Shown here one piece after another: positions 1 to 64,000 of a stretch of DNA of 64,000 bases (position 1 is its first letter; each line of letters opens with the position of its first letter). The notes below the pieces were generated by a model. The model searched no databases, had not been told where the DNA came from, and worked only from the letters and a program-made list of their open reading frames with translations. Made by a program: the position numbers and the translations under genes. The stretch is from a bacterium (GTDB taxonomy: Bacteria > Elusimicrobiota > Elusimicrobia > Elusimicrobiales > UBA9959): contig JAJYJH010000001.1 in assembly GCA_021789695.1 (NCBI GenBank), positions 1 through 64,000 on the forward strand. The letters are read 5' to 3'.

Positions 1-33
1 GTCCGCAGCGTTGTAGGCATCGGTCCGTCTCAT
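1..33 (-). CDS. Start of an unidentified gene leaving the window
   Basis: On the minus strand an ATG at 33 follows a strong Shine-Dalgarno (AAAAGGAGGAATC) and opens a frame beginning M-R-R-T-D-A-Y-N-A-A-D that stays open to the edge. Only 11 codons are visible, so no family can be named. A dyad-symmetric element lies 21 bases upstream and could be its operator. Confidence 0.4.
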   Translation of the reverse strand, partial: MRRTDAYNAAD

Positions 34-53
34 GATTCCTCCTTTTAGTGGGT

Positions 54-85
54 CCTCGGATGTAGTTTACAACTATCATCCGAGG
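54..85. promoter_or_regulatory. Dyad-symmetric operator-like element
   Basis: A nine-base perfect arm pair (CCTCGGATG at 54-62, CATCCGAGG at 77-85) is extended inward by TAGTT/AACTA around a TAC centre with one unpaired T. It sits just upstream of the Shine-Dalgarno of the minus-strand gene that starts at 33, so an operator or a 5'-UTR hairpin is the simplest reading. The inner TGTAGT...CAACTA part loosely recalls BlaI/MecI-type operators, but that is a guess. An end of a mobile element is the alternative, since the adjacent recombinase has lost its 5' half. Confidence 0.4.
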
Positions 86-192
86 GGAGGCTCGACACTG
101 ACCTTTACCTCAACATATCATTCTGTAATGGCATTTTCCCCGCCCTTGCGCCCATCGGCTATAAGAACGACACCAAGAATCACACTATAGTA

Positions 193-1167
193 GTGGACCC
201 GGTGCTGGCCCCGCTCGTAAAACGCACATTCGAGCTTTATGCTTCGGGCCGGTATCCCATCAGAGATTTACGAGATACCATGAATGGCCTCGGGCTTAAG
301 CGTTGGGATAAAGACTTGGCTAACTCAAACTACCAGAAGATCCTCAAAAATCCGTTCTACTACGGCGTTATCAGGTATCTCGGCGAGTATTATGAGGGTA
401 AGCACACGCCGCTTATCTCTAAGGCGCTCTACGACAAGTGCCAGGAGGTAATGGCGCGCAAAAGCAGGCACACGCATGCACAGAAAGGGTTAAAGCCCTA
501 TGTCTATCGCGCCGCCTTCCGCTGCGCGGAATGCGGCTGCTACATCACCACCGAGACGCAGAAAGGCCATAACTACCTGCACTGCACAAAGCGCAAGACG
601 CCATGCAGTCAGCTCTTCGTGCGCGAAGAGGTCATAGACGCCCAGGTGCGCGAGATCTTAAAAGGAGTTTCCTTACCCCCGGCCCTGGCCGCCGAAGCTC
701 TTGATAACATAAAAAAGGAAAAATTAAAGGCGGCCCAGGCCGGGGAAGAGGCCGCCCAAAATCTGCGAGATAAAATAGATATCCTTAATCAACGAATGAA
801 CGCACTACTGGATATGGTGCTGTCCGGCCAGCTTACGCAGGCCGAGTACGCCCTCAAAAAGCGTTCATTCGTTGAGGAGAAAAAGGAAATCGAAATGAAA
901 CTCGCCGCTTTTGCGCGGCAGGGAGATAAACGGTTCGAACCTGTCAGGGCCTTCTATCAGTCCGCGAGTCACGTCGGAGAGGCCGCGGTTTCCGGAAATC
1001 CGTCTGAAAACCTGCAAATATTGAAAAATATCGGTTCGAACTTAATTATTGGCGGGAAACGGATTTCTTATAAACTGAGTTTTCCGTGGGAAAAACTGCA
1101 AAATTTTAACGCCGCGCGGGGCGCGGCGAGGGGCGAAAAGACGATTTCGGAAATTTGGGGTGGCTGA
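193..1167 (+). CDS. Large serine recombinase, C-terminal remnant (no catalytic domain)
   Basis: The product matches the DNA-binding half of large serine recombinases: a recombinase domain (about residues 1-90), a zinc-ribbon with CAECGC and a later cysteine pair (about 110-150), a coiled-coil region (about 165-240) and a basic tail. The N-terminal resolvase domain with the catalytic serine is missing. Family-like sequence (APIGYKND) continues in frame upstream of the GTG at 193 to about base 121, but a stop at 46-48 closes the frame and nothing before about 118 looks like recombinase. This is therefore a 5'-truncated relic. The frame ends inside the 3' end of tRNA-His (12-base overlap), the layout expected when an element uses a tRNA 3' end as its attachment site. 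A similar relic lies beside tRNA-Ser at 35.6 kb. Confidence 0.8.
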   Translation: MDPVLAPLVKRTFELYASGRYPIRDLRDTMNGLGLKRWDKDLANSNYQKILKNPFYYGVIRYLGEYYEGKHTPLISKALYDKCQEVMARKSRHTHAQKGLKPYVYRAAFRCAECGCYITTETQKGHNYLHCTKRKTPCSQLFVREEVIDAQVREILKGVSLPPALAAEALDNIKKEKLKAAQAGEEAAQNLRDKIDILNQRMNALLDMVLSGQLTQAEYALKKRSFVEEKKEIEMKLAAFARQGDKRFEPVRAFYQSASHVGEAAVSGNPSENLQILKNIGSNLIIGGKRISYKLSFPWEKLQNFNAARGAARGEKTISEIWGG

Positions 1168-1232
1168 GGGGATTTGAACCCCCGACCTCTCGGGCCACAG
1201 CCGAGCGCTCTAACCACTGAGCTACAACCACC
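1156..1232 (-). tRNA. tRNA-His (GTG anticodon)
   Basis: The minus strand folds as a complete cloverleaf: an eight-base 5' arm including the encoded G-1 typical of tRNA-His, pairing with the acceptor and C73; D-arm TAGCTCAGTGG; anticodon stem CTCGG/CCGAG with loop CTGTGGC (anticodon GTG); and a T-arm containing GGGTTCAAATCCC. CCA is encoded at the 3' end (1156-1158), unlike the other two tRNAs here. Its 3' end abuts the recombinase relic. Confidence 0.95.
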
Positions 1233-1338
1233 GTGGCGTATATTTTAGTCTTTTTGAGGCATGAAAGACAATGGCGGTCCGCGCCGCCCCTGCGCCGTGG
1301 TAGCGGGTGTTTTGTGTATAATCTCAGCGGGGGCGATC

Positions 1339-2754
1339 ATGATAAGAAAACCCGCAGTCGCCGGTAAATTCTACGAGGCTGATCCGCGGAAGCTGCGCGC
1401 GACCGTGGAATCCTTCCTGAAGAAGAACTACGCTCCGGTCGGTCGGCCGGCCGGTATACTGGCGCCGCACGCAGGCTACGTTTTTTCTGGCGCGGCGGCT
1501 GGCGCGGCTTTTTCGCGTCTGAAGAAGGCGGACTTCGACACACTGGTGATAATGGCCACCGGCCACACAATGCCGCTGAAGAACGGCGCGCTGCTGGCGG
1601 AGGGCTCCTTCGAGACGCCGTTGGGGCGCGTGGAGATAGACTCCGCCTTCTGTGCGAAGCTGCTAGGGGAGAAAGGCCTTTTCGAAGATTCCCCGCGCGC
1701 GCACGCCTCCGAGCACGCGGTGGAGGTGCAGCTGCCTTTCCTACAGGTTCTCAAGGGTGCCTCCGTGAAGATAGTGCCGGTGCTTTTTAACTCGTCCGAC
1801 ACGGACCTGCTGGCCGAGGCCGGGCGCACGATAGGCCGCGCGATGAAGGGACGCAAGGCGCTGTTCTGCGTCTCGTCGGACCTGTCTCATTATCCGCCTG
1901 GCGACGTCGCCGAGCTTTCGGATCGCTCGGTGCTGCTGGCGCTGCGGCAGGCGATGCGCAACGCTTCCCCCTCTTATTTCTCCCTGGCCAACGAGTTGCT
2001 GCTGGCCAAGGTCCCCGGCATGGACACCACCGCCTGCGGCCAGGCGGCCATGACGGCGGGCGCGGTTGCGGCACTGGAACTCGGCTGTAACGACTTCGAG
2101 CTGGCGCTCTACACTAATTCTGGCGAGGTCTCCGGCGACGACAGCGCCGTGGTGGGCTACGGCGCCGGTTTCTATACCGAGGTCTCGCCCAAGCCGGACG
2201 GCGCTCCGGAACTGACGGCAGAGATGAAAAAAGAACTGCTGGCGCTGGCGCGCGGCAGCATAGCCGCGGCCCTGAAGGGCGCGAAACCCGCGGAGCGCGG
2301 TCTTGACAGGCGCCCGGAGTTCAACCAGCCGGCGGCGGTCTTCGTGACGCTCAGCGCCGGGGAGCGTCTGCGCGGCTGCATAGGCAGCCTGGAGCCGCGC
2401 GGCACGCTGGCGGACATGACGGCTTCCTACGCCCGAGCCGCGGCCTTCGAGGACCCGCGCTTCCCCGGGCTGAGCGGGGCGGAACTGGAGAAGGTGACTA
2501 TAGAGATCTCGTTGCTTTCGCCGCTGCGGCGCGCAGCCTCGGCTGCAGAGGTCCAGCCGGGGGTGCACGGCGTTTACGTCAAGAGCGGACGCCGCTCAGG
2601 CACCTATCTGCCGCAGGTCTGGGAGCATTTCGACAATAAAGAGGATTTCCTCTCCTCGCTCTGTCTGGAGAAGGCCGGGCTTGCGGCCGGCGCATGGAAG
2701 GACAAGGGCACCGAGCTTTACGTCTATACGGTAGAGAAATTTAGCGAGGATTGA
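1339..2754 (+). CDS. Memo-AMMECR1 fusion (AmmeMemoRadiSam proteins B and A)
   Basis: The first about 280 residues are a Memo/AmmeMemoRadiSam-B domain (start MIRKPAVAGKFY, HAGY motif, SSDLSHYP). The last about 180 are an AMMECR1/AmmeMemoRadiSam-A domain with the signature LRGCIG. In most genomes these are separate genes accompanied by a radical SAM protein; here they are one polypeptide and no such radical SAM gene is adjacent. The biochemical role is unsettled: Memo-fold proteins resemble non-haem iron dioxygenases. The ATG at 1339 is preferred over an in-frame ATG at 1261 because family homology begins there and a TATAAT lies at 1317-1322, after the earlier ATG. A terminator follows at 2774. 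Confidence 0.88.
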   Translation: MIRKPAVAGKFYEADPRKLRATVESFLKKNYAPVGRPAGILAPHAGYVFSGAAAGAAFSRLKKADFDTLVIMATGHTMPLKNGALLAEGSFETPLGRVEIDSAFCAKLLGEKGLFEDSPRAHASEHAVEVQLPFLQVLKGASVKIVPVLFNSSDTDLLAEAGRTIGRAMKGRKALFCVSSDLSHYPPGDVAELSDRSVLLALRQAMRNASPSYFSLANELLLAKVPGMDTTACGQAAMTAGAVAALELGCNDFELALYTNSGEVSGDDSAVVGYGAGFYTEVSPKPDGAPELTAEMKKELLALARGSIAAALKGAKPAERGLDRRPEFNQPAAVFVTLSAGERLRGCIGSLEPRGTLADMTASYARAAAFEDPRFPGLSGAELEKVTIEISLLSPLRRAASAAEVQPGVHGVYVKSGRRSGTYLPQVWEHFDNKEDFLSSLCLEKAGLAAGAWKDKGTELYVYTVEKFSED

Positions 2755-2773
2755 GAGTACTCCGCCGCAGGGC

Positions 2774-2810
2774 AAAAAAAACCGCGCCTTTGCGGGCGCG
2801 GTTTTTTTTT
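2774..2810. terminator. Bidirectional intrinsic terminator
   Basis: The stem CCGCGCC/GGGCGCGG is flanked by A7 on the left and T9 on the right, so it can end transcripts from both the Memo-AMMECR1 gene and the convergent minus-strand gene. Confidence 0.85.
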
Positions 2811-2821
2811 GCGGGCTTGGC

Positions 2822-3253
2822 CTAGAGATTGGCGAAGAGCAGCAGCCCCACAAAGAAGAGGCCGCCGGTCAGCGCCCCGGCCAGGGTGCCCATGAGCGCG
2901 AAGCCTATGTAGGCCCCTACGCCGCCCATGAAGATGGTGGGCCTGTTGTCAACGATAAACTTCTTGATCTTCTGCCCCATGGTCGGCGGGGGAGCGGGGG
3001 GGTCCTCCTTTACAACTTGCGGGTAGGCCACCTTGGGAAGTATGATTGTGGATCTCAGCGCCGCGGGAGAAGCGCTGCGCAGCGTGGCGTCGTTCCTGAT
3101 CCCGCCGGAAATGTTTATGTTGACCGAGGGCTGCATGGCCGCCTCCTGCTGTAACTGACTGAAAGCGGTCCCGTCTGGATCAGCGAAGGCGAAGCCCGTC
3201 GCAATCATGCAGAGCCCGGCTACTATAAGGAAAATGGCTTTGGCGTGTTTCAT
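2822..3253 (-). CDS. Hypothetical exported small protein with glycine-rich membrane tail
   Basis: This 143-residue protein has a Sec-type signal peptide (basic start, hydrophobic 5-20, AFA cleavage-like site near 24). A polar middle with a proline run (PPAPPP) precedes a C-terminal hydrophobic, Gly/Ala-rich segment of about 35 residues that could form one or two membrane helices. I recognise no family. It is monocistronic between a terminator and an upstream -10 box only six bases from its ATG, so it is probably translated from a leaderless mRNA. Confidence 0.65.
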   Translation of the reverse strand: MKHAKAIFLIVAGLCMIATGFAFADPDGTAFSQLQQEAAMQPSVNINISGGIRNDATLRSASPAALRSTIILPKVAYPQVVKEDPPAPPPTMGQKIKKFIVDNRPTIFMGGVGAYIGFALMGTLAGALTGGLFFVGLLLFANL

Positions 3254-3259
3254 GCCAAT

Positions 3260-3265
3260 ATTATA
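3260..3265 (-). promoter_or_regulatory. -10 box, leaderless-type
   Basis: TATAAT on the minus strand ends six bases before the ATG at 3253, placing the predicted +1 on or next to the start codon. Confidence 0.5.
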
Positions 3266-3389
3266 CGGAAGATGCCTTGTTTTTGAAAGGGCAATTCTGC
3301 CCAGTATTCCCTAGGCCTAAGGACCTACGTTCTTGCCTGGTTTTTGCGGGATCTTTTGCGGAAGCGGTTTGTGACTAGCGGGGAGTGGC

Positions 3390-3590
3390 TCAGAAAAGCT
3401 TGTCTTGGGCAGGTTTGTCTTTGTCTGGTTTTTCCCTGCGCCTCAGCCCGGCCTTTTTGACCGCGTCCTCCGCCTCGGTCAGGCCGAGGCGGAAGATGTC
3501 CACTATCTGGTAGCCGTCCTCCCTTAGCTGCTGAAGCTTCGTGTTGTCTTCCTCGGATAGAGAGATGACTATCTGGTAGCGTGGTTTCAT
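3390..3590 (-). CDS. Small ribbon-helix-helix-like protein
   Basis: This 66-residue protein begins MKPRYQIVISLSEED, a basic then alternating-hydrophobic strand, followed by two predicted helices (NTKLQQLREDG and IVDIFRLGLTEAEDA) in the spacing and R-x-G-L pattern of ribbon-helix-helix DNA-binding proteins. The last 20 residues are a charged Lys/Arg/Asp tail. The start is one base after the stop of the 49-codon gene upstream, so the two are translationally coupled and share one promoter. If it is a repressor, the pentamer array in that promoter is the obvious target. The fold assignment is inferred from sequence pattern only. Confidence 0.6.
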   Translation of the reverse strand: MKPRYQIVISLSEEDNTKLQQLREDGYQIVDIFRLGLTEAEDAVKKAGLRRREKPDKDKPAQDKLF

Positions 3591-3591
3591 T

Positions 3592-3741
3592 TTACCTTCC
3601 TTTCCCGGTATAGGCCAGAGCAGTCTTTATCCTGTTTGCGCGGGCTACGCTGGCGCCCATCTTACCGTCCTTCAGCAACCCCAGTGTAGCGGACATCCAC
3701 ACCTTGAACTCTTTCTGGAGCATATACCTTTGAGTGTTCAT
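3592..3741 (-). CDS. 49-residue protein, first gene of the mini-operon
   Basis: An ATG at 3741 follows a good Shine-Dalgarno (GGAGGAGAAT) and encodes 49 residues that are basic and helix-prone (MNTQRYMLQKEFKVWMSATL at the start, ending TGKGR). The stop is separated by one base from the ATG of the ribbon-helix-helix-like gene. I recognise no family. A two-gene unit of a very small basic protein and a ribbon-helix-helix protein is compatible with, but does not prove, a toxin-antitoxin or autoregulated pair. Confidence 0.55.
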   Translation of the reverse strand: MNTQRYMLQKEFKVWMSATLGLLKDGKMGASVARANRIKTALAYTGKGR

Positions 3742-3776
3742 ATTCTCCTCCGTGAAAGACTTTGCTTGCTATTGAT

Positions 3777-3808
3777 ATAGAATAGCATAGGATAGTATAG
3801 TTTGTCAA
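3777..3808 (-). promoter_or_regulatory. Promoter with five ATAGN pentamers in the spacer
   Basis: On the minus strand TTGACA (plus-strand 3803-3808) and TATTCT (3779-3784) are 18 bases apart, a near-consensus promoter for the two small genes downstream. On the plus strand 3777-3801 reads as five consecutive ATAGN pentamers covering the spacer and overlapping the -10. Five-base periodicity puts alternate copies on the same helix face. Confidence 0.65.
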
Positions 3809-3923
3809 GGGTCAGTTTCCCCCCCTTCTTAATAAACCTTTAAAAATAAGCATTTTTTATTCCCCCCTTCGGCATGGAAAGCCCTTTGCTGCGGCAAGTT
3901 GGGTAAAGTTGTTTTTAAATTGG

Positions 3924-3929
3924 TAGAAT
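3924..3929 (+). promoter_or_regulatory. -10 box, leaderless-type
   Basis: TAGAAT ends seven bases before the folP ATG; there is no Shine-Dalgarno. Confidence 0.5.
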
Positions 3930-3936
3930 TCCAAGC

Positions 3937-4749
3937 ATGAAAAAGCTCAGTTTCCATGCCGGTCGCACGCTGGTCTGCGGCATATTGAACGTTACTCCCG
4001 ACTCTTTTTCTGACGGCGGCAGTTGGAACGATACAGAGGCCGCCATCGCCCATGCCCTGGAGATGCAGGAGCAGGGCGCCGATATGCTGGACATAGGCGG
4101 CGAATCCTCCCGCCCCGGCAGCGAGGCTGTGCCGCTGGAGGAGGAGAAAAGACGGGTCCTGCCTGTGCTGCGGGGCCTGGCTGGCAGGCTGCGAATACCG
4201 ATCTCTGTAGATACCTGCAAACCCGAGATGGCGGTCTTGGCGGTGGAGGCCGGGGCTGACCTCATAAACGACATAACCGGTTTCCGGGACCCGGCAATGG
4301 TAAAGAGCGCGGCCGATACCGGGGCCGGCGCAATAGCCATGCACATGCAGGGCGAGCCGCGCTCCATGCAGGTCGCCCCCTATTATAAGGATGTTGTTGG
4401 CGAGGTAAAGGCCTTCCTTGCCGGCAGCGCCGAGGCGCTCGGGAAGGCTGGCGTGAAGGACATTATACTGGACCCGGGCATAGGCTTCGGCAAGACGCTG
4501 GCGCACAACCTGACGCTGATAGCGCGGTTGGGCGAGTTGCGCGCGCTGGGCTATCCGGTGATGCTGGGAGTGTCGCGAAAGAGGTTCATCGGCGAGCTCG
4601 CCGGGGGCGGGCCGGATGAGCGCCTGGCAGGCACTATAGCCGCCTGCGCTGCCGGTGCGGCGCGGGGCGCTGACATAGTGCGCGTGCATAACGTGGCTGA
4701 ATGCCGCAGGGCCATGTTGGTGGCCGACGCCATCGGGAGGGCGGCGTGA
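3937..4749 (+). CDS. folP: Dihydropteroate synthase
   Basis: It joins 6-hydroxymethyl-dihydropterin pyrophosphate to p-aminobenzoate in cytosolic folate synthesis. The 270-residue length is normal. Signatures are visible: GILNVTPDSFSDGG near residue 16, DIGGESSRPGSE near 50, the DINDITG-type strand near 110, LDPGIGFGK near 180, and GVSRKRFIG near 210. The ATG at 3937 is followed directly by family sequence. The stop overlaps the GTG of folK-folC by four bases, so the folate genes form one transcript. Confidence 0.95.
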   Translation: MKKLSFHAGRTLVCGILNVTPDSFSDGGSWNDTEAAIAHALEMQEQGADMLDIGGESSRPGSEAVPLEEEKRRVLPVLRGLAGRLRIPISVDTCKPEMAVLAVEAGADLINDITGFRDPAMVKSAADTGAGAIAMHMQGEPRSMQVAPYYKDVVGEVKAFLAGSAEALGKAGVKDIILDPGIGFGKTLAHNLTLIARLGELRALGYPVMLGVSRKRFIGELAGGGPDERLAGTIAACAAGAARGADIVRVHNVAECRRAMLVADAIGRAA

Positions 4750-6470
4750 AGGTTTATCTCTCGCTGGGCTCTAACCTGGGCGATCGCCTGGCCAACCTGG
4801 AGCGGGCCCTGGAACTGCTGGCCGACGGGGGCTGCAAGGTGGTCAGGCGCTCCCGTGTCTACGAGACGGCCCCGCTCTACTACCTGGAGCAGCCGGCCTT
4901 CTTCAACATGGCCGCCGCCTGCGAGACGGAACTTTCTCCGGAGGGGCTGCTGGTCCTGATAGGCCGGGTGGAATCCGCGCTGCGCCGCCGCCGGCTTGTC
5001 CGCAACGGCCCCCGCACCATCGACGTGGACATCCTTTTTTACGGCGGGTTGCGGCTCAGCTCGCCCGGCCTGGAACTGCCGCACCCGCGCCTGGTGGAGC
5101 GGGAGTTCGTGCTGGCGCCGCTTGCCGAGATAGCGCCGGGGCTGCGTCACCCGGCTACCGGGCTGACACCCGCCAGGATGCTGTTCGACCTGAAGGACCG
5201 GGGCGGCGCGCGCCGCCTGCCGTCGGACTACGCGGAGCTCGAGGAATGGCTGCGCGCCCTCCCCCCGCCCGCCGTGGACAAGCATTATTCGCTCAAGCCG
5301 GTGAAGGCCGCGCTCGCGCGGCTGGGCTACCCGCAGGAGCGTATGGGCACCGTGGTGCACATAACGGGCTCCACCGGCAAGACCAGTTCGGCGTGCATGA
5401 CGGCTGCCGCGCTCTCGGCCAACGGCTGGCGCACTGGCCTTTACACCAGCCCTCACGTGCGTTCGCTGCGCGAGCGCATTCAGGTCAACGGCAGGGAGAT
5501 CCGGGAAAAGGACCTGTTGAGCTGTTTTCTCCGCGTGGAATCCGTGGCCGCCGGAGAGCTCTCCTTCTTCGAGACGATTACCGCCGCCGCCTTTCTGTAT
5601 TTCTCGCTAAAAAAAACGGACTTCGCCGTGGTGGAGGCCGGGCTGGGTGGCCGGCTGGACGCCACTAACTCCGCCCCCGGGGCGGTCGCGGGAATAACCT
5701 CGGTGAGCCTGGAGCACGCCGCTCTGCTTGGGCCGCGCCTGGCGGATATCGCGGCGCACAAGGCCGGGATCATAAAGAAAGGCGCGGCTGTCCTCGTCGG
5801 GCAGGCGGTTCCAGAGCAGGCATGGCGCGTCATCCGGACGGCGGCCTCCTCCGCCGGGGCACGCGTCTACCGCCCGCTCGTCTGCGTGCTGCCCGGCCTC
5901 AGGAACTGCGGCGCTTTCCAGTTGCCCAACGGCGCCTTCGCGCTGCGGGCCGCCTCGCTGGCGGCGGAAAAGGCGGGGCTGAATTTGGCCCCGGCCCTGG
6001 CTGAGAGGGTCCTGCGCCGTGCCATCCCGCCTGGCCGGTTCCAGCGGCTGCGCCTGGCCGGCAGGACCATCGTAGTGGACGGCGCTCATAACGCCGAGGG
6101 CGTGGCCGCCCTGACGCGCGAGTTCGCGGAACGCCCCGCCGCCGTCTGCGTGACCTCTTTTATGTCCGACAAGGACGCGGCCCCGCTGGTGCGCGCCCTG
6201 GCGGCGTTATCCGAGAAACTTATCCTCACGCGCTCGCTCTCCTACCGCGCGGCCGATCCGGAGGCCCTGAGGCGCCATCTCCATCCGGAGCGGCGCGAAA
6301 AAACCCTGGTGGTGGAGAACCCTGTGGCGGCCCTTCAGCGCGCGCTGAAGCTGGCGCCGCAGAGCGGCACGGTTCTCGTGGCCGGCAGCCTGTACCTCGC
6401 CGGGGACGTCCTGGCCTGGCTCAGCGGCGGCCGCGCCTTCCACCCCCCGGAAATGCTGGTCGGTAAATGA
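4746..6470 (+). CDS. FolK-FolC fusion (HPPK + dihydrofolate/folylpolyglutamate synthase)
   Basis: Two enzymes of folate synthesis are fused. The first about 155 residues are HPPK (VYLSLGSNLGDR, later RTIDVDILFY and LPHPRL), which pyrophosphorylates hydroxymethyl-dihydropterin. From about residue 170 the protein is FolC, a Mur-ligase-type enzyme adding glutamate, with P-loop GSTGKTS (the family usually has GTNGKGS), EAGLGGRLDATN, and DGAHN near the C-terminus. The start is the GTG at 4746, overlapping the folP stop (GTGA); an in-frame ATG at 4701 lies inside folP and precedes the conserved first strand. FolK is more often fused to FolP or FolB, so this pairing is unusual. The altered P-loop keeps the invariant Gly-Lys. 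Confidence 0.92.
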   Translation: MKVYLSLGSNLGDRLANLERALELLADGGCKVVRRSRVYETAPLYYLEQPAFFNMAAACETELSPEGLLVLIGRVESALRRRRLVRNGPRTIDVDILFYGGLRLSSPGLELPHPRLVEREFVLAPLAEIAPGLRHPATGLTPARMLFDLKDRGGARRLPSDYAELEEWLRALPPPAVDKHYSLKPVKAALARLGYPQERMGTVVHITGSTGKTSSACMTAAALSANGWRTGLYTSPHVRSLRERIQVNGREIREKDLLSCFLRVESVAAGELSFFETITAAAFLYFSLKKTDFAVVEAGLGGRLDATNSAPGAVAGITSVSLEHAALLGPRLADIAAHKAGIIKKGAAVLVGQAVPEQAWRVIRTAASSAGARVYRPLVCVLPGLRNCGAFQLPNGAFALRAASLAAEKAGLNLAPALAERVLRRAIPPGRFQRLRLAGRTIVVDGAHNAEGVAALTREFAERPAAVCVTSFMSDKDAAPLVRALAALSEKLILTRSLSYRAADPEALRRHLHPERREKTLVVENPVAALQRALKLAPQSGTVLVAGSLYLAGDVLAWLSGGRAFHPPEMLVGK

Positions 6471-6479
6471 AAAAGGAAA

Positions 6480-6551
6480 TGCCCCCACCAGGAATCGAAC
6501 CTGGATTACCTGCTTAGAAGGCAGGTGCTCTATCCATTGAGCTATGGGGGC
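6480..6551 (-). tRNA. tRNA-Arg (TCT anticodon)
   Basis: The minus strand forms a cloverleaf with acceptor arms GCCCCCA/TGGGGGC, D-arm TAGCTCAATGG, anticodon stem CCTGC/GCAGG with loop CTTCTAA (anticodon TCT), and T-arm GGTTCGATTCC. The discriminator is A. CCA is not encoded. Confidence 0.95.
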
Positions 6552-6595
6552 GAAGAGGGCCTAACGTAAAGGCCCAGGGCTATATTTTACAAAAA

Positions 6596-7243
6596 TTAAT
6601 CTTCGTCCTGACCTTCTTCACGTCGGACGCTACCAAGGACGCGGCGCGCCAGCGAGTGCAGCTCTTCGTCGGCCAGCGCCAGCGTCTTCTTTTTGACGAC
6701 GCGCGAGAAGTATTCCCTCTCCGTCTTGGTCATGCGCTCGCCGCGCAGGCGCTTGAAGAAAAGCTCGGCTTGGCGCGGCGTGAAGATGCGGGAGAGGGAA
6801 CGCTGCAGCGGACGGTCCCCCGCGCCGGCGCTGAAATACCGGCGGAAGCTTTTTTTGAAGTCCTCCGCTCCTATTTCAAGGCCGTCCAGTTCCAGCGTCC
6901 GGCCCAGCGCGAACTTCTCGGCGAAGTCGGACACCATGCGTTCGGGAAAGGCGGCTAAGAGCTTTTTCCGCCAGGGGAACCTTACTCCCAGGCTTTCATA
7001 GAGGCCCAGCGAGACGAAGATCAGCAGTTCCAGCATCCTGTTCCCGTCCTCGCCGAGGAAAGCTTTGGCCGCCCTGAGATTGAAACTCCCCCCCTCTGCG
7101 GCGTTGGCCAGCATGGCCGGGAAAGTCGCCCACAGCCGCAAGTCCCTGCTTTCGGCCGCCTCTGCCAGCGTTCTGTTGGGATCTGTCTTTTGCGGTTTTA
7201 TGCCCAGCTCTGCGGCTTGAAGCAGGAGTTTGATGTTTATCAT
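6596..7243 (-). CDS. Conserved-looking hypothetical protein, basic C-terminal half
   Basis: This 215-residue soluble protein has no signal peptide. The N-terminal part begins MINIKLLLQAAELGIKPQKT and is helix-rich. The C-terminal part (about 150-205) has a regular pattern, TPRQAELFFKRLRGERMTK then TEREYFSRVVKKK, that looks like a compact helix-turn-helix-type nucleic-acid-binding segment. I cannot name a family with confidence. It stands alone between tRNA-Arg and the MazG-like gene, with an AT-rich stretch upstream (7244-7290) that probably holds its promoter. Confidence 0.65.
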   Translation of the reverse strand: MINIKLLLQAAELGIKPQKTDPNRTLAEAAESRDLRLWATFPAMLANAAEGGSFNLRAAKAFLGEDGNRMLELLIFVSLGLYESLGVRFPWRKKLLAAFPERMVSDFAEKFALGRTLELDGLEIGAEDFKKSFRRYFSAGAGDRPLQRSLSRIFTPRQAELFFKRLRGERMTKTEREYFSRVVKKKTLALADEELHSLARRVLGSVRREEGQDED

Positions 7244-7294
7244 ACTGTATTTAAATATACAATATATTGTCTTTTAAAGTACAAATTTATAGGT

Positions 7295-7642
7295 TCAGAG
7301 GCGGTCGTACTTTGTGTGGCGTCCTTTAGATCTGGAGACCGGGTATTTAGCGGCGTTTTTTTTCAACTTTTTCCCCAGGGCTTTCAGCACGTCTATGTTC
7401 AGGTCATGCCCCATCAGCAGGACCCAGTAGAGGACGTCGGCCAGCTCGTCAGCTATTTCAGACTTGCCTGTTTTGGCGTGCCGTGCCGTCTCCTCCAAGT
7501 CCTTCCATTGGAAATGCTCCAGTAGTTCCGCGGCCTCCAGCGCCAGCGAAATGGCGACGTCCTTGGGGTTGTGGAACTGGGCCCAGTCCCTTTTGTCGCG
7601 GAAGGCTATAATCTTCTTGGTCAGGCTATTGATGTCCCTCAT
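7295..7642 (-). CDS. MazG-like nucleotide pyrophosphohydrolase
   Basis: This 115-residue all-alpha NTP pyrophosphohydrolase resembles the RS21-C6/dCTP pyrophosphatase group. It shows LEAAELLEHFQW (metal-binding E-x-x-E) near residue 35 and EIADELADVLYW (second E/D-x-x-D pair) near 62. It probably cleaves non-canonical or excess dNTPs to the monophosphate in a housecleaning role. It diverges from the lipoprotein gene at 7716; its -10 TAGAAT is eight bases before the ATG, with no Shine-Dalgarno. Confidence 0.88.
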   Translation of the reverse strand: MRDINSLTKKIIAFRDKRDWAQFHNPKDVAISLALEAAELLEHFQWKDLEETARHAKTGKSEIADELADVLYWVLLMGHDLNIDVLKALGKKLKKNAAKYPVSRSKGRHTKYDRL

Positions 7643-7650
7643 ATATGGAG

Positions 7651-7656
7651 ATTCTA
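7651..7656 (-). promoter_or_regulatory. -10 box, leaderless-type
   Basis: TAGAAT on the minus strand ends eight bases before the MazG-like ATG at 7642. Confidence 0.45.
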
Positions 7657-7699
7657 CAAAATACGCCTGGGCCGGCCCCGGGCGGAAGGGCGATTATTA

Positions 7700-7705
7700 T
7701 ATAAT
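7700..7705 (+). promoter_or_regulatory. -10 box, near-leaderless
   Basis: TATAAT ends ten bases before the lipoprotein ATG at 7716. It is back to back with the divergent MazG-like promoter. Confidence 0.45.
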
Positions 7706-7715
7706 AAGGACTCGA

Positions 7716-8525
7716 ATGAGCGTCAAGACCGTCATTGGCCTGTGCTTGCTGCCGTTGCTGGTGGCGGCCGCCTGCGGACCGCGCTACGACGACGCCGAAA
7801 AACTGGAGTCACAGGGGCGTCTGTTGCAGGCGGCCAGGGAATACCGCGATTTCGCCTTCAAGCGCCCTTCCTCCCACGACGCACCCGAGGCGCTGCGGAA
7901 GGCGGCCCGGATTTATTCCGTGGACCTGAACCTCTGTTACGAGTCCAAACCGCTGCTGGAGCGCCTGGCCAGGGACTACCCGGGCTACAAGATGCCGGAG
8001 AACGCGTTCCGCAGCATCTTCATCTGCCCGGACTATTTCCCGGCGGGGCCGGGGCGGGTATGGAGGTACGGCGACTCGCAGACCCTGGGCAGGAACGCCA
8101 GGCAGGTTACGGAGGTGACCGGCCAAAGCTCCCGCGGGACAACGATAAGGAGCTCTTTCTACGCCGGCAGCCAGCTGGTAAGCGCGCAGAGCAAGACCTA
8201 CCGTTTTTCCGGCACGGATTTCATCGAGCGCCAGGGCCGGACGGACACGCTGATACTGGATTACCCGCTGGAGAAGGGCAAGACCTGGCAGTCCCGCGGC
8301 CCTGAGGGCCGGCTGACCTTCCGCGTGGAGGACGCCGGCCTCACGGTGAAGGTGGCCGCCGGGGTGTTCACGGACTGCGTCAAGGTAAGCCGCAAGCCGG
8401 CCGGCCTCCCGTCGTGGATAGATGAATACTACGCGCCATGGGTAGGCAAGATACTGACCTCGGTGGCCGGCAAGGATTTCGAGAACAGGGTAACGGAGCT
8501 GCTTTCCTATGAAGAAAAAAAGTGA
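7716..8525 (+). CDS. Putative lipoprotein with tetratricopeptide-like N-terminus
   Basis: A lipoprotein signal peptide ends at Cys20 (LLVAAACG), so the protein should be lipidated and periplasmic. Residues 25-95 (EKLESQGRLLQAAREYRDF) form helical TPR-like repeats. The remaining about 160 residues are beta-rich (YPLEKGKTW, VKVAAGVFTDCVKV), resembling small exported domains found in many lineages without known function. The start at 7716 is chosen over longer frames because the signal peptide begins there. The gene overlaps the downstream nuclease by 17 bases. Confidence 0.72.
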   Translation: MSVKTVIGLCLLPLLVAAACGPRYDDAEKLESQGRLLQAAREYRDFAFKRPSSHDAPEALRKAARIYSVDLNLCYESKPLLERLARDYPGYKMPENAFRSIFICPDYFPAGPGRVWRYGDSQTLGRNARQVTEVTGQSSRGTTIRSSFYAGSQLVSAQSKTYRFSGTDFIERQGRTDTLILDYPLEKGKTWQSRGPEGRLTFRVEDAGLTVKVAAGVFTDCVKVSRKPAGLPSWIDEYYAPWVGKILTSVAGKDFENRVTELLSYEEKK

Positions 8526-9780
8526 CGCGCCGGCCGCCGTAGAGAGCGGCCTCTTCGGGGACCTGCCGACCCCCCCCGCTGCCCCGGCCAGGAGGGACGG
8601 CCTGCTGTTCTTCTCGTACTCTCGCCTGTCGCTCTACGAGGAGTGCCCGCTCAAGTACAAGTTTAAGTACATCGACAAACTGCCCGAGGAGCCCAAGTAC
8701 TACTTCGCCTTCGGCTCCAGCGTGCATAAAGCGCTGGAGTTCCTCTACTCGGTGAAGGCCCCGCCTTTCCCTACGGCGGAAGAGGTCTGCGAGGCCTTCA
8801 GGATGGACTGGGAGAGGAAGTCCTACCTGGAGAAGGGCTACCGCACGCAGGCCAAGGCCGATGACGACTACCGCAAAGGCCTGGCGATGCTGAAGGCCTA
8901 CTACGAGCACAACCGCGCCGCCTTCAGGCCACCGTTCCTGGTGGAGTACTCCACCGACGTGGCGGTGGACGGTCTGCTGGTGAGGGCCATCTCCGACCGC
9001 ATAGACTACCTAGGCGACGGCCGCGTGCTGATAACGGATTACAAGACCGGCAAGGACGTACGCCGCGAGCCCGCCCAGCTTTATATGTACCAGAAAATCA
9101 TGGAGCTGGACCCGGCGCTGAAGGAAAGGATAGCAGAAAACTACGGCCAGCGCGTCGGCTCGGTTAGGATAGAGAAGATGCTTTATTACCACGTCCCCTC
9201 CAACAAGGAGTACCCTTTCGCGCGCGCCTCCGACTCCGAGATAGGCGGGTTCTGGGAGCGGGTGCTGGAAACGGCCGAGAACATAAAGGGGCTGAAGTTC
9301 GACGCCACTCCGGGAGAACGGGAGTGTAGGTGGTGCGACTACAAAAGCAGCTGCCCGGAGTATTTCGGGGGCCATCCGCGCCCGGAGGAACCCGGGGCGC
9401 CCGCCTCCTCAGAGAGGATAGAGGCCCTGGTGGACCGTTACGGCCGGCTGAAGGAGAAGATGGACGAGATCAAGGCCCAGTTAGATGAACTGGCCGCGAG
9501 CATAGGCCGCGCCGCCGGAAACGGGGGCTCTTACGCGGGCGACTCCTTTACTGCCAGCGTAACCAAGATACCCAAGTGGGAGTTCCGCGACCGCGAGGCC
9601 GTGCTGGGCGTGCTTGACCAGTTCGACCTTTACCAGCGCGCGATGAACGTGACCGTGGCAGGGCTGAGCGGCCTGCTCGATAGCCCCGACCTCTCGGCTG
9701 AGGCCCGCAAACGCCTTCTGGAGCACGCGGTCAGGAAGACCGCGGTGGAGATAAAGGTGGTCCGCAAGCCGGGAACCTAA
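8509..9780 (+). CDS. RecB/Cas4-type PD-(D/E)XK nuclease with four-cysteine cluster
   Basis: Residues about 35-285 form a PD-(D/E)XK exonuclease domain: FSYSRLSLYEECPLKYKF at the start, the catalytic strand DYKTGK, and a QLYMYQ helix. Cys46, Cys273, Cys276 and Cys282 are spaced like the Fe-S cluster ligands of Cas4 and AddB nucleases. A C-terminal helical region of about 140 residues follows (VDRYGRLKEKMDEIKAQLDE). No cas, addA or recB gene is near, so a stand-alone DNA repair nuclease is likeliest. The start overlaps the lipoprotein gene and the stop is three bases before the FGGY kinase, so the three are co-transcribed. Confidence 0.85.
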   Translation: MKKKSDAPAAVESGLFGDLPTPPAAPARRDGLLFFSYSRLSLYEECPLKYKFKYIDKLPEEPKYYFAFGSSVHKALEFLYSVKAPPFPTAEEVCEAFRMDWERKSYLEKGYRTQAKADDDYRKGLAMLKAYYEHNRAAFRPPFLVEYSTDVAVDGLLVRAISDRIDYLGDGRVLITDYKTGKDVRREPAQLYMYQKIMELDPALKERIAENYGQRVGSVRIEKMLYYHVPSNKEYPFARASDSEIGGFWERVLETAENIKGLKFDATPGERECRWCDYKSSCPEYFGGHPRPEEPGAPASSERIEALVDRYGRLKEKMDEIKAQLDELAASIGRAAGNGGSYAGDSFTASVTKIPKWEFRDREAVLGVLDQFDLYQRAMNVTVAGLSGLLDSPDLSAEARKRLLEHAVRKTAVEIKVVRKPGT

Positions 9781-9783
9781 ACC

Positions 9784-11280
9784 ATGCCTGAAAAGTTTAT
9801 CATAGTCCTAGACCAGGGAAGCTCCAGTTCCCGCGCGCTCGCTTTCGACCTCGAAGGCAACGCGCGCTACAAGGCCCAACGCAGGCTCGAGGCCGCGTAT
9901 CCAGGCCCCGGCCTCGCCGAGTACGACGCCGAGAAACTCTACGCCTCGCAGGCCGAAAGCCTGGAGGAACTGCTCGCCAAGCTGCCGGCGGACTCCGAGC
10001 CTGCCGCGCTCGCCATAGCCTCCCAACGCTCCACCGTGGTCTTCTGGGACAAGCGCACCGGCGCGCCTCTGTGTCCCGCGCCCAGCTGGCAGGACGGCCG
10101 CGCGCTAGAGCTCCTGGGCAAGGCCCCGGTTTCCAACACCAAGATCCACGACCTCACCGGCCTCTATAAAACCCCTTACTACAGCGCCTCCAAAATAGCC
10201 TGGGCCCTAGGGAACTACCCAGAGGTGAAGGCCGCCGCGGCCGAGAAGCGCTTGCTTGTGGCGCCGGTGGCGAGCTACCTGCTGTGGCGGCTCTCCGGAG
10301 GCAAGGCCTTCGTAACGGACCCTTCGCAGGCGCAACGCACGCTTCTGTTCAACCTGCGGCGCCTGCGCTGGGAGCCGCGGCTGCTTTCCGCTTTCGGTAT
10401 AGACCGCGAGTTGCTGCCGGAGATAAAGCCTAGTATAAGCCGGCTCGGCTTCGCCGAGGCCGCCGGGCGGCGACTGCCGGTTATGGCAATGCTGGGCGAC
10501 CAGCAGGCGGCCATGCTGGGGCTCGGGCTCGAGGTGCCCAACTCCGCGGCGCTGAACTACGGTACCGGCGCTTTCCTGCTGGTGAACACGGGCCGGCGCC
10601 CGGTCAAGATCCGCGGCCTGCTGAACTCTTTCGGCTGGCAGGAAGGTAAGGGGCGCAAGAAGGTGTGCTATTTTACCGAGAGCACGGTGAACTCGGCCGG
10701 CACGGCGCTCGAGTGGGTAAAGCGCAATTTCGGCATCTTTAACGACATCTCCGAGGTGGACGGCATGTGCCGCAGGTCGAAGAACCGGCTGTACTGCCTG
10801 CCGGCCATAGGCGGGCTGGGCGCGCCGTACTGGGATTTTACCGCGTTCACCACTTTCACGGGCTTCTCCCCCCATACCGACAAGTACGACGTGGTGCGCG
10901 GCGTCACCGAGGGCATAGCCTACATGGTGGGCGACGCCTTCGACCTGGTGAAGAAGAAGGGCTTCAAGATAGAGGAACTGAAGGTTTCCGGCGGGCTGTC
11001 GCAGGTGGACTGGTTGCTGCAGTTCCAGGCGGATATCACAGGCGCGCGCATCGTGCCGTTGCTGGAGACCGAGGCCACGGCCCTGGGCGCGGCGCTGGCC
11101 GCCGCGCGCGGCCTGGGCCTGGACCCGAAGTGGCAGGCCAAGGCGGCCCCCCGCTCCTTCGAGCCGTCCATAGGCGAGGCCGAGCGCCAGAAGCTGCTCA
11201 AGGGCTGGCGCGTCTTCGTGAAGGACATCCGCCGCACTAGCCGCGAGCTCCGCAAACTCGACGTCCTTCCCCACGCGTGA
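9784..11280 (+). CDS. FGGY-family carbohydrate kinase, glycerol kinase-like
   Basis: At 498 residues this is full length for glycerol kinase. The N-terminus carries the phosphate-binding loop LDQGSSSSRALAFD. SWQDGR near residue 101 replaces the W-Q-D-x-R substrate motif closely, and GDQQAAMLGLG and GGLSQVDWLLQ mark the ATP site. It should phosphorylate glycerol or a related polyol. No glpF or glpD lies nearby, so substrate identity is open. It ends an operon with the lipoprotein and nuclease and is followed by a strong terminator. Confidence 0.85.
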   Translation: MPEKFIIVLDQGSSSSRALAFDLEGNARYKAQRRLEAAYPGPGLAEYDAEKLYASQAESLEELLAKLPADSEPAALAIASQRSTVVFWDKRTGAPLCPAPSWQDGRALELLGKAPVSNTKIHDLTGLYKTPYYSASKIAWALGNYPEVKAAAAEKRLLVAPVASYLLWRLSGGKAFVTDPSQAQRTLLFNLRRLRWEPRLLSAFGIDRELLPEIKPSISRLGFAEAAGRRLPVMAMLGDQQAAMLGLGLEVPNSAALNYGTGAFLLVNTGRRPVKIRGLLNSFGWQEGKGRKKVCYFTESTVNSAGTALEWVKRNFGIFNDISEVDGMCRRSKNRLYCLPAIGGLGAPYWDFTAFTTFTGFSPHTDKYDVVRGVTEGIAYMVGDAFDLVKKKGFKIEELKVSGGLSQVDWLLQFQADITGARIVPLLETEATALGAALAAARGLGLDPKWQAKAAPRSFEPSIGEAERQKLLKGWRVFVKDIRRTSRELRKLDVLPHA

Positions 11281-11291
11281 ACTGCGCGGCA

Positions 11292-11331
11292 AAGAAGAAA
11301 GGCCGGCCTTTTCGGCCGGCCCTTCTTCTTT
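11292..11331. terminator. Bidirectional intrinsic terminator
   Basis: A long near-perfect hairpin, AAGAAGAAAGGCCGGCC with CGGCCGGCCCTTCTTCTT around a TTTT loop, separates the convergent FGGY kinase and trxB genes. Confidence 0.85.
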
Positions 11332-11344
11332 GTCCTGGCGTACG

Positions 11345-12286
11345 CTACTTCTTCTCGCAGCCTTCGATGAAGGCCAGGGCTTCGAGGGCGGCTTTGCAGC
11401 CGGTGCCGGCGGCCACTACGGCCTGCTTGTAGTGGGTGTCGGCCACGTCGCCGGCGGCGTAGACGCCGGGCACCGAGGTGGCCGTGCGCTCGCTGGTAAT
11501 CACGTAGCCCTCGTCGTCGAGCTTCAGTGCGCGCTTCACCAGCTCGGTGGCCGGGGTGTGGCCTATTGCTATGAAAGCCCCGGTGACGGCGAGCTTGCGA
11601 ATCTCCCCCGTCTTCACGTTCTTCAGGTCTATGCCGGTGAGCTTGGCCTCGCCAGTGAACTCCTGCGGCACGTGGTCGTAGACCAGCTCCACCTTGGGGT
11701 TGGCGCGCAGCTTCTCCTGCAGGCGGAAATTCGCGCGCAGCTTGTCGCGGCGGTGCACCAGGTACACCTTGTTGGCGAACTTGGTAAGGAACAGCGCGTC
11801 CTCGGCCGCCGAGTCGCCGCCGCCAATCACCGCCACGTCCTTGCCGCGGAAGAAGAATCCGTCGCAGGTGGCGCAGCCCGAGACGCCCTTGCCGGTGTAC
11901 TTCTGCTCGGACGGCAGCCCCAGCCAGCGCGCCTGTGCGCCGGTGGCCAGTATGAGCGCGCGGGCCAGGTATTCCTTGCCGCCGGAAGACTTGAGCCTGA
12001 AAGGCCGCTGCGAAAGGTCGAGCGAGGCGACGGACTCCTGCAGCACCTTAGCGCCCAGGCGGGAGGCCTGCTTCATCATGCGCTGCATCAGGTCCGCGCC
12101 CACCACGGGGTCGATGAAGCCGGGGTAGTTCTCTATCTCCATGGTCTGCAGCAGCTGACCGCCGGGGGCCACGCCTCCGAAGAGCACCGTGGAGGCGCCG
12201 CCGCGCACCGCGTAGATGGCGGCGGTGAAACCGGCGGGGCCGGAACCGATGACAACTATATCGAAGAGATTTTCCTGATCAGCCAT
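11345..12286 (-). CDS. trxB: Thioredoxin reductase
   Basis: This FAD/NADPH enzyme reduces thioredoxin in the cytoplasm. The 313 residues show the FAD-binding GSGPAGFTAAIYA at about 14, the redox-active CATC (CATCDG) near 140, the NADPH loop GGGDSAAEDALFL near 160, and the C-terminal FAD motif AAGDVADTHYKQAV. A good Shine-Dalgarno (AAGGAGG) precedes the ATG at 12286. It is the last gene of the cutA-DUF4321-maf-queD-trxB run. Confidence 0.93.
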   Translation of the reverse strand: MADQENLFDIVVIGSGPAGFTAAIYAVRGGASTVLFGGVAPGGQLLQTMEIENYPGFIDPVVGADLMQRMMKQASRLGAKVLQESVASLDLSQRPFRLKSSGGKEYLARALILATGAQARWLGLPSEQKYTGKGVSGCATCDGFFFRGKDVAVIGGGDSAAEDALFLTKFANKVYLVHRRDKLRANFRLQEKLRANPKVELVYDHVPQEFTGEAKLTGIDLKNVKTGEIRKLAVTGAFIAIGHTPATELVKRALKLDDEGYVITSERTATSVPGVYAAGDVADTHYKQAVVAAGTGCKAALEALAFIEGCEKK

Positions 12287-12305
12287 ATATATTTCCTCCT
12301 TGAAC

Positions 12306-12710
12306 TCAACGCCGGTAGGCGGCCATGGACGTGGGCGTTTCCCAGAAGGCCACCTCGCCCACCGGGAGCCTTAACTGCCGCTCCGCCACGTCGAACATCA
12401 GCCGGGCCAGCGTTTCCGCGGTAGGGTTGTCGTCGGTTAGATAACAGGCCTGGCCCTGCGCCTTAAGCACGGGCGCGAGCGGGTCCGCCTTGGCCAGTAT
12501 CACCTTGTGGTCCAGGTTCTCGTCGAGCCAGGTCTTCATCGTGCGGCCCAGCCCGGTGAAGTCCATCACCATCTTCTCGCCGTTAAGCTCGGCCGCGGCC
12601 AGCGTGACCTCCACCAGCCCGTTGTGGCCGTGCAGGTTCTCGCACTTGCCGTTGTAGTTCAGCAGGCGATGCCCGTAGGCCAGGTGGAACGTTTTTTTAA
12701 CCGAATACAT
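12306..12710 (-). CDS. queD: 6-carboxy-tetrahydropterin synthase family (QueD/PTPS)
   Basis: This 134-residue T-fold protein has the zinc-binding histidines in FHLAYGH and LHGHNG, the catalytic cysteine in GKCENLHGH, and a late glutamate in VAFWETPTS. QueD converts dihydroneopterin triphosphate to 6-carboxy-tetrahydropterin for queuosine or other 7-deazapurines. No queC or queE is present in the window. The start lies one base beyond the maf stop. Confidence 0.9.
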   Translation of the reverse strand: MYSVKKTFHLAYGHRLLNYNGKCENLHGHNGLVEVTLAAAELNGEKMVMDFTGLGRTMKTWLDENLDHKVILAKADPLAPVLKAQGQACYLTDDNPTAETLARLMFDVAERQLRLPVGEVAFWETPTSMAAYRR

Positions 12711-12711
12711 A

Positions 12712-13278
12712 TCAGCGCGCCCCCGCTTTTTTTAGGAATTTTCGAACCAGGTTCATGGAAAGGCCGACCACCGTGTCGTAGCGGCCCTCTATCTTCTCTA
12801 TGAATGCGTCCCCGGTGTCCTGCACCGCGTAGGCGCCCGCCTTGTCATGATGTTTAAATGCCATCGCGCGGAGTTCGGTTTTGGGCAGCCTGCGCGCCTT
12901 GCAGCGCGAGACCTCGCTGCCGGCGAGGAAGATCCCCTTCTCCAGCCAGACCAGCGCCACTCCGGTGTGCACCGATTGCCAGGAGCCGTTGAGCAGGCGT
13001 AACAGCCGCAGGGCGTGCGCGGCGCCGTCCGGCTTGCCTATCACCTCGCCTTTACAGTAGACCAGCGTGTCGGAGCCCAGCACCGGAGAGCCGGGATGGC
13101 TGAGCGCCACGCTCAAAGCCTTCTTGTAGGCCAGCTCTCGCACGATCAGGTCGGGGCGTTTGTAGCACGTCCGTTCCTCTATACGGCTTGGCAGTACCCG
13201 GTATTTTATGCCGGCTTCAGCCAGCATTTCCTTGCGGCGCGGGGATCTGGAGGCGAGTATCAGCGTGGGCTTTGACAT
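12712..13278 (-). CDS. maf: Maf-family nucleotide pyrophosphatase
   Basis: This 188-residue house-cleaning enzyme hydrolyses non-canonical or modified NTPs (dTTP/UTP pyrophosphatase type). Signatures are ILASRSPRRKEML at the N-terminus, GSDTLVYCKGEVIGKP near residue 68 (the family often has ADT), and GRYDTVVGLSM near the end. It follows DUF4321, a pairing also known in Clostridia, which supports the neighbour call. Confidence 0.93.
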   Translation of the reverse strand: MSKPTLILASRSPRRKEMLAEAGIKYRVLPSRIEERTCYKRPDLIVRELAYKKALSVALSHPGSPVLGSDTLVYCKGEVIGKPDGAAHALRLLRLLNGSWQSVHTGVALVWLEKGIFLAGSEVSRCKARRLPKTELRAMAFKHHDKAGAYAVQDTGDAFIEKIEGRYDTVVGLSMNLVRKFLKKAGAR

Positions 13279-13291
13279 GGGGGCGGCCCGG

Positions 13292-13555
13292 CTATTTCAC
13301 CAGCTGCTTGTAGACCACGGCCGACAGGAATATGCCAAGCACGCTGGAGATATTGAACTTGAAGACCAGACCGCCGGTGATCTGCACCAGGTTCAGGTCC
13401 ACGGTTGTCGGGTTGAGCCCGGTGTTTATGGAGGTGTTCACCAGGGCGGCCAGTTGGCTGCCGGCGGGGAACCAGATGTTGAGCAGCTTGGCGATGAACA
13501 TACCCAGCAGCGAACCCACTACGACCACTATCATCACGTGCAGAGCGTTCTTCAT
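13292..13555 (-). CDS. DUF4321 membrane protein
   Basis: The 87-residue product begins MKNALHVMIVVVVGSLLGM, one membrane helix, and ends with a second hydrophobic segment (ISSVLGIFLSAVVYKQLVK). The glycine-rich middle and size fit the DUF4321 family of unknown function. Its ATG overlaps the cutA stop (ATGA), and maf follows 13 bases downstream. Longer in-frame readings run into cutA and are rejected. Confidence 0.8.
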   Translation of the reverse strand: MKNALHVMIVVVVGSLLGMFIAKLLNIWFPAGSQLAALVNTSINTGLNPTTVDLNLVQITGGLVFKFNISSVLGIFLSAVVYKQLVK

Positions 13556-13926
13556 AGGGAGCCTTTCCTTTCCTCGGCATCGCCGTTCTTGGGTATGTTG
13601 GTGGAGAACGCCGTGTTTGCGCCCAGCCAGTCCAGGTAGTCCTGAGAGCCGGCGGCTATCTCCGTGAACAGCGCTTCCGGCACACTGTACGGATGGTTCT
13701 GTCTGACGAACTGTATCACGTCCTCGCGCAGCGCCCTGCGGGTCTTTATGATTAGCAGAATCTCGCGGGACTTCTCGATGCGGTCCTTCCACCAGTAGGA
13801 GGAGGCTAGCCCCGGCACCGCGGAGACGCAGGCCGCGAGCCGCTCCCTAAGGAGGCCCGAGGAGATCTTCTCCGCCGTCTCCGCGTCCCCGACGCTCACG
13901 AGGCAAAGGTCGTACTGTGTGCTCAT
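13552..13926 (-). CDS. cutA: CutA1 divalent-cation tolerance protein
   Basis: The small trimeric ferredoxin-fold protein CutA1 is recognised by LRERLAACVSAVPGLASSYWWKD and EILLIIKTR and by NHPYSVPE near residue 83. Its exact role (metal tolerance or signalling) is unsettled. At 124 residues it has an extra about 20-residue hydrophilic tail. It is the first gene of the five-gene run, with a TATCAT -10 seven bases before the ATG. Confidence 0.92.
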   Translation of the reverse strand: MSTQYDLCLVSVGDAETAEKISSGLLRERLAACVSAVPGLASSYWWKDRIEKSREILLIIKTRRALREDVIQFVRQNHPYSVPEALFTEIAAGSQDYLDWLGANTAFSTNIPKNGDAEERKGSL

Positions 13927-13933
13927 CAGTAAG

Positions 13934-13939
13934 ATGATA
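13934..13939 (-). promoter_or_regulatory. -10 box, leaderless-type
   Basis: TATCAT on the minus strand ends seven bases before the cutA ATG at 13926, giving a predicted +1 one base from the start codon. Confidence 0.45.
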
Positions 13940-13962
13940 TCAAAAATGTCCGGCGGTCCGCC

Positions 13963-14844
13963 TCAGCGCAGCTCGCAGGCTGAGAACTCCTCGCTGGAGG
14001 CGTCCAAGTCTTTCTTTCTGGCGCGGCGCCACTCGGCGTCGGAGCGGACGGCGCTTTTAAAAAGCTTTTCGAAGCGGGAAAAGACCTCGTTCTGGTCGTC
14101 GTAGAAGCTGCGTTGGTAGCGGTAGACCTCGTAGAGCGGCAACGCGCGCATCTCGGCGTCCCTCTTCATGGCCTCCGCCATGGTCATGGAGCCCTTGCGC
14201 ACCCGCGCAAGGTCCCTATCGTAGAGCAGCTGGTAGAAGGTCTGGTCGTCTATGGCCTGGCGCGTCTTCTCCAGCCACACCTTCTGGTTCTCCAGCGTCT
14301 CCAGCGGCCTCTGGCAGGCGGTGTCCTCCGTCAGCGCCTCCTTGCGCGCCAGTTCCATGGCGTAGGAGGAGCCCTCCAGGAGATAGGCGCAGAGGTCGTT
14401 CTTTATCTCCGTCTTTCCGCCGGCCCTGGCGAAATCCGCATTGGTCAGCTTCAGTTCCACCGCCAGCCTCGCCTGGAAAAGCGCCCCGAGTTCCTCCTCT
14501 TCGGAGATCACTTCGTCCAGGCCGCTTTCCTTCCAGAGGCGGTAGATATAGGCAGCACGCGCTATGTCCAGCGCGGCTATCAGGTCGTGGTCGCGGTAGT
14601 CATCCGGAATATAAATGCGCCCCGAGTGCAGCAGGAACCTGTCGCAGCGGTCGGGAGTGTTGGAATATTCGAAGTCCACCGGGTGCTCGTTCAGGAAGTG
14701 CATCATATCCTTCCCGTCCGGAGTGGAGTTGAGCAGGTCCATGGCCCTCTCTATCGAGGGCTCGCTGGTGAGTCTGACGTCGGGGCGCGCCGTGGCGCAG
14801 CCGCAGAGCAGTGCCGCGGCCGCGGGATAGAACAGTCTTCTCAT
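13963..14844 (-). CDS. Putative lipoprotein, helical, unknown function
   Basis: This 293-residue protein starts with a short basic-hydrophobic signal ending in LLCGC (Cys16), a probable though atypical lipobox. The mature part is charged and predicted helical throughout, with no transmembrane segment and a Cys near the C-terminus (SACEL). I recognise no family. Its ATG overlaps the stop of the AsmA-like gene (ATGA), so it is probably co-translated with it and may act in the same envelope process. Confidence 0.65.
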   Translation of the reverse strand: MRRLFYPAAAALLCGCATARPDVRLTSEPSIERAMDLLNSTPDGKDMMHFLNEHPVDFEYSNTPDRCDRFLLHSGRIYIPDDYRDHDLIAALDIARAAYIYRLWKESGLDEVISEEEELGALFQARLAVELKLTNADFARAGGKTEIKNDLCAYLLEGSSYAMELARKEALTEDTACQRPLETLENQKVWLEKTRQAIDDQTFYQLLYDRDLARVRKGSMTMAEAMKRDAEMRALPLYEVYRYQRSFYDDQNEVFSRFEKLFKSAVRSDAEWRRARKKDLDASSEEFSACELR

Positions 14845-17081
14845 CGCCCGAACAGTCCCTTCAGAAGCTTTTCGGCCTTGGGCGCGAGCTTCTCAACAGC
14901 CTCTTTTACCGCCGGTTGCTCGACCAGCGACTTGAGGTCGAGCTTGACCGAAGGCTGGTCGAAAGTGCCGCCTATCAGCATAGAGACGGGGGCCCCCATG
15001 CGCACGCCGCTGGCCGCTTTCAGCTTGACGCTGGTCTTCATGTCCAGCTTCTCCGCTGGCAGGTCTATGGAGCCGGAGGAGGAGACGTCCGCCACCGGGG
15101 CCGTGAACAAAGACTTGTCCAGCTTCATCAGGCCGTTGTTGAAAGAGTAGGCGCCTTGTATGGAGTCGAAATCCACGTTGTCGAAGTCCGGAAGGCGCAG
15201 GGCCTTCACCAACTTGGAGGCTTTCTGCAGAGCCAGCAGCGGATAGAGGGCCACCTTCGCGGTCTTGTGCTCCTGGGCCAGCTTATAGAGCCCGGAAAGC
15301 TTTCCCGGCCCCGTCTCGAACGAGGCGGTGCCGCTGAGCCTACGCATATCCGCGGATACGTCCTTCAGGTCCAGGCGGGCCGAGACCTTGCCGCAGTTGA
15401 AGTTGGGATGCGTCACCGCGCCCAGGCTTATGGAACCGGCGATGTCCGCGTAGAACGCGGCCGCCGGCGTCCGGGTTTTCTCCACTCCGGGCGCCGGCGA
15501 AGCGGCGGAAGCGGGCAGTTCCGGCAGGGACAGGCGGGCAAGATCGAGGGTGAAACGGACCCTGGGGTGAACGAGCGCGTCGGAAACGCTGAAAGAACCG
15601 GTGAAGGGCGCCCCGTCCAGTTTGCCCAGCAACTTCCCGGCCGCGGCCGAGTCGGCGGTGAAATCAACGGCGCCCGAGAGCCCGGAGAGTTTTTCCCCGG
15701 AGAAGGAGGCCCCCACGTTCAAAAGCTCGGCTCGGCCTTTGACGGCAGGCTTGCCGGCGTAGGTCCAGGCCAGCGCGGCCCGCGCGGAGCCCGAAGGTAA
15801 ATACGGGCCGGCGAGGTCCGGGGCGGCCGCCGCCAGCTCGGCGAGGTCCTTTACGGCGGCGTTCACTACGCCGGAGGCCCTGAGCGCCTTGCCGGAGAAG
15901 TCCGCCACCGCGGTCCCGTTTGCGGAAACCTGGCCTGCGTTGAGACTGAAAGCGCGCACCGCCGCCCGCCCGTCGGCGATTCTGACCGCCGCCGAGATGT
16001 CGGAAGCTGGCAGTTTTAGGCCGGGAGGCACCGGAGCGAACCTGCGCAGCGCCGCGCTGTCCGCCGCGGGGGTCTTGGCCGAGGCCTTAACTTCGAAGGA
16101 GTAGGTAAAGCGCGGGCTCCAGGTGGCGTTCCCGCTTATGGAGGCCCTGACCGGCCCGGCCGTCACTTCTGCTGAACGCAGCTTCAGGCCCTCCGCAGCG
16201 AACTTGAAATCCGTGTCGGCGGAGAGCCCGGGCAGCTCCAGGCCGCGAGGGACGGTCTTGAAGAACCTGGCGAGGTCGGTGGTGCTGAAGGGGGCGATGG
16301 AGAGGCTGAGCTTGGCATCGGGCTCCAGCAGGCCGGAGAGGGATCCCTTGAAAGAGACCTTTATCCCGTTCAGCCTGACGGACGCCTTGGAGATCTCGGC
16401 TTTGCCCTTAGCCGGATTGAAGCCGCCGAGGGCCGCCTTGCCGGAGATCCGCGCCGGCACCTCGCCCGTGAAGTACGGGGACTTGATGTCCAGCGTGAAG
16501 CCGGCTCGCACAGGGAAAAGCCCGGAGGGAGAAAGGTTGGAGGCCTCCAGGTTTATGTCCTTCATGGTCACGTTGAGGTCTCCGGCGGCGTTGGCGTAGA
16601 AGAAACTGGAACCGCTCACTTTCAGGCTGGAGACGGAAAGGCGCGGTCCTCCCCCGGCTTCTCCCCCGCCGGCCCCGGCACCGGCACCGGAAGAGAGCAG
16701 GTCTGAAAAGTTGTAGGTTCCGCCGGGGAGCTGCCTTACCTTCACGCTTAGGCCGGAGGCGGAAACGGAGTTTATCGTTACCTTCCCCCTCAGAAGGGCG
16801 GCCAGGGAAGGCCTGGCCGAAAACTCCCCGGCCTTTAGAAACTCTCCCCTGGAGAAGTCCGGCCGCTCCGAGACGCGCAGGCCGGAGACGGTGATGCCGG
16901 AGAAGGTGAGGCCGATGGAGCCGAACGAGACCTGCCTGTGCAGGGAACTCTCCGCGTAGGCGGAAGCCATAGCCTTGAGCCTGGCCGGAGTGAAATAGAG
17001 CCTTGCGGCTATGGCGCCCGTTGCCGCCAGGAGCAGCGCCGCTGTCGCCGCCCAGGCAAAGACTTTCAGGAATTTCTTCAT
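14841..17081 (-). CDS. AsmA-family envelope protein
   Basis: This is a long protein of about 746 residues with one N-terminal membrane helix (residues about 5-27) and a large periplasmic part built of repetitive beta segments with Gly/Ser/Ala-rich turns, ending in VKLKAASGVRMGAPVSMLIGG-type strands. That layout is typical of AsmA/TamB-like bridge proteins, which carry phospholipid or influence outer-membrane assembly. The ATG at 17081 is preferred over one at 17090 because the latter lies inside the TATAAT -10 box (17089-17094). It overlaps the lipoprotein gene downstream. Confidence 0.85.
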   Translation of the reverse strand: MKKFLKVFAWAATAALLLAATGAIAARLYFTPARLKAMASAYAESSLHRQVSFGSIGLTFSGITVSGLRVSERPDFSRGEFLKAGEFSARPSLAALLRGKVTINSVSASGLSVKVRQLPGGTYNFSDLLSSGAGAGAGGGEAGGGPRLSVSSLKVSGSSFFYANAAGDLNVTMKDINLEASNLSPSGLFPVRAGFTLDIKSPYFTGEVPARISGKAALGGFNPAKGKAEISKASVRLNGIKVSFKGSLSGLLEPDAKLSLSIAPFSTTDLARFFKTVPRGLELPGLSADTDFKFAAEGLKLRSAEVTAGPVRASISGNATWSPRFTYSFEVKASAKTPAADSAALRRFAPVPPGLKLPASDISAAVRIADGRAAVRAFSLNAGQVSANGTAVADFSGKALRASGVVNAAVKDLAELAAAAPDLAGPYLPSGSARAALAWTYAGKPAVKGRAELLNVGASFSGEKLSGLSGAVDFTADSAAAGKLLGKLDGAPFTGSFSVSDALVHPRVRFTLDLARLSLPELPASAASPAPGVEKTRTPAAAFYADIAGSISLGAVTHPNFNCGKVSARLDLKDVSADMRRLSGTASFETGPGKLSGLYKLAQEHKTAKVALYPLLALQKASKLVKALRLPDFDNVDFDSIQGAYSFNNGLMKLDKSLFTAPVADVSSSGSIDLPAEKLDMKTSVKLKAASGVRMGAPVSMLIGGTFDQPSVKLDLKSLVEQPAVKEAVEKLAPKAEKLLKGLFGR

Positions 17082-17088
17082 AAGTTCC

Positions 17089-17094
17089 ATTATA
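17089..17094 (-). promoter_or_regulatory. -10 box, leaderless-type
   Basis: TATAAT on the minus strand ends seven bases before the AsmA ATG at 17081 and includes the alternative ATG at 17090, which excludes that start if this promoter is used. Confidence 0.55.
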
Positions 17095-17163
17095 TAAAAG
17101 TTCGTTTTCCCCGCTCCCCGTAAAAATGCTAAATTTTATCTGCCGCACGCCCGGCCCTCACGA

Positions 17164-18099
17164 ATGAACGCGCTGATAGTCAATCTCAACCTCTCAGTTG
17201 ACAAGACGGTCCTGATCCCCGGCTTCAGGCCTGGACGCATATACCGCGTAAAGGACACGCTGACCATGCCCGGGGGCAAAGGCGTTAACGTGGCCCGCGC
17301 CCTGCGCTCCCTCGGAATAGAGACGCCGATAGCTGGCTTCGTCAGCGGCCACAACGGCCGCTGGATTTCCGAAAGCCTTAAGCGGGAGGCCTTCAAGGCC
17401 TATCTGCAGCGCCACGCCGGAGGCGAGTCGCGGGTTTGCTATACCGTGGCCGATTCCGGCGGCGTGACCACCGACCTGAACGAAGAGGGCCCACTGGTCC
17501 CCGCCGCGGCGCAGGAGGCCTTCCTTCGGCGTTTCGCGGCGCTCGCTCCCAGCTTCAGGGCGGCGGCCGTATGCGGCAGGACACCGGCCGGCTTGAAGAA
17601 GGGCTTCTACGCGAAACTGGTCCGCCGCGCGGCCGGGCGCGGCTGCTTCGCGATTTTCGACACCAGCGGCCCGGCGCTGACAGAGGCCGCCGCCGCCGGG
17701 GCCGCCGGCATAAAGGTGAACAGGGAGGAATTCGAGGAACTCTGCGGCCGCCGCTTCTCGCCGGGGCTGGTGGCCGAGTACTTCCGCGGGAAGGCTCCTC
17801 GCGGCCTGAAGGTGCTGGCCGTTACCGACGGTTCCTCCTCCGCCTACGCGGTTTCCCCTTTCGGACTTTGGCGGATTTCCCCGCCCGGGCTGCGGGGCCT
17901 GCGCAGCGCCGTAGGCGCGGGGGATTCCTTCATGGCGGGGTTCCTCTACGGCTTTTTGAACGGCTTCGCTTTCGAGCGCACGCTGCAGTTGGCCGCCGGC
18001 GCGGCCGCCTCGGACTGTCTCAGCGTGGGCGCTGGCTTTATAAACAGGCGGCAGGCGCTGTCCTACGCATCCAAGGCCGCCGTAGTAAAAGTGGGCTGA
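17164..18099 (+). CDS. PfkB-family hexose kinase (1-phosphofructokinase type)
   Basis: This 311-residue ribokinase-fold protein has the N-terminal substrate motif LTMPGGKGVNVARALRSLG near residue 37, typical of the 1-phosphofructokinase/tagatose-6-phosphate kinase branch. The catalytic anion hole SAVGAGDSFMAGFLYG is near 255. It should phosphorylate a sugar phosphate. No PTS or tagatose gene is nearby, so the substrate is open. It reads toward the acyl-CoA synthetase gene, 45 bases downstream. Confidence 0.88.
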   Translation: MNALIVNLNLSVDKTVLIPGFRPGRIYRVKDTLTMPGGKGVNVARALRSLGIETPIAGFVSGHNGRWISESLKREAFKAYLQRHAGGESRVCYTVADSGGVTTDLNEEGPLVPAAAQEAFLRRFAALAPSFRAAAVCGRTPAGLKKGFYAKLVRRAAGRGCFAIFDTSGPALTEAAAAGAAGIKVNREEFEELCGRRFSPGLVAEYFRGKAPRGLKVLAVTDGSSSAYAVSPFGLWRISPPGLRGLRSAVGAGDSFMAGFLYGFLNGFAFERTLQLAAGAAASDCLSVGAGFINRRQALSYASKAAVVKVG

Positions 18100-18144
18100 G
18101 GCGCCGCTTGTGGCGCAGGATACTTTCTGCTCCGGGAGATGAAC

Positions 18145-20409
18145 ATGGAAAACTTCGACGCGATAGAGAAGATGCTGGCCTACGCCGGCGCGCAGGGGCG
18201 CAGGAACCTCACCGAGACGGAGGTCTACCAGGTGCTGACGCTCGCGGGGCTGGAGGCCCCTAAGCACCTGCTGTTCCCGGCCGCCGGCTTCACCCCGGCC
18301 GTCGCCGCGGCCCAAGTCTGCGAAGCTCTGCCCGGGGACAAGGCCGTGCTGAAGCTGGTCTCGTCCAAAACGCTGCACAAGACGGAGTCCGGCGGCGTGA
18401 AGGTGGCCGATAAGACCCCGGAGGCGCTGACGGAGGCGCTGAAGGCCATGGCGGCCAGGTTCCCGGACGCGGAGGCGTTCATGGCGGCCGAGTTCGTGCC
18501 GCACGCGGCCTTCGCGCTGGGCGAGGAGCTGTTGCTCGGAGCCCGCTCCGACGAGGCTTTTGGCCCGGTCATCACTCTGGGCCCGGGCGGCACCAACGCC
18601 GAGGCGCTGATAAAGTCGCTGCGGCCCGGGACGGCTCCTTCGGTGATTCCGGCCGACCTGGCTTACAACTCCTCGGCATGGGAGAAGTTCCTGGCCGACA
18701 GCTGGATCTGGCGATACGTCTCCGGCGGGGTGCGAGGAGGCAGGCGCCTCGCGCAGGACGGAGAGGTCCTGAAATGGCTGGAGGGCTTCTCGCACTTGAC
18801 AAGGCATTTCCGCGACGGCGGCGCCTCCGACTGGGCCATAGAGGAGTTTGAGATAAACCCGCTGGCCGTCTCCAGGGGCCGGTTGACGGCGCTTGATGGC
18901 GTGCTGCGCTTCAGGCCGGCGAAGAGGTCCGGGCCGCGGGTGAAGCCCTCCAGAAAGGGCGTGGACGGGCTTGTGCACACGCGCAGCGCCGCGGTGGTCG
19001 GCGTTAGCGAGAAGAAGATGAACATGGCCCGGATTATCCTGAACAACATCCTGAAGGCCGGTTTCCCTAAGGAGCGCACCTACGTGGTCAAGGAGGGCGT
19101 CGGGGAGATAGACGGCGTGAAGTGCTTTGCCTCCCCGGCGGAACTGCCCGAGAAGGTAGATATGTACGTGGTGGCGGTTCCGTCGCCAGAGGTGCCTCGC
19201 GTCCTGTCCGAGGCCGGCGGGTCCGGCAAGGTCAACGGAGTGGTGCTGATCTCCGGAGGTATGGGAGAGAAGTCCGGTTCTGAGGGGATGGCCGGGACCG
19301 TGGTGGACGCCATCGCCCGCTCGCGGGAGAAGAACCCGGACTTCGCGCTGTCCGGCGGCAACTCGATGGGAATAGTGCTCAACGGCGCCAGACTCAACAC
19401 TTTCTTCATACCCGAGTACAAGCTGGAACACCCGCTCGGCGAGAACCCGTTCATGGCCGGGACGGCCTTCGTCAGCCAGAGCGGCGCCTTCGTCATCTCT
19501 ACGATCAGCAAGCTGCCGTGGCTCAAACCGGCCTACAGCATTACCGTCGGCAACCAGCAGGACGTGACCGTCCCGGATTACGTGGAGCGGCTGGCCGACG
19601 AGGAAAACCTTAAGGTGCTGCTGGTCTACATGGAGGGCTTCAAGCCCGGCGACGGCCTGGCGTTGGCGAAGACCATAGAGAAGGCGCGGGCCAAGGGCAA
19701 GCTGGTGGTGCTGTACAAGGCCGGCCGCACTGCGGTGGGGCAGAAGGCCGTGATGGGACATACCGCTTCCATCGCCGGCGACTACTTGGTGACGCGGCTG
19801 ATCATGGAGAACGCCGGCGCGCTCGTGGCGGAGACCTTCGACGATTTCAGCGACCTGGCTGCGCTGGCCTGCACTTTCGCCTGCCTGGAGCCTAAGGACG
19901 GCAATACCTTCCTGATGAGCAACGCAGGCTTCGAGGCCGCCGGCATGGCCGACGGCGTCTCTGGCCGCGTGACGGCGGATATGTCGCCGGCGCTGGCGGC
20001 TGAGATAAACAAGACGCTCAGGGAGTTCCGGCTGGACTCGATAGTGGACGCCAAGAACCCCCTGGACGTGACGCCGATGGCCTCAGACGAGGCCATAGCG
20101 GGCGTGGTGAGGACGGCGCTGTCCTCGGACGAGTTCTCCGGGGCGGTGGTTTCGATGGTGCCGCTGACGCCGTCAATGAACACGCTGCCGAAAGGCGGCT
20201 CCTGGCCGGACGACCTGGAAAAGTCCTTTATTAAGGGCGCGGCCGAAGCCGCCCGCGAGGCTCGCAAACCGCTGATTTTCTGTGTGGCGGCCGGCACCCT
20301 CTACGAGCCTTATTGCGCCCACGCGCAGAAGCTCGGCGTGCCGGTGTTCCGCTCCGCGGACCGCGCGCTGCTCCTCTACGGCAGATACCTGGACTACGTC
20401 TTGAAGTAA
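18145..20409 (+). CDS. ADP-forming acetate-CoA ligase family, fused beta-alpha subunits
   Basis: This roughly 754-residue fusion carries an ATP-grasp (beta) part first (about 1-240) and then the CoA-binding and ligase CoA domains (alpha, about 280-750). The phosphohistidine motif GHTASIAG is near residue 539. Such enzymes convert acyl-CoA, ADP and phosphate to acid, CoA and ATP, conserving energy in fermentation. A GGGAG Shine-Dalgarno lies directly against an ATG at 18139 but six bases before the ATG at 18145, so the latter is the better start. Confidence 0.88.
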   Translation: MENFDAIEKMLAYAGAQGRRNLTETEVYQVLTLAGLEAPKHLLFPAAGFTPAVAAAQVCEALPGDKAVLKLVSSKTLHKTESGGVKVADKTPEALTEALKAMAARFPDAEAFMAAEFVPHAAFALGEELLLGARSDEAFGPVITLGPGGTNAEALIKSLRPGTAPSVIPADLAYNSSAWEKFLADSWIWRYVSGGVRGGRRLAQDGEVLKWLEGFSHLTRHFRDGGASDWAIEEFEINPLAVSRGRLTALDGVLRFRPAKRSGPRVKPSRKGVDGLVHTRSAAVVGVSEKKMNMARIILNNILKAGFPKERTYVVKEGVGEIDGVKCFASPAELPEKVDMYVVAVPSPEVPRVLSEAGGSGKVNGVVLISGGMGEKSGSEGMAGTVVDAIARSREKNPDFALSGGNSMGIVLNGARLNTFFIPEYKLEHPLGENPFMAGTAFVSQSGAFVISTISKLPWLKPAYSITVGNQQDVTVPDYVERLADEENLKVLLVYMEGFKPGDGLALAKTIEKARAKGKLVVLYKAGRTAVGQKAVMGHTASIAGDYLVTRLIMENAGALVAETFDDFSDLAALACTFACLEPKDGNTFLMSNAGFEAAGMADGVSGRVTADMSPALAAEINKTLREFRLDSIVDAKNPLDVTPMASDEAIAGVVRTALSSDEFSGAVVSMVPLTPSMNTLPKGGSWPDDLEKSFIKGAAEAAREARKPLIFCVAAGTLYEPYCAHAQKLGVPVFRSADRALLLYGRYLDYVLK

Positions 20410-20428
20410 TCCGGGCGCCCGCCATAAA

Positions 20429-20457
20429 AGAAGAAGCCCCCTCCCGGGGGCTTCTTC
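20429..20457. terminator. Hairpin terminator between convergent genes
   Basis: GAAGAAGCCCCC and GGGGGCTTCTTC pair around a TCCC loop between the acyl-CoA synthetase and alcohol dehydrogenase genes. The T tail is weak in both directions. Confidence 0.65.
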
Positions 20458-20485
20458 CGTTCGGCTCGCTCCGGGAGGAAACTGG

Positions 20486-21631
20486 CTACCTGGCGTTGGA
20501 GAGGATCCTCTCTATCTCCGGCTGCTCGTGCTTCATTCCCCACATACGGATCAGGCCCATGGCGTTGGCCGCTATCTTAGGGATGTCTGCCGCAGGGATT
20601 TTCGCCTCGGACAGGCGCACCGGAGCGCCGGCCTTCCGGAAGAAGTCTTCAAAGGCCTTTATAGTTCCCTCCGCGTCCTTCGTCCCGAAGACGGCTGCGC
20701 CGAACTTGTCCAGGCGCGCCGGCCCGGAAGTCTCCAGGTGGTAGCGGAACCAGGCCGGCATCACTATGGCCAGGCCAGCGCCGTGGGCTATGTCATAGAT
20801 GGCGCTGAGCGCGTGCTCTATGGCGTGGTTTATGAAGTTCATGCCGCCGTAGCCGCAGGTGGGCAGGCCGTTGAGCGCCAGCGTGGCCGACCACATCATC
20901 GACGCCCGCGCGCCATAGTCGGACGGGTCTTTCAAGATGCGCAGCGTGGAGGCGACCACGGAGCGGGCCAGCGCGTGCACTATTTCGTCGGTCACACCGG
21001 CGTCCCGGTCGGTTGTGGTGAAATAGCCCTCGATGATATGCGCGATGGAGTCCACGGCGCCGTTGGCCACCTGCGCGCGTGGCAGCGTCAGTGTCGTTTC
21101 CGGGTCCAGCGCGGAGACGCGCGGGAAGAGCGCGGCGCCGTGGGCGGAGAACTTCTGCGCGGTCGCTTCGTTGGTGACCACGCAGCCGGAGTTCATTTCT
21201 GAACCGGTGGCCGGCAGCGTCAGCGCCGTGAAAAGGGGCAGGGCCTCCCTTATTTCGGCCTTGCCGCAAAAAAAGTCCCAGACGTCGCCGCCGTACTTAA
21301 CGCCGGCCGCTATCGACTTGGCCTCGTCTATCACGGAGCCGCCGCCGGCGGCGACCACGACGTCGCAGCCGGCCGACCTGGCCTTCCCTATGCCGGCCTT
21401 CACGTGAGAGAGGACGGGATTGGGCTTAACGCCAGGATGCTCCACTATCTCCACGCCGTTCTCCCTTAGCGCGCCGGTCAGCACGTCGTGCACGCCGTTT
21501 TTCTTTATGCTGCCGCCGCCGTAAACGAACAGGGCCTTTTTCCCGGCCGCCGCTGCGGCCGGACCCAGCTCCGCCACTACCGCCTTGCCGAAGATTATCT
21601 TTGTCGGGTTCACGAAGGTGAAGTTCTGCAT
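20486..21631 (-). CDS. Iron-containing alcohol dehydrogenase
   Basis: The 381-residue protein has the type III alcohol dehydrogenase fold: N-terminal NPTKIIFGK, NAD(P)-binding GGGSVIDEAKSIA near residue 95, and metal-ligand region NHAIEHALSAIYDIAHGAGLA near 265-285. It is closest in style to the butanol dehydrogenase/YqhD group that reduces aldehydes. It has a Shine-Dalgarno (AGGAGG) and lies 14 bases after the deacetylase gene, so it may be read from the glycosyltransferase promoter. Confidence 0.9.
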   Translation of the reverse strand: MQNFTFVNPTKIIFGKAVVAELGPAAAAAGKKALFVYGGGSIKKNGVHDVLTGALRENGVEIVEHPGVKPNPVLSHVKAGIGKARSAGCDVVVAAGGGSVIDEAKSIAAGVKYGGDVWDFFCGKAEIREALPLFTALTLPATGSEMNSGCVVTNEATAQKFSAHGAALFPRVSALDPETTLTLPRAQVANGAVDSIAHIIEGYFTTTDRDAGVTDEIVHALARSVVASTLRILKDPSDYGARASMMWSATLALNGLPTCGYGGMNFINHAIEHALSAIYDIAHGAGLAIVMPAWFRYHLETSGPARLDKFGAAVFGTKDAEGTIKAFEDFFRKAGAPVRLSEAKIPAADIPKIAANAMGLIRMWGMKHEQPEIERILSNAR

Positions 21632-21645
21632 ACTGTCCTCCTTGT

Positions 21646-22443
21646 TCAGAGCCGCCGTTTCAGGCGGCGGTCCAGTCCGTACATCCCGCCGTAGAGGCGC
21701 GACACAATTGGCAGGCCGTGCAGCAGCATCCGCCCGCGAAACCAGCTCATGTCGCCCCGGGCCACCTTTATCCGCTTAAGGTACAGAGGGTCGCAGCCGG
21801 GCCGGTTGACTCCGGTGACGGTCGTGAAGGCCAGTCGGTATCCGGCCTTCCTCACGGCCCCTTCCCAGGATCTCTCGTGGTGCCCCCACGGCCAGCCGAG
21901 CGAAAGAGGCCTTGTCCCGGTATGTCCTTCTATGAGCGCCGCAGAGGTCTCCAACTCCCAGCCAAGGTCGGCGTAAGAGGAGAGCTTCACGAAGCCGCGG
22001 TGCGTATGGGTGTGAGAACCGGCCTCGAAGACGCCGGAGGAGGTCATCGCTTCCAGCTCGTCCCAAGTCAGGAAGCCCTCCGGCGCGCGCTCGCGGGCCT
22101 GCGTGTCCGGGGAGAGCGCCCCTTCCGCGAGGGTGGGCCTTGTTCCGCCGCCTTCACGCAACCGCTCAGTAGTGACGAAGATCACGGCCCGGAAGCCGTG
22201 CTTCTTGAGCAGCGGCCAGGCGCAGATCCAATTGTCGGAGTAGCCGTCGTCGAACGTGATAACCACGAGCTTGTCCGAGGTCTCTTTCCCGCCTGTCAGC
22301 ACGGCGTAGAGTTCCTTCAGCGACGGCGTCCTATAGCCTTTCTCCTTCAAATGACGCAGGTGGGCCTCGAACTGCTTCGGCGTCACTTCGCGGTCGTCGG
22401 CGATGTGATGGTACATCAGCACAGGAATCGGGCGGAATTTCAT
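21646..22443 (-). CDS. Polysaccharide deacetylase (NodB fold)
   Basis: This 265-residue NodB-domain protein starts PVLMYHHIADD and has the catalytic/metal TFDDGYSD near residue 85 and the zinc-binding HTHTH near 158. It probably removes acetyl groups from a surface or cell-wall glycan. There is no clear signal peptide, so activity on a cytoplasmic intermediate is possible. It overlaps the upstream glycosyltransferase (ATGA), which suggests the two act on one glycan. Confidence 0.88.
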   Translation of the reverse strand: MKFRPIPVLMYHHIADDREVTPKQFEAHLRHLKEKGYRTPSLKELYAVLTGGKETSDKLVVITFDDGYSDNWICAWPLLKKHGFRAVIFVTTERLREGGGTRPTLAEGALSPDTQARERAPEGFLTWDELEAMTSSGVFEAGSHTHTHRGFVKLSSYADLGWELETSAALIEGHTGTRPLSLGWPWGHHERSWEGAVRKAGYRLAFTTVTGVNRPGCDPLYLKRIKVARGDMSWFRGRMLLHGLPIVSRLYGGMYGLDRRLKRRL

Positions 22444-23522
22444 CGCGGTGCTCCTGAGGCGCGCCGGTATAGTTCCTCGAAGCGCGCCGCTATGGCCGGC
22501 ATGGAGAACCGTTTTTCAGAACTGGACTTTCCGGCCGCCGAGAGTTTCCCCGCCAGCCGCCCGTCCCCCAGCAGCCTGAGGAGGGCTTGCGCCAGAGCGT
22601 CCGCGTCCCCCGGCGGGAAAAGCAGGCCGGTCTCGCCGTCGGTTATCACCTCGGGGATCCCTCCCACGCGGGCGCCGATGACTGCCGCGCCCGCGGTCTG
22701 GGCCTCGATAAGCGTGTTGGGGACGCCCTCCTGCCTGGACGGGGCGGCTACGATATGCAGGCTCCGTATCAGGGCCGGCACGTCCCCGCGCGGGCCAAGT
22801 ATCTCTACCGAGCCAGACAGCCCTGCCGCAGCGGCCAGGGATCTTAACTCCTCCTGCCCGCGGCCTATGAATACGAATCTGGTGTTCGCGTAGGACTTGA
22901 GCACGGTCCCGGCGGCCTGCAGCATCAGGTCCTGCCCCTTGAAGGGTGCGAAATGGGCTATCATGCCGATCCGGAAAGGAGGGGCCCAGGGCAGCGCCGA
23001 TCTGGCTTCGGCGGCCTCCTTCCATTCGGATTGCTCAATCCCGGGCGGGATAACGGCTATCCGGGAGGGCTCCACGCCGGCCTTCAGGAACTCGGTCCTG
23101 ACCGCTTCCGAGACGGCTATCAGCGCCGAGATCCTTGCGGAATTATATTTGAATCTGCTGAAAGGGTTCCTGGGGATCGGGAAGATGACCCCCCTCCGCA
23201 CGGACAGCGCTCCCGGCGCGCCGAGGTATTTGGCGGCGAGGGCCGCGCCGTGGGCGCGCGGGTGGAAGGTCTGCAGCACGTCGTAGCGCTCCTTTCTGCA
23301 GTGCGCGGCCAGCTTCAGCGCGGAGGCGACGTCGGCGTCGGAGCGGAAGTCGAAATTCACGGTCCCTATGCCGAGCGGAGGGCAGAGCGAGTTCAGCACG
23401 CTGGCGGGCCTGCAGGCAACGGTGAGACGGTGGCCCCTGGCCGAAAGCGCGGAGGCCAGGAGCAGCAGTTGGCGGGTGCCGCCGGTAGAGGCTGTGGATT
23501 CGCTGAGAAAAAGTATCTTCAT
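22440..23522 (-). CDS. Glycosyltransferase family 4
   Basis: This 360-residue GT-B enzyme starts with MKILFLSESTASTGGTRQLL, has RIGMIAHFAPFKGQDLMLQA in the donor-binding domain and the E-x7-E region SRQEGVPNTLIEAQ near 268. It transfers a sugar from a nucleotide donor in glycan synthesis at the inner membrane face. A TAGAAT -10 lies about 25 bases upstream and the short leader holds a CCGGC/GCCGG hairpin. It overlaps the deacetylase gene. Confidence 0.9.
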   Translation of the reverse strand: MKILFLSESTASTGGTRQLLLLASALSARGHRLTVACRPASVLNSLCPPLGIGTVNFDFRSDADVASALKLAAHCRKERYDVLQTFHPRAHGAALAAKYLGAPGALSVRRGVIFPIPRNPFSRFKYNSARISALIAVSEAVRTEFLKAGVEPSRIAVIPPGIEQSEWKEAAEARSALPWAPPFRIGMIAHFAPFKGQDLMLQAAGTVLKSYANTRFVFIGRGQEELRSLAAAAGLSGSVEILGPRGDVPALIRSLHIVAAPSRQEGVPNTLIEAQTAGAAVIGARVGGIPEVITDGETGLLFPPGDADALAQALLRLLGDGRLAGKLSAAGKSSSEKRFSMPAIAARFEELYRRASGAPR

Positions 23523-23615
23523 AGCGCCGGCGCTTGCCGGAAGACTATTCTAGCAGTTTTGCGCCGGGGCTTTTAACGCGGCCGCCTAGTTCCCCTAAAA
23601 GCGGTTCGGATTTTA

Positions 23616-23621
23616 TATAAT
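23616..23621 (+). promoter_or_regulatory. -10 box of the radical SAM gene
   Basis: TATAAT ends 16 bases before the ATG at 23638, predicting a leader of about 10 bases without a Shine-Dalgarno. Confidence 0.5.
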
Positions 23622-23637
23622 AAACCTTACAGACAAC

Positions 23638-25614
23638 ATGGAGACATCATCTAAACGTTCACCCCGGCTTCTGCTTACCAGTATAATGCGGCCCATCGGC
23701 CCCGCTTACGGAGACGCGGAGAGCGTCGGCTACGAGTTGCTGCACGCGCAGGTGACCCGCGCGCAGGGTATGTTCAGTCCCCGCGCGGTGCACCGCCAGT
23801 TCTCGCTGGACTACATGGCCGAGAATCTCGAGAATCCCACCGTGGTCCTGCACTATCCCTCCCGCAGGGAGGTCATTCGGGAGTTGAAAAAAGGCTACGA
23901 TTATGTCGGCATCTCCTTCATTATGGTGACCTACCACCGCATGAAGGAACTTTCCGCGCTGGTGCGCAAGTACTCTCCCAATTCGAAGATAATCCTGGGC
24001 GGCTTCGGGACCGTGCTGCCGGACGAGGCTCTGAAGCCCTACGGCGACCATATCTGCCGCGGTGAGGGCGTCACGTTCATGCGCGAGCTGTTCGGCCAGC
24101 CGCCGCTCAGGGAGCACAAACACCCTTTCATAGAGAGCCGGCTGAAGGTCTTCTCAAAGACCGTCTCCTACACCGGCATGATCTTCGCCGGCCTCGGCTG
24201 CCCCAACGGCTGCGACTTCTGCTCCACTTCCCATTTCTTCAAGCGCCAGCACCTGCGCCTGCTGCACACCGGCGCGCAGGTCTACGAGGTGGTCAGGCGC
24301 CATCTCTCCGCCAACAAGGATGCGCAGTTCACGATACTGGACGAGGAGTTCCTGCTTAACCGCGACCGCGCGATGGAGTTCCGCGGCCTCGTGGTCAAGG
24401 GCGGAAAGCCGCTGTCCATCTTCGTTTTTGCGAGTCTCAAGGCGCTCTCCATGTACACGCCCGAGGAACTGCTGGAGATGGGGGTCGACGGCGTCTGGAT
24501 AGGCTACGAGGGCGAGCGCTCCGGCTACGAGAAGCGCGCCAACAGCAAGTCGCCGGAAGAGATTATAAAGGGCCTAAAGGAGAACGGTATCACCGTGCTG
24601 GCCTCCATGATAGTCGGTTTCGACTACCAGACCCCGGAGATTATAAAGGCCGAGCACAAGCACCTGATGTCGCTTAAGCCCGACCTGTGCCAGTTCATGA
24701 TCTACAACCCGAACCCCGGCACGCCGCTCTACGAGAAGGTTAAGTCGAAGGGACTTTTCCGCAGGGAGTTCTCCGAGAACCCCGAGCACTACTGGAAGTG
24801 GGCCAGCGGCTTTCGTTCCCTGACCGAGCACCCGCACATGACCGGCCCCGAGATAGAGAAGATGCAACGCTGGTGCTTTGACCAGGACTTCCGGGAGCTG
24901 GGCCCGACAATTTACCGCGTGGCCGAGACCATGCTCAACGGCTACCTGAAGCACAAGGATTCTCCAAACAGTTTCCTGCGTCTCAAGGCCGAGCGCTTCG
25001 CGAAAGAGCTGCGCATGACCTATCCGATGTACTTGCCGGGCGAACTTTTCGCGCCGACGCTGCGGACCAGGGCCATGGTGTACAGGCTCAAGAAGCGCGT
25101 TTACGCCGTTTTCGGGCCGCCGTCCTTCGCCCAGCGCGCGCTGAAATACGGCGCGCTGGCCGCCGCGCTGTGGACCTCCTTCAAACTGCGCTTCCATCTG
25201 TTCCAGAACCCTCCGCTGACCCGCAAGGCCTGGCGCCTGCCGCCGGAGCCCTTTACGCGGGAGTGGCTGGAGACCGAGCTTCAGAAGTACAACGTACCGC
25301 ATAAATTCTCGGTCCTGGTGGAGGAGTACGACGCGCGGCGCAAGCGCCTTAAACTGCGCCTTGAGGGCGCGCTGGACCGCCGCCAGGGAGAGAAACTGGC
25401 GGAGGAACTGAGGGCCTATCTGCAGCAGACGAAGGGAAGGATGGAACTGGACCTGCAGAAGCTGAAGACTATGGAGAAGGAGGCCGCTGCCGCTTTCGCC
25501 GCGCGCCTGCAGGAATATCGCTCGCGCGTCAGGATCTACCTTCCCGCCCAGGTGCACGCCCGCGCCGCGCAGTTCCTGCTGCTGGCTGAGGCCTTCAAAC
25601 ATTACCGGGCCTGA
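23638..25614 (+). CDS. B12-binding-type radical SAM protein
   Basis: The 658-residue protein has an N-terminal cobalamin-binding-like region (about 30-150, with strand KIILGGFGTVLPDE). The radical SAM domain follows, with cluster cysteines 188, 192 and 195 (GCPNGCDFC), then GVDGVWIGYEGERSGYEKR and PNPGTPLYEKV. The last about 200 residues are basic and helical with a hydrophobic stretch (ALAAALWTSFKLRFHLF). Related proteins modify lipids or carry out methylation and rearrangement, but the reaction here is unknown. It is transcribed alone and followed by a clear terminator. Confidence 0.85.
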   Translation: METSSKRSPRLLLTSIMRPIGPAYGDAESVGYELLHAQVTRAQGMFSPRAVHRQFSLDYMAENLENPTVVLHYPSRREVIRELKKGYDYVGISFIMVTYHRMKELSALVRKYSPNSKIILGGFGTVLPDEALKPYGDHICRGEGVTFMRELFGQPPLREHKHPFIESRLKVFSKTVSYTGMIFAGLGCPNGCDFCSTSHFFKRQHLRLLHTGAQVYEVVRRHLSANKDAQFTILDEEFLLNRDRAMEFRGLVVKGGKPLSIFVFASLKALSMYTPEELLEMGVDGVWIGYEGERSGYEKRANSKSPEEIIKGLKENGITVLASMIVGFDYQTPEIIKAEHKHLMSLKPDLCQFMIYNPNPGTPLYEKVKSKGLFRREFSENPEHYWKWASGFRSLTEHPHMTGPEIEKMQRWCFDQDFRELGPTIYRVAETMLNGYLKHKDSPNSFLRLKAERFAKELRMTYPMYLPGELFAPTLRTRAMVYRLKKRVYAVFGPPSFAQRALKYGALAAALWTSFKLRFHLFQNPPLTRKAWRLPPEPFTREWLETELQKYNVPHKFSVLVEEYDARRKRLKLRLEGALDRRQGEKLAEELRAYLQQTKGRMELDLQKLKTMEKEAAAAFAARLQEYRSRVRIYLPAQVHARAAQFLLLAEAFKHYRA

Positions 25615-25636
25615 CGGATCCCGGACATCTTCTCTA

Positions 25637-25666
25637 GCGCCCGGCTCCGCCGGGCGTTTTCTTTTT
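25637..25666 (+). terminator. Intrinsic terminator
   Basis: The stem CGCCCGG/CCGGGCG is followed by TTTTCTTTTT, just after the radical SAM stop codon. Confidence 0.85.
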
Positions 25667-25725
25667 GAGGGGTTTTCCCGAGAAGCTGGGTGGGGTCGAT
25701 CCTGGCGCCGTCCCCCGGCGGCGCT

Positions 25726-26688
25726 TCAGGCCGCGGCCCTTTTAAGCCGGTCCATGATGGCCCGGCCGAGGCCATGGGGCGGGACCTTCTCTACGTAGAT
25801 GAGCCGCGCGCCCGTCCTTTCCAGCGCGTGGAGGGCGCCGAAGAGGCTGGCCGCCGCCTCCCGCAGGTCTCCCGCGCGGGAAAGTACCTTTACCGCGCGG
25901 AACTTGCCGCCGGGCCTCCTGCTGAATGCCAGATAGGCGGCGGCCGGGTCCCCGGAGTTCTTTTCCCCAGGCGCTATTATCTTCAGCCTGGCCAGGGGCG
26001 CGTAATGTCTTTTCAGGCAGCCCGGCGCCTGCGGCCTCTTGCCGCCGGCCGTGGCGCGCAGCACCGGTCCGGCCGTCTCCTCTATTTCCTCCAGCGGCAA
26101 GCCTCCGGGCCGCAGCAAAACAGGGCGGCCTTTCTCGAAAGCTATTATAGTGGACTCAACGCCTATGCGCGCGCGCCCGCCGTCGAGTATAAGGTCAGGA
26201 CCATCTCCCAGCTGCTTCCGCACGTGGGCCGCAGTTGTCGGGCTTAGCCGGCCGAAGCGGTTGGCGCTGGGGGCGGCTACCGGGCGCCCGGCCGCCCTTA
26301 TAAGCGCCAAAGCGTGCTTTCCCGCAGGGACCCTGACCGCGACCGTGCCGAGTCCGGCCGTGACGATGTCCGGAACCAATGCCGCCCTGGGCAGCACCAG
26401 CGTGAGCGGGCCCGGCCAGAACCTTTTCATCAGCCTTTCCGCCGCGGCCGGGACGCGGGAGAAGAGTTTCCTGGCCCGAGCGGCGGAGCTCTCGTGCAGG
26501 ATCAGCGGGTCGAAGCGCGGCCTGCCCTTTATCTCGAAGATGCGCGCGCAGGCCTCCGGGTTAAGCCCGTCGGCCCCGAGGCCGTAGACTGTTTCCGTCG
26601 GAAAAGCCACCACTCCGCCGCGCCTGATAGCGGCGGCCGCTTCCCTTATGCCGGCGGCGCCGGCCTTTATCACGCGACCTTTCATCAC
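25726..26688 (-). CDS. L-threonylcarbamoyladenylate synthase (Sua5/TsaC)
   Basis: It makes threonylcarbamoyl-AMP from threonine, bicarbonate and ATP for t6A modification of ANN-decoding tRNAs. Signatures are GGVVAFPTETVYGLGAD near residue 25, KGRPRFDPLILH near 54, and SANRFGRLSPTTA near 140. At 320 residues it has the C-terminal Sua5 extension (APGCLKRHYAPLA). The start is the GTG at 26688, six bases after a TAAAAT -10 box; the next codon is ATG. Confidence 0.92.
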   Translation of the reverse strand: MMKGRVIKAGAAGIREAAAAIRRGGVVAFPTETVYGLGADGLNPEACARIFEIKGRPRFDPLILHESSAARARKLFSRVPAAAERLMKRFWPGPLTLVLPRAALVPDIVTAGLGTVAVRVPAGKHALALIRAAGRPVAAPSANRFGRLSPTTAAHVRKQLGDGPDLILDGGRARIGVESTIIAFEKGRPVLLRPGGLPLEEIEETAGPVLRATAGGKRPQAPGCLKRHYAPLARLKIIAPGEKNSGDPAAAYLAFSRRPGGKFRAVKVLSRAGDLREAAASLFGALHALERTGARLIYVEKVPPHGLGRAIMDRLKRAAA

Positions 26689-26694
26689 GGTCTA

Positions 26695-26700
26695 ATTTTA
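26695..26700 (-). promoter_or_regulatory. -10 box, leaderless-type with GTG start
   Basis: TAAAAT on the minus strand ends six bases before the GTG at 26688, so +1 is predicted on the start codon. Confidence 0.5.
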
Positions 26701-26870
26701 CCAATTTAGGCGGCCGGGCCGGCGCCCGAAAGCGGTCCGGACCCTTGACGGGCCGGGTATCGTTTTAAGAGGAGATTCGGAGTCTCAGTCTGAAAGTTGG
26801 GAACTTCTTCGCGCAACATCTTTGGGAATCATTCTCTTCCCGCTAATGGAGCCCAAGGCGCAGGTGACGT

Positions 26871-27575
26871 TCATAAGGCGCCCCGCCTGGTCACGCGGGC
26901 CAGCCGGCAGTTGAGCGGCGGGTCGGTGTGGTGGAAATAATCGCCGGGGGCGAGGATCCGCACGTCCCAGGCCGCCCGGTCTATCTCGTCCACCAGCTGC
27001 CCGACGCCCCAGTTGGGATAGTCGTCGAAGAAGACCACCGCGCCCGGGCCGCACAGCGGCGCGGAGTTCTCCCAGTCGGCGCGCACGGTGGCGTAGGAGT
27101 GCCCGCCGTCGATGAAGACCAGCCCGGCCCGGCCTATGGCCGGCGCGGCCTTCTTCAGCGTGACGGTGGTGTCGCCCCTGGTCAGGTGCACGCCGGCGGC
27201 GCGGCCGCCCCGCCTCACGGCCTTAAGGCGCGCCTCCACTTTCTCCAGCGAGGCCGGCCAGAGCGCGGCTTCCTTATCGAACGTGGCGCCGTCCAAGTCC
27301 TCGAACAGGTCGAAGCCGTAATAGTCCACTTCGCCGTAGCCCAGTGCCAGCCTTATCATGCGCTCGGCGTTGTCGCCGCGGCAGGTGCCAATCTCCACGA
27401 TGGTCCGCGGGCGCAGCCGCCTGATTTCCGCGGCGATGGCGTCGTAGCGCGTCCCGTCGCGGTAGAGGGCCGGGAAGTTCTCCCGCACGAAGCCTCGGAG
27501 GCGCCGGTAGGCGGGCCTCAGCGGGTTCTTGAAAGCGGAGCTGTCCTTTTCTGCGTTTGCCATAGCGTCCTCCAC
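26871..27575 (-). CDS. Class I SAM-dependent methyltransferase
   Basis: This 234-residue Rossmann-fold methyltransferase has the SAM loop TIVEIGTCRGDNAERMI near residue 58, and GLVFIDGGHSYATVRADW and VVFFDDYPNWGVG further on. That pattern belongs to the methyltransferase family 24/CmcI-like group often found in surface-polysaccharide clusters. The substrate is unknown. It has a Shine-Dalgarno (GGAGGACGCT). A neighbouring transposase scrap and glycosyltransferase suggest a variable sugar-modification locus. Confidence 0.82.
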   Translation of the reverse strand: MEDAMANAEKDSSAFKNPLRPAYRRLRGFVRENFPALYRDGTRYDAIAAEIRRLRPRTIVEIGTCRGDNAERMIRLALGYGEVDYYGFDLFEDLDGATFDKEAALWPASLEKVEARLKAVRRGGRAAGVHLTRGDTTVTLKKAAPAIGRAGLVFIDGGHSYATVRADWENSAPLCGPGAVVFFDDYPNWGVGQLVDEIDRAAWDVRILAPGDYFHHTDPPLNCRLARVTRRGAL

Positions 27576-27807
27576 AAAGCCTTGCCAAATTGTACCGCTT
27601 GAGGTTCTCCAGCGTCAAACGCTTAAGCTCCGCCCTACAACCTCAGTATTTTTTCGCCTGTCGGCATAAACATCCTCAGGACTCACATTCCGAGGCATCT
27701 CGTTATTCGTGGTGTTAATAAGAAGCGCGTGCGTCTGGTATCCTGGGCGCTGCCAGTTCGCTAAGCTAAAAAAAAAGTCGTAAAATACTTGGGGCCGGGC
27801 TAGACTC

Positions 27808-27930
27808 CATAGCCCATGGAAATCCGTTGAAAACGCCTTTATCGAGAGTTTTAACGGGCGTCTACCCGAGGAATGCGAAGCGGAACCGGAAGATGCTAGA
27901 ATTTACCGACATGACCTGGGTGAAAAATAG
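27808..27930 (+). pseudogene. IS3-family transposase C-terminal scrap
   Basis: In frame from 27808 the translation reads HSPWKSVENAFIESFNGRLP then EECEAEP and runs to a stop at 27928-27930. NAFIESFNGR followed by an acidic-Cys segment is the hallmark of the IS3-type integrase core and contains the third catalytic acid of the DDE triad. Only about 40 codons survive and no start or N-terminal part is visible. The 27576-27807 stretch has no gene I can support. Confidence 0.7.
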
Positions 27931-27968
27931 TTCAGATTGAACTGGACAGAACGAATGAACGGGCCGGG

Positions 27969-29114
27969 ATGAGACATTTCGCACTGAACATAAACAGGGA
28001 GGAGCTCAAGCTCGGCAGGGAGATCCCCGCCCTGCTGAGGCTGCGTCTTAAGAAACTTTTCAGCCGGGAGAGAAAGGCCACCGGAGGTAAAATACTGGTG
28101 GTGGATACCTGTATCGTGGGCGATTTTTTTGCGACGTTGCCGGCCCTCCGAACGTTCATCGAGGCAAGCGGGCAGAGCGTGGATCTGCTTGTCTCCCCCC
28201 CGCTCAAGCCTCTGGCCGAGGCGATAAAGGGGGTGGACCGGGTTTTTACGGCGAAATCCGTTTATGGCAGGCCGATGGAGAAGGGTGAGAGCGCCGAGCG
28301 CCTGTCGCAAGACTACGGCCTCGTCCTGGTCTTAAGGATAAGCGGCGACGCGTTCGCCATGCTGGAGACCATAAAATACAGTAGTCTCCGCATTTACGAC
28401 ATCCCCTATTTCAGGTACTTGCTGCATTTGCTAAAAAACATCCTGCTCAAGAAAGAGGTGAAACAGTGGCGCGAGATAAATTATGAGATGATTGGGATGC
28501 GGGAGCCCGCCAGGAGGCTGGAATTCGGGGATATTTTCGAGTTCGCCCAGGAAGACTATGACAGGGTAGAGGCGCTGCCGGAACTGGCCGGGGACGTCAG
28601 GAAAGTAATGATCCACACCGGTTCGGGATGGAAGATAAAGCTGTGGGACGATAAAAAATGGGCGGAACTGCTGCGCAAAATAAATGGCCTGGGCGGGTTC
28701 AGGTTTATCTTTATAGGCGGCGGCGAGTTCGAGAGGCGGTCTTTAGAGCGGATCCGGCAGGACCTTGATTTTGAAGTTTATTCCCTGATAGACAAAACGG
28801 AACTCCGGGAGAGCCTGCTGGCTATGAGGCTTTGCGACTATTTCATCGGCATAGACAGCGGTCCCAGGAATATGGCCCACTTGGCCGATCTGCGGAGCAT
28901 AACCTTGCTGGGCCCGGCTCCGAACAATTTTAAGCCTTCCAACGGGGAGGACATCGTTATCAATAAGTTCGACTGCAGGTGCAAAAGTCTTTGCTATCTG
29001 CATAAAGAGTCAGCCATGCAGAAGCTGGATTCGCAGGAAGTCTTTGAAGCCTTCAAGAAACTTTCGCGCGCCCCGCTTAAAGCCGCGGAGCGGCCCCGCC
29101 GCCGCTCGGCCTGA
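27969..29114 (+). CDS. Glycosyltransferase family 9 (heptosyltransferase-like)
   Basis: The 381-residue GT-B protein has the GT9 pattern: GKILVVDTCIVGDFFATLPAL early (family R-x-x-x-G-D-x-x-x-x-x-P), VMIHTGSGWKIKLWDDKKWAEL in the middle, and DYFIGIDSGPRNMAHLA near residue 295. These enzymes add heptose or other sugars to lipopolysaccharide-type cores. A cysteine trio near the end (CRCKSLC) is a local feature. The ATG at 27969 is the first in the frame after the IS3 scrap. Confidence 0.87.
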   Translation: MRHFALNINREELKLGREIPALLRLRLKKLFSRERKATGGKILVVDTCIVGDFFATLPALRTFIEASGQSVDLLVSPPLKPLAEAIKGVDRVFTAKSVYGRPMEKGESAERLSQDYGLVLVLRISGDAFAMLETIKYSSLRIYDIPYFRYLLHLLKNILLKKEVKQWREINYEMIGMREPARRLEFGDIFEFAQEDYDRVEALPELAGDVRKVMIHTGSGWKIKLWDDKKWAELLRKINGLGGFRFIFIGGGEFERRSLERIRQDLDFEVYSLIDKTELRESLLAMRLCDYFIGIDSGPRNMAHLADLRSITLLGPAPNNFKPSNGEDIVINKFDCRCKSLCYLHKESAMQKLDSQEVFEAFKKLSRAPLKAAERPRRRSA

Positions 29115-29139
29115 CCCGGTAAAACCCCTCAAACGATTT

Positions 29140-29565
29140 ATGGATATTAAAACAGCCGGCGTCAGGTTCTTAAGTCTTGTCCTCATTTTCGGCTTGTCAC
29201 AGACCGCCCGGGCGGGGAAGCTGGACGCGGATTTTATCCAGACCAGCCCTACGAAAGCGCTGGTCTACGCCATAGCTTTCCCTGGCGGCGGGCATTTTTA
29301 CCTTTCCAGGAAAGACCCTAAATATAAAAAAACCGGGTTCTTCTTCCTGGCCCTTGGCCTGGGTTCCGGTCTCTTCCTGGGAGCGGAACTGAAAAAAAGC
29401 GGCAATTCCCTGCTGATCCCCGCCGCCTTGCTGGCGGGCGGCATAAAGATCTGGGAGTTCGGGTCTGTAACCGACGCCGCGGAAACGCAAAGGCTGCAGT
29501 GGTTCAGGGAAAATTTTAAAAGGGTTGATGCACCCGGCGCGGCGGCGCCGGAAGTGAAAAAATAA
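29140..29565 (+). CDS. Small membrane protein with TM2-like motif
   Basis: The 141-residue product has a signal peptide (MDIKTAGVRFLSLVLIFGLS, cleavage-like TARA) and then AIAFPGGGHFYLSRKDPKYK followed by two hydrophobic helices. The P-G-G-G-H-F-Y turn before paired helices recalls TM2/DUF5683-type proteins of unknown function. The ATG at 29140 is chosen because the signal peptide starts there; an earlier in-frame ATG at 29044 lies within the glycosyltransferase gene. Confidence 0.7.
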   Translation: MDIKTAGVRFLSLVLIFGLSQTARAGKLDADFIQTSPTKALVYAIAFPGGGHFYLSRKDPKYKKTGFFFLALGLGSGLFLGAELKKSGNSLLIPAALLAGGIKIWEFGSVTDAAETQRLQWFRENFKRVDAPGAAAPEVKK

Positions 29566-29583
29566 CCCCGGCCGCTAAAATTC

Positions 29584-29589
29584 TATAAT
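29584..29589 (+). promoter_or_regulatory. -10 box, near-leaderless
   Basis: TATAAT ends nine bases before the LysE-family ATG at 29599; there is no Shine-Dalgarno. Confidence 0.5.
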
Positions 29590-29598
29590 TATAGCCCT

Positions 29599-30264
29599 AT
29601 GCAAACGCTGCTCCTGGTCCCAGCCACGTACGCGATCGGTTTCGTGACCGCCATCCCTGTAGGACCCACCCAGATAGAGATTACCAAGCGTTCTCTGCGC
29701 GGTTACGTGCCACAGGCGGTCATGATAGCGGTAGGGTCAGCCGCTTCCGACGTGATGTACGGTTTTCTCGCCATGTTCGGGATCGCCCCTTTCCTCCAGG
29801 ACGGCAAGGTCATGACGGTCTTTTGGTTCTTAAGTTCGGCGATGCTCGTCGGCCTGGGTGTTTTTACCCTGCTGCCCCACGCCAGGCGCAAGGAGCGGGC
29901 GGAGGCGGAAGCCGTGCTGGCCAACGGCCGCCTGTCGCTGCTGCTGGGTTTTACTATCGCCGTGACCAACGCGCCGATAGTGATGTGGTGGCTGATATAC
30001 GCCCAGTTCATCCGGAAGATGGGAATAGTGTCGGCCTTCAGCCCCGACTCTGCCATAGTTTTCGTGCTTTCCGGCGGGCTGGGAATAGCCTCCTACCTGA
30101 TATTACTGTCCTTCATCATGAAACGGGTGGGCCGGTCTATTTCAAAAAAGACGGAAACCGTCATAAATCTTTCGCTCGGGATAATCCTTATTCTTTTGTC
30201 TTTCTATTCCATCTATAAGTTCCTGCACCCGCTGCAAGGCGGCGCGGCACGCGCGATATTGTGA
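29599..30264 (+). CDS. LysE-family translocator
   Basis: The 221-residue integral membrane protein has about six helices and begins with the LysE signature IGFVTAIPVGPTQIEITKRS. Family members export amino acids such as lysine, homoserine or threonine. The substrate cannot be told from sequence. Its stop overlaps the GTG of the TPR gene (GTGA), so the two are co-translated. Confidence 0.88.
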   Translation: MQTLLLVPATYAIGFVTAIPVGPTQIEITKRSLRGYVPQAVMIAVGSAASDVMYGFLAMFGIAPFLQDGKVMTVFWFLSSAMLVGLGVFTLLPHARRKERAEAEAVLANGRLSLLLGFTIAVTNAPIVMWWLIYAQFIRKMGIVSAFSPDSAIVFVLSGGLGIASYLILLSFIMKRVGRSISKKTETVINLSLGIILILLSFYSIYKFLHPLQGGAARAIL

Positions 30265-31457
30265 AAAAAACGCTACTCTCAGGCACGCTGGTCTGCTTGC
30301 TGTCGGCCTCCGCGGCAGCCCTGCCAAAATACGAACCTCTGCCGGAGGACCTGCGCCTGCTTTCCAAGAAAGGGATGGACGCTATCTACGCGGTGGACAT
30401 AGAAGAGGCGAAAAAAGATTTCAACCTGGCGCTCCAGAAATATCCGGACCACCCTTTCCCGCATTTCGGCCTGGCCATGGCGGAGTGGGCCAACCTGGAG
30501 TATCTGGAGGAGGAATCCGACCCCGGGCTGGCCCGGAAATACTCCGTCCTTACCGACAAAGCCATAGCGGTAGGGCGCAAATGGATAGCCGCCCATCCCG
30601 GCGACGCCAACGCCTACCTGTGTTTGGGCGGCATATACGGGCTGCGCGCCAGGCTGGACGTGCTGCAACATCACTGGATAAAAGCCTATTTTGCGGGACG
30701 AAAGGCCCTTTCAAACACTCGTATGTCCCTTAAGATAGATCCCGGGCTTTATGACGCCTACCTGGGGCTTGGTTTATACGAATATTACGCCGGCACGCTT
30801 CCCGGGGTGGTAAAACTGCTGGCCAGTATCATGATGCGCGGCGACGCCGCCAAGGGGATAGAATACCTGAAACTATGCAGGGATAAAGGCTACTTCAACG
30901 CCAGGGCGGCCGCCCTGCTGCTGATAGAGATCTACACGCGCCACGGCAGCCCTTACGCAAATCCGGAACTGGCCGTAAAATTATCGAAAGAGCTCTTGGC
31001 GACGGCCCCCGAGCAGCCACAGCTTCAGTTCGTAGAGATAGTTTCGCTCTACGAGGATAAAAAATACGAGGAATCCCGCAAAGAGATGCTGAATTATCTG
31101 GCGGCCGTTTACGCCCTTAAACCCGGTTTCCGGAAATCTTTCCTCCCGCGCGTTCTCACCGCTATAGGCGATACCTATTTGGCGGAAAAGGATTATGACA
31201 AGGCCGCCAAGTATTTTAGCAAGGCTGCGGCTACGCTCAAAGAAGACCCGGACCGCCATCCGGCGCGCTGGGCCGTATGGGCCATGGTGGAACTGGGAAA
31301 TGTCTACGACCTGAAGCGGATGAGGCCCGAAGCTCTTGAACTTTACAGGCAAGCGCGTTCCTACCGGGACGAGTGGGGATTTTCCGAATCCATAGGGCGC
31401 TACCTGAAAAAGCCTTTTACCGAAGATGAACTGCCCCTGCCGATACCGCCGCCATAA
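30261..31457 (+). CDS. Secreted TPR-repeat protein
   Basis: The 398-residue protein starts at a GTG overlapping the LysE stop and has a signal peptide (KKTLLSGTLVCLLSASAAALP). The mature part is a series of tetratricopeptide-like helix pairs (ALQKYPDHPFPHFGLAMAEW; DAYLGLGLYEYYAGTLPG; YDKAAKYFSKAAATLKEDP). It probably sits in the periplasm as a protein-interaction scaffold. Co-translation with an exporter hints at a shared process, but nothing identifies it. Confidence 0.82.
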   Translation: MKKTLLSGTLVCLLSASAAALPKYEPLPEDLRLLSKKGMDAIYAVDIEEAKKDFNLALQKYPDHPFPHFGLAMAEWANLEYLEEESDPGLARKYSVLTDKAIAVGRKWIAAHPGDANAYLCLGGIYGLRARLDVLQHHWIKAYFAGRKALSNTRMSLKIDPGLYDAYLGLGLYEYYAGTLPGVVKLLASIMMRGDAAKGIEYLKLCRDKGYFNARAAALLLIEIYTRHGSPYANPELAVKLSKELLATAPEQPQLQFVEIVSLYEDKKYEESRKEMLNYLAAVYALKPGFRKSFLPRVLTAIGDTYLAEKDYDKAAKYFSKAAATLKEDPDRHPARWAVWAMVELGNVYDLKRMRPEALELYRQARSYRDEWGFSESIGRYLKKPFTEDELPLPIPPP

Positions 31458-31471
31458 AACCGGACAGCGTT

Positions 31472-31516
31472 AAAAAAGGGGCGGCAGTCGCTAAGACTGC
31501 CGCCCCTTTCCTTTTA
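31472..31516. terminator. Intrinsic terminator
   Basis: AAAGGGGCGGCAGTC pairs perfectly with GACTGCCGCCCCTTT around GCTAA, followed by CCTTTT. It lies 15-60 bases after the TPR stop. Confidence 0.9.
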
Positions 31517-31720
31517 AAACGTCGAAGGCTTGCTTAAAGAGCGCAGCGCAGCGGCACTAAAACCGCTTTCTGGCGCAAGGTTCCGGCGTAAGCCCAAAAA
31601 CTTCCCGTCCGGGTCCTGCGCCTCAGGCGCGCGGGCGCGCCGCCTGCTACCCTATATCCAGAAGGACGAGGCGGCCGGAAAAGGCCCCCGGGACCGGCGA
31701 AGATAAAGGAGATAACGAAT

Positions 31721-32224
31721 ATGAAAAAGATAATACTGATGGCGGCGGTGCTGCTGGCGGCGGCGGGCGCGGCGAAGGCCGGCGGCTGGGACGGCGAAGG
31801 CGGCGCGGTGCTGCCCGGGGTGGGCGTTATAAAGGAACTGGCGGCTAAAAGCCCTTTCACCCAGGCTCCCGCAGCGGCGGCGCTGCCGGCCGCCAGGACC
31901 GCCGGCCAGCTGGCCAGGCTCACCGTCTGCCCCAAGGACCAGAACTTCATAAAGTCGGAGACCATCACGCTGATCCCCGGCACCATCACTTTCGACATCG
32001 TCAGCGGCCCCTGGAACCTGAAACAGGGCGCGCCCGCCACCTTCACGCTGTCCTACAAGGTGCTCAGCATAACCCAGGTCGGCCTGCTCAAGCGCGGCCT
32101 GGAAGTAAAGTTTAGCGGCCGCGACAGCGCCGGAGAAACTATAGAGACCGTGCGGCTCTACTCCGACTACACCAACGACACGGCTAGCGGCGACATGACC
32201 GCCGCCGCCTGCTCCGCCCTCTAG
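31721..32224 (+). CDS. Hypothetical exported protein
   Basis: The 167-residue protein has a clear Sec signal (MKKIILMAAVLLAAAGAAKA) and an excellent Shine-Dalgarno (AAAGGAGATAA). After an Ala-rich linker, the mature part is beta-rich with cysteines flanking it (LTVCPKDQNF and AAACSAL), a possible disulphide, resembling an immunoglobulin- or ML-like sandwich. I cannot name a family. It is monocistronic, between two strong hairpins. Confidence 0.65.
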   Translation: MKKIILMAAVLLAAAGAAKAGGWDGEGGAVLPGVGVIKELAAKSPFTQAPAAAALPAARTAGQLARLTVCPKDQNFIKSETITLIPGTITFDIVSGPWNLKQGAPATFTLSYKVLSITQVGLLKRGLEVKFSGRDSAGETIETVRLYSDYTNDTASGDMTAAACSAL

Positions 32225-32237
32225 AGGCCGGCAGAAC

Positions 32238-32281
32238 AAAAAAGGCCGGGCCGTCCCCGCAGAGGGACGGCCCGGCCTTTC
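32238..32281. terminator. Bidirectional intrinsic terminator
   Basis: AAAGGCCGGGCCGTCCC and GGGACGGCCCGGCCTTT form a 17-base perfect stem around CGCAGA between the convergent genes at 31721 and 32286. Confidence 0.88.
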
Positions 32282-32285
32282 TGAT

Positions 32286-33125
32286 CTAAAAATCGAACAG
32301 TCTTACTACGCGGGCCTCCACGGCGAAAACGGCCGAGCCCGGCAGAGGCTCAGCCGTTTCATAGGCGGCCGCGGCCGAAACGCTCACGGAGAGTACCGGG
32401 TAAAAAGCCGCCAGCGCTTCTGGGGCGGCCCGCACCATGCTCAACCGGCGCCAGGCCAGCCGTCCCGAAGCCAGCATTTCGGCCTGGTAGGCGCGCATCC
32501 GGTCGTTAAGCCCCGGCGGCATTATCTCCGCCCGCGGGAACTCCAGGATACGGTCCCCGCCGAACCGGTATTCCCCGGCCTTCACTTTCTTCAGCAGGCC
32601 GGCTTCGGCCAGGTCGCGCAGCGCGGCGGCGGCCTCGGCCGGCTTCAGCCCGGCCGCGCGGGCCAGCGCCGCGCCGGCCCAGACGCCGGCGTCGTTGGCG
32701 AGCGCCAAAAAAGCGCGGTAATGGCTACCGCTGGAAAGTATCGCTTCGGCCTGCGCCACCGAGAGCGGCTGCTTCTTTATGAACCGCCCCAGCGCCTTGT
32801 GCGCCGGCGACAGCCCCGGGGTCTCCTCCCTGACGGAGATGAACGGCGCGAAAACCTCGCCGTAGGCCTCGTCGCCGGCCGTAGTCCTGAGCCAGGCCGC
32901 GGCCAGCCTGCCTGCCGGCGGGGTTTTAGGGATCAGCCGCAGGGCCAGCGAAAGGCGCCGCAGCGTGTCCGGGGCCGGCAGAGTCTGCCCCTGCTCGAAC
33001 AGCAGATACTTCCGGTAGGAGAAGCCCAGCACCTTCTGAGCGCCGTTGTCGTGATAAAAACGGTAGGCCGTGGGAAAACCGGCCGCCTTGCGCAGTTCCG
33101 TGAGCGCGGAGGAAAATGGCGTCAT
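32286..33125 (-). CDS. HTH regulator with C-terminal winged-helix (TIGR02147-like)
   Basis: The 279-residue protein starts with an XRE-like helix-turn-helix (SYRKYLLFEQGQTLPAPDTL, about residues 35-65). A winged-helix-like segment follows (ARAAGLKPAEAAAALRDLAE then AGLLKKVKAGEYRF, about 155-195). The arrangement resembles the TIGR02147 family known from Fibrobacteres and Bdellovibrio, though that assignment is tentative. It may regulate the adjacent exported protein. A TAAAAT -10 six bases before the ATG predicts a leaderless mRNA. Confidence 0.65.
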   Translation of the reverse strand: MTPFSSALTELRKAAGFPTAYRFYHDNGAQKVLGFSYRKYLLFEQGQTLPAPDTLRRLSLALRLIPKTPPAGRLAAAWLRTTAGDEAYGEVFAPFISVREETPGLSPAHKALGRFIKKQPLSVAQAEAILSSGSHYRAFLALANDAGVWAGAALARAAGLKPAEAAAALRDLAEAGLLKKVKAGEYRFGGDRILEFPRAEIMPPGLNDRMRAYQAEMLASGRLAWRRLSMVRAAPEALAAFYPVLSVSVSAAAAYETAEPLPGSAVFAVEARVVRLFDF

Positions 33126-33131
33126 AGGCTG

Positions 33132-33137
33132 ATTTTA
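33132..33137 (-). promoter_or_regulatory. -10 box, leaderless-type
   Basis: TAAAAT on the minus strand ends six bases before the ATG at 33125. Confidence 0.5.
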
Positions 33138-33387
33138 ACCAAATAAACGGCGGCCGGCGCAAGCCCTGCCCCGCGGGGGACGCCGGCAGCCTTTTGTTTC
33201 CGGCAACGGTTTATTCCCAGCGCCGGTAGCGTTGGCTTCCCATTACTCCCTGCGTAAAACTCACGCATATTCAGGGATGCATATTAGCAGTGAGTCCTAG
33301 CTGTGCTCGTCTTCCAAATTCGCGGTCGCAAGCCGGCAGATCCCATTTAGTATAATAATAGCGCCGCCGCCGTCAGGCGGGGCGCTT

Positions 33388-33652
33388 ATGCAGGAGAATT
33401 TGCCGGCCGGCGCTTCCCTGGAGGCCGCCGCGGGATATCCGCCCGTGGTTGCCTGCATACTGAAGAACGGGATCAAGCTGCCTGTCCTGGAAAAGAATTT
33501 CGCCGCCGCTTCACTCAGGACGCCCTTATCGGCGCGGTGACGCGGCGCGCGAGTTCTTTGCCCCGGCCCGCGCGATGACCTTAGTGATAGGCGCCGCCGG
33601 GAAGTCAGACAAGCCGCTCTCGCCTTTAGGGCCGGAGGCCGTGCTGAAGTAA
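33388..33652 (+). pseudogene. Frame-broken small gene of unknown family
   Basis: An ATG at 33388 opens 50 codons (starting MQENLPAGASLEAAAGYPPV) to a TGA at 33538. The coding-like sequence then continues in other frames: DALIGAV, then REFFAPARAMTLVIGAAGK to SPLGPEAVLK and a stop at 33650-33652. Read together, this would be a protein of about 88 residues broken by two frameshifts. A TATAAT lies at 33351-33356. Bases 33138-33350 hold nothing else I can support. The frameshifts may be genuine decay or sequencing errors. Confidence 0.4.
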
Positions 33653-33670
33653 AACTGACGGGAGAACAAG

Positions 33671-34459
33671 ATGAGCACAGATAAAAAAGACAACTGGAGT
33701 TTCCAATGGGACGCTTTCAAGAACGACGCTTCTTTTTTCGAGGACGACCTGTTCCTGTTCAAGCAGTGGATCTATCCGAATAAGTTGGAGGATTTCTCCG
33801 GCAAGACGGCGTTGGACTGCGGCTACGGGCGCGGCCAGCACCTTAAGATGATAGCCCCTTACGTAAAGAAGGCCGTGGGCGTGGACCTTAACACGGCCGA
33901 CGTGGCCAGAGAATACCTCAAGGAGCCCAACATAGAACTGCTTAGCGGGGACATCGCCGCAGTCTCCCTGCCGGAAAAATTCGACATCGTCTATTCCATA
34001 GGTGTGTTGCAGCACACCGACGACCCCTCCAGGTCCTTTGTCAACATAAAGTCACAGCTCAAGAAGGGCGGCCGGCTGATGGTGTGGGTATATTCGCGCG
34101 AGGGCAACGCGCTGAACCGCTTTTTGGTGGAGCCCATGAAGGAACTGGTATTCAAGCGGCTTGGCCGAGGCGCGCTGCTGGCCGTTTCGCGGGCGGTCGC
34201 CGCTCTGCTGTACCTGCCTGTCTACACCGTCTATTTGCTGCCACTCGGCTTTCTGCCTTTCTACGAGTACTTCGCCAATTTCAGGCGGCTGACGTTCGAG
34301 AAGAACTACCAGAACGTCTTCGACAAACTGAACGCGCCGCAGACCCATTTCATCGGCCGCGAAACCGTGGAACGCTGGTTTAAAGCGGACGAGTTCTGCG
34401 ACGTGCACATAAGCAGTTACCTGGGCGTGAGCTGGAGGGCTTCCGGCACCCTGAAGTAG
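33671..34459 (+). CDS. Class I SAM-dependent methyltransferase
   Basis: This 262-residue protein has a SAM-binding loop TALDCGYGRGQHLKMIAPYV near residue 46, VGVDLNTADVA, and the motif-IV-like FDIVYSIGVLQHTDDPSRSF near 108. A hydrophobic segment in the C-terminal half (about 165-195) may attach it to the membrane. Similar methyltransferases act on sugars or lipids. It has a GGGAG Shine-Dalgarno and follows the frame-broken gene by 18 bases. Confidence 0.83.
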   Translation: MSTDKKDNWSFQWDAFKNDASFFEDDLFLFKQWIYPNKLEDFSGKTALDCGYGRGQHLKMIAPYVKKAVGVDLNTADVAREYLKEPNIELLSGDIAAVSLPEKFDIVYSIGVLQHTDDPSRSFVNIKSQLKKGGRLMVWVYSREGNALNRFLVEPMKELVFKRLGRGALLAVSRAVAALLYLPVYTVYLLPLGFLPFYEYFANFRRLTFEKNYQNVFDKLNAPQTHFIGRETVERWFKADEFCDVHISSYLGVSWRASGTLK

Positions 34460-34588
34460 CGCCGGGCGCCGCGCGCCCTGAAAACCACGGATTTCTCAAA
34501 GCTCAATATGGGCTCCGGCCCGGACTCCTATTCCCGGTCTCTGCCCTGTCCCTGTTTTACGGCGTGTAAACGGCTGTCAGGGATTTGA

Positions 34589-35443
34589 TTACATCGCCAC
34601 GAGTTCAACGCGCCTGTTCTTGGCGCGGCCGGCGTCCGTCAGGTTGGTGTCCGCCGGGCAGAGCGGGCCCACGCCCGCCGGCTTCAGCCTTTTCGGAGCT
34701 ATTCCGTATTCCCCGGTCAGGGCTTTTACTACGGCGGCGGCGCGGCCCGACGAGAGCTTCCAGTTGGCGACATAGCCGCCCACGTTGTCGGTGTGGCCCA
34801 CCACGTAGAGCCTGAGCGAAGGGTCCAGGCGCAGCAGTTTGGCGATTTCCCTCAGTGCGGCCTCCGAACCGGGCTTTATCACGGTGCTGCCGGTGCCGAA
34901 ATAGATGCCGTAGACAGCGGCCTTGCCCGAGGCCCTGATGCCGGACAACAGGCTGTTGGCGTCGGCCTTCACGGCCTGCTCCATGACCTGCTTCTCTATA
35001 ATGTTCACCTCGTAGATCCCGTTGGGGGCGGCCTGCACGCGCACCCAGGTCTCGGCGCCGTCCTTGGCCACCTTCATGTCGGCTATCTCGCTGCCGCCGT
35101 CCTCATATTCGTAAAGCAGTTTGCCGCCCACGGCTTTTACCGCGTTGACGTAGTTGCGGACTATCTGGACGGGGCTGGGCAGTTTGCCGCCGATGGAATC
35201 GTCGGGGTAGTAGATTACGCGGTTGTAAGAACCCTCCACTGACTCGGTCTTCGACGGGGAGGTTTCAAACTCGTGCCGGTCGAACTCCTTGTTCTCGTAG
35301 GCGTAGATGTGGTAATGCGGCATCCTGTTGAAGAGCGCCGGGTCCCGGCTGCCCTCGGCGTCCTGCGGGTCGCCCGCCGCCAGGGCGGACGCCGCCAGCC
35401 CGCAAAACAGGATAAAGAGTGTTAAAACGCGCGATATTTTCAT
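34589..35443 (-). CDS. OmpA-family peptidoglycan-binding protein
   Basis: The 284-residue protein has a signal peptide (VLTLFILFCGLAASALA) and ends in an OmpA C-terminal domain (about 165-284) with YGIYFGTGSTVIKPGSEAAL, GHTDNVGG and the peptidoglycan-contact pattern LSSGRAAAV. The middle (about 45-150) resembles DUF4892-type modules but is not clearly assignable. It should anchor outer membrane or periplasmic components to the cell wall. The Shine-Dalgarno AGGAGGGGCT precedes the ATG. Confidence 0.87.
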   Translation of the reverse strand: MKISRVLTLFILFCGLAASALAAGDPQDAEGSRDPALFNRMPHYHIYAYENKEFDRHEFETSPSKTESVEGSYNRVIYYPDDSIGGKLPSPVQIVRNYVNAVKAVGGKLLYEYEDGGSEIADMKVAKDGAETWVRVQAAPNGIYEVNIIEKQVMEQAVKADANSLLSGIRASGKAAVYGIYFGTGSTVIKPGSEAALREIAKLLRLDPSLRLYVVGHTDNVGGYVANWKLSSGRAAAVVKALTGEYGIAPKRLKPAGVGPLCPADTNLTDAGRAKNRRVELVAM

Positions 35444-35579
35444 AGCCCCTCCTCTGAATGTCCGCCCCCCCCCGGCGGGACGACAAAGTTAATCTAGCAC
35501 TTTTTCCAGCCGCGCTCCAACCTCCCGGCGCAGCCCTTGAAGCGGACATGCCACGGCCATGTCAACTTTCTGGGTATAA

Positions 35580-35961
35580 ATTGGGAAGCATGGTGGTAGT
35601 CTAGCTGAGAAAAAAGCCCAATTGGTCAACGACAAAAAGGAAATTGAAAGCAAACTCGCAGCTTTTGGCCGCCTTGATGGCCATGGGCCTTGTGGGCGGC
35701 ACTGGCATAGCCTTGCCCGGCAGGGAGCAAATCGGTTCGAACCGGAGATAGAGCTATACCGCGAGGCGGTTCACGTCGGGGAACTGGCGGAGAGCGGAAA
35801 AGCGGAGGAAAACCGGGAAAAGTTGGCCGTCTGGTGGGCGTAGCCCTTGATACGGCACGGCTATAGGCCAGAAAAAGATCGGTTCGAACTTCCGTATAGG
35901 CAGGCGGCGGCTTTCCGTAGAGTTCAAAAAACCGTGGCCGTCTGATGAGCATAGCTCCTGA
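35580..35961 (+). pseudogene. Decayed serine recombinase C-terminus
   Basis: Two in-frame blocks match the tail of the recombinase relic at 193-1167. VNDKKEIESKLAAFG with NRFEPEIELYREAVHVGELA lie at about 35600-35810, and KKIGSNFRIGRRRLSVEFKK with PWPSDEHSS at about 35872-35961. A spacer of about 45-50 bases with a stop splits them, and about 16 odd residues interrupt the first block. The gene has no start, no recombinase or zinc-ribbon domain, and no catalytic domain. It lies upstream of the 3' end of tRNA-Ser, mirroring the tRNA-His relic. Confidence 0.78.
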
Positions 35962-35969
35962 TACGGCAC
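35824..35969 (+). repeat. Pair of 35-base imperfect direct repeats
   Basis: Bases 35824-35858 and 35935-35969 both read TGGCCGTCTG...GATACGGCAC with 30 of 35 positions identical, and all five differences are transitions. The first copy interrupts the recombinase relic, and the second spans its natural 3' end. A weaker third version may lie at about 35690-35724. Confidence 0.7.
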
Positions 35970-36062
35970 CGACGCAGGTCTTGGGAATTTATATTTAATT
36001 TTAATTCCGCGCGCGCAAAAAATAATAATTTTTCGGCAGAATTTTTAAAAAGTGAAAATCTT

Positions 36063-36153
36063 CGGAGAGAGAGGGATTCGAACCCTCGATACAAGGTTTC
36101 CCTCGTATAACGGTTTAGCAAACCGCCGCCTTCAGCCGCTCGGCCATCTCTCC
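36063..36153 (-). tRNA. tRNA-Ser (GCT anticodon)
   Basis: The minus strand folds as a class II tRNA: acceptor GGAGAGA with TCTCTCC, D-arm TGGCCGAGCGGCTGAAGG, anticodon stem GCGGTTTGCTAAACCG region (anticodon GCT), a long variable arm (ATACGAGGGAAACCTTGTAT) and T-arm GGGTTCGAATCCC. Discriminator G; CCA is not encoded. Confidence 0.95.
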
Positions 36154-36199
36154 ATGCGCCGGCCACAAAAAAGCCAGCCGGGTTATTATATAAAAAAGC

Positions 36200-37147
36200 T
36201 CAGGAGAAAGTCTTTCTTATGCCTTCTTCCAAAGTGGTCCACTCGGCCCCGCCTGCGGTCCTCTCCCACATGGCCGGGGAAGCGGTCCAGTTGGGGGCGG
36301 CAGCCTCCCTGGCCTTGTCCCTGTTCATCACCGGCGGCGCTCCGGCCAGTGCGGTAACTGATTCGTATAGCCAGCCGACCGCGTACACCGCCCATGGCGG
36401 CAGCGGCAGTAACAGCGGCATCCTCACCCCCATGCCGAGCGCCAGCAGGGAGATGAATTCCCGCCATTCGTAGGAGCGGGGCTCGCAGACGTAGAAAGTT
36501 CCGCCGTCGAACCTGGAGGTTTCCAGGGCGGCTGTGACAGCGGAGACCAGGTCGTCTATGTAGATGAAACTGAACCGGCCGCCGGCCGAGCCGGCGTTGA
36601 CCATCACGCCCTTGCGCACCCAGTCGGCTATCTTGGAGACGCCGGAGTCGTGCCTGCCGTAGATTATCGGCGGGCGGAGGATGACGAACTGCCCGCCGGA
36701 GAAGCCTTTCACCGCCTTTTCCCCCGCCAGCTTGCTCTTGCCGTAGAAGGAGACAGGCGCCTCCGCGTCCGTCTCCGTGCGCGGGGCTTTCGCGGAGGAA
36801 GGGCCGCCGGCGGCTAGGCTGGAGACGTAGACCAGTTTCCCGAGCGAGGGGACCGCGGACGCGGCGGCCGCCAGGTTGGCCGTGCCTTCGGCGTTGGCCT
36901 TCATGAATTCGGCTTCCGAGCGGCAGAAAAGCGCGGCGGCCAGGTGCACGACCGCATCGACGCCGGCCAGCGCGCGGCGCAGGCTTTCCCGGTCGGAGAA
37001 ATCGGCGGCGGCGTATTGCGTCCCCGGCAGCCTGGCAGAGGGGACGCGTCTGGAGATGACGCGTACCGAGTGGCCGCGTGCAAGCAGCTCCCTGCAGAGA
37101 GCTCCGCCCACGAAACCCGTCCCGCCGGTTACGGCTATAACGCTCAT
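36200..37147 (-). CDS. NAD-dependent epimerase/dehydratase (extended SDR)
   Basis: The 315-residue protein has the NAD-binding GGTGFVGGALCRELLARG at the N-terminus, VDAVVHLAA near residue 65, and catalytic Tyr-x3-Lys (SFYGKSKLAGEK) near 135-140. It is an extended short-chain dehydrogenase acting on a nucleotide sugar, steroid-like lipid or related substrate. It is the last gene of the ExbB-ExbD-TonB operon and overlaps the preceding membrane protein gene (ATGA). The NADP/NAD choice and substrate are not evident. Confidence 0.88.
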   Translation of the reverse strand: MSVIAVTGGTGFVGGALCRELLARGHSVRVISRRVPSARLPGTQYAAADFSDRESLRRALAGVDAVVHLAAALFCRSEAEFMKANAEGTANLAAAASAVPSLGKLVYVSSLAAGGPSSAKAPRTETDAEAPVSFYGKSKLAGEKAVKGFSGGQFVILRPPIIYGRHDSGVSKIADWVRKGVMVNAGSAGGRFSFIYIDDLVSAVTAALETSRFDGGTFYVCEPRSYEWREFISLLALGMGVRMPLLLPLPPWAVYAVGWLYESVTALAGAPPVMNRDKAREAAAPNWTASPAMWERTAGGAEWTTLEEGIRKTFS

Positions 37148-37566
37148 TTTTTCCCCTTCAGTCCGTAGATGGCCTTTTCAGCCTGGTCACTCAACTCCTT
37201 GCCGCCAGTCCTGAGGTCTTTGCCGGGATCGATGCCGAAACGGGCCAGCCCGGCTCTCAGCGAGGCGCGGTCCGGGTAGTCCCCCCGGCGCAGTTTCCTG
37301 AGTACGCTGACACCGTCGCGCTGCGGCATGGTGGCCGCTATCGCGAAGGCCGCGAGGAGCAGGACCGCGGCGGTCGCTAGCCTGGCCGCCGCGCCGCTCA
37401 CCAGGCGTATCAGCCAGGAGGCCGTATTGAAATAGAAGAGAAAGATGGACCAGAAGACCACGGAGGCGGACAGGTAGACGCTCCCGGCCGGCCCAGTATC
37501 CGGGTAGGCCGCGAAGAAGGCCAAGTGCAGCAGCGCCGCCGCCAGCAGGCCGAAGAGGAGCCTCAC
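37144..37566 (-). CDS. Small membrane protein, paralogue 2
   Basis: The 140-residue protein has about four hydrophobic helices (1-20, 28-50, 60-82) followed by a soluble tail with PQRDGVSVLRKLRRGDYPDR and FGIDPGKDL. The same tail pattern appears in the neighbouring gene at 37563, so they are tandem paralogues. I recognise no named family. Both ends overlap neighbours by four bases, so it is translationally coupled in the TonB operon. Confidence 0.72.
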   Translation of the reverse strand: MRLLFGLLAAALLHLAFFAAYPDTGPAGSVYLSASVVFWSIFLFYFNTASWLIRLVSGAAARLATAAVLLLAAFAIAATMPQRDGVSVLRKLRRGDYPDRASLRAGLARFGIDPGKDLRTGGKELSDQAEKAIYGLKGKK

Positions 37567-37934
37567 AGCGGCTTCTCCGGCGGTGCCGGCGGCAGCAGAC
37601 GCGGCGCGTCTATGCCTATGTTCAACAGGCCTATGTAAAGCGTCCGGCGATCCGGATATTCCCCGTTCAAGAATTTCCCAAGGGCGCTGCTTCCGTCACG
37701 CTGCGGCAGGAAGGAGAGCGCTGAGAAGGCGCAGAGGAGAACGAAAACCACGGTCAGCGCCGCCCGATTGCCCCGTTCCCACGAGGAGGTGCCGTTGGCG
37801 AGAAAGACGGCGAAGGTTATCCAGATTACCGAGGAGATGATGATGAAGGGATAGCCGGCGGGGCCAGTCATGGGGTAGGCCACCAGGGCTGCCAGGTGAA
37901 GTATGACGGTAATTAGGATAAGGGTGCTGATCAT
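37563..37934 (-). CDS. Small membrane protein, paralogue 1
   Basis: The 123-residue protein starts at the ATG at 37934 that overlaps the tonB-like stop. It has three hydrophobic helices and the tail PQRDGSSALGKFLNGEYPDR and IGIDAPRLLPPAPPEKP. The Y-P-D-R and I-D motifs align with the next gene. Function unknown; the operon position suggests a role near the Ton energy-transduction complex. Confidence 0.72.
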   Translation of the reverse strand: MISTLILITVILHLAALVAYPMTGPAGYPFIIISSVIWITFAVFLANGTSSWERGNRAALTVVFVLLCAFSALSFLPQRDGSSALGKFLNGEYPDRRTLYIGLLNIGIDAPRLLPPAPPEKPL

Positions 37935-38587
37935 TGCTGGGCCCCCGCCTTGAACTCTACGTGCACGGTAAGGCTGTCCTCGGTGAAGCCGTCTGGCAGC
38001 GGCTGGAAGGGCGCGGCCGCCTTGGCAGCGCTCTCGGCGGCGTTGTCGAACAGCCTGTTGCCGGACGAGGTTTCCACCGAGACTCCGCTGACAGACCCTT
38101 CTCTGGCTATCCTGAAGCGCACCGTGCAGCGCAGCGTCCCTCCCGAAGGCATGCGCTCCGTCCAGGCGTTCCAGAGGGCCTCGCGCACCTGCGTGATGTA
38201 CCACGGATAGGGAAAGTTGGCAGCGTCGGCTATCAGGGGAGTGCCCCCGTCCCCCTCCTGCTCCGCCGGGGCCGGCGTAAATAGTTTGGCCCCGCTGGAG
38301 AGGACGCTGGGTTTGGGAAGAGGGCCCGAAGGTTCCGCGAAGTCGTTGACGTCGGCCTTTTCTTCGGGGGCGGCGCGTCTCTGGGCGGCGGACTTGGCCT
38401 TTTCAGGGGGCACCGCAGTGCCTGGCTTAGCCTCGGCCTTCGCCATCGTGACCACGCTGGACGGTCCGACGAAGTCTATGTAGTAGGACTGTTCGTTTCT
38501 GGTTGTGAACGAATGGCGGGCGAGCAGGAGCAGCAGCGCTATCAGTACGAAATGCGCGGAAGAGGAGTATAGTAGATATTGGCGCAT
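37931..38587 (-). CDS. TonB-like energy transducer
   Basis: This 218-residue protein has one N-terminal membrane helix (residues 8-24, HFVLIALLLLLARHS), a long Pro/Ala/Lys-rich periplasmic linker (45-125) and a TonB/TolA-type C-terminal domain (about 130-215, RCTVRFRIAREGSVSGVSVE). It would transmit proton-motive force from ExbB/ExbD to an outer membrane partner. It follows exbD in the operon. No TonB-dependent receptor is in the window, so TolA-like function remains possible. Confidence 0.82.
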   Translation of the reverse strand: MRQYLLYSSSAHFVLIALLLLLARHSFTTRNEQSYYIDFVGPSSVVTMAKAEAKPGTAVPPEKAKSAAQRRAAPEEKADVNDFAEPSGPLPKPSVLSSGAKLFTPAPAEQEGDGGTPLIADAANFPYPWYITQVREALWNAWTERMPSGGTLRCTVRFRIAREGSVSGVSVETSSGNRLFDNAAESAAKAAAPFQPLPDGFTEDSLTVHVEFKAGAQQ

Positions 38588-38609
38588 TTCAGGTATCGGG
38601 ACGCGGCCT

Positions 38610-39014
38610 TCAGTCCTGCTGCTTTACTGCTATGCCTATCTTTCCCGCCCCGAGTTTCTTGGCCGCGTCGAAGACGGCGACCACGCGCTCCACCGGTACG
38701 GTCTTGTCCGCCTCCACCAGCACGGTCTTCTTGTATGACTTGGCGAAGCGCAACATCAGTTCCCGTGCGAGCCCGGTCCGGCTCACACGGCGGCCGTCCA
38801 CCGTCATCAGGCCGTTGGCCGCGATCTGGACCTTTATGATCTGCTCTTCCGGCCCCTTGGTCCCGGTGGTCGCCCTGGGAAGGTTGACCTGTATCTGGGA
38901 CTGTACCAGGAACGGCGTTATCACCATGAAGATGATAAGAAGTATCAATGAAACGTCTATCAGCGGAATCATATTTATCTCCGCTATCAGAGCGCCTTTC
39001 TTATGTACGTGCAT
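38610..39014 (-). CDS. exbD: ExbD/TolR-family proton-channel subunit
   Basis: The 134-residue protein has the family start AEINMIPLIDVSLILLIIFM, whose aspartate is the proton-carrying residue in the single membrane helix, then a periplasmic domain ending at a VFDAAKKLGAGKIGIAV strand. It should work with the ExbB-like protein encoded just upstream and the TonB-like protein downstream. Confidence 0.9.
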   Translation of the reverse strand: MHVHKKGALIAEINMIPLIDVSLILLIIFMVITPFLVQSQIQVNLPRATTGTKGPEEQIIKVQIAANGLMTVDGRRVSRTGLARELMLRFAKSYKKTVLVEADKTVPVERVVAVFDAAKKLGAGKIGIAVKQQD

Positions 39015-39032
39015 GGCGTAGCGTCCGGCGGC

Positions 39033-39662
39033 TCAGCTGATGCCGTTGAGCTCCCTGGTCCCGGAGCGTTCTATAACCTGCTCCGTAATCCAGGTCATCT
39101 CGCTGGCGAAGTCGTTGGCCTTGTGCGAGAAATAGTTGTACGCCACTATGGCCGGTATGGCCACGAAGAGTCCGGCGGCCGTGTTAATCAAGGCTTCGGC
39201 TATCCCCATGGCGACTACTGAAGGGCCGGCTCCGGCGTAGGTGGAAAGGTCCCTAAAGGCGCGGATAACGCCGACCACCGTGCCGAAGAGGCCTATAAAA
39301 GGGCTCACGCTGCCTATGGTGGCTATAGCGGCCAGGCTCTTGCCCAGCCTTGACACGTGCCATTCTACCGCCTTCTCGGCCAGCTCTCGCTTCTCCGGCG
39401 GCGTGCCGGAGTGGCTCATGACCTTGTACATAATGTCTCCCGCCGGGTTCCTGGACCTGGAGCAGAGGTCGTAGACCTGCTTGATCTCGCCGGACTTCAG
39501 CAGGGCGTGAATCTTGTGCAGCAGGTCCTTCATGCCGCTGAAGGTCTTCTTGTACATGGTCCAGCGTTCCCAGATGAGCGCGATGGAGTATATGGAGAGC
39601 CCGGCCAGGATGAACAGTATCGGGCCGCCGGCGGTTATCAGTTGTTTGAAAGAGATATTCAT
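39033..39662 (-). CDS. exbB: ExbB/TolQ/MotA proton-channel subunit
   Basis: The 209-residue protein has a first membrane helix (about 13-32), a cytoplasmic loop, and two helices in the proton-channel domain with IGSVSPFIGLFGTVVGVIRAF near residue 118 and EALINTAAGLFVAIPAIVAY near 160. It forms the pentameric channel around ExbD. It is the first gene of the six-gene operon and has a Shine-Dalgarno (CCGGAGAAGAA). Confidence 0.92.
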   Translation of the reverse strand: MNISFKQLITAGGPILFILAGLSIYSIALIWERWTMYKKTFSGMKDLLHKIHALLKSGEIKQVYDLCSRSRNPAGDIMYKVMSHSGTPPEKRELAEKAVEWHVSRLGKSLAAIATIGSVSPFIGLFGTVVGVIRAFRDLSTYAGAGPSVVAMGIAEALINTAAGLFVAIPAIVAYNYFSHKANDFASEMTWITEQVIERSGTRELNGIS

Positions 39663-39763
39663 TTCTTCTCCGGTGAGGTGTCGTTAACTGCAATTATACA
39701 AATTAGGGGGTGGGCGGGGCAGGAGGGCGTTCCGGAGCCGACGCCGTCTTTCCCCGCTTATGA

Positions 39764-40792
39764 TCAGGCTTTCTTGAAGGCGTATTTGACGCGGGCTTCC
39801 AGGTTCTCGAAGTAGCCGGAGAGCAGCTTGAGTTTGGCCTTAAGCACGTCGTAGACCTCCTCCTGCTCCCTGGACTTCAGTTCGTCGGAAGCCTCCAGTT
39901 CCCTGAGCTTGCTTATGGCCCCGGAGAGTTCCTCTCGCAGCTTGGCGGTCTCTTGGTCGCGCCATTTCAAATCGGCGCGCATACGGCCTATCTCGTCGCA
40001 GAACTTCTTGGCCTGCTCCTCGTAGTCCCGGCGCTCGTCGAGCATGATGCGCTGGAACTCCTCGTTCTTGGCCACCAGCGAGGAGATGTTCTCCCCGAGA
40101 GTCCCTTCCAGGAGGTCCTTCTCCTCCAGCTGGGATTTTAGATCGTCCAGCTGCTTCTGCAGCTCGGCGGCTCTGGCGTCGGCCGCGGCCCGCTCCTTCC
40201 GGAGGGCGGCGTCGGCGTTCTCGGCGGACGCCATCAGGCGTTCCCTGAGGCGCGCCGCCTCCTCAGTCTTCTCGGCGATTGCCTGCGTGGCCTCTGTCAG
40301 TTTCTCCTCGGAGCGCTTTTTGAGCGTCTTGTAGAGGGTTTCCCAGGAAGGGTGCTCTCCTTTCACTGCCTGAGCGCCGGCTATGGCGCGCTTTAGTTTT
40401 TCCGTGAGAGCCGAGATCTCGGAGTCCTTGCGGCGCAGGGTCTCCTCGAAAGAGTGCTTCTCCCTGGCGTAGTCCCGCCGCATCTCCCTGACCTCATTTT
40501 CCAAGCGGGCGTTCTTGGAGATGGCCTTCTCCAGCAGCGAGCGGGAGGCGGTCTCCTCGGCGGCCTCCGGGGTCAGCGGCGGCCGCGGTTTGGACGGAGG
40601 TGCGGGCGGCGCGGCTATCAGTTCCTGGAAGGGCGCTTCCAGCATGGCCTCGCGCCACTGGCCGAGGGCGTTCTCAGGGCAGACGAGGGTGCTTCTCTCG
40701 AAACCGGGCAGGGAGGCGATCTCCCTGGGGGCAAAAGGCCCGCGGATGGACTTCTTCAGGTACACGTAATACCGCGAAATCTGCTGCGTCAT
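39764..40792 (-). CDS. GYF_2-like domain plus long coiled coil
   Basis: Residues about 5-55 (YYVYLKKSIRGPFAPREIAS, later TLVCPENALGQWREA) match the pattern of GYF_2/DUF4339-type modules that bind peptides in bacteria. A Pro-rich hinge follows, then an almost continuous coiled coil from about 75 to 340 rich in E/K/R/L. This suggests a cytoplasmic scaffold. The function is unknown. A TAGTAT -10 box six bases before the ATG predicts leaderless transcription; it is not part of the Ton operon downstream, from which it is separated by about 100 bases. Confidence 0.72.
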   Translation of the reverse strand: MTQQISRYYVYLKKSIRGPFAPREIASLPGFERSTLVCPENALGQWREAMLEAPFQELIAAPPAPPSKPRPPLTPEAAEETASRSLLEKAISKNARLENEVREMRRDYAREKHSFEETLRRKDSEISALTEKLKRAIAGAQAVKGEHPSWETLYKTLKKRSEEKLTEATQAIAEKTEEAARLRERLMASAENADAALRKERAAADARAAELQKQLDDLKSQLEEKDLLEGTLGENISSLVAKNEEFQRIMLDERRDYEEQAKKFCDEIGRMRADLKWRDQETAKLREELSGAISKLRELEASDELKSREQEEVYDVLKAKLKLLSGYFENLEARVKYAFKKA

Positions 40793-40798
40793 ATGTAA

Positions 40799-40804
40799 AT
40801 ACTA
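40799..40804 (-). promoter_or_regulatory. -10 box, leaderless-type
   Basis: TAGTAT on the minus strand ends six bases before the ATG at 40792, placing +1 on the start codon. Confidence 0.45.
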
Positions 40805-40857
40805 CCAAAGCTCTGTTACAAACAGATTACAGAAGCGCCGCGGGGGGCGCACACGGT

Positions 40858-41922
40858 CTAACGCGACACGTTCTTGAGGATGTTGGCGCGGGTGACGGGG
40901 TTGATGACGCCTTTCTCGGTGACGATCGCGGTTATCAGCGAGGCCGGAGTGACGTCGAAAGCCGGATGCCGCACCTTCACTCCCTTTGGGGCGATGCGCG
41001 CGCCTTTGACGTAAGTGACCTCCTCCGTGGAACGCTCCTCTATCGCTATGGCGGTTCCGTCGCTGGCGTGCTTGTCTATGGTTGGCGTCGGGGCCGCTAC
41101 GTAGAACGGCACGCCGTGGTACTTGGCTATTACGGCCAGCGCGTAGGTGCCGATCTTGTTGGCGGTGTCGCCGTTGGCGGCTATGCGGTCCGCCCCCACG
41201 ACGACGGCGTTTACGCCGCAAGTTTTGATGATGTGCGCGGCCATGTTGTCCGTGATGAGCTCGGACGGCACACCCTCGCGCATCAGTTCCCAGATGGTCA
41301 GCCGCGCGCCCTGCAGGTAGGGGCGCGTCTCGCAGGAATAGGCGTGCTTTATCTTCCCCTTCTTGTGCGCCGTGGTTATCACTCCCACGGCGGTGCCTAT
41401 ACCCATCGTGGCGAGGGCCCCGGCGTTGCAATGCGTCATGACCACGCATTTCCGCGGCAGCAGGGCCGCGCCGTAGGCGCCCATGTCGCGGCAGGCCTTC
41501 TCGTCCTCGGCGCTGACCAGGCGGGCTTCCTTATCCATGGCGACGAGGAACCTCCTGCGCGCGGCCGGAAAGAGTTTACCGGGGTGCGCAGCGGCGAAGG
41601 CGAGAGCCAGGTTCAGCATGCGGTCGGTGGCGTAGAACAGGGCCACGGCCGTGGGACGGGCGGCCTTCAGCAGGTCCGCCGTGCGCCGGGCCTGCTTCTC
41701 TATTTCAGCGGAGGTCTTGGGCGCCAGGCGGCGCATCTCCAGCGCGAAGCCGAAGGCGGCCGCGCAGCCTATCAGCGGCGCGCCGCGCAGCGCCATGTCC
41801 CTGGTGGCCTTGGCGGTTCCGGAGGCGTCCTTCACGGCGAGGAACTTCACCTTATCCGGCAGCAGGCGCTGGTCCAGTATCTTCATCCCTGTTTTATTGA
41901 ATATCAGGCGAGGCGGTATCAT
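40858..41922 (-). CDS. mtnA: Methylthioribose-1-phosphate isomerase
   Basis: It isomerises methylthioribose-1-phosphate to methylthioribulose-1-phosphate in methionine salvage. The 354 residues show the eIF2B-like fold: ATRDMALRGAPLIGCAAAFG near residue 46, the active-site cysteine in THCNAGALATMG near 160, and the aspartate in VVVGADRIAANGDTANKIGT near 240. The ATG at 41922 has a strong AAAGGGG Shine-Dalgarno; a longer frame upstream would cross a terminator and the yggU gene. No other mtn gene is nearby. Confidence 0.92.
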   Translation of the reverse strand: MIPPRLIFNKTGMKILDQRLLPDKVKFLAVKDASGTAKATRDMALRGAPLIGCAAAFGFALEMRRLAPKTSAEIEKQARRTADLLKAARPTAVALFYATDRMLNLALAFAAAHPGKLFPAARRRFLVAMDKEARLVSAEDEKACRDMGAYGAALLPRKCVVMTHCNAGALATMGIGTAVGVITTAHKKGKIKHAYSCETRPYLQGARLTIWELMREGVPSELITDNMAAHIIKTCGVNAVVVGADRIAANGDTANKIGTYALAVIAKYHGVPFYVAAPTPTIDKHASDGTAIAIEERSTEEVTYVKGARIAPKGVKVRHPAFDVTPASLITAIVTEKGVINPVTRANILKNVSR

Positions 41923-41935
41923 GCTCTTTTCCCCT

Positions 41936-41967
41936 TTAAAAGTAAGGGCCCGCTCTGGGCGGGCCCG
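41936..41967 (-). terminator. Intrinsic terminator after the DUF167 gene
   Basis: On the minus strand GGGCCCGC and GCGGGCCC pair around a CCAGA loop, followed by TTACTTTT. It separates the yggU-like gene from mtnA. Confidence 0.65.
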
Positions 41968-41987
41968 GCGTAGAAGCCCGGCGTGGT

Positions 41988-42251
41988 TCATGGTATGGAA
42001 TCCAGCAGGTTCTTCAGCTCCTCTTCGGTCTTGCCGGTTATCTCCACGGTCTTCTCGCGGCCCTTCGCGCCGCGGATTATGTTGACCATTTTGGATGGCA
42101 CTTCGAAGAATTCGGAGAGGTAATCCCTGAGCATAAGGTTTATCTTGAGATCGGCGGCCGCGGCGCATACTTTCACGCGCAGCACGCTGCCTATGCGGGA
42201 AACCACCTCGTTGTCCTCACAGTTCGGTATTACCCTGACTTTTACTATCAT
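41988..42251 (-). CDS. DUF167/YggU-family protein
   Basis: The 87-residue alpha/beta protein starts MIVKVRVIPNCEDNEVV and has LRVKVCAAAADLKINLML and IIRGAKGREKTVEITG, the standard DUF167 pattern. The role is unknown; the gene commonly travels with yggS, as here. A perfect AGGAGGTAGGGA Shine-Dalgarno precedes the ATG. Confidence 0.9.
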   Translation of the reverse strand: MIVKVRVIPNCEDNEVVSRIGSVLRVKVCAAAADLKINLMLRDYLSEFFEVPSKMVNIIRGAKGREKTVEITGKTEEELKNLLDSIP

Positions 42252-42290
42252 TCCCTACCTCCTGTACTCTGAATCGTGCCGCCCGCAACG

Positions 42291-42998
42291 TTAGGCGAAA
42301 AGCGAACTCCCTATACGCGGCAGGGTGGAGCCGGCTTCCACAGCCAACTCGAAATCACCGCTCATGCCGAGGGACAGGTGGCAGCCCGGCCCCTCGAAAT
42401 CCCTGTCGAATATCTTCTTGGCTTGCGCGAACGCCGCCCGGATCTCTCCTTGGGAGGCGTTGACTGGGGCTATGCCCATGTAGCCGCGCGGGTCCAGGTT
42501 CTTCAGGCCGCGCAGCCGCTCCAGCAGTTCCCCCGCCTGCGCCGGAGCAGTCCCGGACTGCGTGGGCGAGTCGTTGAGTTTGAGCTGTATCATCACCGGC
42601 ATGACCTTGCCGAGAACAGCCGCGTGCCTGTCAATTTCCGCGGCTATCCTGAAACTGTCCACGCTGTCTATCCAGTCGAAGAGCTCCACGGCGGCCTTGG
42701 CCTTGTTGGCCTGCAGATGGCCTATGAAATGCAGCGTCACGCGAGAGCGCAGCGGGGCTAGCCGGCCTGCGGTCCACCTGGCTCTGGCGTCCTGCACCCT
42801 GCTCTCGCCGGCTATCGAGACAAGTCCTGCTTCCACCAGAACCCTGACGTCCTCGTCGGCGGCGTACTTGGTCACGGCCATGAAATGGGGCGGTAGTTCC
42901 GGAGTTCCGGACTCTTTACGAGACGCGGCTATGCGGGCCGTGATACCGGTAAAATTAGAGATAAGTGCGCCTTTGCGTGTGATTTCGGCGGTTGGCAT
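42291..42998 (-). CDS. YggS/PLPBP-family PLP homeostasis protein
   Basis: The 235-residue TIM-barrel protein binds pyridoxal phosphate on the lysine in FMAVTKYA near residue 43, followed by AGESRVQDARARW (the family usually has GENRVQE). LHFIGHLQANKAKAAVELFD near 102 and LSLGMSGDFELAVEAGST near the end confirm the family. It maintains PLP and amino-acid balance. TATACT ends ten bases before the ATG, with no Shine-Dalgarno. Confidence 0.93.
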   Translation of the reverse strand: MPTAEITRKGALISNFTGITARIAASRKESGTPELPPHFMAVTKYAADEDVRVLVEAGLVSIAGESRVQDARARWTAGRLAPLRSRVTLHFIGHLQANKAKAAVELFDWIDSVDSFRIAAEIDRHAAVLGKVMPVMIQLKLNDSPTQSGTAPAQAGELLERLRGLKNLDPRGYMGIAPVNASQGEIRAAFAQAKKIFDRDFEGPGCHLSLGMSGDFELAVEAGSTLPRIGSSLFA

Positions 42999-43008
42999 GT
43001 TCTGGATT

Positions 43009-43014
43009 AGTATA
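43009..43014 (-). promoter_or_regulatory. -10 box, near-leaderless
   Basis: TATACT on the minus strand ends ten bases before the yggS-like ATG at 42998, opposite the divergent MFS promoter. Confidence 0.4.
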
Positions 43015-43069
43015 TTTTAGCAAAAAACGCCGGTTTTTCATAGGGAAAACGCTCGGTTTGTCGAAATGC

Positions 43070-43075
43070 TATGAT
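43070..43075 (+). promoter_or_regulatory. Extended -10 box, leaderless-type
   Basis: TATGAT preceded by TGC ends six bases before the ATG at 43082, so +1 is predicted on the start codon. Confidence 0.5.
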
Positions 43076-43081
43076 TTTACG

Positions 43082-44311
43082 ATGTCCTTGCCAGGCGGCT
43101 TCTGGATACTAGCTTTAGCTCAGGGGCTGATGGCCGCCGGTTACGCTATCTCTTTTCCCTTCCTCGCCGTGTACCTGAACTCGCACCGCGGTATGCCCAT
43201 GTCCTGGGTGGGCGCCTTTCTGGCCGGGTCCATGCTGCTGTCCTCCCTGGCGCGCTTCCTAGGCGGGGAGATCTCCGACGCCGTTGGCAGGCGTAAGGTG
43301 ATGGTTTATTCCCTTTGGGTGAGGGCGCTGGTGGTGTCCGCGATAGCCTGGGTTATTTACGCGCGGGCTCCGCTATGGCAGATCTTTGTCCTGCATCCCC
43401 TGTCCGGTTTCATCGGCTCGCTCTTCGACCCGGCGGCCCAGTCCTGGGTGGCGGACTACACGCATCCGGCCGGGCGGATTAAAGCCTATGGTTTCCTGCG
43501 CGTGGGCACAAATGCCGGCTGGGCCGTGGGCCCCGCGCTGGGCGGCTTCCTGGCTTCCGGCTCCTACGCGCTGATGTTCGTGATCACGGCGGCCGTCACC
43601 GCGGTCTGCGCCGCGATACTGGCGCTCTCGGTGCGCGATCTGCCGGGCGCGGCGACCGGGCGGGCCCCGGAGGCGGGCTTTTACGGCGCGGTCCGTGCGC
43701 TTTCTGACGGCGCCTTCCTGCGCTTCTGCGTCTTTGCTTTCATGACTACCGCGGTGATGAGCCAGCTGGTCGTCTCCACGTCCCTCTATTCGAGGGCCTA
43801 CCTCGGCATGGGCGAGGGCGAGATCGGGTTGCTGTTCTCCATTAACGGGCTGATGGTGGTGTTCTTCCAATACTTCGTCACCCGGCTGCTGGAGGGGCGG
43901 CGTCTGACGGCCGGGCTGGCCGCCGGGGCGGTGTGCTACGCGGCCGGCTACCTCTTCTTCGGGTACTCCCCCTCCTTCTTCTTCGCCGCCGCGTCGTTCG
44001 TGGTGGTAACCCTGGGCGAGCTGGCGATGTCGCCCGCGATGCAGGCGTTGGGGGCGAACATGGCGCCGCACGGGGCCAAGGGGCGCTACCTGGGCGTGCA
44101 GGGCGTCTTCCAGCAGGTGGGGCGCGCGTTCGGTATCTTCGTCGGCTCCAACGCCGTCGGAAGCATAAGCCCGCTGTTCCGCGAGGGCCCCTGGTTCATA
44201 ATCGCTTTCCTGGCCCTCACCGCCGGCGCCGGTTTCCTCTCCCTTGGGCGCCGCCTGACACTGGAGCAAGACGGTCTGAAGGGGCCGTCGCCGGTCCCTA
44301 CGTTTACTTGA
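43082..44311 (+). CDS. MFS transporter, DHA1 drug-efflux type
   Basis: The 409-residue protein has about 12 hydrophobic helices and the MFS loop GGEISDAVGRRKVMVYSLWV between helices 2 and 3. Similar transporters export drugs or metabolites by proton exchange. The ATG at 43082 is preferred over an in-frame ATG at 42992: the first helix begins there and a TATGAT -10 lies between the two. The substrate is unknown. Confidence 0.9.
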   Translation: MSLPGGFWILALAQGLMAAGYAISFPFLAVYLNSHRGMPMSWVGAFLAGSMLLSSLARFLGGEISDAVGRRKVMVYSLWVRALVVSAIAWVIYARAPLWQIFVLHPLSGFIGSLFDPAAQSWVADYTHPAGRIKAYGFLRVGTNAGWAVGPALGGFLASGSYALMFVITAAVTAVCAAILALSVRDLPGAATGRAPEAGFYGAVRALSDGAFLRFCVFAFMTTAVMSQLVVSTSLYSRAYLGMGEGEIGLLFSINGLMVVFFQYFVTRLLEGRRLTAGLAAGAVCYAAGYLFFGYSPSFFFAAASFVVVTLGELAMSPAMQALGANMAPHGAKGRYLGVQGVFQQVGRAFGIFVGSNAVGSISPLFREGPWFIIAFLALTAGAGFLSLGRRLTLEQDGLKGPSPVPTFT

Positions 44312-44634
44312 GATCTAGGACGCTGCGCGCGGCCGGGGAGGGGCGGGACAGACTCGGGCTATCGGGCCGCGCCACTCTCGAGGATGGCGTCCCTGGTGTT
44401 CACGGCATTGAGCTGGTGTGCGGGCTGGAGAAGGATGTACGCGAACGGCTGGACGGGCCTGCGGCGCTACGGCATGGCGGGGGCGAGATGCGGGTGCGGC
44501 TGGGGGCCCTGTTTGGGTTGAGGCCGCCGCGGTCGCTGGCGCTCCTGAGGCGCAAGGGGAAGAAGTTATCGCGGGAGAAACTTCTGCCGGAGGCTTTTGT
44601 TCCCATGACCGGAGAGGCCATGCGCCGGCGATGA
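44312..44634 (+). pseudogene. Remnant of protein-L-isoaspartate O-methyltransferase
   Basis: In the frame ending at the TGA 44632-44634 the translation carries DRLGLSGRATLEDG, ALRHGGGEMRV, SLALLRRKGKKLSREKLLPE and the terminal FVPMTGEAMRRR. This order resembles the last about 90 residues of Pcm (gene order in intact Pcm: RLGL, L-x-x-GG, F-V-P-M-T-G). The N-terminal SAM-binding part is absent because the frame runs back into the MFS gene. No start codon or Shine-Dalgarno is evident, so I treat it as a relic. The assignment is by pattern only. Confidence 0.45.
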
Positions 44635-44657
44635 AGCCCCCCGGTCGCTTGGCCGGG

Positions 44658-45038
44658 TCAGTGGAGGAACTTGAGGAGCAGCAGGGCCGCCCCGACCAGC
44701 AGGAATGCAATGATGGTCTTCCAGGATGCGGCGCCTTCCGGTTTTAGGCTGGTGGTGAGGCTAAGCTTCGTCGGGCGGGCGTCCACATCCTCCCCCGCCT
44801 CTTCGGTTTTTCTGAGGGCCTGCTCGTAAATCCGGCGCACGTCCTGCGGCATGGCTTCCGCGTTGTCGTAGCTTACGCCGTTGACGGTTATCTTGCCGCG
44901 GCTTCCCAGGGTTCCGGTGGAACCCAGCGCGTCCTGCACGGTCTTTCGTAATTCCTCAGGCACTGCGTCCAGAGAGGCATACTCTTTTCCGTTTATCTTT
45001 ATTTTTTGCTTTATGTTGATGTTGAAATCTGTGCCCAT
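44658..45038 (-). CDS. Small tail-anchored protein with two internal repeats
   Basis: The 126-residue protein has two similar motifs: IKINGKEYASLDAVPEELRK with a following helix (about 13-40), and ITVNGVSYDNAEAMPQDVRR with a helix (about 49-77). A charged linker follows, then one C-terminal membrane helix (IIAFLLVGAALLLLKFLH), suggesting a tail anchor with a cytoplasmic domain. I recognise no family. It has a GAGGAGCG Shine-Dalgarno and lies alone before the groE terminator. Confidence 0.65.
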   Translation of the reverse strand: MGTDFNINIKQKIKINGKEYASLDAVPEELRKTVQDALGSTGTLGSRGKITVNGVSYDNAEAMPQDVRRIYEQALRKTEEAGEDVDARPTKLSLTTSLKPEGAASWKTIIAFLLVGAALLLLKFLH

Positions 45039-45139
45039 AAACGCTCCTCTTTCTCTGACACTATATCAAACCTTCCGCCCCGTATCAAACGCCGCCGGCG
45101 GGCCCTGTATCATTTGGGAAGGTAGGCAGCAACGTCCCC

Positions 45140-45181
45140 AATAAAATAAAAACCCCCGGTTTGCAGCCGGGGGTTTTTATT
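45140..45181 (-). terminator. Intrinsic terminator of groESL
   Basis: AATAAAAACCCCCGG and CCGGGGGTTTTTATT pair around TTTGCAG; the minus strand ends in a T5-ATT run right after the groEL stop. Confidence 0.88.
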
Positions 45182-45196
45182 TACTTCAGCGCTGAC

Positions 45197-46828
45197 TTAG
45201 TACATGTCTGCGCCGGGGGGCATGCCGCCGGGCATGGCCGGGGCAGCGGTCTTTTTTTCGGGTTGGTCGGCCACCAGGCAGTCCGTGTTGAGCAGGGTGC
45301 TCGCGATGGAGGCGGCGTTCTCAAGTGCAGTACGGGTCACTTTGCACGGGTCCACGATGCCGGCCTTCAGGACGTCCACGTATTCCAAGGTGTCCGCATC
45401 GAAGCCGATGTCGTCCTTGGAGTTCTTTATCTTGTCCACAACGATGGAGCCGTCCATGCCTGCGTTCTCGGCGATGATGCGCAACGGGGCGAAGATCGCG
45501 CGGCGGACTATGCTTACTCCGGTGGCTTCGTCCTCGTGCTCGCACTTCACCTTGTCCAATACCTTGGCGGCGCGTATTAGCGCGGTGCCGCCGCCGGGCA
45601 GCAGGCCTTCCTGCACGCCGGCCTTGGTCGCGTTCTTGGCGTCCTCGATCTTGGACTTCTTGGCCTTCATCTCGGTCTCGGTCGCCGCACCCACGCGAAT
45701 GACGGCTACGCCGCCGGACAGCTTGGCCAGGCGCTCCTCCAGTTTCTCCTTGTCGTAGTCGCTGGTGGTGTCCTCCATCTGCTTGCGGATCTGGGCGGTG
45801 CGGGCCTTTATCTCGTTCTTGTCCCCCGCGCCGTCGACTATGGTGGTGTTTTCCTTGTCGATGACGATGCGCTTGGCCCGGCCGAGCTGCTTCACTTCGG
45901 CCTTCTCCAGTTTCATGCCGCGCTCTTCGCTGATGACCTCGCCGCCGGTGAGGATAGCGATGTCCTCCAGCATTTCCTTGCGGCGGTCGCCGAAGCCGGG
46001 GGCCTTCACGGCCGCGCCCTTAAGGGTGCCGCGCAGTTTGTTGACGACCAGCGTCGCCAGGGCCTCGCCCTCGAGGTCCTCGGCGAGGATCAGGAACTGC
46101 TTGCCGGTCTGCACGATCTTTTCGAGCACGGGCAGCAGGTCGTTCATCGCGGAGATCTTCTTGTCGGTAATCAGGATCATGGCGTCCTCGAGCACGCACT
46201 CCATGCGCTCGGGATCGGTCACGAAGTACGGGGAGACGTATCCGCGGTCGAACTGCATGCCCTCGACGACGTCTAACTCGGTCTTGGAGGACTTGCCCTC
46301 CTCGACGGTGATGACGCCCTCGTGGCCGACCTTCTCCATCGCGTTGGCGATCAACTCGCCGACCTCCCGGTCGTTGGCGGAAATCGTGGCTATCTGGGCC
46401 TTCTCTTCCTTGGTCTTGACCGGCTTGGCCATGCGCTTGAGCTCCTCTACGAGGGACTCGACGGCCTTATCGATGCCCTTCTTGAGGTAGGTGGAGTTGG
46501 CGCCGGCGGTCACGTTCTTGAGACCTTCGGTGAAGATCGCCTGGGTCAGCACGGTGGCGGTGGTGGTGCCGTCGCCGGCTACGTCGTTGGTCTTGGAGGC
46601 GGCCTCGCGCACGAGCTGCGCGCCCATGTCCTCGAAGTGGTCCTCCAGCTCTATCTCCTTGGCTATGGTCACGCCGTCGTCGATGATGGTCGGGGAGCCG
46701 AACTTCTTGGAGAGGATGACGGACTTGCCTTTAGGGCCCAGGGTCACCTTCACCGCGTTGGCCAGCTTGTCCACGCCGGCCTTTATGCGCATCCTGCCTT
46801 CTTCGGAGTAAATTATCTGCTTAGCCAT
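45197..46828 (-). CDS. groEL: Chaperonin GroEL
   Basis: The 543-residue Hsp60 forms the double-ring folding chamber in the cytoplasm. Signatures are [19 protein letters not shown] near residue 30, DGTTTATVL near 87, and the C-terminal [16 protein letters not shown]. The tail ends [10 protein letters not shown], a short version of the GGM repeat. It follows groES by 22 bases under the CIRCE-flanked promoter at 47247-47275. Confidence 0.98.
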
Positions 46829-46850
46829 TGTATTTCTCCTTCCTTATATG

Positions 46851-47156
46851 TTACTTCACGATGCCGAGGACGTCTTCCTCGCGCATGATGAGGTATTCCT
46901 CATCGTTGATTTTGATCTCGGTGCCGGAGTACTTGCCGTACAGCACGGTGTCGCCGGTCTTTACTTCCATCGGTACGAGCTTGCCGTCCTCGGTTTTGCC
47001 TTTGCCGGTCGCCACGACCAGGCCTTCCTGCGGCTTTTCCTTGGCGGTCTCGGGGATGATGATCCCGCTCTTCTTTATTTCCTTGGGCTCTACGGCCTTC
47101 ACTATCAGCCTGTCGCCCAGGGGCTGTATCTTTATCTTCGTAGCGGTGTCTGTCAT
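46851..47156 (-). CDS. groES: Co-chaperonin GroES
   Basis: The 101-residue lid of the GroEL chamber has [18 protein letters not shown] at the start, [15 protein letters not shown] in the mobile loop region, and [13 protein letters not shown] later. A GGAGGGCAG Shine-Dalgarno precedes the ATG at 47156. The leader is about 80-90 bases and carries the downstream CIRCE-like operator. Confidence 0.97.
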
Positions 47157-47220
47157 GTTACTGCCCTCCTGTTCCTTATTCTTCTCTTAATCTGTCCCGC
47201 TTCGGAGCGGGATGTCAAAT

Positions 47221-47299
47221 TTAGCACTTCAACTTCTCTATTGCTAATTTTATCAAACGGCACGGAGTATGTCAAGCACTCTTTCGGGCAGACTGCTAA
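47221..47299 (-). promoter_or_regulatory. groESL promoter flanked by two CIRCE-like HrcA operators
   Basis: On the minus strand TTGACA (plus 47270-47275) and TAAAAT (47247-47252) are 17 bases apart. A CIRCE-like repeat at 47273-47299 (arms CAAGCACTC and GACTGCTAA, nine-base gap) overlaps the -35. A second at 47221-47247 (TTAGCACTT and TATTGCTAA, nine-base gap) covers the start of the transcript. The consensus is TTAGCACTC-N9-GAGTGCTAA, so heat-shock repression by HrcA is likely. Confidence 0.8.
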
Positions 47300-47336
47300 A
47301 AAAGAGAAACCGGGCCTGTGCCCGGCTTTTTCTCTG
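47300..47336 (-). terminator. Intrinsic terminator of the signalling operon
   Basis: On the minus strand GCCGGGC/GCCCGGT-type arms within AGAGAAA...TTTCTCT pair around ACAG and end in a T-rich run. It lies just after the FHA gene and abuts the upstream groE operator. Confidence 0.72.
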
Positions 47337-47347
47337 CCGCGGAACGG

Positions 47348-47998
47348 CTATTTCTTCACGAAGAACCTGAAGCGGGTGGAACCCACTTCTATCACATCGT
47401 CGTCGTTCAGCATCACCTTTTCGTTGAGTGGGTTGCCGTTGTACTTGGCGTAGCCTTCCTTGATGGGGTTCAGGTAATAACCCTCCGGGCGCAGCGTGAT
47501 GACGGCGGCCAGTTCCGGACCGCCTCCGAAAAGCCCCCCGGACTTGTAGGGGATGGCGGCCTGAGCGGACTTGCCGATGTAGGTGGACAGCGCGGTCAGT
47601 TCAAAATCCTTTCTGTCGTCGGCGGGGTTTTCGAGGACCTCTATACCGCCCTGCGGCGGCCTGCCGCGCTGCGGCGGGAGCTGCGGCTCTGGAGCTTTCT
47701 CCGGGGCCAGAGAGCTCTCGCCGAAGACCAGGGAATATTTCACGAGGGTCACTATGTCCCCGGGCTTCAACCCGGCCTTCAGGACCTTCCGGCCGTTGAC
47801 GAAGGTGCCGTTGGTGGAGTTCAAGTCCTCGACGAACCAGGTGCCGCCGGACTCGTACAGTTTGCAGTGATGGCCGGAGACAGCGGGGTTGTCCAGCACG
47901 ATGTCGTTGTCGGGCTTCCTGCCGAGGGCGTAGGAACTCTTTTCCAGCTTTACCTCGCGGATAAAGGCCGCTTCGAACTTCAGCATTAATTTAGGCAT
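47348..47998 (-). CDS. Protein with two FHA domains
   Basis: Residues about 5-95 form an FHA domain with YALGRKPDNDIVLDNPAVSG, HH and STNGTFVNG, the residues that bind phosphothreonine. Residues about 130-216 appear to be a second, more divergent FHA-like domain (TYIGKSAQAAIPYKSGG, KYNGNPLNEKVML, VEVGSTRFRFF-like end). It should read phosphorylation by the two kinases upstream. It is the last gene of the operon and overlaps the phosphatase gene by eight bases. Confidence 0.88.
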   Translation of the reverse strand: MPKLMLKFEAAFIREVKLEKSSYALGRKPDNDIVLDNPAVSGHHCKLYESGGTWFVEDLNSTNGTFVNGRKVLKAGLKPGDIVTLVKYSLVFGESSLAPEKAPEPQLPPQRGRPPQGGIEVLENPADDRKDFELTALSTYIGKSAQAAIPYKSGGLFGGGPELAAVITLRPEGYYLNPIKEGYAKYNGNPLNEKVMLNDDDVIEVGSTRFRFFVKK

Positions 47999-48800
47999 AG
48001 GATTTCCTGAAAATATTTTTGATATTTTCTTTGATGGATTTCTTCTTGACGGTGCCGAGTATGACGGTGACGTTGTCTGGGCCTCCGGCCTCGTTGGCGG
48101 CTCTCACCATTTCCGAGCAGGCCTTGGCGTCGTCCGGCTCCGCCTTGAGCATCTGGCGGATGATGTTCTCCTTCACCGCTTTGAAGAGCCCGTCCGTGCA
48201 GAGAAGGAGCCGGTCCCCCTCCTTCAGTTCAGCCTCAGCCAGGTCAACCGCCGGGGTTCTCTGTGTCCCGAGCGCTCGGGTCAGGATGTTCTGCAGCGGC
48301 GAGGCTTCCGCCTGTTCCTTGGTCAGCAGTCCCTTGCGCACGTGCTCCATCACCAGCGAATGGTCCTCGGTCAACTGCTTCATCTCGCCGTCCCTGATTA
48401 GATAGATGCGGGAGTCGCCGATGTGGGCGATGCACAGCCTGGTCCTGGCGAGAAGTGCGGAACTGAGGGTGGTTCCCATCCCTTTATTCTCGGGGGTAGC
48501 GCTCCCCGCCTCGTAGATGACCGCGTTGGCCATCTGCACGGCACAGCCGAGCTGGTTGGTCTCCAGCGAGACCTTATCATTGTAGGGATTCGGCTTCATG
48601 CCGGTTCGGCGCATGGATTCGTAGTTCTCGCGCGTGACCTTCACGGCCAGGGAGCTGGCCACCTCTCCGGAGTTGTGCCCGCCCATTCCGTCCGCCACGA
48701 TGGCCAGGTCAAGTTCCGGGACCAGCATATAACTGTCCTCGTTGTTCTTGCGCGTCTTTCCCGTGTCGGAGATGGCCGCTAATTCCAATTTAAGGCTCAT
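47991..48800 (-). CDS. PP2C-family Ser/Thr phosphatase
   Basis: The 269-residue Mn/Mg-dependent phosphatase has the standard motifs: SDTGKTRKNNEDSY near 10, IVADGMGGHNSGEVASSLAV near 33, GDSRIYLIRDGEMKQLTEDH near 148, LLCTDGLFK near 208, and GGPDNVTVIL near 246. It probably reverses the action of the operon kinases. It overlaps the kinase gene upstream by four bases and the FHA gene downstream. Confidence 0.93.
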   Translation of the reverse strand: MSLKLELAAISDTGKTRKNNEDSYMLVPELDLAIVADGMGGHNSGEVASSLAVKVTRENYESMRRTGMKPNPYNDKVSLETNQLGCAVQMANAVIYEAGSATPENKGMGTTLSSALLARTRLCIAHIGDSRIYLIRDGEMKQLTEDHSLVMEHVRKGLLTKEQAEASPLQNILTRALGTQRTPAVDLAEAELKEGDRLLLCTDGLFKAVKENIIRQMLKAEPDDAKACSEMVRAANEAGGPDNVTVILGTVKKKSIKENIKNIFRKSYA

Positions 48801-51793
48801 TTTTTGTCCTCGTCCGGAAAGATCACCGGCAACGTGCTGTCAAAGTCGTCGCCGGCGTGTTTCGGGGCCGGCCTCGGTTGCGGCTTTGCAACCTGGGGCA
48901 CTGCGGGCTGGGCGGGGGCAGGCTTCTGTTCGCGGACCGCGGCGTCCACGACGCCAGCGCGCTGTTGGCCGGCCTGCGTGCGCCCGCCTGTTGCGGCTGC
49001 GTTTCCTGGCTGGGGTTGCGCAGGCGGGGAGGCGGGCTTCGGCTGTTGCGCCTGTGCCGGGGCTGCGGCCGGCCCGGGCGGCGTCTGGGCGGGATGAGTC
49101 GCGGCGGGCGGTTGCTGCTGCGGCCTGTTCTGCGTCTGGGCCGGCGGAGCCGCGGCGGCTTGAGCGGCAGGTTTCGCCTGCGCCGGCGCCGGCTGCGCGC
49201 CGGGCTTCCCGCCGGTCGCGTCCGCCGGGGGATGCTGGACCTGCTGGATGCCGTTTATCTGCGGCGCCTTGCCGGCCAGCACGTCGCGCAGGGCCTGCGC
49301 CATCTCGCCCGCGGTCTGAAAGCGCTCTTCAGGTTTCTTTTTGAGCGCCTTGTCTATTACAAGCAGTACGGGCTTGGGCAGGTCCGACCTTATTATGAGC
49401 GGGTCAGGATAGGGGTCGCTGGTTATCTGGAAGAGCAGCGTCCCTATGGACTCCCCGCCCTTCCAGGGCTTCTCGCCCGTCAGCAACTCGTAGAGCGTGA
49501 CGCCAAGCGAAAAGATGTCGGTGCGCCCATCCACCTTCTTACCGGCTATCTGTTCGGGGCTCATGTAGTACGGCGTCCCCAGTACGGTGCCGGTGGCGGT
49601 CTTGGAGGACTCTGCGATGCGCGCTATCCCGAAGTCGGCCACGCGAATCGTGCCGTCATCGAGCAGCATGATGTTGGCCGGCTTGATGTCGCGGTGCACG
49701 ATGCCGTTCTTGTGCGCGTAGGCCAGCGCGTCGGCCGCGTGCGCGACGTACTCCAGCACCTTCGGCACCGGCAGCAGGTTGCCCTTGGCCGCCCATTTCT
49801 TCAGATCGTCGCCCTTCAGCAGTTCCATCGCGATGTAGGCGATGTCCTGTTCCTCGCCGGCGTCGAAGATCTTTACGATGTTCGGGTGCTGCAGGTTGCC
49901 CGCGGCCTGGGCCTCGCGGAAGAACCTGTCTTTCAGGTCCTTCATCGCTTTCTCGTCTATGCCTTCCTCGAAGCGCATAGTCTTTATCGCTACCGTACGG
50001 TTTATCTTTGGATCGACTCCGAGGTAGACGATCCCCATGGCGCCCTTCCCTAGTTCCTTCTTTATCTCGTAGCGGCCCAGCGTCGGGGTTGTGGAGGATC
50101 CGGCCACCATCATCGTGGCCTCGGCGCCACCGGCTTTCCCCCCCAGCCCTCCGAATACGGCGCCGTTGGAGGCCTGCTTGAGCAGATCGATCTTGCTCCT
50201 GATGTCCTTGAACTCCGGATCCCTGGCCGAGATATGTTCGTAGACCGCCGCGGCCTTGTTGTACTGGCGCTTGCGTTCGAAGTCCAGCGCCAGGTTGTAG
50301 AGGGTATCCTTCATGTTCTCGTCGAGCGGGCACAGCCTGAACTTCTCGAACGCCAGGTCAAGCATCCCCTGGCCCTGGAAGGAGAGGCCGAGCATCTTGT
50401 TGGTCTCTATCTGGGAGACCTCTATCAGTTCCTTCCTCTTCTCAGTAGTGAAGAAACGCTTCGTGACCACGAAGATGTAGCCCGCCACCAGCACGAACGA
50501 CGGGTACATGATTTTTATCCAGAGACCCTTAGCGACGAAGAGATAGGTCCCGGCGGCCACCAGCGCGGCGAATATCCCTCCGGCGAGCACGGCCCCGGAA
50601 CCGGCCTTCATGCGGGGCAGCAGGAAGGCGGTAAAGATCCCGGCCAGCAGGACAAGCCCCAGTTCGACCGGGCCCGCCCAGTCCGGGCGCGAGATGAAAC
50701 GTCCGGAAAGTATGTCGTCCACGACGTTGGCCGTGTAGTCCACGGCCGGCATGGCGCTATCCGTCGGCGTGACGTAGAGGGAGCCAATGCCCTGCGCCGT
50801 GAGCCCTATCAGGACAATCTTGTCCTTGAACGCCTCGGGGACTATCTTGTTCGTGAGCACGTCGTAGAAAGAATAGTACTTGAAGGCCCTGCGCCTGTCG
50901 AAGGAGAGCAGTGCCGTTGAGGACTGGTCCAGCGGCATGATGCTGCGGCCGAAGCGGACGGAATTGCCAGGGATGAAGGTCTCCTGTCCCGGCGCCAGTC
51001 CCAGCCGCACGCGCACGATCTCGGAGGCGAAGGACGGATAGATGTTCTGCCCGTACGGAATGAACGGATATTCCCTGCGGACGGAACCGTCGATATCGCC
51101 GAAGACGTTCACGTGCCCGGCTCCGGCCGCGGAGGAGGCTATCACTTCTATCGGGGCCGTGAGCCCGGAAGCCTGCACCGGCAGGGCGTTGAGAGTGTCC
51201 TTGTGCGAAAGTTCAGGGGAGAACTTCTTCATCCAGTCCGGGGCCGGGGTGACCCTGGAGGTGGGAATGCCGGTATCAAAGAAGAATGGAAGTACGACGT
51301 TGCCGGCCTGCGCTTCGGCGTCGGCGAGCCTGGCGTCGTCGTCCATGTCCTTTTCGGTCAGTTCCACCGCTTTTAGGAAGTCGGAGCCTTTGCCGGTCTC
51401 CCTGATTTTCTTTGCCGCCAGGAGCCGGGAGTATTCGGCCTTCAGCTTCTCCGCTACTGACATCCCGCCGTTCTTCTCCGGCTCGGAGTATAGTATGTCC
51501 AGGCCTATTACGGAAGGGCGGGCCGGGGCCGAGGAGAGCCAGACCAGCATGTCGGCTATTTTGGAACGCGGCCATGGCCAGCGGCCTATCTTGGAGATGC
51601 TGTCGTCGTTGATTTCTATGACCGCTATGTCGCTTTGCGGATGGGCCGGGGCGCTGAGCCGGGCGCGGAAGTCGTAGAACTTCAGTTCCGCGGTTTCCAG
51701 CCCGGTGCCGGTGAAATAGGAAAAGAGAGCGGCGAGTGTAAGCGCCGTCCCCCAGAGTATGTCGGAAAATATGAATTTTCTCACCGGCGCCAC
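48797..51793 (-). CDS. CHASE2-Hanks-type Ser/Thr kinase
   Basis: The 998-residue membrane receptor kinase has an N-terminal helix, then an extracytoplasmic CHASE2 sensor (about 35-380, with VIEINDDSISKIGRWPWPRS), and three membrane helices (about 385-450). A TPR-like segment (about 470-545) leads to a kinase domain (about 574-840): glycine loop GKGAMGIVYLG, VAIK, catalytic HRDIKPANIM near 700, DFG and APE-like SPEQ. The last 130 residues are extremely Pro/Ala/Gln-rich. It overlaps the phosphatase gene by four bases. Confidence 0.93.
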   Translation of the reverse strand: MAPVRKFIFSDILWGTALTLAALFSYFTGTGLETAELKFYDFRARLSAPAHPQSDIAVIEINDDSISKIGRWPWPRSKIADMLVWLSSAPARPSVIGLDILYSEPEKNGGMSVAEKLKAEYSRLLAAKKIRETGKGSDFLKAVELTEKDMDDDARLADAEAQAGNVVLPFFFDTGIPTSRVTPAPDWMKKFSPELSHKDTLNALPVQASGLTAPIEVIASSAAGAGHVNVFGDIDGSVRREYPFIPYGQNIYPSFASEIVRVRLGLAPGQETFIPGNSVRFGRSIMPLDQSSTALLSFDRRRAFKYYSFYDVLTNKIVPEAFKDKIVLIGLTAQGIGSLYVTPTDSAMPAVDYTANVVDDILSGRFISRPDWAGPVELGLVLLAGIFTAFLLPRMKAGSGAVLAGGIFAALVAAGTYLFVAKGLWIKIMYPSFVLVAGYIFVVTKRFFTTEKRKELIEVSQIETNKMLGLSFQGQGMLDLAFEKFRLCPLDENMKDTLYNLALDFERKRQYNKAAAVYEHISARDPEFKDIRSKIDLLKQASNGAVFGGLGGKAGGAEATMMVAGSSTTPTLGRYEIKKELGKGAMGIVYLGVDPKINRTVAIKTMRFEEGIDEKAMKDLKDRFFREAQAAGNLQHPNIVKIFDAGEEQDIAYIAMELLKGDDLKKWAAKGNLLPVPKVLEYVAHAADALAYAHKNGIVHRDIKPANIMLLDDGTIRVADFGIARIAESSKTATGTVLGTPYYMSPEQIAGKKVDGRTDIFSLGVTLYELLTGEKPWKGGESIGTLLFQITSDPYPDPLIIRSDLPKPVLLVIDKALKKKPEERFQTAGEMAQALRDVLAGKAPQINGIQQVQHPPADATGGKPGAQPAPAQAKPAAQAAAAPPAQTQNRPQQQPPAATHPAQTPPGPAAAPAQAQQPKPASPPAQPQPGNAAATGGRTQAGQQRAGVVDAAVREQKPAPAQPAVPQVAKPQPRPAPKHAGDDFDSTLPVIFPDEDKK

Positions 51794-51799
51794 TCTCCT

Positions 51800-53884
51800 C
51801 TAGAATAGTTCCCTTTCTTTGTAGGCCGTAATCAGCTCATCGAGGAAGAACGCGTTGGCCATCAGTGACAGAAAGAAAGCTATGAAGATTATACCCGCGG
51901 ACTCCGCCAAAGCGCTGCGTATCCTCGCTCCGAGGAATTTGTAGTACTCCAGTCTGGCTTGGCTCTGCAGGACCAGGCGCGACGGAGGTTTTATCTCCTC
52001 CGGCTTTCCCGGAAGCTTCGGCGGGAGTGGGCGCCCTTCCTCGTCGTAGAGCGCCTGCGACTGCGCCTCCGCCAGCGCCTGCTGGTACTGGGCCATGTTC
52101 AGCATGTTCTGCCGGCTGGCCTGGGCTTGCTGGTCGAGGGTCCTCCGCTCCGCTATCCTTTCCACCTGCGGGCTGGTGAACATCGCGAACATGGACAGGT
52201 AGGCTGCCAGGAAGAACAGCTGCGGATTGAAGAACAGAGAGAATTGCTTCTTCGTGGCTGCTGCTGCCGAGCCGAGCAGGGCGAATACCGCCCCCGCTGC
52301 CAGCCACCCCCTGTCCGGAATCACCTGTATGCCGCCCTTGAAGTAATAGTACGCGAGGAGCATTCCCAGCAGATAGGCCGCCAGCGCGGATATCTTCAGC
52401 CCCCAGTTCTTGAAGACCGCTTTGGAGGCCGCCAGGTACAGGAATAGAGCGTAGACGATAAGGTTGGCGGAGGAAAATGCATGGTTAAGCCCTATCTGCA
52501 AGGCTAAAAAACCTTTGGCAATCGTGTCGGCTCCGGCGGGCGCGGGGATATAGACTCCGCCGGAATAGGCCGTCGCGGCGGCGGCGGCGGCGAAGAAAGC
52601 ATAGCCCAGGGTGAACTTGAGCGGCTTCTGCCAGAGAGCCCAGGCGTAGAGCGCCGCTCCAGCGGCGAACAGCAGTCCAGCCGATGCCGGGTCGGAAACG
52701 AAAGGAGAGGTCAGCGACCCCCTTACCGTCCCCGAAGCGCCCGAGAGCACGAAGCAGCCGGTGCCGGCCATCGTGAGGGCCAGATGGACGGCGGCTTTCA
52801 ACCCGTTGTGTAGAGCTGCCAGCTGAAGCGCCGGCTTGGCCGCCTGCGGCGGCTCGGTGATGTCCGGCCGGCGCTGCGCGGCCGCCGGCGGAGGAGGCGG
52901 CGCCTCCCACTGCCGTACGGCCGGCGGGGCCGGGGTGTGCGGTTGCGAGCTTTCAAGGGAGGCTTCTTGACTAGGGGCATGGCTCCGCGCGACGCGCGCG
53001 GTGAGTTCGGCGAGATCGAAGTTGGATTCCGTCTGGCGCGGTTCGTCCTCGCCGTCGGGATGTTTTGAAAGCTCCGCTATCACCTCTCCGGCCGTCTGGT
53101 ATCGTTCCTCCGGTTTTTTGCGCATCAGCCGCTCTATGACCCGTGCGGCCCACAACGGCACATCGGGGTTCACCAGGACGATGTTCGGCAGCGGCTCGCT
53201 TATATGCTTGTGGATGACCTCTATGGAACTCTTACCGTCGAAAGGATATTTGGCGGTCAGGATGTAGAAGTAAGTCGCGCCGGCGGCATAGAGGTCCGCT
53301 CTGGCGTCCACCTGCCCGGCCAGTCCCTGCTCCGGCGACATGAAGTAGGCGGTGCCCACCATCTCCCCCGCCATCGTCAACTGCTTCTCTTCGGTGATGC
53401 TGCGGGCGAGGCCGAAGTCCACTATGCGCGGCACGTTGTCGAGGCCTACCAGGATATTGGCCGGCTTGATATCGCGGTGTATGACGGACTTGGCATGCGC
53501 GTGGGCCAGGGCCTCCAAGACTCCGGTCATGATATCGGTCGCCTGCTTTACCGGCAGAGGGCCCTTTTCGTTGACCAGTTCCTGCAGGCTCTTGCCCTCC
53601 ACGTAGGACATCACGATGAAGTAGGAGCCGTTCTCCTGTCCGAAGTTGTAGACGTGCACTATGTTGGGATGCTCCAGTTTGGCCGCCGAGCGGGCCTCGC
53701 GCAGGAAAAATTCTATATTGCGCTGTTCCCTTGCCAGGTCCGGAGAGAGGAGCTTGACGCAGACGAACTTGTCCAGCGCCTCGTGCCTGGCCTTGTAGAC
53801 GGAGCCCATGCCGCCCTGACCGAGCTTGCTGATTATCTTGCACCCGGCGAAAACGGAGCCGGCTATGTCTGGTTCTGTTTCCAT
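51800..53884 (-). CDS. Hanks-type Ser/Thr kinase with C-terminal membrane domain
   Basis: The kinase domain is N-terminal (about 12-275): GQGGMGSVYKA loop, catalytic lysine in VCVKLLS, HRDIKPANILV near 136, and DFGLAR. A Pro/Ala-rich linker (about 285-350) follows, then a C-terminal half with about eight hydrophobic helices (about 365-690), whose role is unknown. The order is the reverse of the usual receptor kinase. It lies seven bases before the CHASE2 kinase gene, so both are co-transcribed. Confidence 0.92.
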   Translation of the reverse strand: METEPDIAGSVFAGCKIISKLGQGGMGSVYKARHEALDKFVCVKLLSPDLAREQRNIEFFLREARSAAKLEHPNIVHVYNFGQENGSYFIVMSYVEGKSLQELVNEKGPLPVKQATDIMTGVLEALAHAHAKSVIHRDIKPANILVGLDNVPRIVDFGLARSITEEKQLTMAGEMVGTAYFMSPEQGLAGQVDARADLYAAGATYFYILTAKYPFDGKSSIEVIHKHISEPLPNIVLVNPDVPLWAARVIERLMRKKPEERYQTAGEVIAELSKHPDGEDEPRQTESNFDLAELTARVARSHAPSQEASLESSQPHTPAPPAVRQWEAPPPPPAAAQRRPDITEPPQAAKPALQLAALHNGLKAAVHLALTMAGTGCFVLSGASGTVRGSLTSPFVSDPASAGLLFAAGAALYAWALWQKPLKFTLGYAFFAAAAAATAYSGGVYIPAPAGADTIAKGFLALQIGLNHAFSSANLIVYALFLYLAASKAVFKNWGLKISALAAYLLGMLLAYYYFKGGIQVIPDRGWLAAGAVFALLGSAAAATKKQFSLFFNPQLFFLAAYLSMFAMFTSPQVERIAERRTLDQQAQASRQNMLNMAQYQQALAEAQSQALYDEEGRPLPPKLPGKPEEIKPPSRLVLQSQARLEYYKFLGARIRSALAESAGIIFIAFFLSLMANAFFLDELITAYKERELF

Positions 53885-53887
53885 GTC

Positions 53888-54820
53888 CTAGATGCGCCTG
53901 TCCCTGACGAAGATGCTGCCCCGCCTGTCCGAAATCTCCTTGCCGTAGCGCTTGAGCTCTGCCGCGCTCTCCACGATCTTGGCGTAGGGCTTCTGCGTGC
54001 GCGGTGCGACTATCGCCACGGTCAGCGACATAATCGGGAAGTCTTTGGTCTTGTTCTGGCGGTCCATTGTGGTTATGAAGCCGCGCCTGCGGTCCTCCTC
54101 GCTGTAGAAATCCAGTATGAACCGGTCGAACTCCTCGGTTACGGCCTTGGCCACCGGTTCGGCGGCATCGGGCGCCGTTATCAGCACGAAGTCGTCCCCG
54201 CCGACGTGCCCCACGAAGTAGTCCTGGCCGGCCAGGGCCTTCGCCTTTTCGGCCAGCAGCAGCGCGATTCTTATTATCACCTCGTCACCCTTGGCGTAGC
54301 CGTAGACGTCGTTGTAGGCCTTGAAATTGTCTGCGTCTATGTAGGAGAACGCGAACTGTTCCCCCGAGTCTATGCGCCGCTGCACCTCCTCTTCTATGGC
54401 AGGGCTGCCCGGGAGATGGGTCAGCGGGTTGAGAGAGGTGTCCGCGCTCTTGCGCTTCAGGATGCGGTTTATGCGTGCCCGCAGTTCGCGCACGTCGAAA
54501 GGCTTGGTGATGAAATCGTCCGCGCCCAGCTCTATCGTCTTGACTCGCGCGTCAACTTCCGAGACGCCGCTGAGTATGACCACCGGGATATCCCGCGTAT
54601 CCGGAGCTTCTCGTATCCGCTTGCAGAGCGCGTAGCCGTCGATGCCGGGCATGCGCAAGTCCAGCAGTATGAGGTCCGGCTTCTCGTTCTTGAGCAACGC
54701 CAGTACCTCTTCGCCGTGGTAAAGCGTTACCACCTGGTAGTTGTACTTTTTAAGAACGGCGGATACCAATAGTCCCACGTTGGGATCGTCGTCGACAACC
54801 AGTATCTTCTTGCCTGCCAA
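53888..54820 (-). CDS. Response regulator with GGDEF-type output domain
   Basis: The receiver domain (1-120) has the acidic pocket DDD at 10-12, phospho-acceptor Asp54 (LILLDLRMPG) and a Lys in ITKPFD. The GGDEF domain (about 130-305) carries HVGGDDF in place of GGDEF near residue 208, a variant found in many sequences, so cyclic-di-GMP synthesis is possible but uncertain. The start is a TTG with a GGGGG Shine-Dalgarno. It is the first gene of the signalling operon. Confidence 0.85.
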   Translation of the reverse strand: MAGKKILVVDDDPNVGLLVSAVLKKYNYQVVTLYHGEEVLALLKNEKPDLILLDLRMPGIDGYALCKRIREAPDTRDIPVVILSGVSEVDARVKTIELGADDFITKPFDVRELRARINRILKRKSADTSLNPLTHLPGSPAIEEEVQRRIDSGEQFAFSYIDADNFKAYNDVYGYAKGDEVIIRIALLLAEKAKALAGQDYFVGHVGGDDFVLITAPDAAEPVAKAVTEEFDRFILDFYSEEDRRRGFITTMDRQNKTKDFPIMSLTVAIVAPRTQKPYAKIVESAAELKRYGKEISDRRGSIFVRDRRI

Positions 54821-54936
54821 GATTCCCCCAGGGAGAAAATAAAATTATTCAGGAGCGCAAGCCCCTCTTATAGAGAATTATAAAAAATAATATATTGGAA
54901 CGCAATGCGTCCGGAGGACCAGGAGGATCTGGGGGC

Positions 54937-54964
54937 TTGCCTGTTCACGCTTTTATGCTATAAT
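54937..54964 (+). promoter_or_regulatory. Promoter of the HTH-receiver gene
   Basis: An extended -10 (TGCTATAAT, hexamer at 54959-54964) lies 16 bases after TTGCCT (54937-54942). It predicts +1 near 54971 and a leader of about 42 bases with a GGAGA Shine-Dalgarno. Confidence 0.65.
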
Positions 54965-55012
54965 GTTAAAAAGAGCAAAACTCTTAAAAGTCGCAACACC
55001 GGAGACGCTTCC

Positions 55013-55591
55013 ATGAGACAAAAAATCTTTAGTACCTTCGAAGTGGCCAAGATGCTCGAACTTTCCCCCGGGACAGTCGCCAACTGGGTCGACGCGGGCA
55101 GGCTCAAGGCATTCACTACGCTCGGCGGGCACCGGAGGATAAAAATGGAGGACCTTGGCGCTTTTCTCAAGGAGAACGGCATTCCGGTGCCCAAGGAACT
55201 TTCCGATCGCGGGGAGTCTCCTCGCAAGATCCTTATCGTGGAGGACGACACCAGGTTCCTGAAGCTTATGGAGAAGTATTTCCGCACTTTACGCAAGGAC
55301 TGGGAAGTATTCCTGGCCGCGGACGGTTTCCAGGCGGGGTCGCTGGTGGGCAGCGAAAGGCCGGAAGTGGTGCTGCTGGACATCATGCTGCCGGATATAA
55401 ACGGGTTTAAGGTGTGCGAGATAATAAAGGCCAGCAACAGGCGCACTCTCGTGATAGCTATGACCGGCTATGACTCCGAGGATATAAAGACCAAGATACT
55501 CGCCGCCGGAGCGGATGATTATTTCGTCAAGCCGTTCAAGTTCGAGAAGCTGGTTAAGCGCATAGAGGCCTGGGACGGATCTAAAGGGTAG
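55013..55591 (+). CDS. HTH (excisionase/MerR-like) plus receiver-domain regulator
   Basis: The 192-residue protein has an N-terminal helix-turn-helix of the excisionase/MerR type (STFEVAKMLELSPGTVANWV and GGHRRIKMEDLGAFLKENG, residues 7-56). A receiver domain (about 70-188) follows, with acidic residues EDD at 77-79, phospho-acceptor Asp123 (VVLLDIMLPD) and a Lys in FVKPF. DNA-binding before receiver is the reverse of the usual response regulator. The ATG at 55013 is chosen for its fit to the domain; an in-frame ATG at 54905 lies before the promoter. It is divergent from the signalling operon and has no adjacent sensor kinase. Confidence 0.86.
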   Translation: MRQKIFSTFEVAKMLELSPGTVANWVDAGRLKAFTTLGGHRRIKMEDLGAFLKENGIPVPKELSDRGESPRKILIVEDDTRFLKLMEKYFRTLRKDWEVFLAADGFQAGSLVGSERPEVVLLDIMLPDINGFKVCEIIKASNRRTLVIAMTGYDSEDIKTKILAAGADDYFVKPFKFEKLVKRIEAWDGSKG

Positions 55592-55615
55592 GGTTCAGGG
55601 GGGCGTGGAGTACCT

Positions 55616-55647
55616 GGCCCGCGTTCCTTAGGAACGCGGGCCTTTTT
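55616..55647 (+). terminator. Intrinsic terminator
   Basis: GGCCCGCGTTCC and GGAACGCGGGCC form a 12-base stem with a TTA loop, followed by TTTTT, after the HTH-receiver gene. Confidence 0.88.
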
Positions 55648-55671
55648 ATGGGGACTCGCCGAACTTGCGAA

Positions 55672-55687
55672 TGTGACTTATGTTACA
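55672..55687. promoter_or_regulatory. CRP/FNR-family operator candidate
   Basis: TGTGA-CTTATG-TTACA differs from the TGTGA-N6-TCACA consensus at one position. It is centred about 51 bases upstream of the predicted start of the small RNA, nine bases before the -35. Confidence 0.5.
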
Positions 55688-55695
55688 TAAAGGAC

Positions 55696-55724
55696 TTGAC
55701 AACGGTCAGGGGCGGTGCTAAAAT
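55696..55724 (+). promoter_or_regulatory. Near-consensus sigma-70-type promoter of the small RNA
   Basis: TTGACA (55696-55701) and TAAAAT (55719-55724) are separated by exactly 17 bases. Transcription is predicted to start at about 55730. Confidence 0.75.
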
Positions 55725-55729
55725 TAAAA

Positions 55730-55784
55730 GGTCAGGGCTGCCTCCCTCACCCTACCCCCCAAAAGGCAGCCCTGCCTTTTTTTT
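55730..55784 (+). ncRNA. Candidate small hairpin RNA with C-rich loop
   Basis: Directly after the promoter, CAGGGCTGCC (55733-55742) pairs perfectly with GGCAGCCCTG (55765-55774), followed by CC and eight T. The loop is 22 bases and pyrimidine/C-rich (55743-55764, CCCTCACCCTACCCCCC inside). The whole transcript would be about 55 nt. It has no credible open reading frame. A stand-alone small RNA that pairs with G-rich ribosome-binding sites, or a transcription attenuator for the TPR gene at 55842, are the two readings. Confidence 0.6.
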
Positions 55785-55841
55785 GTGCCAATGTATGCTT
55801 TCCTCCCGAGCCCCGGCCGTTCCCGTTGACGGCAGGGAAAT

Positions 55842-56957
55842 ATGACAAGCAATCCCTCCACGGCCGGCGCCAGGCCCCCGAGGATCGGTCTGCTGCTGGG
55901 GCTGGGCGTCTCAGCGGCTCTGGTCCTTGCTTTTATATATTCCGCGCTGGAAAGGGCGGCCTTGGCCGAGGCGCGGAGCCTTGACTGGAGCGATGTGGCG
56001 GCTATGGCCGCCTCCCGAGGTCCGGCCGGGGCGGAGGCCGTCCTGAGGGGGAGGCTCCGCGCGCATCCGCGCGACGCCCTGCTTTACTATTACTTGGCCA
56101 GGCTGAATTACGAGAACGGCCGTGCGGAGCCGGCGCTCCGGGAGGCCGACGAGGCCATATCGCTGGGTTACGCCCAGGAGGGGGCCCATCTTCTGAAGGC
56201 CATGGTCCGCGGAAGGCTGATGGGGGACCGCGCGGCGGAGCGCGCTTTGGCGAGCAAGGCCCTGGTCTACGACCCCGCTTACGACGAGGCCTACCTGGTG
56301 CGTGCCGAGGCCGAGTACTGGCTCAAAGATTACGGCTCCTGCGTTTCTGACGCCGGCGTGTTCGTGCGCATGTCCCCCGAAGTTACCGACGGTTATGAGC
56401 TCTCGCAGTTGTGCCTGGAGGGAATGCGCGATTACGACGGGGCAGAAAAAGCCGCGCTGACTATACTGAAGTTGCAGCCCCGCAATCACGCGGCGCTGTG
56501 GCGGCTCGGACGGCTCTGCGCTATCCGGGGCCGTTACGAGGAGGCCGTGCAACGGTTCTCGGCTGCTATACGGCTAAGCGGCGGACGGTCGCGCTACTAC
56601 CAGGACCGTTCCGCGGCGTGCGCCTCGCTCGGCGATTTTTCTTGCGCGGCCAGGGACATGGAGTCCGCGGCAGGTCCAGGGCTTCAGAAGACCGCTACGT
56701 ATTACCTTCTCCTCGGGGAGGCCCTCTACCGCGTCGGGGACTTGAAGCGGGCCCGCGAAGCGGCCGAAAAAGCGGTTTCGCTGGCCCCTGAGAATTACAC
56801 CGCCTACGATCTGAGGGGGCGCTTGCGGGCAGAGGCGGGAGACTTGGGCGGAGCCGGGCTGGACTTTGGCAAGGCGGAGAGGATGGCCCCGGGGAAGGAC
56901 CCGGAACTGCCTTTCCTGCTGAAACCCTCCTCCGGGCCTTCTAAGAGGAAGAGATAA
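55842..56957 (+). CDS. Membrane-anchored TPR-repeat protein
   Basis: This 371-residue protein has one N-terminal membrane helix (about 15-35) and then a continuous array of tetratricopeptide repeats (for example YYYLARLNYENGRAEPALRE and AALWRLGRLCAIRGRYEEAV). It probably acts as a scaffold at the membrane. The role is unknown; co-orientation with the DUF2723 gene, 20 bases downstream, suggests a shared pathway. The start has no clear Shine-Dalgarno. Confidence 0.75.
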   Translation: MTSNPSTAGARPPRIGLLLGLGVSAALVLAFIYSALERAALAEARSLDWSDVAAMAASRGPAGAEAVLRGRLRAHPRDALLYYYLARLNYENGRAEPALREADEAISLGYAQEGAHLLKAMVRGRLMGDRAAERALASKALVYDPAYDEAYLVRAEAEYWLKDYGSCVSDAGVFVRMSPEVTDGYELSQLCLEGMRDYDGAEKAALTILKLQPRNHAALWRLGRLCAIRGRYEEAVQRFSAAIRLSGGRSRYYQDRSAACASLGDFSCAARDMESAAGPGLQKTATYYLLLGEALYRVGDLKRAREAAEKAVSLAPENYTAYDLRGRLRAEAGDLGGAGLDFGKAERMAPGKDPELPFLLKPSSGPSKRKR

Positions 56958-56962
56958 CTTTA

Positions 56963-56968
56963 TAAAAT
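56963..56968 (+). promoter_or_regulatory. -10 box, near-leaderless
   Basis: TAAAAT ends nine bases before the DUF2723 ATG at 56978, which has no Shine-Dalgarno. Confidence 0.4.
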
Positions 56969-56977
56969 AAGAGCCGC

Positions 56978-59107
56978 ATGGAAACCGCCAAGGCCGAGAC
57001 CCGCCTCCTGTCCCCGCGCAGGATCCCGTTCGGCGCCCTGCTGGCCGCGCTGCTGGTCCCGCTCTATCTCTACTGTCTTCCCCCCGGCCTCCCCCCCTAC
57101 CGCGACGCGGGGGAGATGGCCAGCGCGGCGTGGACGCTGGGCGTGGCGCATCAGCCGGGCTACCCGTTGTACATAATAGCCGCGAAGCTTTTTTCCTTGC
57201 TGCCCTTGGGCAATCCTGCCTGGCGCCTGAACCTGTTCTCCGCGGCCGCGGGCCTCTCTGCCGTGCTTCTCTTCTGGCGCCTGGCCGCCGCTGCCCTATC
57301 CCCTGCCGCGGCCTTTTTCGCGGCGCTGCTGCTGGGCTTCAACTTTACGCTGCGCACTGTTTCCAGCGTGCCGGAGATGTACGCGCTGAACTTCTTTTTT
57401 GCGGTTGCGATCCTGGCGGCGGCCTCTTCCGGCGGGAAGCGCGCGCTTTTCCTTTCGGCTTTTCTTCTCGGCCTGGGCATGACGAACCGTATGGACCTTG
57501 TGCTGACCGCCCCGGCCTTGCTGGTACTGCTCTGGCCGGAATTCAGGTCCGGCGGTCCGTCCGGAGTCCTCGGGGCCGCGCTCTTCTTCTTTCTGGGCCT
57601 CTCCCTCTATTTCTACTTGCCGCTGCGCTCTTCCGGCTGGCCGCTGTACGACTGGAGCCACCCTGCCGACTTCTCCACCTTCTGGGCGGTCATCACGCGC
57701 AAGAGTTACGGCTCCACGCTCGACCTTATTTCTCTGAACTACGCCACCGGGCAGCTTTTCCTGCCGGGACTTAAGTACTTCGCGCTGCACCTGTGGAACA
57801 ATTTCGGGCCGGCACTGGTATTCGCCGCCGCCGGCGTCCGCTTCGGCTGGCTCGGCGATCGCAGGAGACTGGCCGCCTCCGCCGCGCTTTTCGTCTTCTC
57901 CGGTCCGGTTTTCATCTTCATGGCGAATATGCCGCCGAACCCGCACGCGCTGGCCATAGTTGAGCCGTACTACCTGCTTCCCGACCTGGCCGTAGCTTAC
58001 TGGACTGCAGAGGGCTTTCTCGGTCTGCGCCGGCTTTACAGCCGGGCCGCGCCGTGGCTGGCCGCGTTGGCCGTTGCCTCCGCCCTATTCGTGCTTTACA
58101 ACGGGGCGCACGGCTCCTACCGGCGCTGGCTTTTCGCCGCCGAAGACTACGCCTCCGACGTGATGCGCTCAGTTCCTCCCGGCTCCGTGGTAGTCGCCAA
58201 AAAGGACGTGCAGCTATTTTCGCTTTGGTATATGCAGTCGGTAAGGGGCCTGCGCCCTGACCTTTATCTGATTGCTCAGGGGCTCAGCGGGGCCCCCTGG
58301 TACCAGGCGCTGGAAAGTCGCCATCACCCCGGGCTTGTCCTTTATAACCTGAACTCCGGGGGGCAGGAGGTATGGAGGGCTTTTGTCGCCGGCGCGCCGG
58401 GAGGGGTCTACGCCACTACCGACGTCGAACTGCCGGCAGGTACGCCGGCTGCTCCATACGGTATCGTAAGCCGGCTTTACCCTCCCGCCGGCGCGCCGGC
58501 GGGGCAGCCGTGGCCGTTATATTCTTTCCCACGCCTGGACCCGGACTACAGGGATTTCTTCGACAAGGACCTGGGCGCCTCGTACGCGCAGGGACTTCTG
58601 GCCGGCGCCGCTAAAGACAGCGGCGCCGGCGCCATGACCGGCGCGGACCTCGAGGAGCTGCGCCTGGCCTCCCTGATGGACCCCGACCTGCCCGACGCGC
58701 CGCTTTACGAAGGCTTCTATTATTCCGCCCGGGGCGATTGGACCGGCGCCGCCAGGTGCTTCCGCGCTTCGATCGATATCTACGACAGACTGCTGAAACT
58801 GGCGGAGAAGTATTATTCCCTTCCCTCCCTTAAGGCTTCGCTATCCGCCGCCAGCGCCTACGCCTGGCTCAACTACGGCGTGTCCGCCGAAAAGACCGGT
58901 GACCGCGATAAGGCGGAGCGGGCCTACGACATGGCTCTCAGCCACAACCCCGGCCTGGCCGAGGCGCATTATAATATCGCCATACTCTACTGGAACCGCG
59001 ACTGGGGGCGGGTCCGCTCAGAGCTTGAGGCGACACTGCGCCTGAACCCGGGGCACGTCCAAGCAAGGAAATACCTGGGGGAGCTGGAGCGAACCGGCCG
59101 CCGGTAG
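56978..59107 (+). CDS. DUF2723 membrane protein with TPR tail
   Basis: The 709-residue protein opens with a hydrophobic half (about 12 helices, residues 15-390) whose first loop has PPYRDAGEMASAAWTLGVAH and QPGYPLYIIAAKLF, the DUF2723 signature of GT-C-like, O-mannosyltransferase-related proteins. The acidic residues in that loop would be catalytic if it is a glycosyltransferase. The C-terminal about 300 residues face the periplasm and include TPR-like repeats (NYGVSAEKTGDRDKAERAYD). A substrate cannot be named. Confidence 0.85.
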   Translation: METAKAETRLLSPRRIPFGALLAALLVPLYLYCLPPGLPPYRDAGEMASAAWTLGVAHQPGYPLYIIAAKLFSLLPLGNPAWRLNLFSAAAGLSAVLLFWRLAAAALSPAAAFFAALLLGFNFTLRTVSSVPEMYALNFFFAVAILAAASSGGKRALFLSAFLLGLGMTNRMDLVLTAPALLVLLWPEFRSGGPSGVLGAALFFFLGLSLYFYLPLRSSGWPLYDWSHPADFSTFWAVITRKSYGSTLDLISLNYATGQLFLPGLKYFALHLWNNFGPALVFAAAGVRFGWLGDRRRLAASAALFVFSGPVFIFMANMPPNPHALAIVEPYYLLPDLAVAYWTAEGFLGLRRLYSRAAPWLAALAVASALFVLYNGAHGSYRRWLFAAEDYASDVMRSVPPGSVVVAKKDVQLFSLWYMQSVRGLRPDLYLIAQGLSGAPWYQALESRHHPGLVLYNLNSGGQEVWRAFVAGAPGGVYATTDVELPAGTPAAPYGIVSRLYPPAGAPAGQPWPLYSFPRLDPDYRDFFDKDLGASYAQGLLAGAAKDSGAGAMTGADLEELRLASLMDPDLPDAPLYEGFYYSARGDWTGAARCFRASIDIYDRLLKLAEKYYSLPSLKASLSAASAYAWLNYGVSAEKTGDRDKAERAYDMALSHNPGLAEAHYNIAILYWNRDWGRVRSELEATLRLNPGHVQARKYLGELERTGRR

Positions 59108-59126
59108 TTACGGCGTTTCTGCCGGA

Positions 59127-59158
59127 AGAAAAAGACCGCGCATAGCGCGGTCTTTTTG
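59127..59158. terminator. Bidirectional intrinsic terminator
   Basis: AAAAAGACCGCGC and GCGCGGTCTTTTT pair around ATA between the DUF2723 gene and the convergent outer-membrane gene. Confidence 0.88.
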
Positions 59159-59182
59159 CTCCCTCATATAGCGTCTTTAACT

Positions 59183-60133
59183 TTACTTCGGCAGATAGTT
59201 GTAACGGAACTGGAACATGCCCATCAGGTCCCAGCCGTTCTTGAACGTCAGGTAGGAAAGCTCGAAGTTGAGCTTAAGCAGGCTGCCCAGGTGAATGTTG
59301 TAGAGCACCGGGGCCTGCGGAGCTCCCTGCGGGGCCATTATCTCTAGCCCAATGGGAGAGTCGGGCTTCGGGAGCCATAGTATGCCGCCGAAGAGCATGC
59401 CTGAAGGTATCCTGACCGGGGCCGTCGCGGGCCTTCCGTTGCCGAGGTTTATCGCCTCGTCGGAGAGGAACTCCGACATCGAGTAGATGACCTTCGGCAT
59501 ATCCCCGTCGGAGTAGCCGGCGTTGAGGATTATGTTCTTGCTGCGGCGCAGGCGCTTGGAGAACACGACGTAGGCGTTCGCGTAGGTGTCAGTATTCTTG
59601 GAGTTTATCTTGGTGGTCACGGACGGCTGGTTGAGCGAAGGCTGAGCGGCGTCCCGGAACTTGAGTATCCCCTGGACGCCGGCGGCCATGGCCGGGCGCC
59701 AGCCATCCTCGCTCTGCACCTGCATCTTGGAGTCCGCGGAAAGCAGCCACAGCCCTATGCGGTCCAGGTAGTTCTTCTTCTCCACCGTCCAGTCGTAGGT
59801 GTTCTTGCCGTAGAGGCGGCCTATGTAGTAGGCTGCGTTGAAATCCAGACCTAGGCCGACGGAGTTGAGGCCTTTACCCCGAAAGGCCGTCGGCATCAGA
59901 ACGATGCCGCTGAGCGGGACCGCGCTCTCCCTGCTGAGGGTCGGGCGCGGCAGCGCCGGAGCCGAGGTCGGGGCCGAGGTAGAAACCGAAACTCCCGGAA
60001 GGGCGACCGGAGCGGGAGCTCTCCCGGCAGGAAACTGGGCCGGCGTCTGTTGCGGGGCTGCGGGAGCAGTCTGCGCTGCGGCCGCAGCCGCAGCCGTAAC
60101 GCAGATCGCTAGAAGCAGGAGGGCGTATCTCAT
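59183..60133 (-). CDS. Putative outer-membrane beta-barrel protein
   Basis: The 316-residue protein has a signal peptide (MRYALLLLAICVTAAAAAAA), a Pro/Ala-rich linker (about 22-65) and a mature part of alternating hydrophobic strands ending in LMGMFQFRYNYLPK. The strand pattern and aromatic-rich C-terminus fit an outer-membrane barrel. No family could be named. The ATG overlaps the pgpA stop (ATGA), so it is the last gene of the ftsK-lolA-pgsA-pgpA run. Confidence 0.65.
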   Translation of the reverse strand: MRYALLLLAICVTAAAAAAAQTAPAAPQQTPAQFPAGRAPAPVALPGVSVSTSAPTSAPALPRPTLSRESAVPLSGIVLMPTAFRGKGLNSVGLGLDFNAAYYIGRLYGKNTYDWTVEKKNYLDRIGLWLLSADSKMQVQSEDGWRPAMAAGVQGILKFRDAAQPSLNQPSVTTKINSKNTDTYANAYVVFSKRLRRSKNIILNAGYSDGDMPKVIYSMSEFLSDEAINLGNGRPATAPVRIPSGMLFGGILWLPKPDSPIGLEIMAPQGAPQAPVLYNIHLGSLLKLNFELSYLTFKNGWDLMGMFQFRYNYLPK

Positions 60134-60612
60134 AGCAGGATTACCGCGGCAAGCCTGGCGAGGAGGTTCGCTTCCGCACCGGCCAGCACATCGTCAATAA
60201 TTATACCAAAACCCCCCCCGCAGGAGTTCTCGAGCTGCTTTATCGGCCAGGGCTTCAGCGTGTCCAGGATCCGGAAAAACACGAAAGCCGCCGCCAGGTT
60301 GAACGCCGTGCGTGGGAGGAAGAGGATGGACGTCCAGAACCCTATCATCTCGTCTATGACTATCCGGGGATCGTCGTGCGTGCCGTAACTATCCTCGGCC
60401 AGTTGGGCGATCCAGACCGAGAACGGCAGAAAGGCCAGGCAGAAGAGAAGGAAGATGCGGCCTGAGGGAAGCAGAGGGAGGAGCGCAAGGGCCAGCAGGG
60501 AACCGGCCAGACCGGAGCCGGTGAATTTCCTGAAACCGGTGAGCCCGGCCGGAATATAGCTGACGAAGGCGCCGCTGGCCAGGAAACGGGCGATGAAATC
60601 CTTCTTGCGCAT
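60130..60612 (-). CDS. pgpA: Phosphatidylglycerophosphatase A
   Basis: The 160-residue membrane protein removes the phosphate from phosphatidylglycerophosphate. It has FRKFTGSGLAGSLLALALLP near residue 27 and the acidic DDPRIVIDEMIGFW near 80, the conserved PgpA regions, with about three to four hydrophobic helices. The ATG at 60612 overlaps the pgsA stop (ATGA), placing the last two steps of phosphatidylglycerol synthesis in direct translational coupling. Confidence 0.88.
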   Translation of the reverse strand: MRKKDFIARFLASGAFVSYIPAGLTGFRKFTGSGLAGSLLALALLPLLPSGRIFLLFCLAFLPFSVWIAQLAEDSYGTHDDPRIVIDEMIGFWTSILFLPRTAFNLAAAFVFFRILDTLKPWPIKQLENSCGGGFGIIIDDVLAGAEANLLARLAAVILL

Positions 60613-61268
60613 CAGGGATGCCTGGCCCTGTTGCTCCAAGACCGGTAGAGCAGCGCCCTGTGGTTGTAAAGATAGATGGCTCCGCTCACAACGGTTACGA
60701 GAGCCGTGAGTACCGTCAGCCACCAGACCGTGGGTTTCGCCGCCCGCACAAGGGCGGAGAGCGGTTCCGGCAGCGCGTGCTTTTTGCCCCAGACCACAAG
60801 CACCAGCGTGGCCATTATGACAAAGGCGGAAAGCATCTGTATGAAGGTCTTTATCTTGCCGGCCTGTTCGGCCTTCATCACGTCTCCGTGCAGCGCGGCC
60901 AGCACGCGCAGCGTGGAGATGGTCAACTCGCGCAGCAGTATCAGGAAAACCGCCCAGAGCGGCACCGCCAGCTCGTGAAGCGAGGCGAACGCCAGGAAGA
61001 CCGCCATTACCAGGATTTTGTCGGCGAAAGGGTCGGCTACGGCGCCGAAATGGGTGGTGGTCTGCGTCCTGCGGGCTATCGCTCCGTCTATCCAGTCCGA
61101 GACGCTGGCCACTGTAAGCAGCGTCAGCGCTCCGACCTCGGACCAGAGCGTTTTGAAGATGATGAGGGCGAAGATGATAAGGCTGAGTATTATGCGCCCC
61201 ATCGTTATGCGGTTAGCCAAAGTCATGTCGAATGTTCCCGGATGCTCCGCGGGGGGCGTGCCGGGCAT
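60612..61268 (-). CDS. pgsA: CDP-diacylglycerol-glycerol-3-phosphate 3-phosphatidyltransferase
   Basis: The 218-residue membrane enzyme makes phosphatidylglycerophosphate. It has the CDP-alcohol phosphatidyltransferase signature DGAIARRTQTTTHFGAVADP followed by FADK (D-G-x2-A-R-x8-G-x3-D-x3-D), near residues 55-77, and about six helices. The start is 19 bases after lolA. An internal ATG (MTLANRITMGRI, about residue 15) may be the true start, since the preceding residues are not conserved-looking. Confidence 0.92.
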   Translation of the reverse strand: MPGTPPAEHPGTFDMTLANRITMGRIILSLIIFALIIFKTLWSEVGALTLLTVASVSDWIDGAIARRTQTTTHFGAVADPFADKILVMAVFLAFASLHELAVPLWAVFLILLRELTISTLRVLAALHGDVMKAEQAGKIKTFIQMLSAFVIMATLVLVVWGKKHALPEPLSALVRAAKPTVWWLTVLTALVTVVSGAIYLYNHRALLYRSWSNRARHP

Positions 61269-61286
61269 AATATCTCCTAAGTTATC

Positions 61287-61988
61287 CTAGTTCTTGAACT
61301 CAAGTATCTCAGTCCCTTTCGGAGGGACGAAGTCGAAAATGCCGCGATCCACCTCGGTGTTCTTCTGCACGTCCGAAAGCGTCGTCTTTATCACGGTCCC
61401 GTCCACTGAGAGCTGGGCCGCCACCGGGAAGTAATCCGTGGCCGAGAGGGTCAGCGTCAGCGTGTAGTGGCTTCCGGAACGTGGCGTGAACGTGACCGTG
61501 TACGGGGTCCCGTCCTTGCCCCCCTCCACTTTCGCCGAGTTGCGCCTGGTCAGGGCCGAATAGTCGCCGAAATCCAGGATACCGGAGAAGTTCCTGTCCT
61601 GCGTGCGGCGCCAGACGTCCCACTTCGTGCGCACGGCCTGCCTGTCTCCAGGTTTGTAGATCCAGATGACGTCCTTGTCCGTCACGACCAGCTGGCGGAC
61701 AGGTTTGACGTGCTCGATACGCAGCAGGTTGGGCCTGACGTAGCTTAGGTTTCCTTCTATCGACTGCTTCAGGCCTGCCTCCGTGAAGTCAACTTCCTGC
61801 GTGAAGGCGGCCTTGAGTGTCTTCAGTGAGGCGTCCCAGGCTTCCAGTTTCTCCAGTACGGCCTTGGCCTGGTCCGCGGCTGGCGCGGTCTTATGCGCCG
61901 CCGGCTTCCGGGCCGGCGCGGTCTTTTTCTGCGCGTACGCCGAGGGAACAAGGGCAAAGATTAGCACTGCGGTCATTATCCTATTCAT
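61287..61988 (-). CDS. lolA: LolA outer-membrane lipoprotein carrier
   Basis: The 233-residue protein has a signal peptide (MTAVLIFALVPSAYA) and then a LolA fold: LKAAFTQEVDFTEAGLKQSI near 60, GNLSYVRPNLLRIEH near 80, VIWIYKPGDRQAV near 105, and an ending FDFVPPKGTEILEF. It ferries lipoproteins across the periplasm to the outer membrane. It overlaps the ftsK gene by eight bases; this adjacency is common in bacteria. Confidence 0.92.
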   Translation of the reverse strand: MNRIMTAVLIFALVPSAYAQKKTAPARKPAAHKTAPAADQAKAVLEKLEAWDASLKTLKAAFTQEVDFTEAGLKQSIEGNLSYVRPNLLRIEHVKPVRQLVVTDKDVIWIYKPGDRQAVRTKWDVWRRTQDRNFSGILDFGDYSALTRRNSAKVEGGKDGTPYTVTFTPRSGSHYTLTLTLSATDYFPVAAQLSVDGTVIKTTLSDVQKNTEVDRGIFDFVPPKGTEILEFKN

Positions 61989-64000
61989 TTCTGGTGAACT
62001 CCTCCCGTACCGGCTCCTCTTCCTGCTGCGGGGCGGCCGCTGGCTGGGCGTTGAGGTGGGACTCTATCTTGTCAAAGAATATCTCCCAGCGGTTGGAGCC
62101 TTCCGGCTTGTGTATGAACCCGTTCATTTCAAGGATGCTCAAAATGTTGGTGGCACGCGCCGAAGACCCGAAATGGGCCTTCAGCAGGTCCTGCGAGACG
62201 CGGCGGCGCTCGAGCACCAGGCGCAATGCGGCCAGCATCTCTTCGGAAGAGCTGCCTTTGCCAGTGCCCTGCGTTTCCTCGTCTTCCGTGAGCGGCTGGT
62301 AATTGGGCCTGGCCTGCGCCTTTACGAAATCCGCCACCTTGCGGATCTCGTCCTCGCCGACGAAGGCGCCCTGTATGCGGGACGGCTTCTGCGCGTCTAT
62401 CGCGAGGTAGAGCAAGTCGCCCTTGCCGATAAGCGCCTCGGCGCCGGGGCTGTCGAGGATGACGCGGGAGTCGGTCTTGGAGGTGACCTGCAGCGCCACG
62501 CGCGAGGGGAGGTTCGCCTTGATGACGCCGGTGATAACGTCCACCGACGGGCGCTGCGTGGCGAGCACGAGGTGGATGCCGACCGCGCGCGCCATCTGCG
62601 CGAGGCGCTGGATGGCGTCCTCGACGACGTTGCGCGTCTGCAGCATCAGGTCGGCCAGCTCGTCGATGACCACGACGATGTAGTACTCCTGCGGCTGGCC
62701 GTTCTCTAGCGCCCACTTGTTGTAGGAGGCGATGTTTTTGACGCGCGCCTTCTCAAACTTCTTGTAGCGCTTCTCCATCACGCGCGTCATCGCGACGAGC
62801 GACTTGGCCGCGTCCTTGGAGTCCGTAATAACCGAGACGCGGTCGGGTGTCTCCTTCGGGTCGTAGAGATAAGGGATGTCCTCGTAGAAGGTCAGCTCGA
62901 GGCGCTTCGGGTCGATGAAGAGGAACTTGACCTCGTCGGGCTTGTTGCGGAACATCAGCGACAGAATCAACGACTGCATGAAGACGCTCTTGCCGCTGGC
63001 GGTGGCGCCTGCCACGAGCAGGTGGGGCATGGTCTCGAGGTTGGCGACGGCCACGGCGCCCTCGGCGTAGCGGCCCAGCGCGAAAGTGAGCGGAGAGCGC
63101 GCCTCGTTGAACTTGGAACTTTCCAGCAACTCGCGCAGGCAGACCTTGGCGCGGGTGTTGTTCGGGATCTCGAAGCCAATCGCTGACTTGCCGGGTATCG
63201 GGGCAATCACGCGTATTGCGCCGGCAGACTTCATCGCGAGCGCGACGTCGTTGGAGAGGGCGACGATGGAACTGATCTTGACTCCCGGGGCCGGAGTGAC
63301 CTCGTAGCGGGTGATGACGGGCCCGGGGTAGACGCCGGAGACGTGGACGTCCACGTTGAAACTCTTGAACGTGGTTTCCAGCTGGATGCGGGCGCCGTTT
63401 ATCTCGTCCTCTCCGGGCCCGTTGGCGGGCCCCTGGCCGGCTGGGAGGTCCAGCAGATCGGTGCCGGGGAGCTTGAAATTATTGAAATATGGATCGGCCA
63501 GCTTCTCTTTTGCCGGGGCGGCCTGATGAGCCCTGGCCGCCTGCTGCTTCGCTGATTTTACTGCGGCCAGCGGTTCCTCCACGGCGCGGACTATCCCGGG
63601 TTCCGGAGCGGGGGCCGGCTTCTCCGGCTCCTTCTCCTGCGCCCGGACTATCGGCGGCGGCTGGGGGATGGGCTTGGCGTCGTAGACCTGCTCCCCCGCC
63701 TTTTCCTTGTCGGCGATTATCCGGAGCTTCGTGCTGAGCTCCTTCTTGGCAGAAAGCCAGCTGCGGTAATCGTCGGCTGCTGCCGCCGCGGCTGTCTTTA
63801 CCACCTTGCGCCAGGAGATCTTGAAGAGCAGGTGGACTCCGGCCAGGAGTATGGCTGCGGCGAAGATGGCCGCGCCGGCCCCGCCGAACATGTTGCGCAG
63901 CGACTGCTCTAGAAAATAACCCAGCCAGCCGCCGGCCGAAGCCCACGGGCCGAAGCGCGCGCTCAGCAGCTCCAGCATGGCCGAGACGGAGCCAAGTATC
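61981..64000 (-). CDS. ftsK: FtsK/SpoIIIE-type DNA translocase (5' end outside window)
   Basis: The visible C-terminal about 670 residues have an N-terminal membrane helix region, a linker rich in Pro/Ala/Glu (about 95-170), and the motor: Walker A GATASGKS (family GATGSGKS), Walker B FLFIDPKRLELTFYE, and the C-terminal gamma winged-helix (LLKAHFGSSARATNILSILE). The frame stays open past an internal ATG at 63978 to the edge, with hydrophobic sequence before it, so the true start lies outside. It segregates chromosomes at the division septum. Confidence 0.93.
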   Translation of the reverse strand, partial: ILGSVSAMLELLSARFGPWASAGGWLGYFLEQSLRNMFGGAGAAIFAAAILLAGVHLLFKISWRKVVKTAAAAAADDYRSWLSAKKELSTKLRIIADKEKAGEQVYDAKPIPQPPPIVRAQEKEPEKPAPAPEPGIVRAVEEPLAAVKSAKQQAARAHQAAPAKEKLADPYFNNFKLPGTDLLDLPAGQGPANGPGEDEINGARIQLETTFKSFNVDVHVSGVYPGPVITRYEVTPAPGVKISSIVALSNDVALAMKSAGAIRVIAPIPGKSAIGFEIPNNTRAKVCLRELLESSKFNEARSPLTFALGRYAEGAVAVANLETMPHLLVAGATASGKSVFMQSLILSLMFRNKPDEVKFLFIDPKRLELTFYEDIPYLYDPKETPDRVSVITDSKDAAKSLVAMTRVMEKRYKKFEKARVKNIASYNKWALENGQPQEYYIVVVIDELADLMLQTRNVVEDAIQRLAQMARAVGIHLVLATQRPSVDVITGVIKANLPSRVALQVTSKTDSRVILDSPGAEALIGKGDLLYLAIDAQKPSRIQGAFVGEDEIRKVADFVKAQARPNYQPLTEDEETQGTGKGSSSEEMLAALRLVLERRRVSQDLLKAHFGSSARATNILSILEMNGFIHKPEGSNRWEIFFDKIESHLNAQPAAAPQQEEEPVREEFTRNE

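Follow-up and report, generated by a model that had tools for sequence, protein, structure and literature searches.

The window, a stretch of 64,000 nt from a bacterium of the Elusimicrobiota (contig JAJYJH010000001.1, positions 1 to 64,000), contains what comparison of genome sequences strongly supports as a free-standing small-RNA gene. The preliminary description of this DNA had read it so, and the reading is borne out by a promoter, transcript and terminator of its own that are conserved while their context and orientation change. We consider it probable that the product is a trans-acting sRNA of about 54 nt whose C-run acts on G-run Shine-Dalgarno (SD) sites of a GGDEF gene and an FNR-like regulator gene, and whose promoter is under an FNR-type box. 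A single hairpin would serve as both terminator and pairing device of this RNA, and the C5-6 run of its loop would pair with G-run SDs, blocking ribosome binding without Hfq. The best-supported targets would be a regulator of FNR type present throughout the family and the adjacent REC-GGDEF gene, along with the kinase gene that follows the latter. The FNR-type box over the -35 would control the sRNA promoter, with an upstream CRP/NtcA-type activator site in part of the family, and the FNR gene as a target would close a feedback loop between redox sensor and RNA. The features concerned are as follows.

51800-53884, minus strand: Ser/Thr protein kinase gene (Pfam Pkinase), after a 3-nt gap behind the GGDEF gene
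53888-54820, minus strand: REC-GGDEF gene (Pfam Response_reg and GGDEF), proposed target; TTG start kept in most genomes
54825-54829, minus strand: GGGGG SD of the REC-GGDEF gene, to which the C-run of the sRNA is proposed to pair
55672-55687, no strand assigned: upstream palindrome TGTGACTTATGTTACA, TGTGA-N6-TTACA, centred at about -51.5
55696-55709, no strand assigned: FNR-type box TTGACAACGGTCAG, TTGAC-N4-GTCAR, overlapping the -35 and centred at about -28.5
55696-55724, plus strand: promoter, with TTGACA at 55696-55701, N17 and an extended -10, TGcTAAAAT
55731-55784, plus strand: sRNA of about 54 nt, predicted +1 at G55731, where the near-invariant block begins; covariance-model matches span exactly this stretch
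55733-55743, plus strand: 5' arm of the 11-bp stem, which doubles as that of the terminator
55744-55763, plus strand: C-rich 20-nt loop, the only loop, CCCUCACCCUACCCCCCAAA as RNA and CCCTCACCCTACCCCCCAAA as DNA
55764-55774, plus strand: 3' arm of the stem
55775-55784, plus strand: CC and T8 (55777-55784), tail of the intrinsic terminator
55842-56957, plus strand: TPR gene, a neighbour outside the proposed mechanism, downstream in only part of the family

The TGTGA-N6-TTACA palindrome, the TTGACA-N17-TAAAAT promoter and the run of eight T are all where the preliminary description had placed them, with TAAAAT at 55719-55724 and TG one base 5' of this -10 hexamer. The hairpin is in its place too; its 11 bp and 20-nt loop become the 10 bp and 22 nt given earlier if the closing U-A pair is left open, and it starts 2 nt after the predicted +1. 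The RNA forms one hairpin with one dominant fold, which is far more stable than those of dinucleotide shuffles (z of -5.7 and -5.3; 0 of 200 shuffles as stable). Rfam 15 returned no match up to E=1 for 55500-56000 and none at gathering cut-offs for the RNA, in keeping with the earlier remark that no described RNA family was recognised.

Within the family, the transcript is nearly invariant and can be written as GTCAGGGCTGCCTCCCTCACC-variable-CCCCCC-AAWA-GGCAGCCCTGCCTTTT. Its loop consists of a conserved CCCUCACC and a run of five to six C with a variable CUA between them, and differs in length by one to three nt among genomes; a coding reading frame in the transcript is ruled out by this varying length, since a conserved frame would not survive it. 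Across 29 distinct sequences, 99.1% of the stem cells are paired. Covariation in relatives, which the preliminary description had proposed as a check, is present and modest, being confined to the outermost pair, where C-G becomes U-A in 4 of the 29 and G-C in 1 of the 29 while the inner pairs, 8 of which the pattern used in searching had fixed, are constant; it is small because the stem sequence itself hardly changes. The inner stem and the loop thus seem to be constrained in sequence as well as in pairing. The promoter is no less regular: all 43 promoters whose two hexamers were matched have a spacer of exactly 17 nt and a TG ahead of the -10, the family -10 consensus is TGnTAGAAT, and a TCA within the spacer is kept in 93-100% of these 43 promoters while the rest of the spacer varies. 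The recurrence of this TCA indicates that the -35 sits inside TTGAC-N4-GTCAA.

By blastn, 21 of the 24 other genomes in the genus have the element, as against 0 of 16 from another family of the same order. A pattern scan of 84,980 species, with a pattern that fixed the inner 8 bp of the stem, returned 52 stretches; six matches outside the Elusimicrobia were set aside as chance, having no promoter or terminator similarity, and the others carry the element and are labelled Elusimicrobia, except four records labelled only as 'bacterium'. A covariance search of the hairpin in related genomes, as envisaged earlier, was made with a model built from 29 sequences and run on 341 genomes of the phylum. 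Matches with E<1e-15 occur in about 48 of the 341, nearly always in single copy, and all but one lie in the window's own family, across ten genera of it. The exception, G112, belongs to another family of the same order and has the RNA with a different promoter that is devoid of the promoter boxes. Weaker matches are mostly the palindromic reverse strand of the element. A phage origin was also considered and rejected, there being no match in viral contigs. Only one genome (G159, contig C50) has a second full copy, which lacks the promoter, and two genomes have extra nucleotides between the -10 and the hairpin (about 50 in G157 and about 11 in G156). Assembly breaks fall at or beside the hairpin in G023, G133 and G145, so in some genomes the RNA may be missing only from the assembly.

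The preliminary description had proposed that the C-rich loop pairs with ribosome sites, and this idea now finds specific support in the conserved G-run SDs of two genes. Of 50 family genomes, 49 have at least 5 G in the SD of the GGDEF gene and the remaining one has 4 G; the criterion was first noticed in this gene and then tested, so this count is not an independent test. Neighbouring genes have no G-run SD of at least 5 G: none was seen for the TPR gene in 24 genomes, for a PMT-like gene in 18 or for the kinase gene in 31. The FNR-like regulator, by contrast with cytochrome bd genes in the same genomes, repeats the pattern of the GGDEF gene. Every one of the 34 genomes tested, G112 and 33 from the family, has an orthologue or homologue of it; among 29 resolved starts, 27 have an SD with at least 5 G and two have GGGG. 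SDs of at least 5 G occur for cydA in about 1 of 20 genomes and for cydB in two or three of 20, most of the sites there being ordinary SDs; cydA and cydB had been candidates on account of a G-run in G000 that proved not to be conserved, and they became negative controls. Among FNR homologues from 13 genomes of other families that have no strong match to the RNA, 0 of 13 have a G-run SD. The FNR gene of G112, where the RNA is present, has an SD without a G-run.

The same two genes emerge when the genomes are surveyed more broadly. Gene samples covered about 44% of G000 (883 genes) and about 36% of the AT-rich G131 (609 genes). G-run SDs stand before 63 of the 883 sampled genes of G000, the FNR-like regulator included, and in G131 G5 SDs stand before only 11 of 609, FNR and GGDEF among them. 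In 227 reciprocal-best pairs between the two genomes, a G5 SD is common to 3, with 0.39 expected (p=0.003), and these are the FNR-like regulator, the GGDEF gene and a FecR-domain protein. The FecR-domain gene has a G5 SD in 10 of 23 orthologues, and we regard it as a weaker, partial candidate target. A second REC-GGDEF gene of G000 (stretch L182, reverse strand, start 8426 in reverse-complement coordinate) has GGTAGGGGGGGGTATG at its start, of which 8 bp are complementary to the sRNA loop; relatives in G007 and G151 likewise carry SDs with G-runs.

Prediction of targets among ribosome-binding sites from pairing energy, as the preliminary description had advised, gave weak evidence. Ordered by plain duplex energy, the 609 sampled genes of G131 have FNR at rank 7 and GGDEF at 21, and with the C-run half of the loop alone at 3 and 14; 14 of 200 shuffled loops rank both targets equally high. 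Both genes are thus placed high in the AT-rich genome, but they are weak in the GC-rich G000, at rank 78 for FNR and 151 for GGDEF of 883, and there loop shuffles of equal composition score about as well as the real loop. Energy-based prediction in G000, being no better than for shuffled loops, was therefore dropped in favour of conservation. An exact 11-nt complement of CCUCCCUCACC was also sought as a target, and in G000 it occurs only at the sRNA gene itself.

We infer with good support that the C-run pairs with the G-runs at the SDs of the FNR-like regulator gene and the GGDEF gene and, with weaker support, that pairing leads to repression, that there is feedback with FNR and that the upstream site has a role. 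If the RNA were instead a trans-acting sRNA with other real targets, the G-run SDs would be kept for another reason, such as weak, regulated initiation at TTG. This is unlikely, though it has points in its favour: G146 keeps both G-run SDs (FNR and GGDEF) and no sRNA was found in it, as is likewise the case in G141 (60% complete); no partner is assigned to the CCCUCACC half of the loop; and SD motifs are conserved in general, ordinary ones included, if less strongly (2.4-fold for GGAGG). Against this stand the confinement of FNR G-run SDs to the RNA-bearing family, with 0 of 13 outside it, and the way in which FNR and GGDEF stand out in the AT-rich G131.

The RNA could also be a decoy, its C-rich loop capturing a protein, such as Rho or a cold-shock protein, and not mRNAs. 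Proteins of these kinds favour C-rich or pyrimidine-rich single strands, the loop is rich in pyrimidines, and the near-invariance of the stem and of both loop halves goes beyond the needs of a 6-nt seed. A decoy would, however, leave unexplained the conserved G-run SDs on FNR and GGDEF and their absence from the FNR homologues of genomes without the RNA, and we think it an improbable account of this gene, on a par with that of other targets.

The 'CRP-like' site of the preliminary description was right as a class and is here refined to a CRP/NtcA type: the family consensus of the upstream palindrome is TGTAACTTNNGTTACA, i.e. TGTA-N8-TACA. At 28 of the 29 matched loci it lies 7-8 nt 5' of the -35; it is missing or degenerate in about a dozen loci and has been lost in several genera. 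The whole genome has its exact form at a single place, and in a search for a regulon near-matches in 1.08 Mb of G000 were no commoner than those to shuffled palindromes. It is likely the operator of a CRP/NtcA-type regulator, by analogy with known sites. The CRP-like protein of G000, encoded at C4:95727-96416, has 229 aa and a recognition helix, TRVPVCR, which we take to resemble that of NtcA. Compared genome by genome, without a tree, the presence of cydA tends to accompany an upstream TGTAAC-N4-GTTACA in the sRNA promoter; genomes without the palindrome are mostly without cydA, G156 and G018 being exceptions.

The second box, the FNR-type TTGAC-N4-GTCAA over the -35, is more widely conserved than the upstream palindrome. 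TTGAC-N4-nTCA or a close variant is present at 43 of 49 loci, and several of the others are cut by contig ends. The FNR-like protein matches the CRP/FNR families, with FNR-type regulators found among solved structures, and has a CxxCx5C motif and one more Cys, all four being invariant in 30 or 31 sequences. Among 31 orthologues of the FNR-like gene, 6 have an FNR-type box with at most 1 mismatch in their own promoter, and no such box lies upstream of cydA; the protein most likely to read the box over the sRNA -35 would therefore be the FNR-like one, with repression as the expected effect. This overlap of the box with the -35 suggests a feedback loop. A string close to ATAGTTTAGCAAATG lies upstream of the FNR-like genes of g1 and g15 and of cydA in two genomes, and is possibly another operator.

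The neighbourhood of the gene bears on a further explanation, put forward as the alternative in the preliminary description, that the element attenuates transcription of the TPR gene, confirmed at 55842-56957, or is its 5' leader. In the window's genus the RNA is directed toward the TPR gene, and the TPR start codon lies 10-60 nt from the terminator in most g1 genomes, as an attenuator would have it. The element is flanked by the same blocks of genes, but in genera g8 and g9 it is turned round and faces the GGDEF gene, a flip relative to its neighbours that argues against its being an attenuator for TPR. In g14-g16, among others, the element is not directly followed by the TPR gene, and G011 retains the element with no adjacent TPR gene. 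With the hairpin beginning 2 nt after the predicted +1, there is moreover no leader for an antiterminator or other alternative fold, and an invariant loop would be needless. The attenuator is therefore very improbable. What the RNA adjoins family-wide is the REC-GGDEF gene, followed by the Ser/Thr kinase gene, which is possibly co-regulated with the GGDEF gene. At 54905-55591 on the plus strand, an unusual regulator, in which a receiver domain comes after an excisionase/MerR-like HTH, adjoins the sRNA in most of the genus. That the element is an ordinary intrinsic terminator or a chance promoter-like string, as its hairpin and T-tail taken by themselves might allow, is refuted almost beyond doubt by its conservation across the family at near-identity, with a promoter of exact spacing of its own and a conserved loop.

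The trans-acting sRNA that we favour has counterparts in other phyla. The 6C-type RNA B11 of Mycobacterium abscessus has two C-rich loops, either of which represses a gene, eccB4, with a six-G tract in its 5' UTR; this tract was tested with mutated loops (PMC10470900). The RNA described here is like 6C of M. tuberculosis and B11, both from Actinobacteria, in having a C-rich hairpin loop and in its proposed action on a G-tract with no known RNA chaperone. Unlike them, it has a single hairpin, which is its terminator, in place of two C-rich loops, and it differs in phylum, promoter, targets and the lack of an Rfam match. NfeR1 of Sinorhizobium meliloti (alpha-r14/cuckoo) is repressed by NtrC and silences ntrBC, forming a mixed double-negative loop (PMC10746234). 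The same loop logic is proposed here with an FNR-type regulator, and NfeR1 has an ultraconserved anti-SD motif in its loops; whereas alpha-r14 RNAs have three hairpins, CCUCCUCCC loops and highly differing stems, this RNA has one hairpin, a near-invariant stem and a loop of CCCUCACC and C6. We place it outside 6C and alpha-r14 because the structural tests of membership fail for both; judged by its sequence, it would resemble 6C/B11 and NfeR1 in mode of action while being a member of neither.

Small RNAs regulated by redox state or oxygen are represented by FnrS, under FNR in enterobacteria, and by RoxS/RsaE, under ResDE in Firmicutes, where RoxS lowers ResDE expression (PMC8139620). The present RNA, with a candidate FNR-type box at its promoter in nearly all loci, may be like these in its control and is unlike them in sequence, which is unrelated. 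Enterobacterial FnrS works with Hfq, and here Hfq was not detected in 26 genomes of relatives, in a search whose positive controls matched in 5 of 14 known genomes.

Taken to its full extent, the proposal is of a minimal, Hfq-free terminator-loop sRNA in feedback with a Cys-bearing FNR-type regulator, tying redox sensing to the GGDEF/kinase operon family-wide, the SDs of its targets having become G-runs for the RNA to read; in this complete form it is tentative, possible rather than probable. By the titles and abstracts of the papers found to mention both Elusimicrobiota and sRNAs, this would be the first conserved regulatory sRNA known from free-living Elusimicrobiota. Its design is unusually small, in that the loop of the terminator would itself be the regulator. 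If the pairing is true, then C-loop RNAs that read G-run ribosome sites without Hfq would have arisen by convergent evolution, and the conserved G-run SDs in the AT-rich members of the family would offer a route to its targets.
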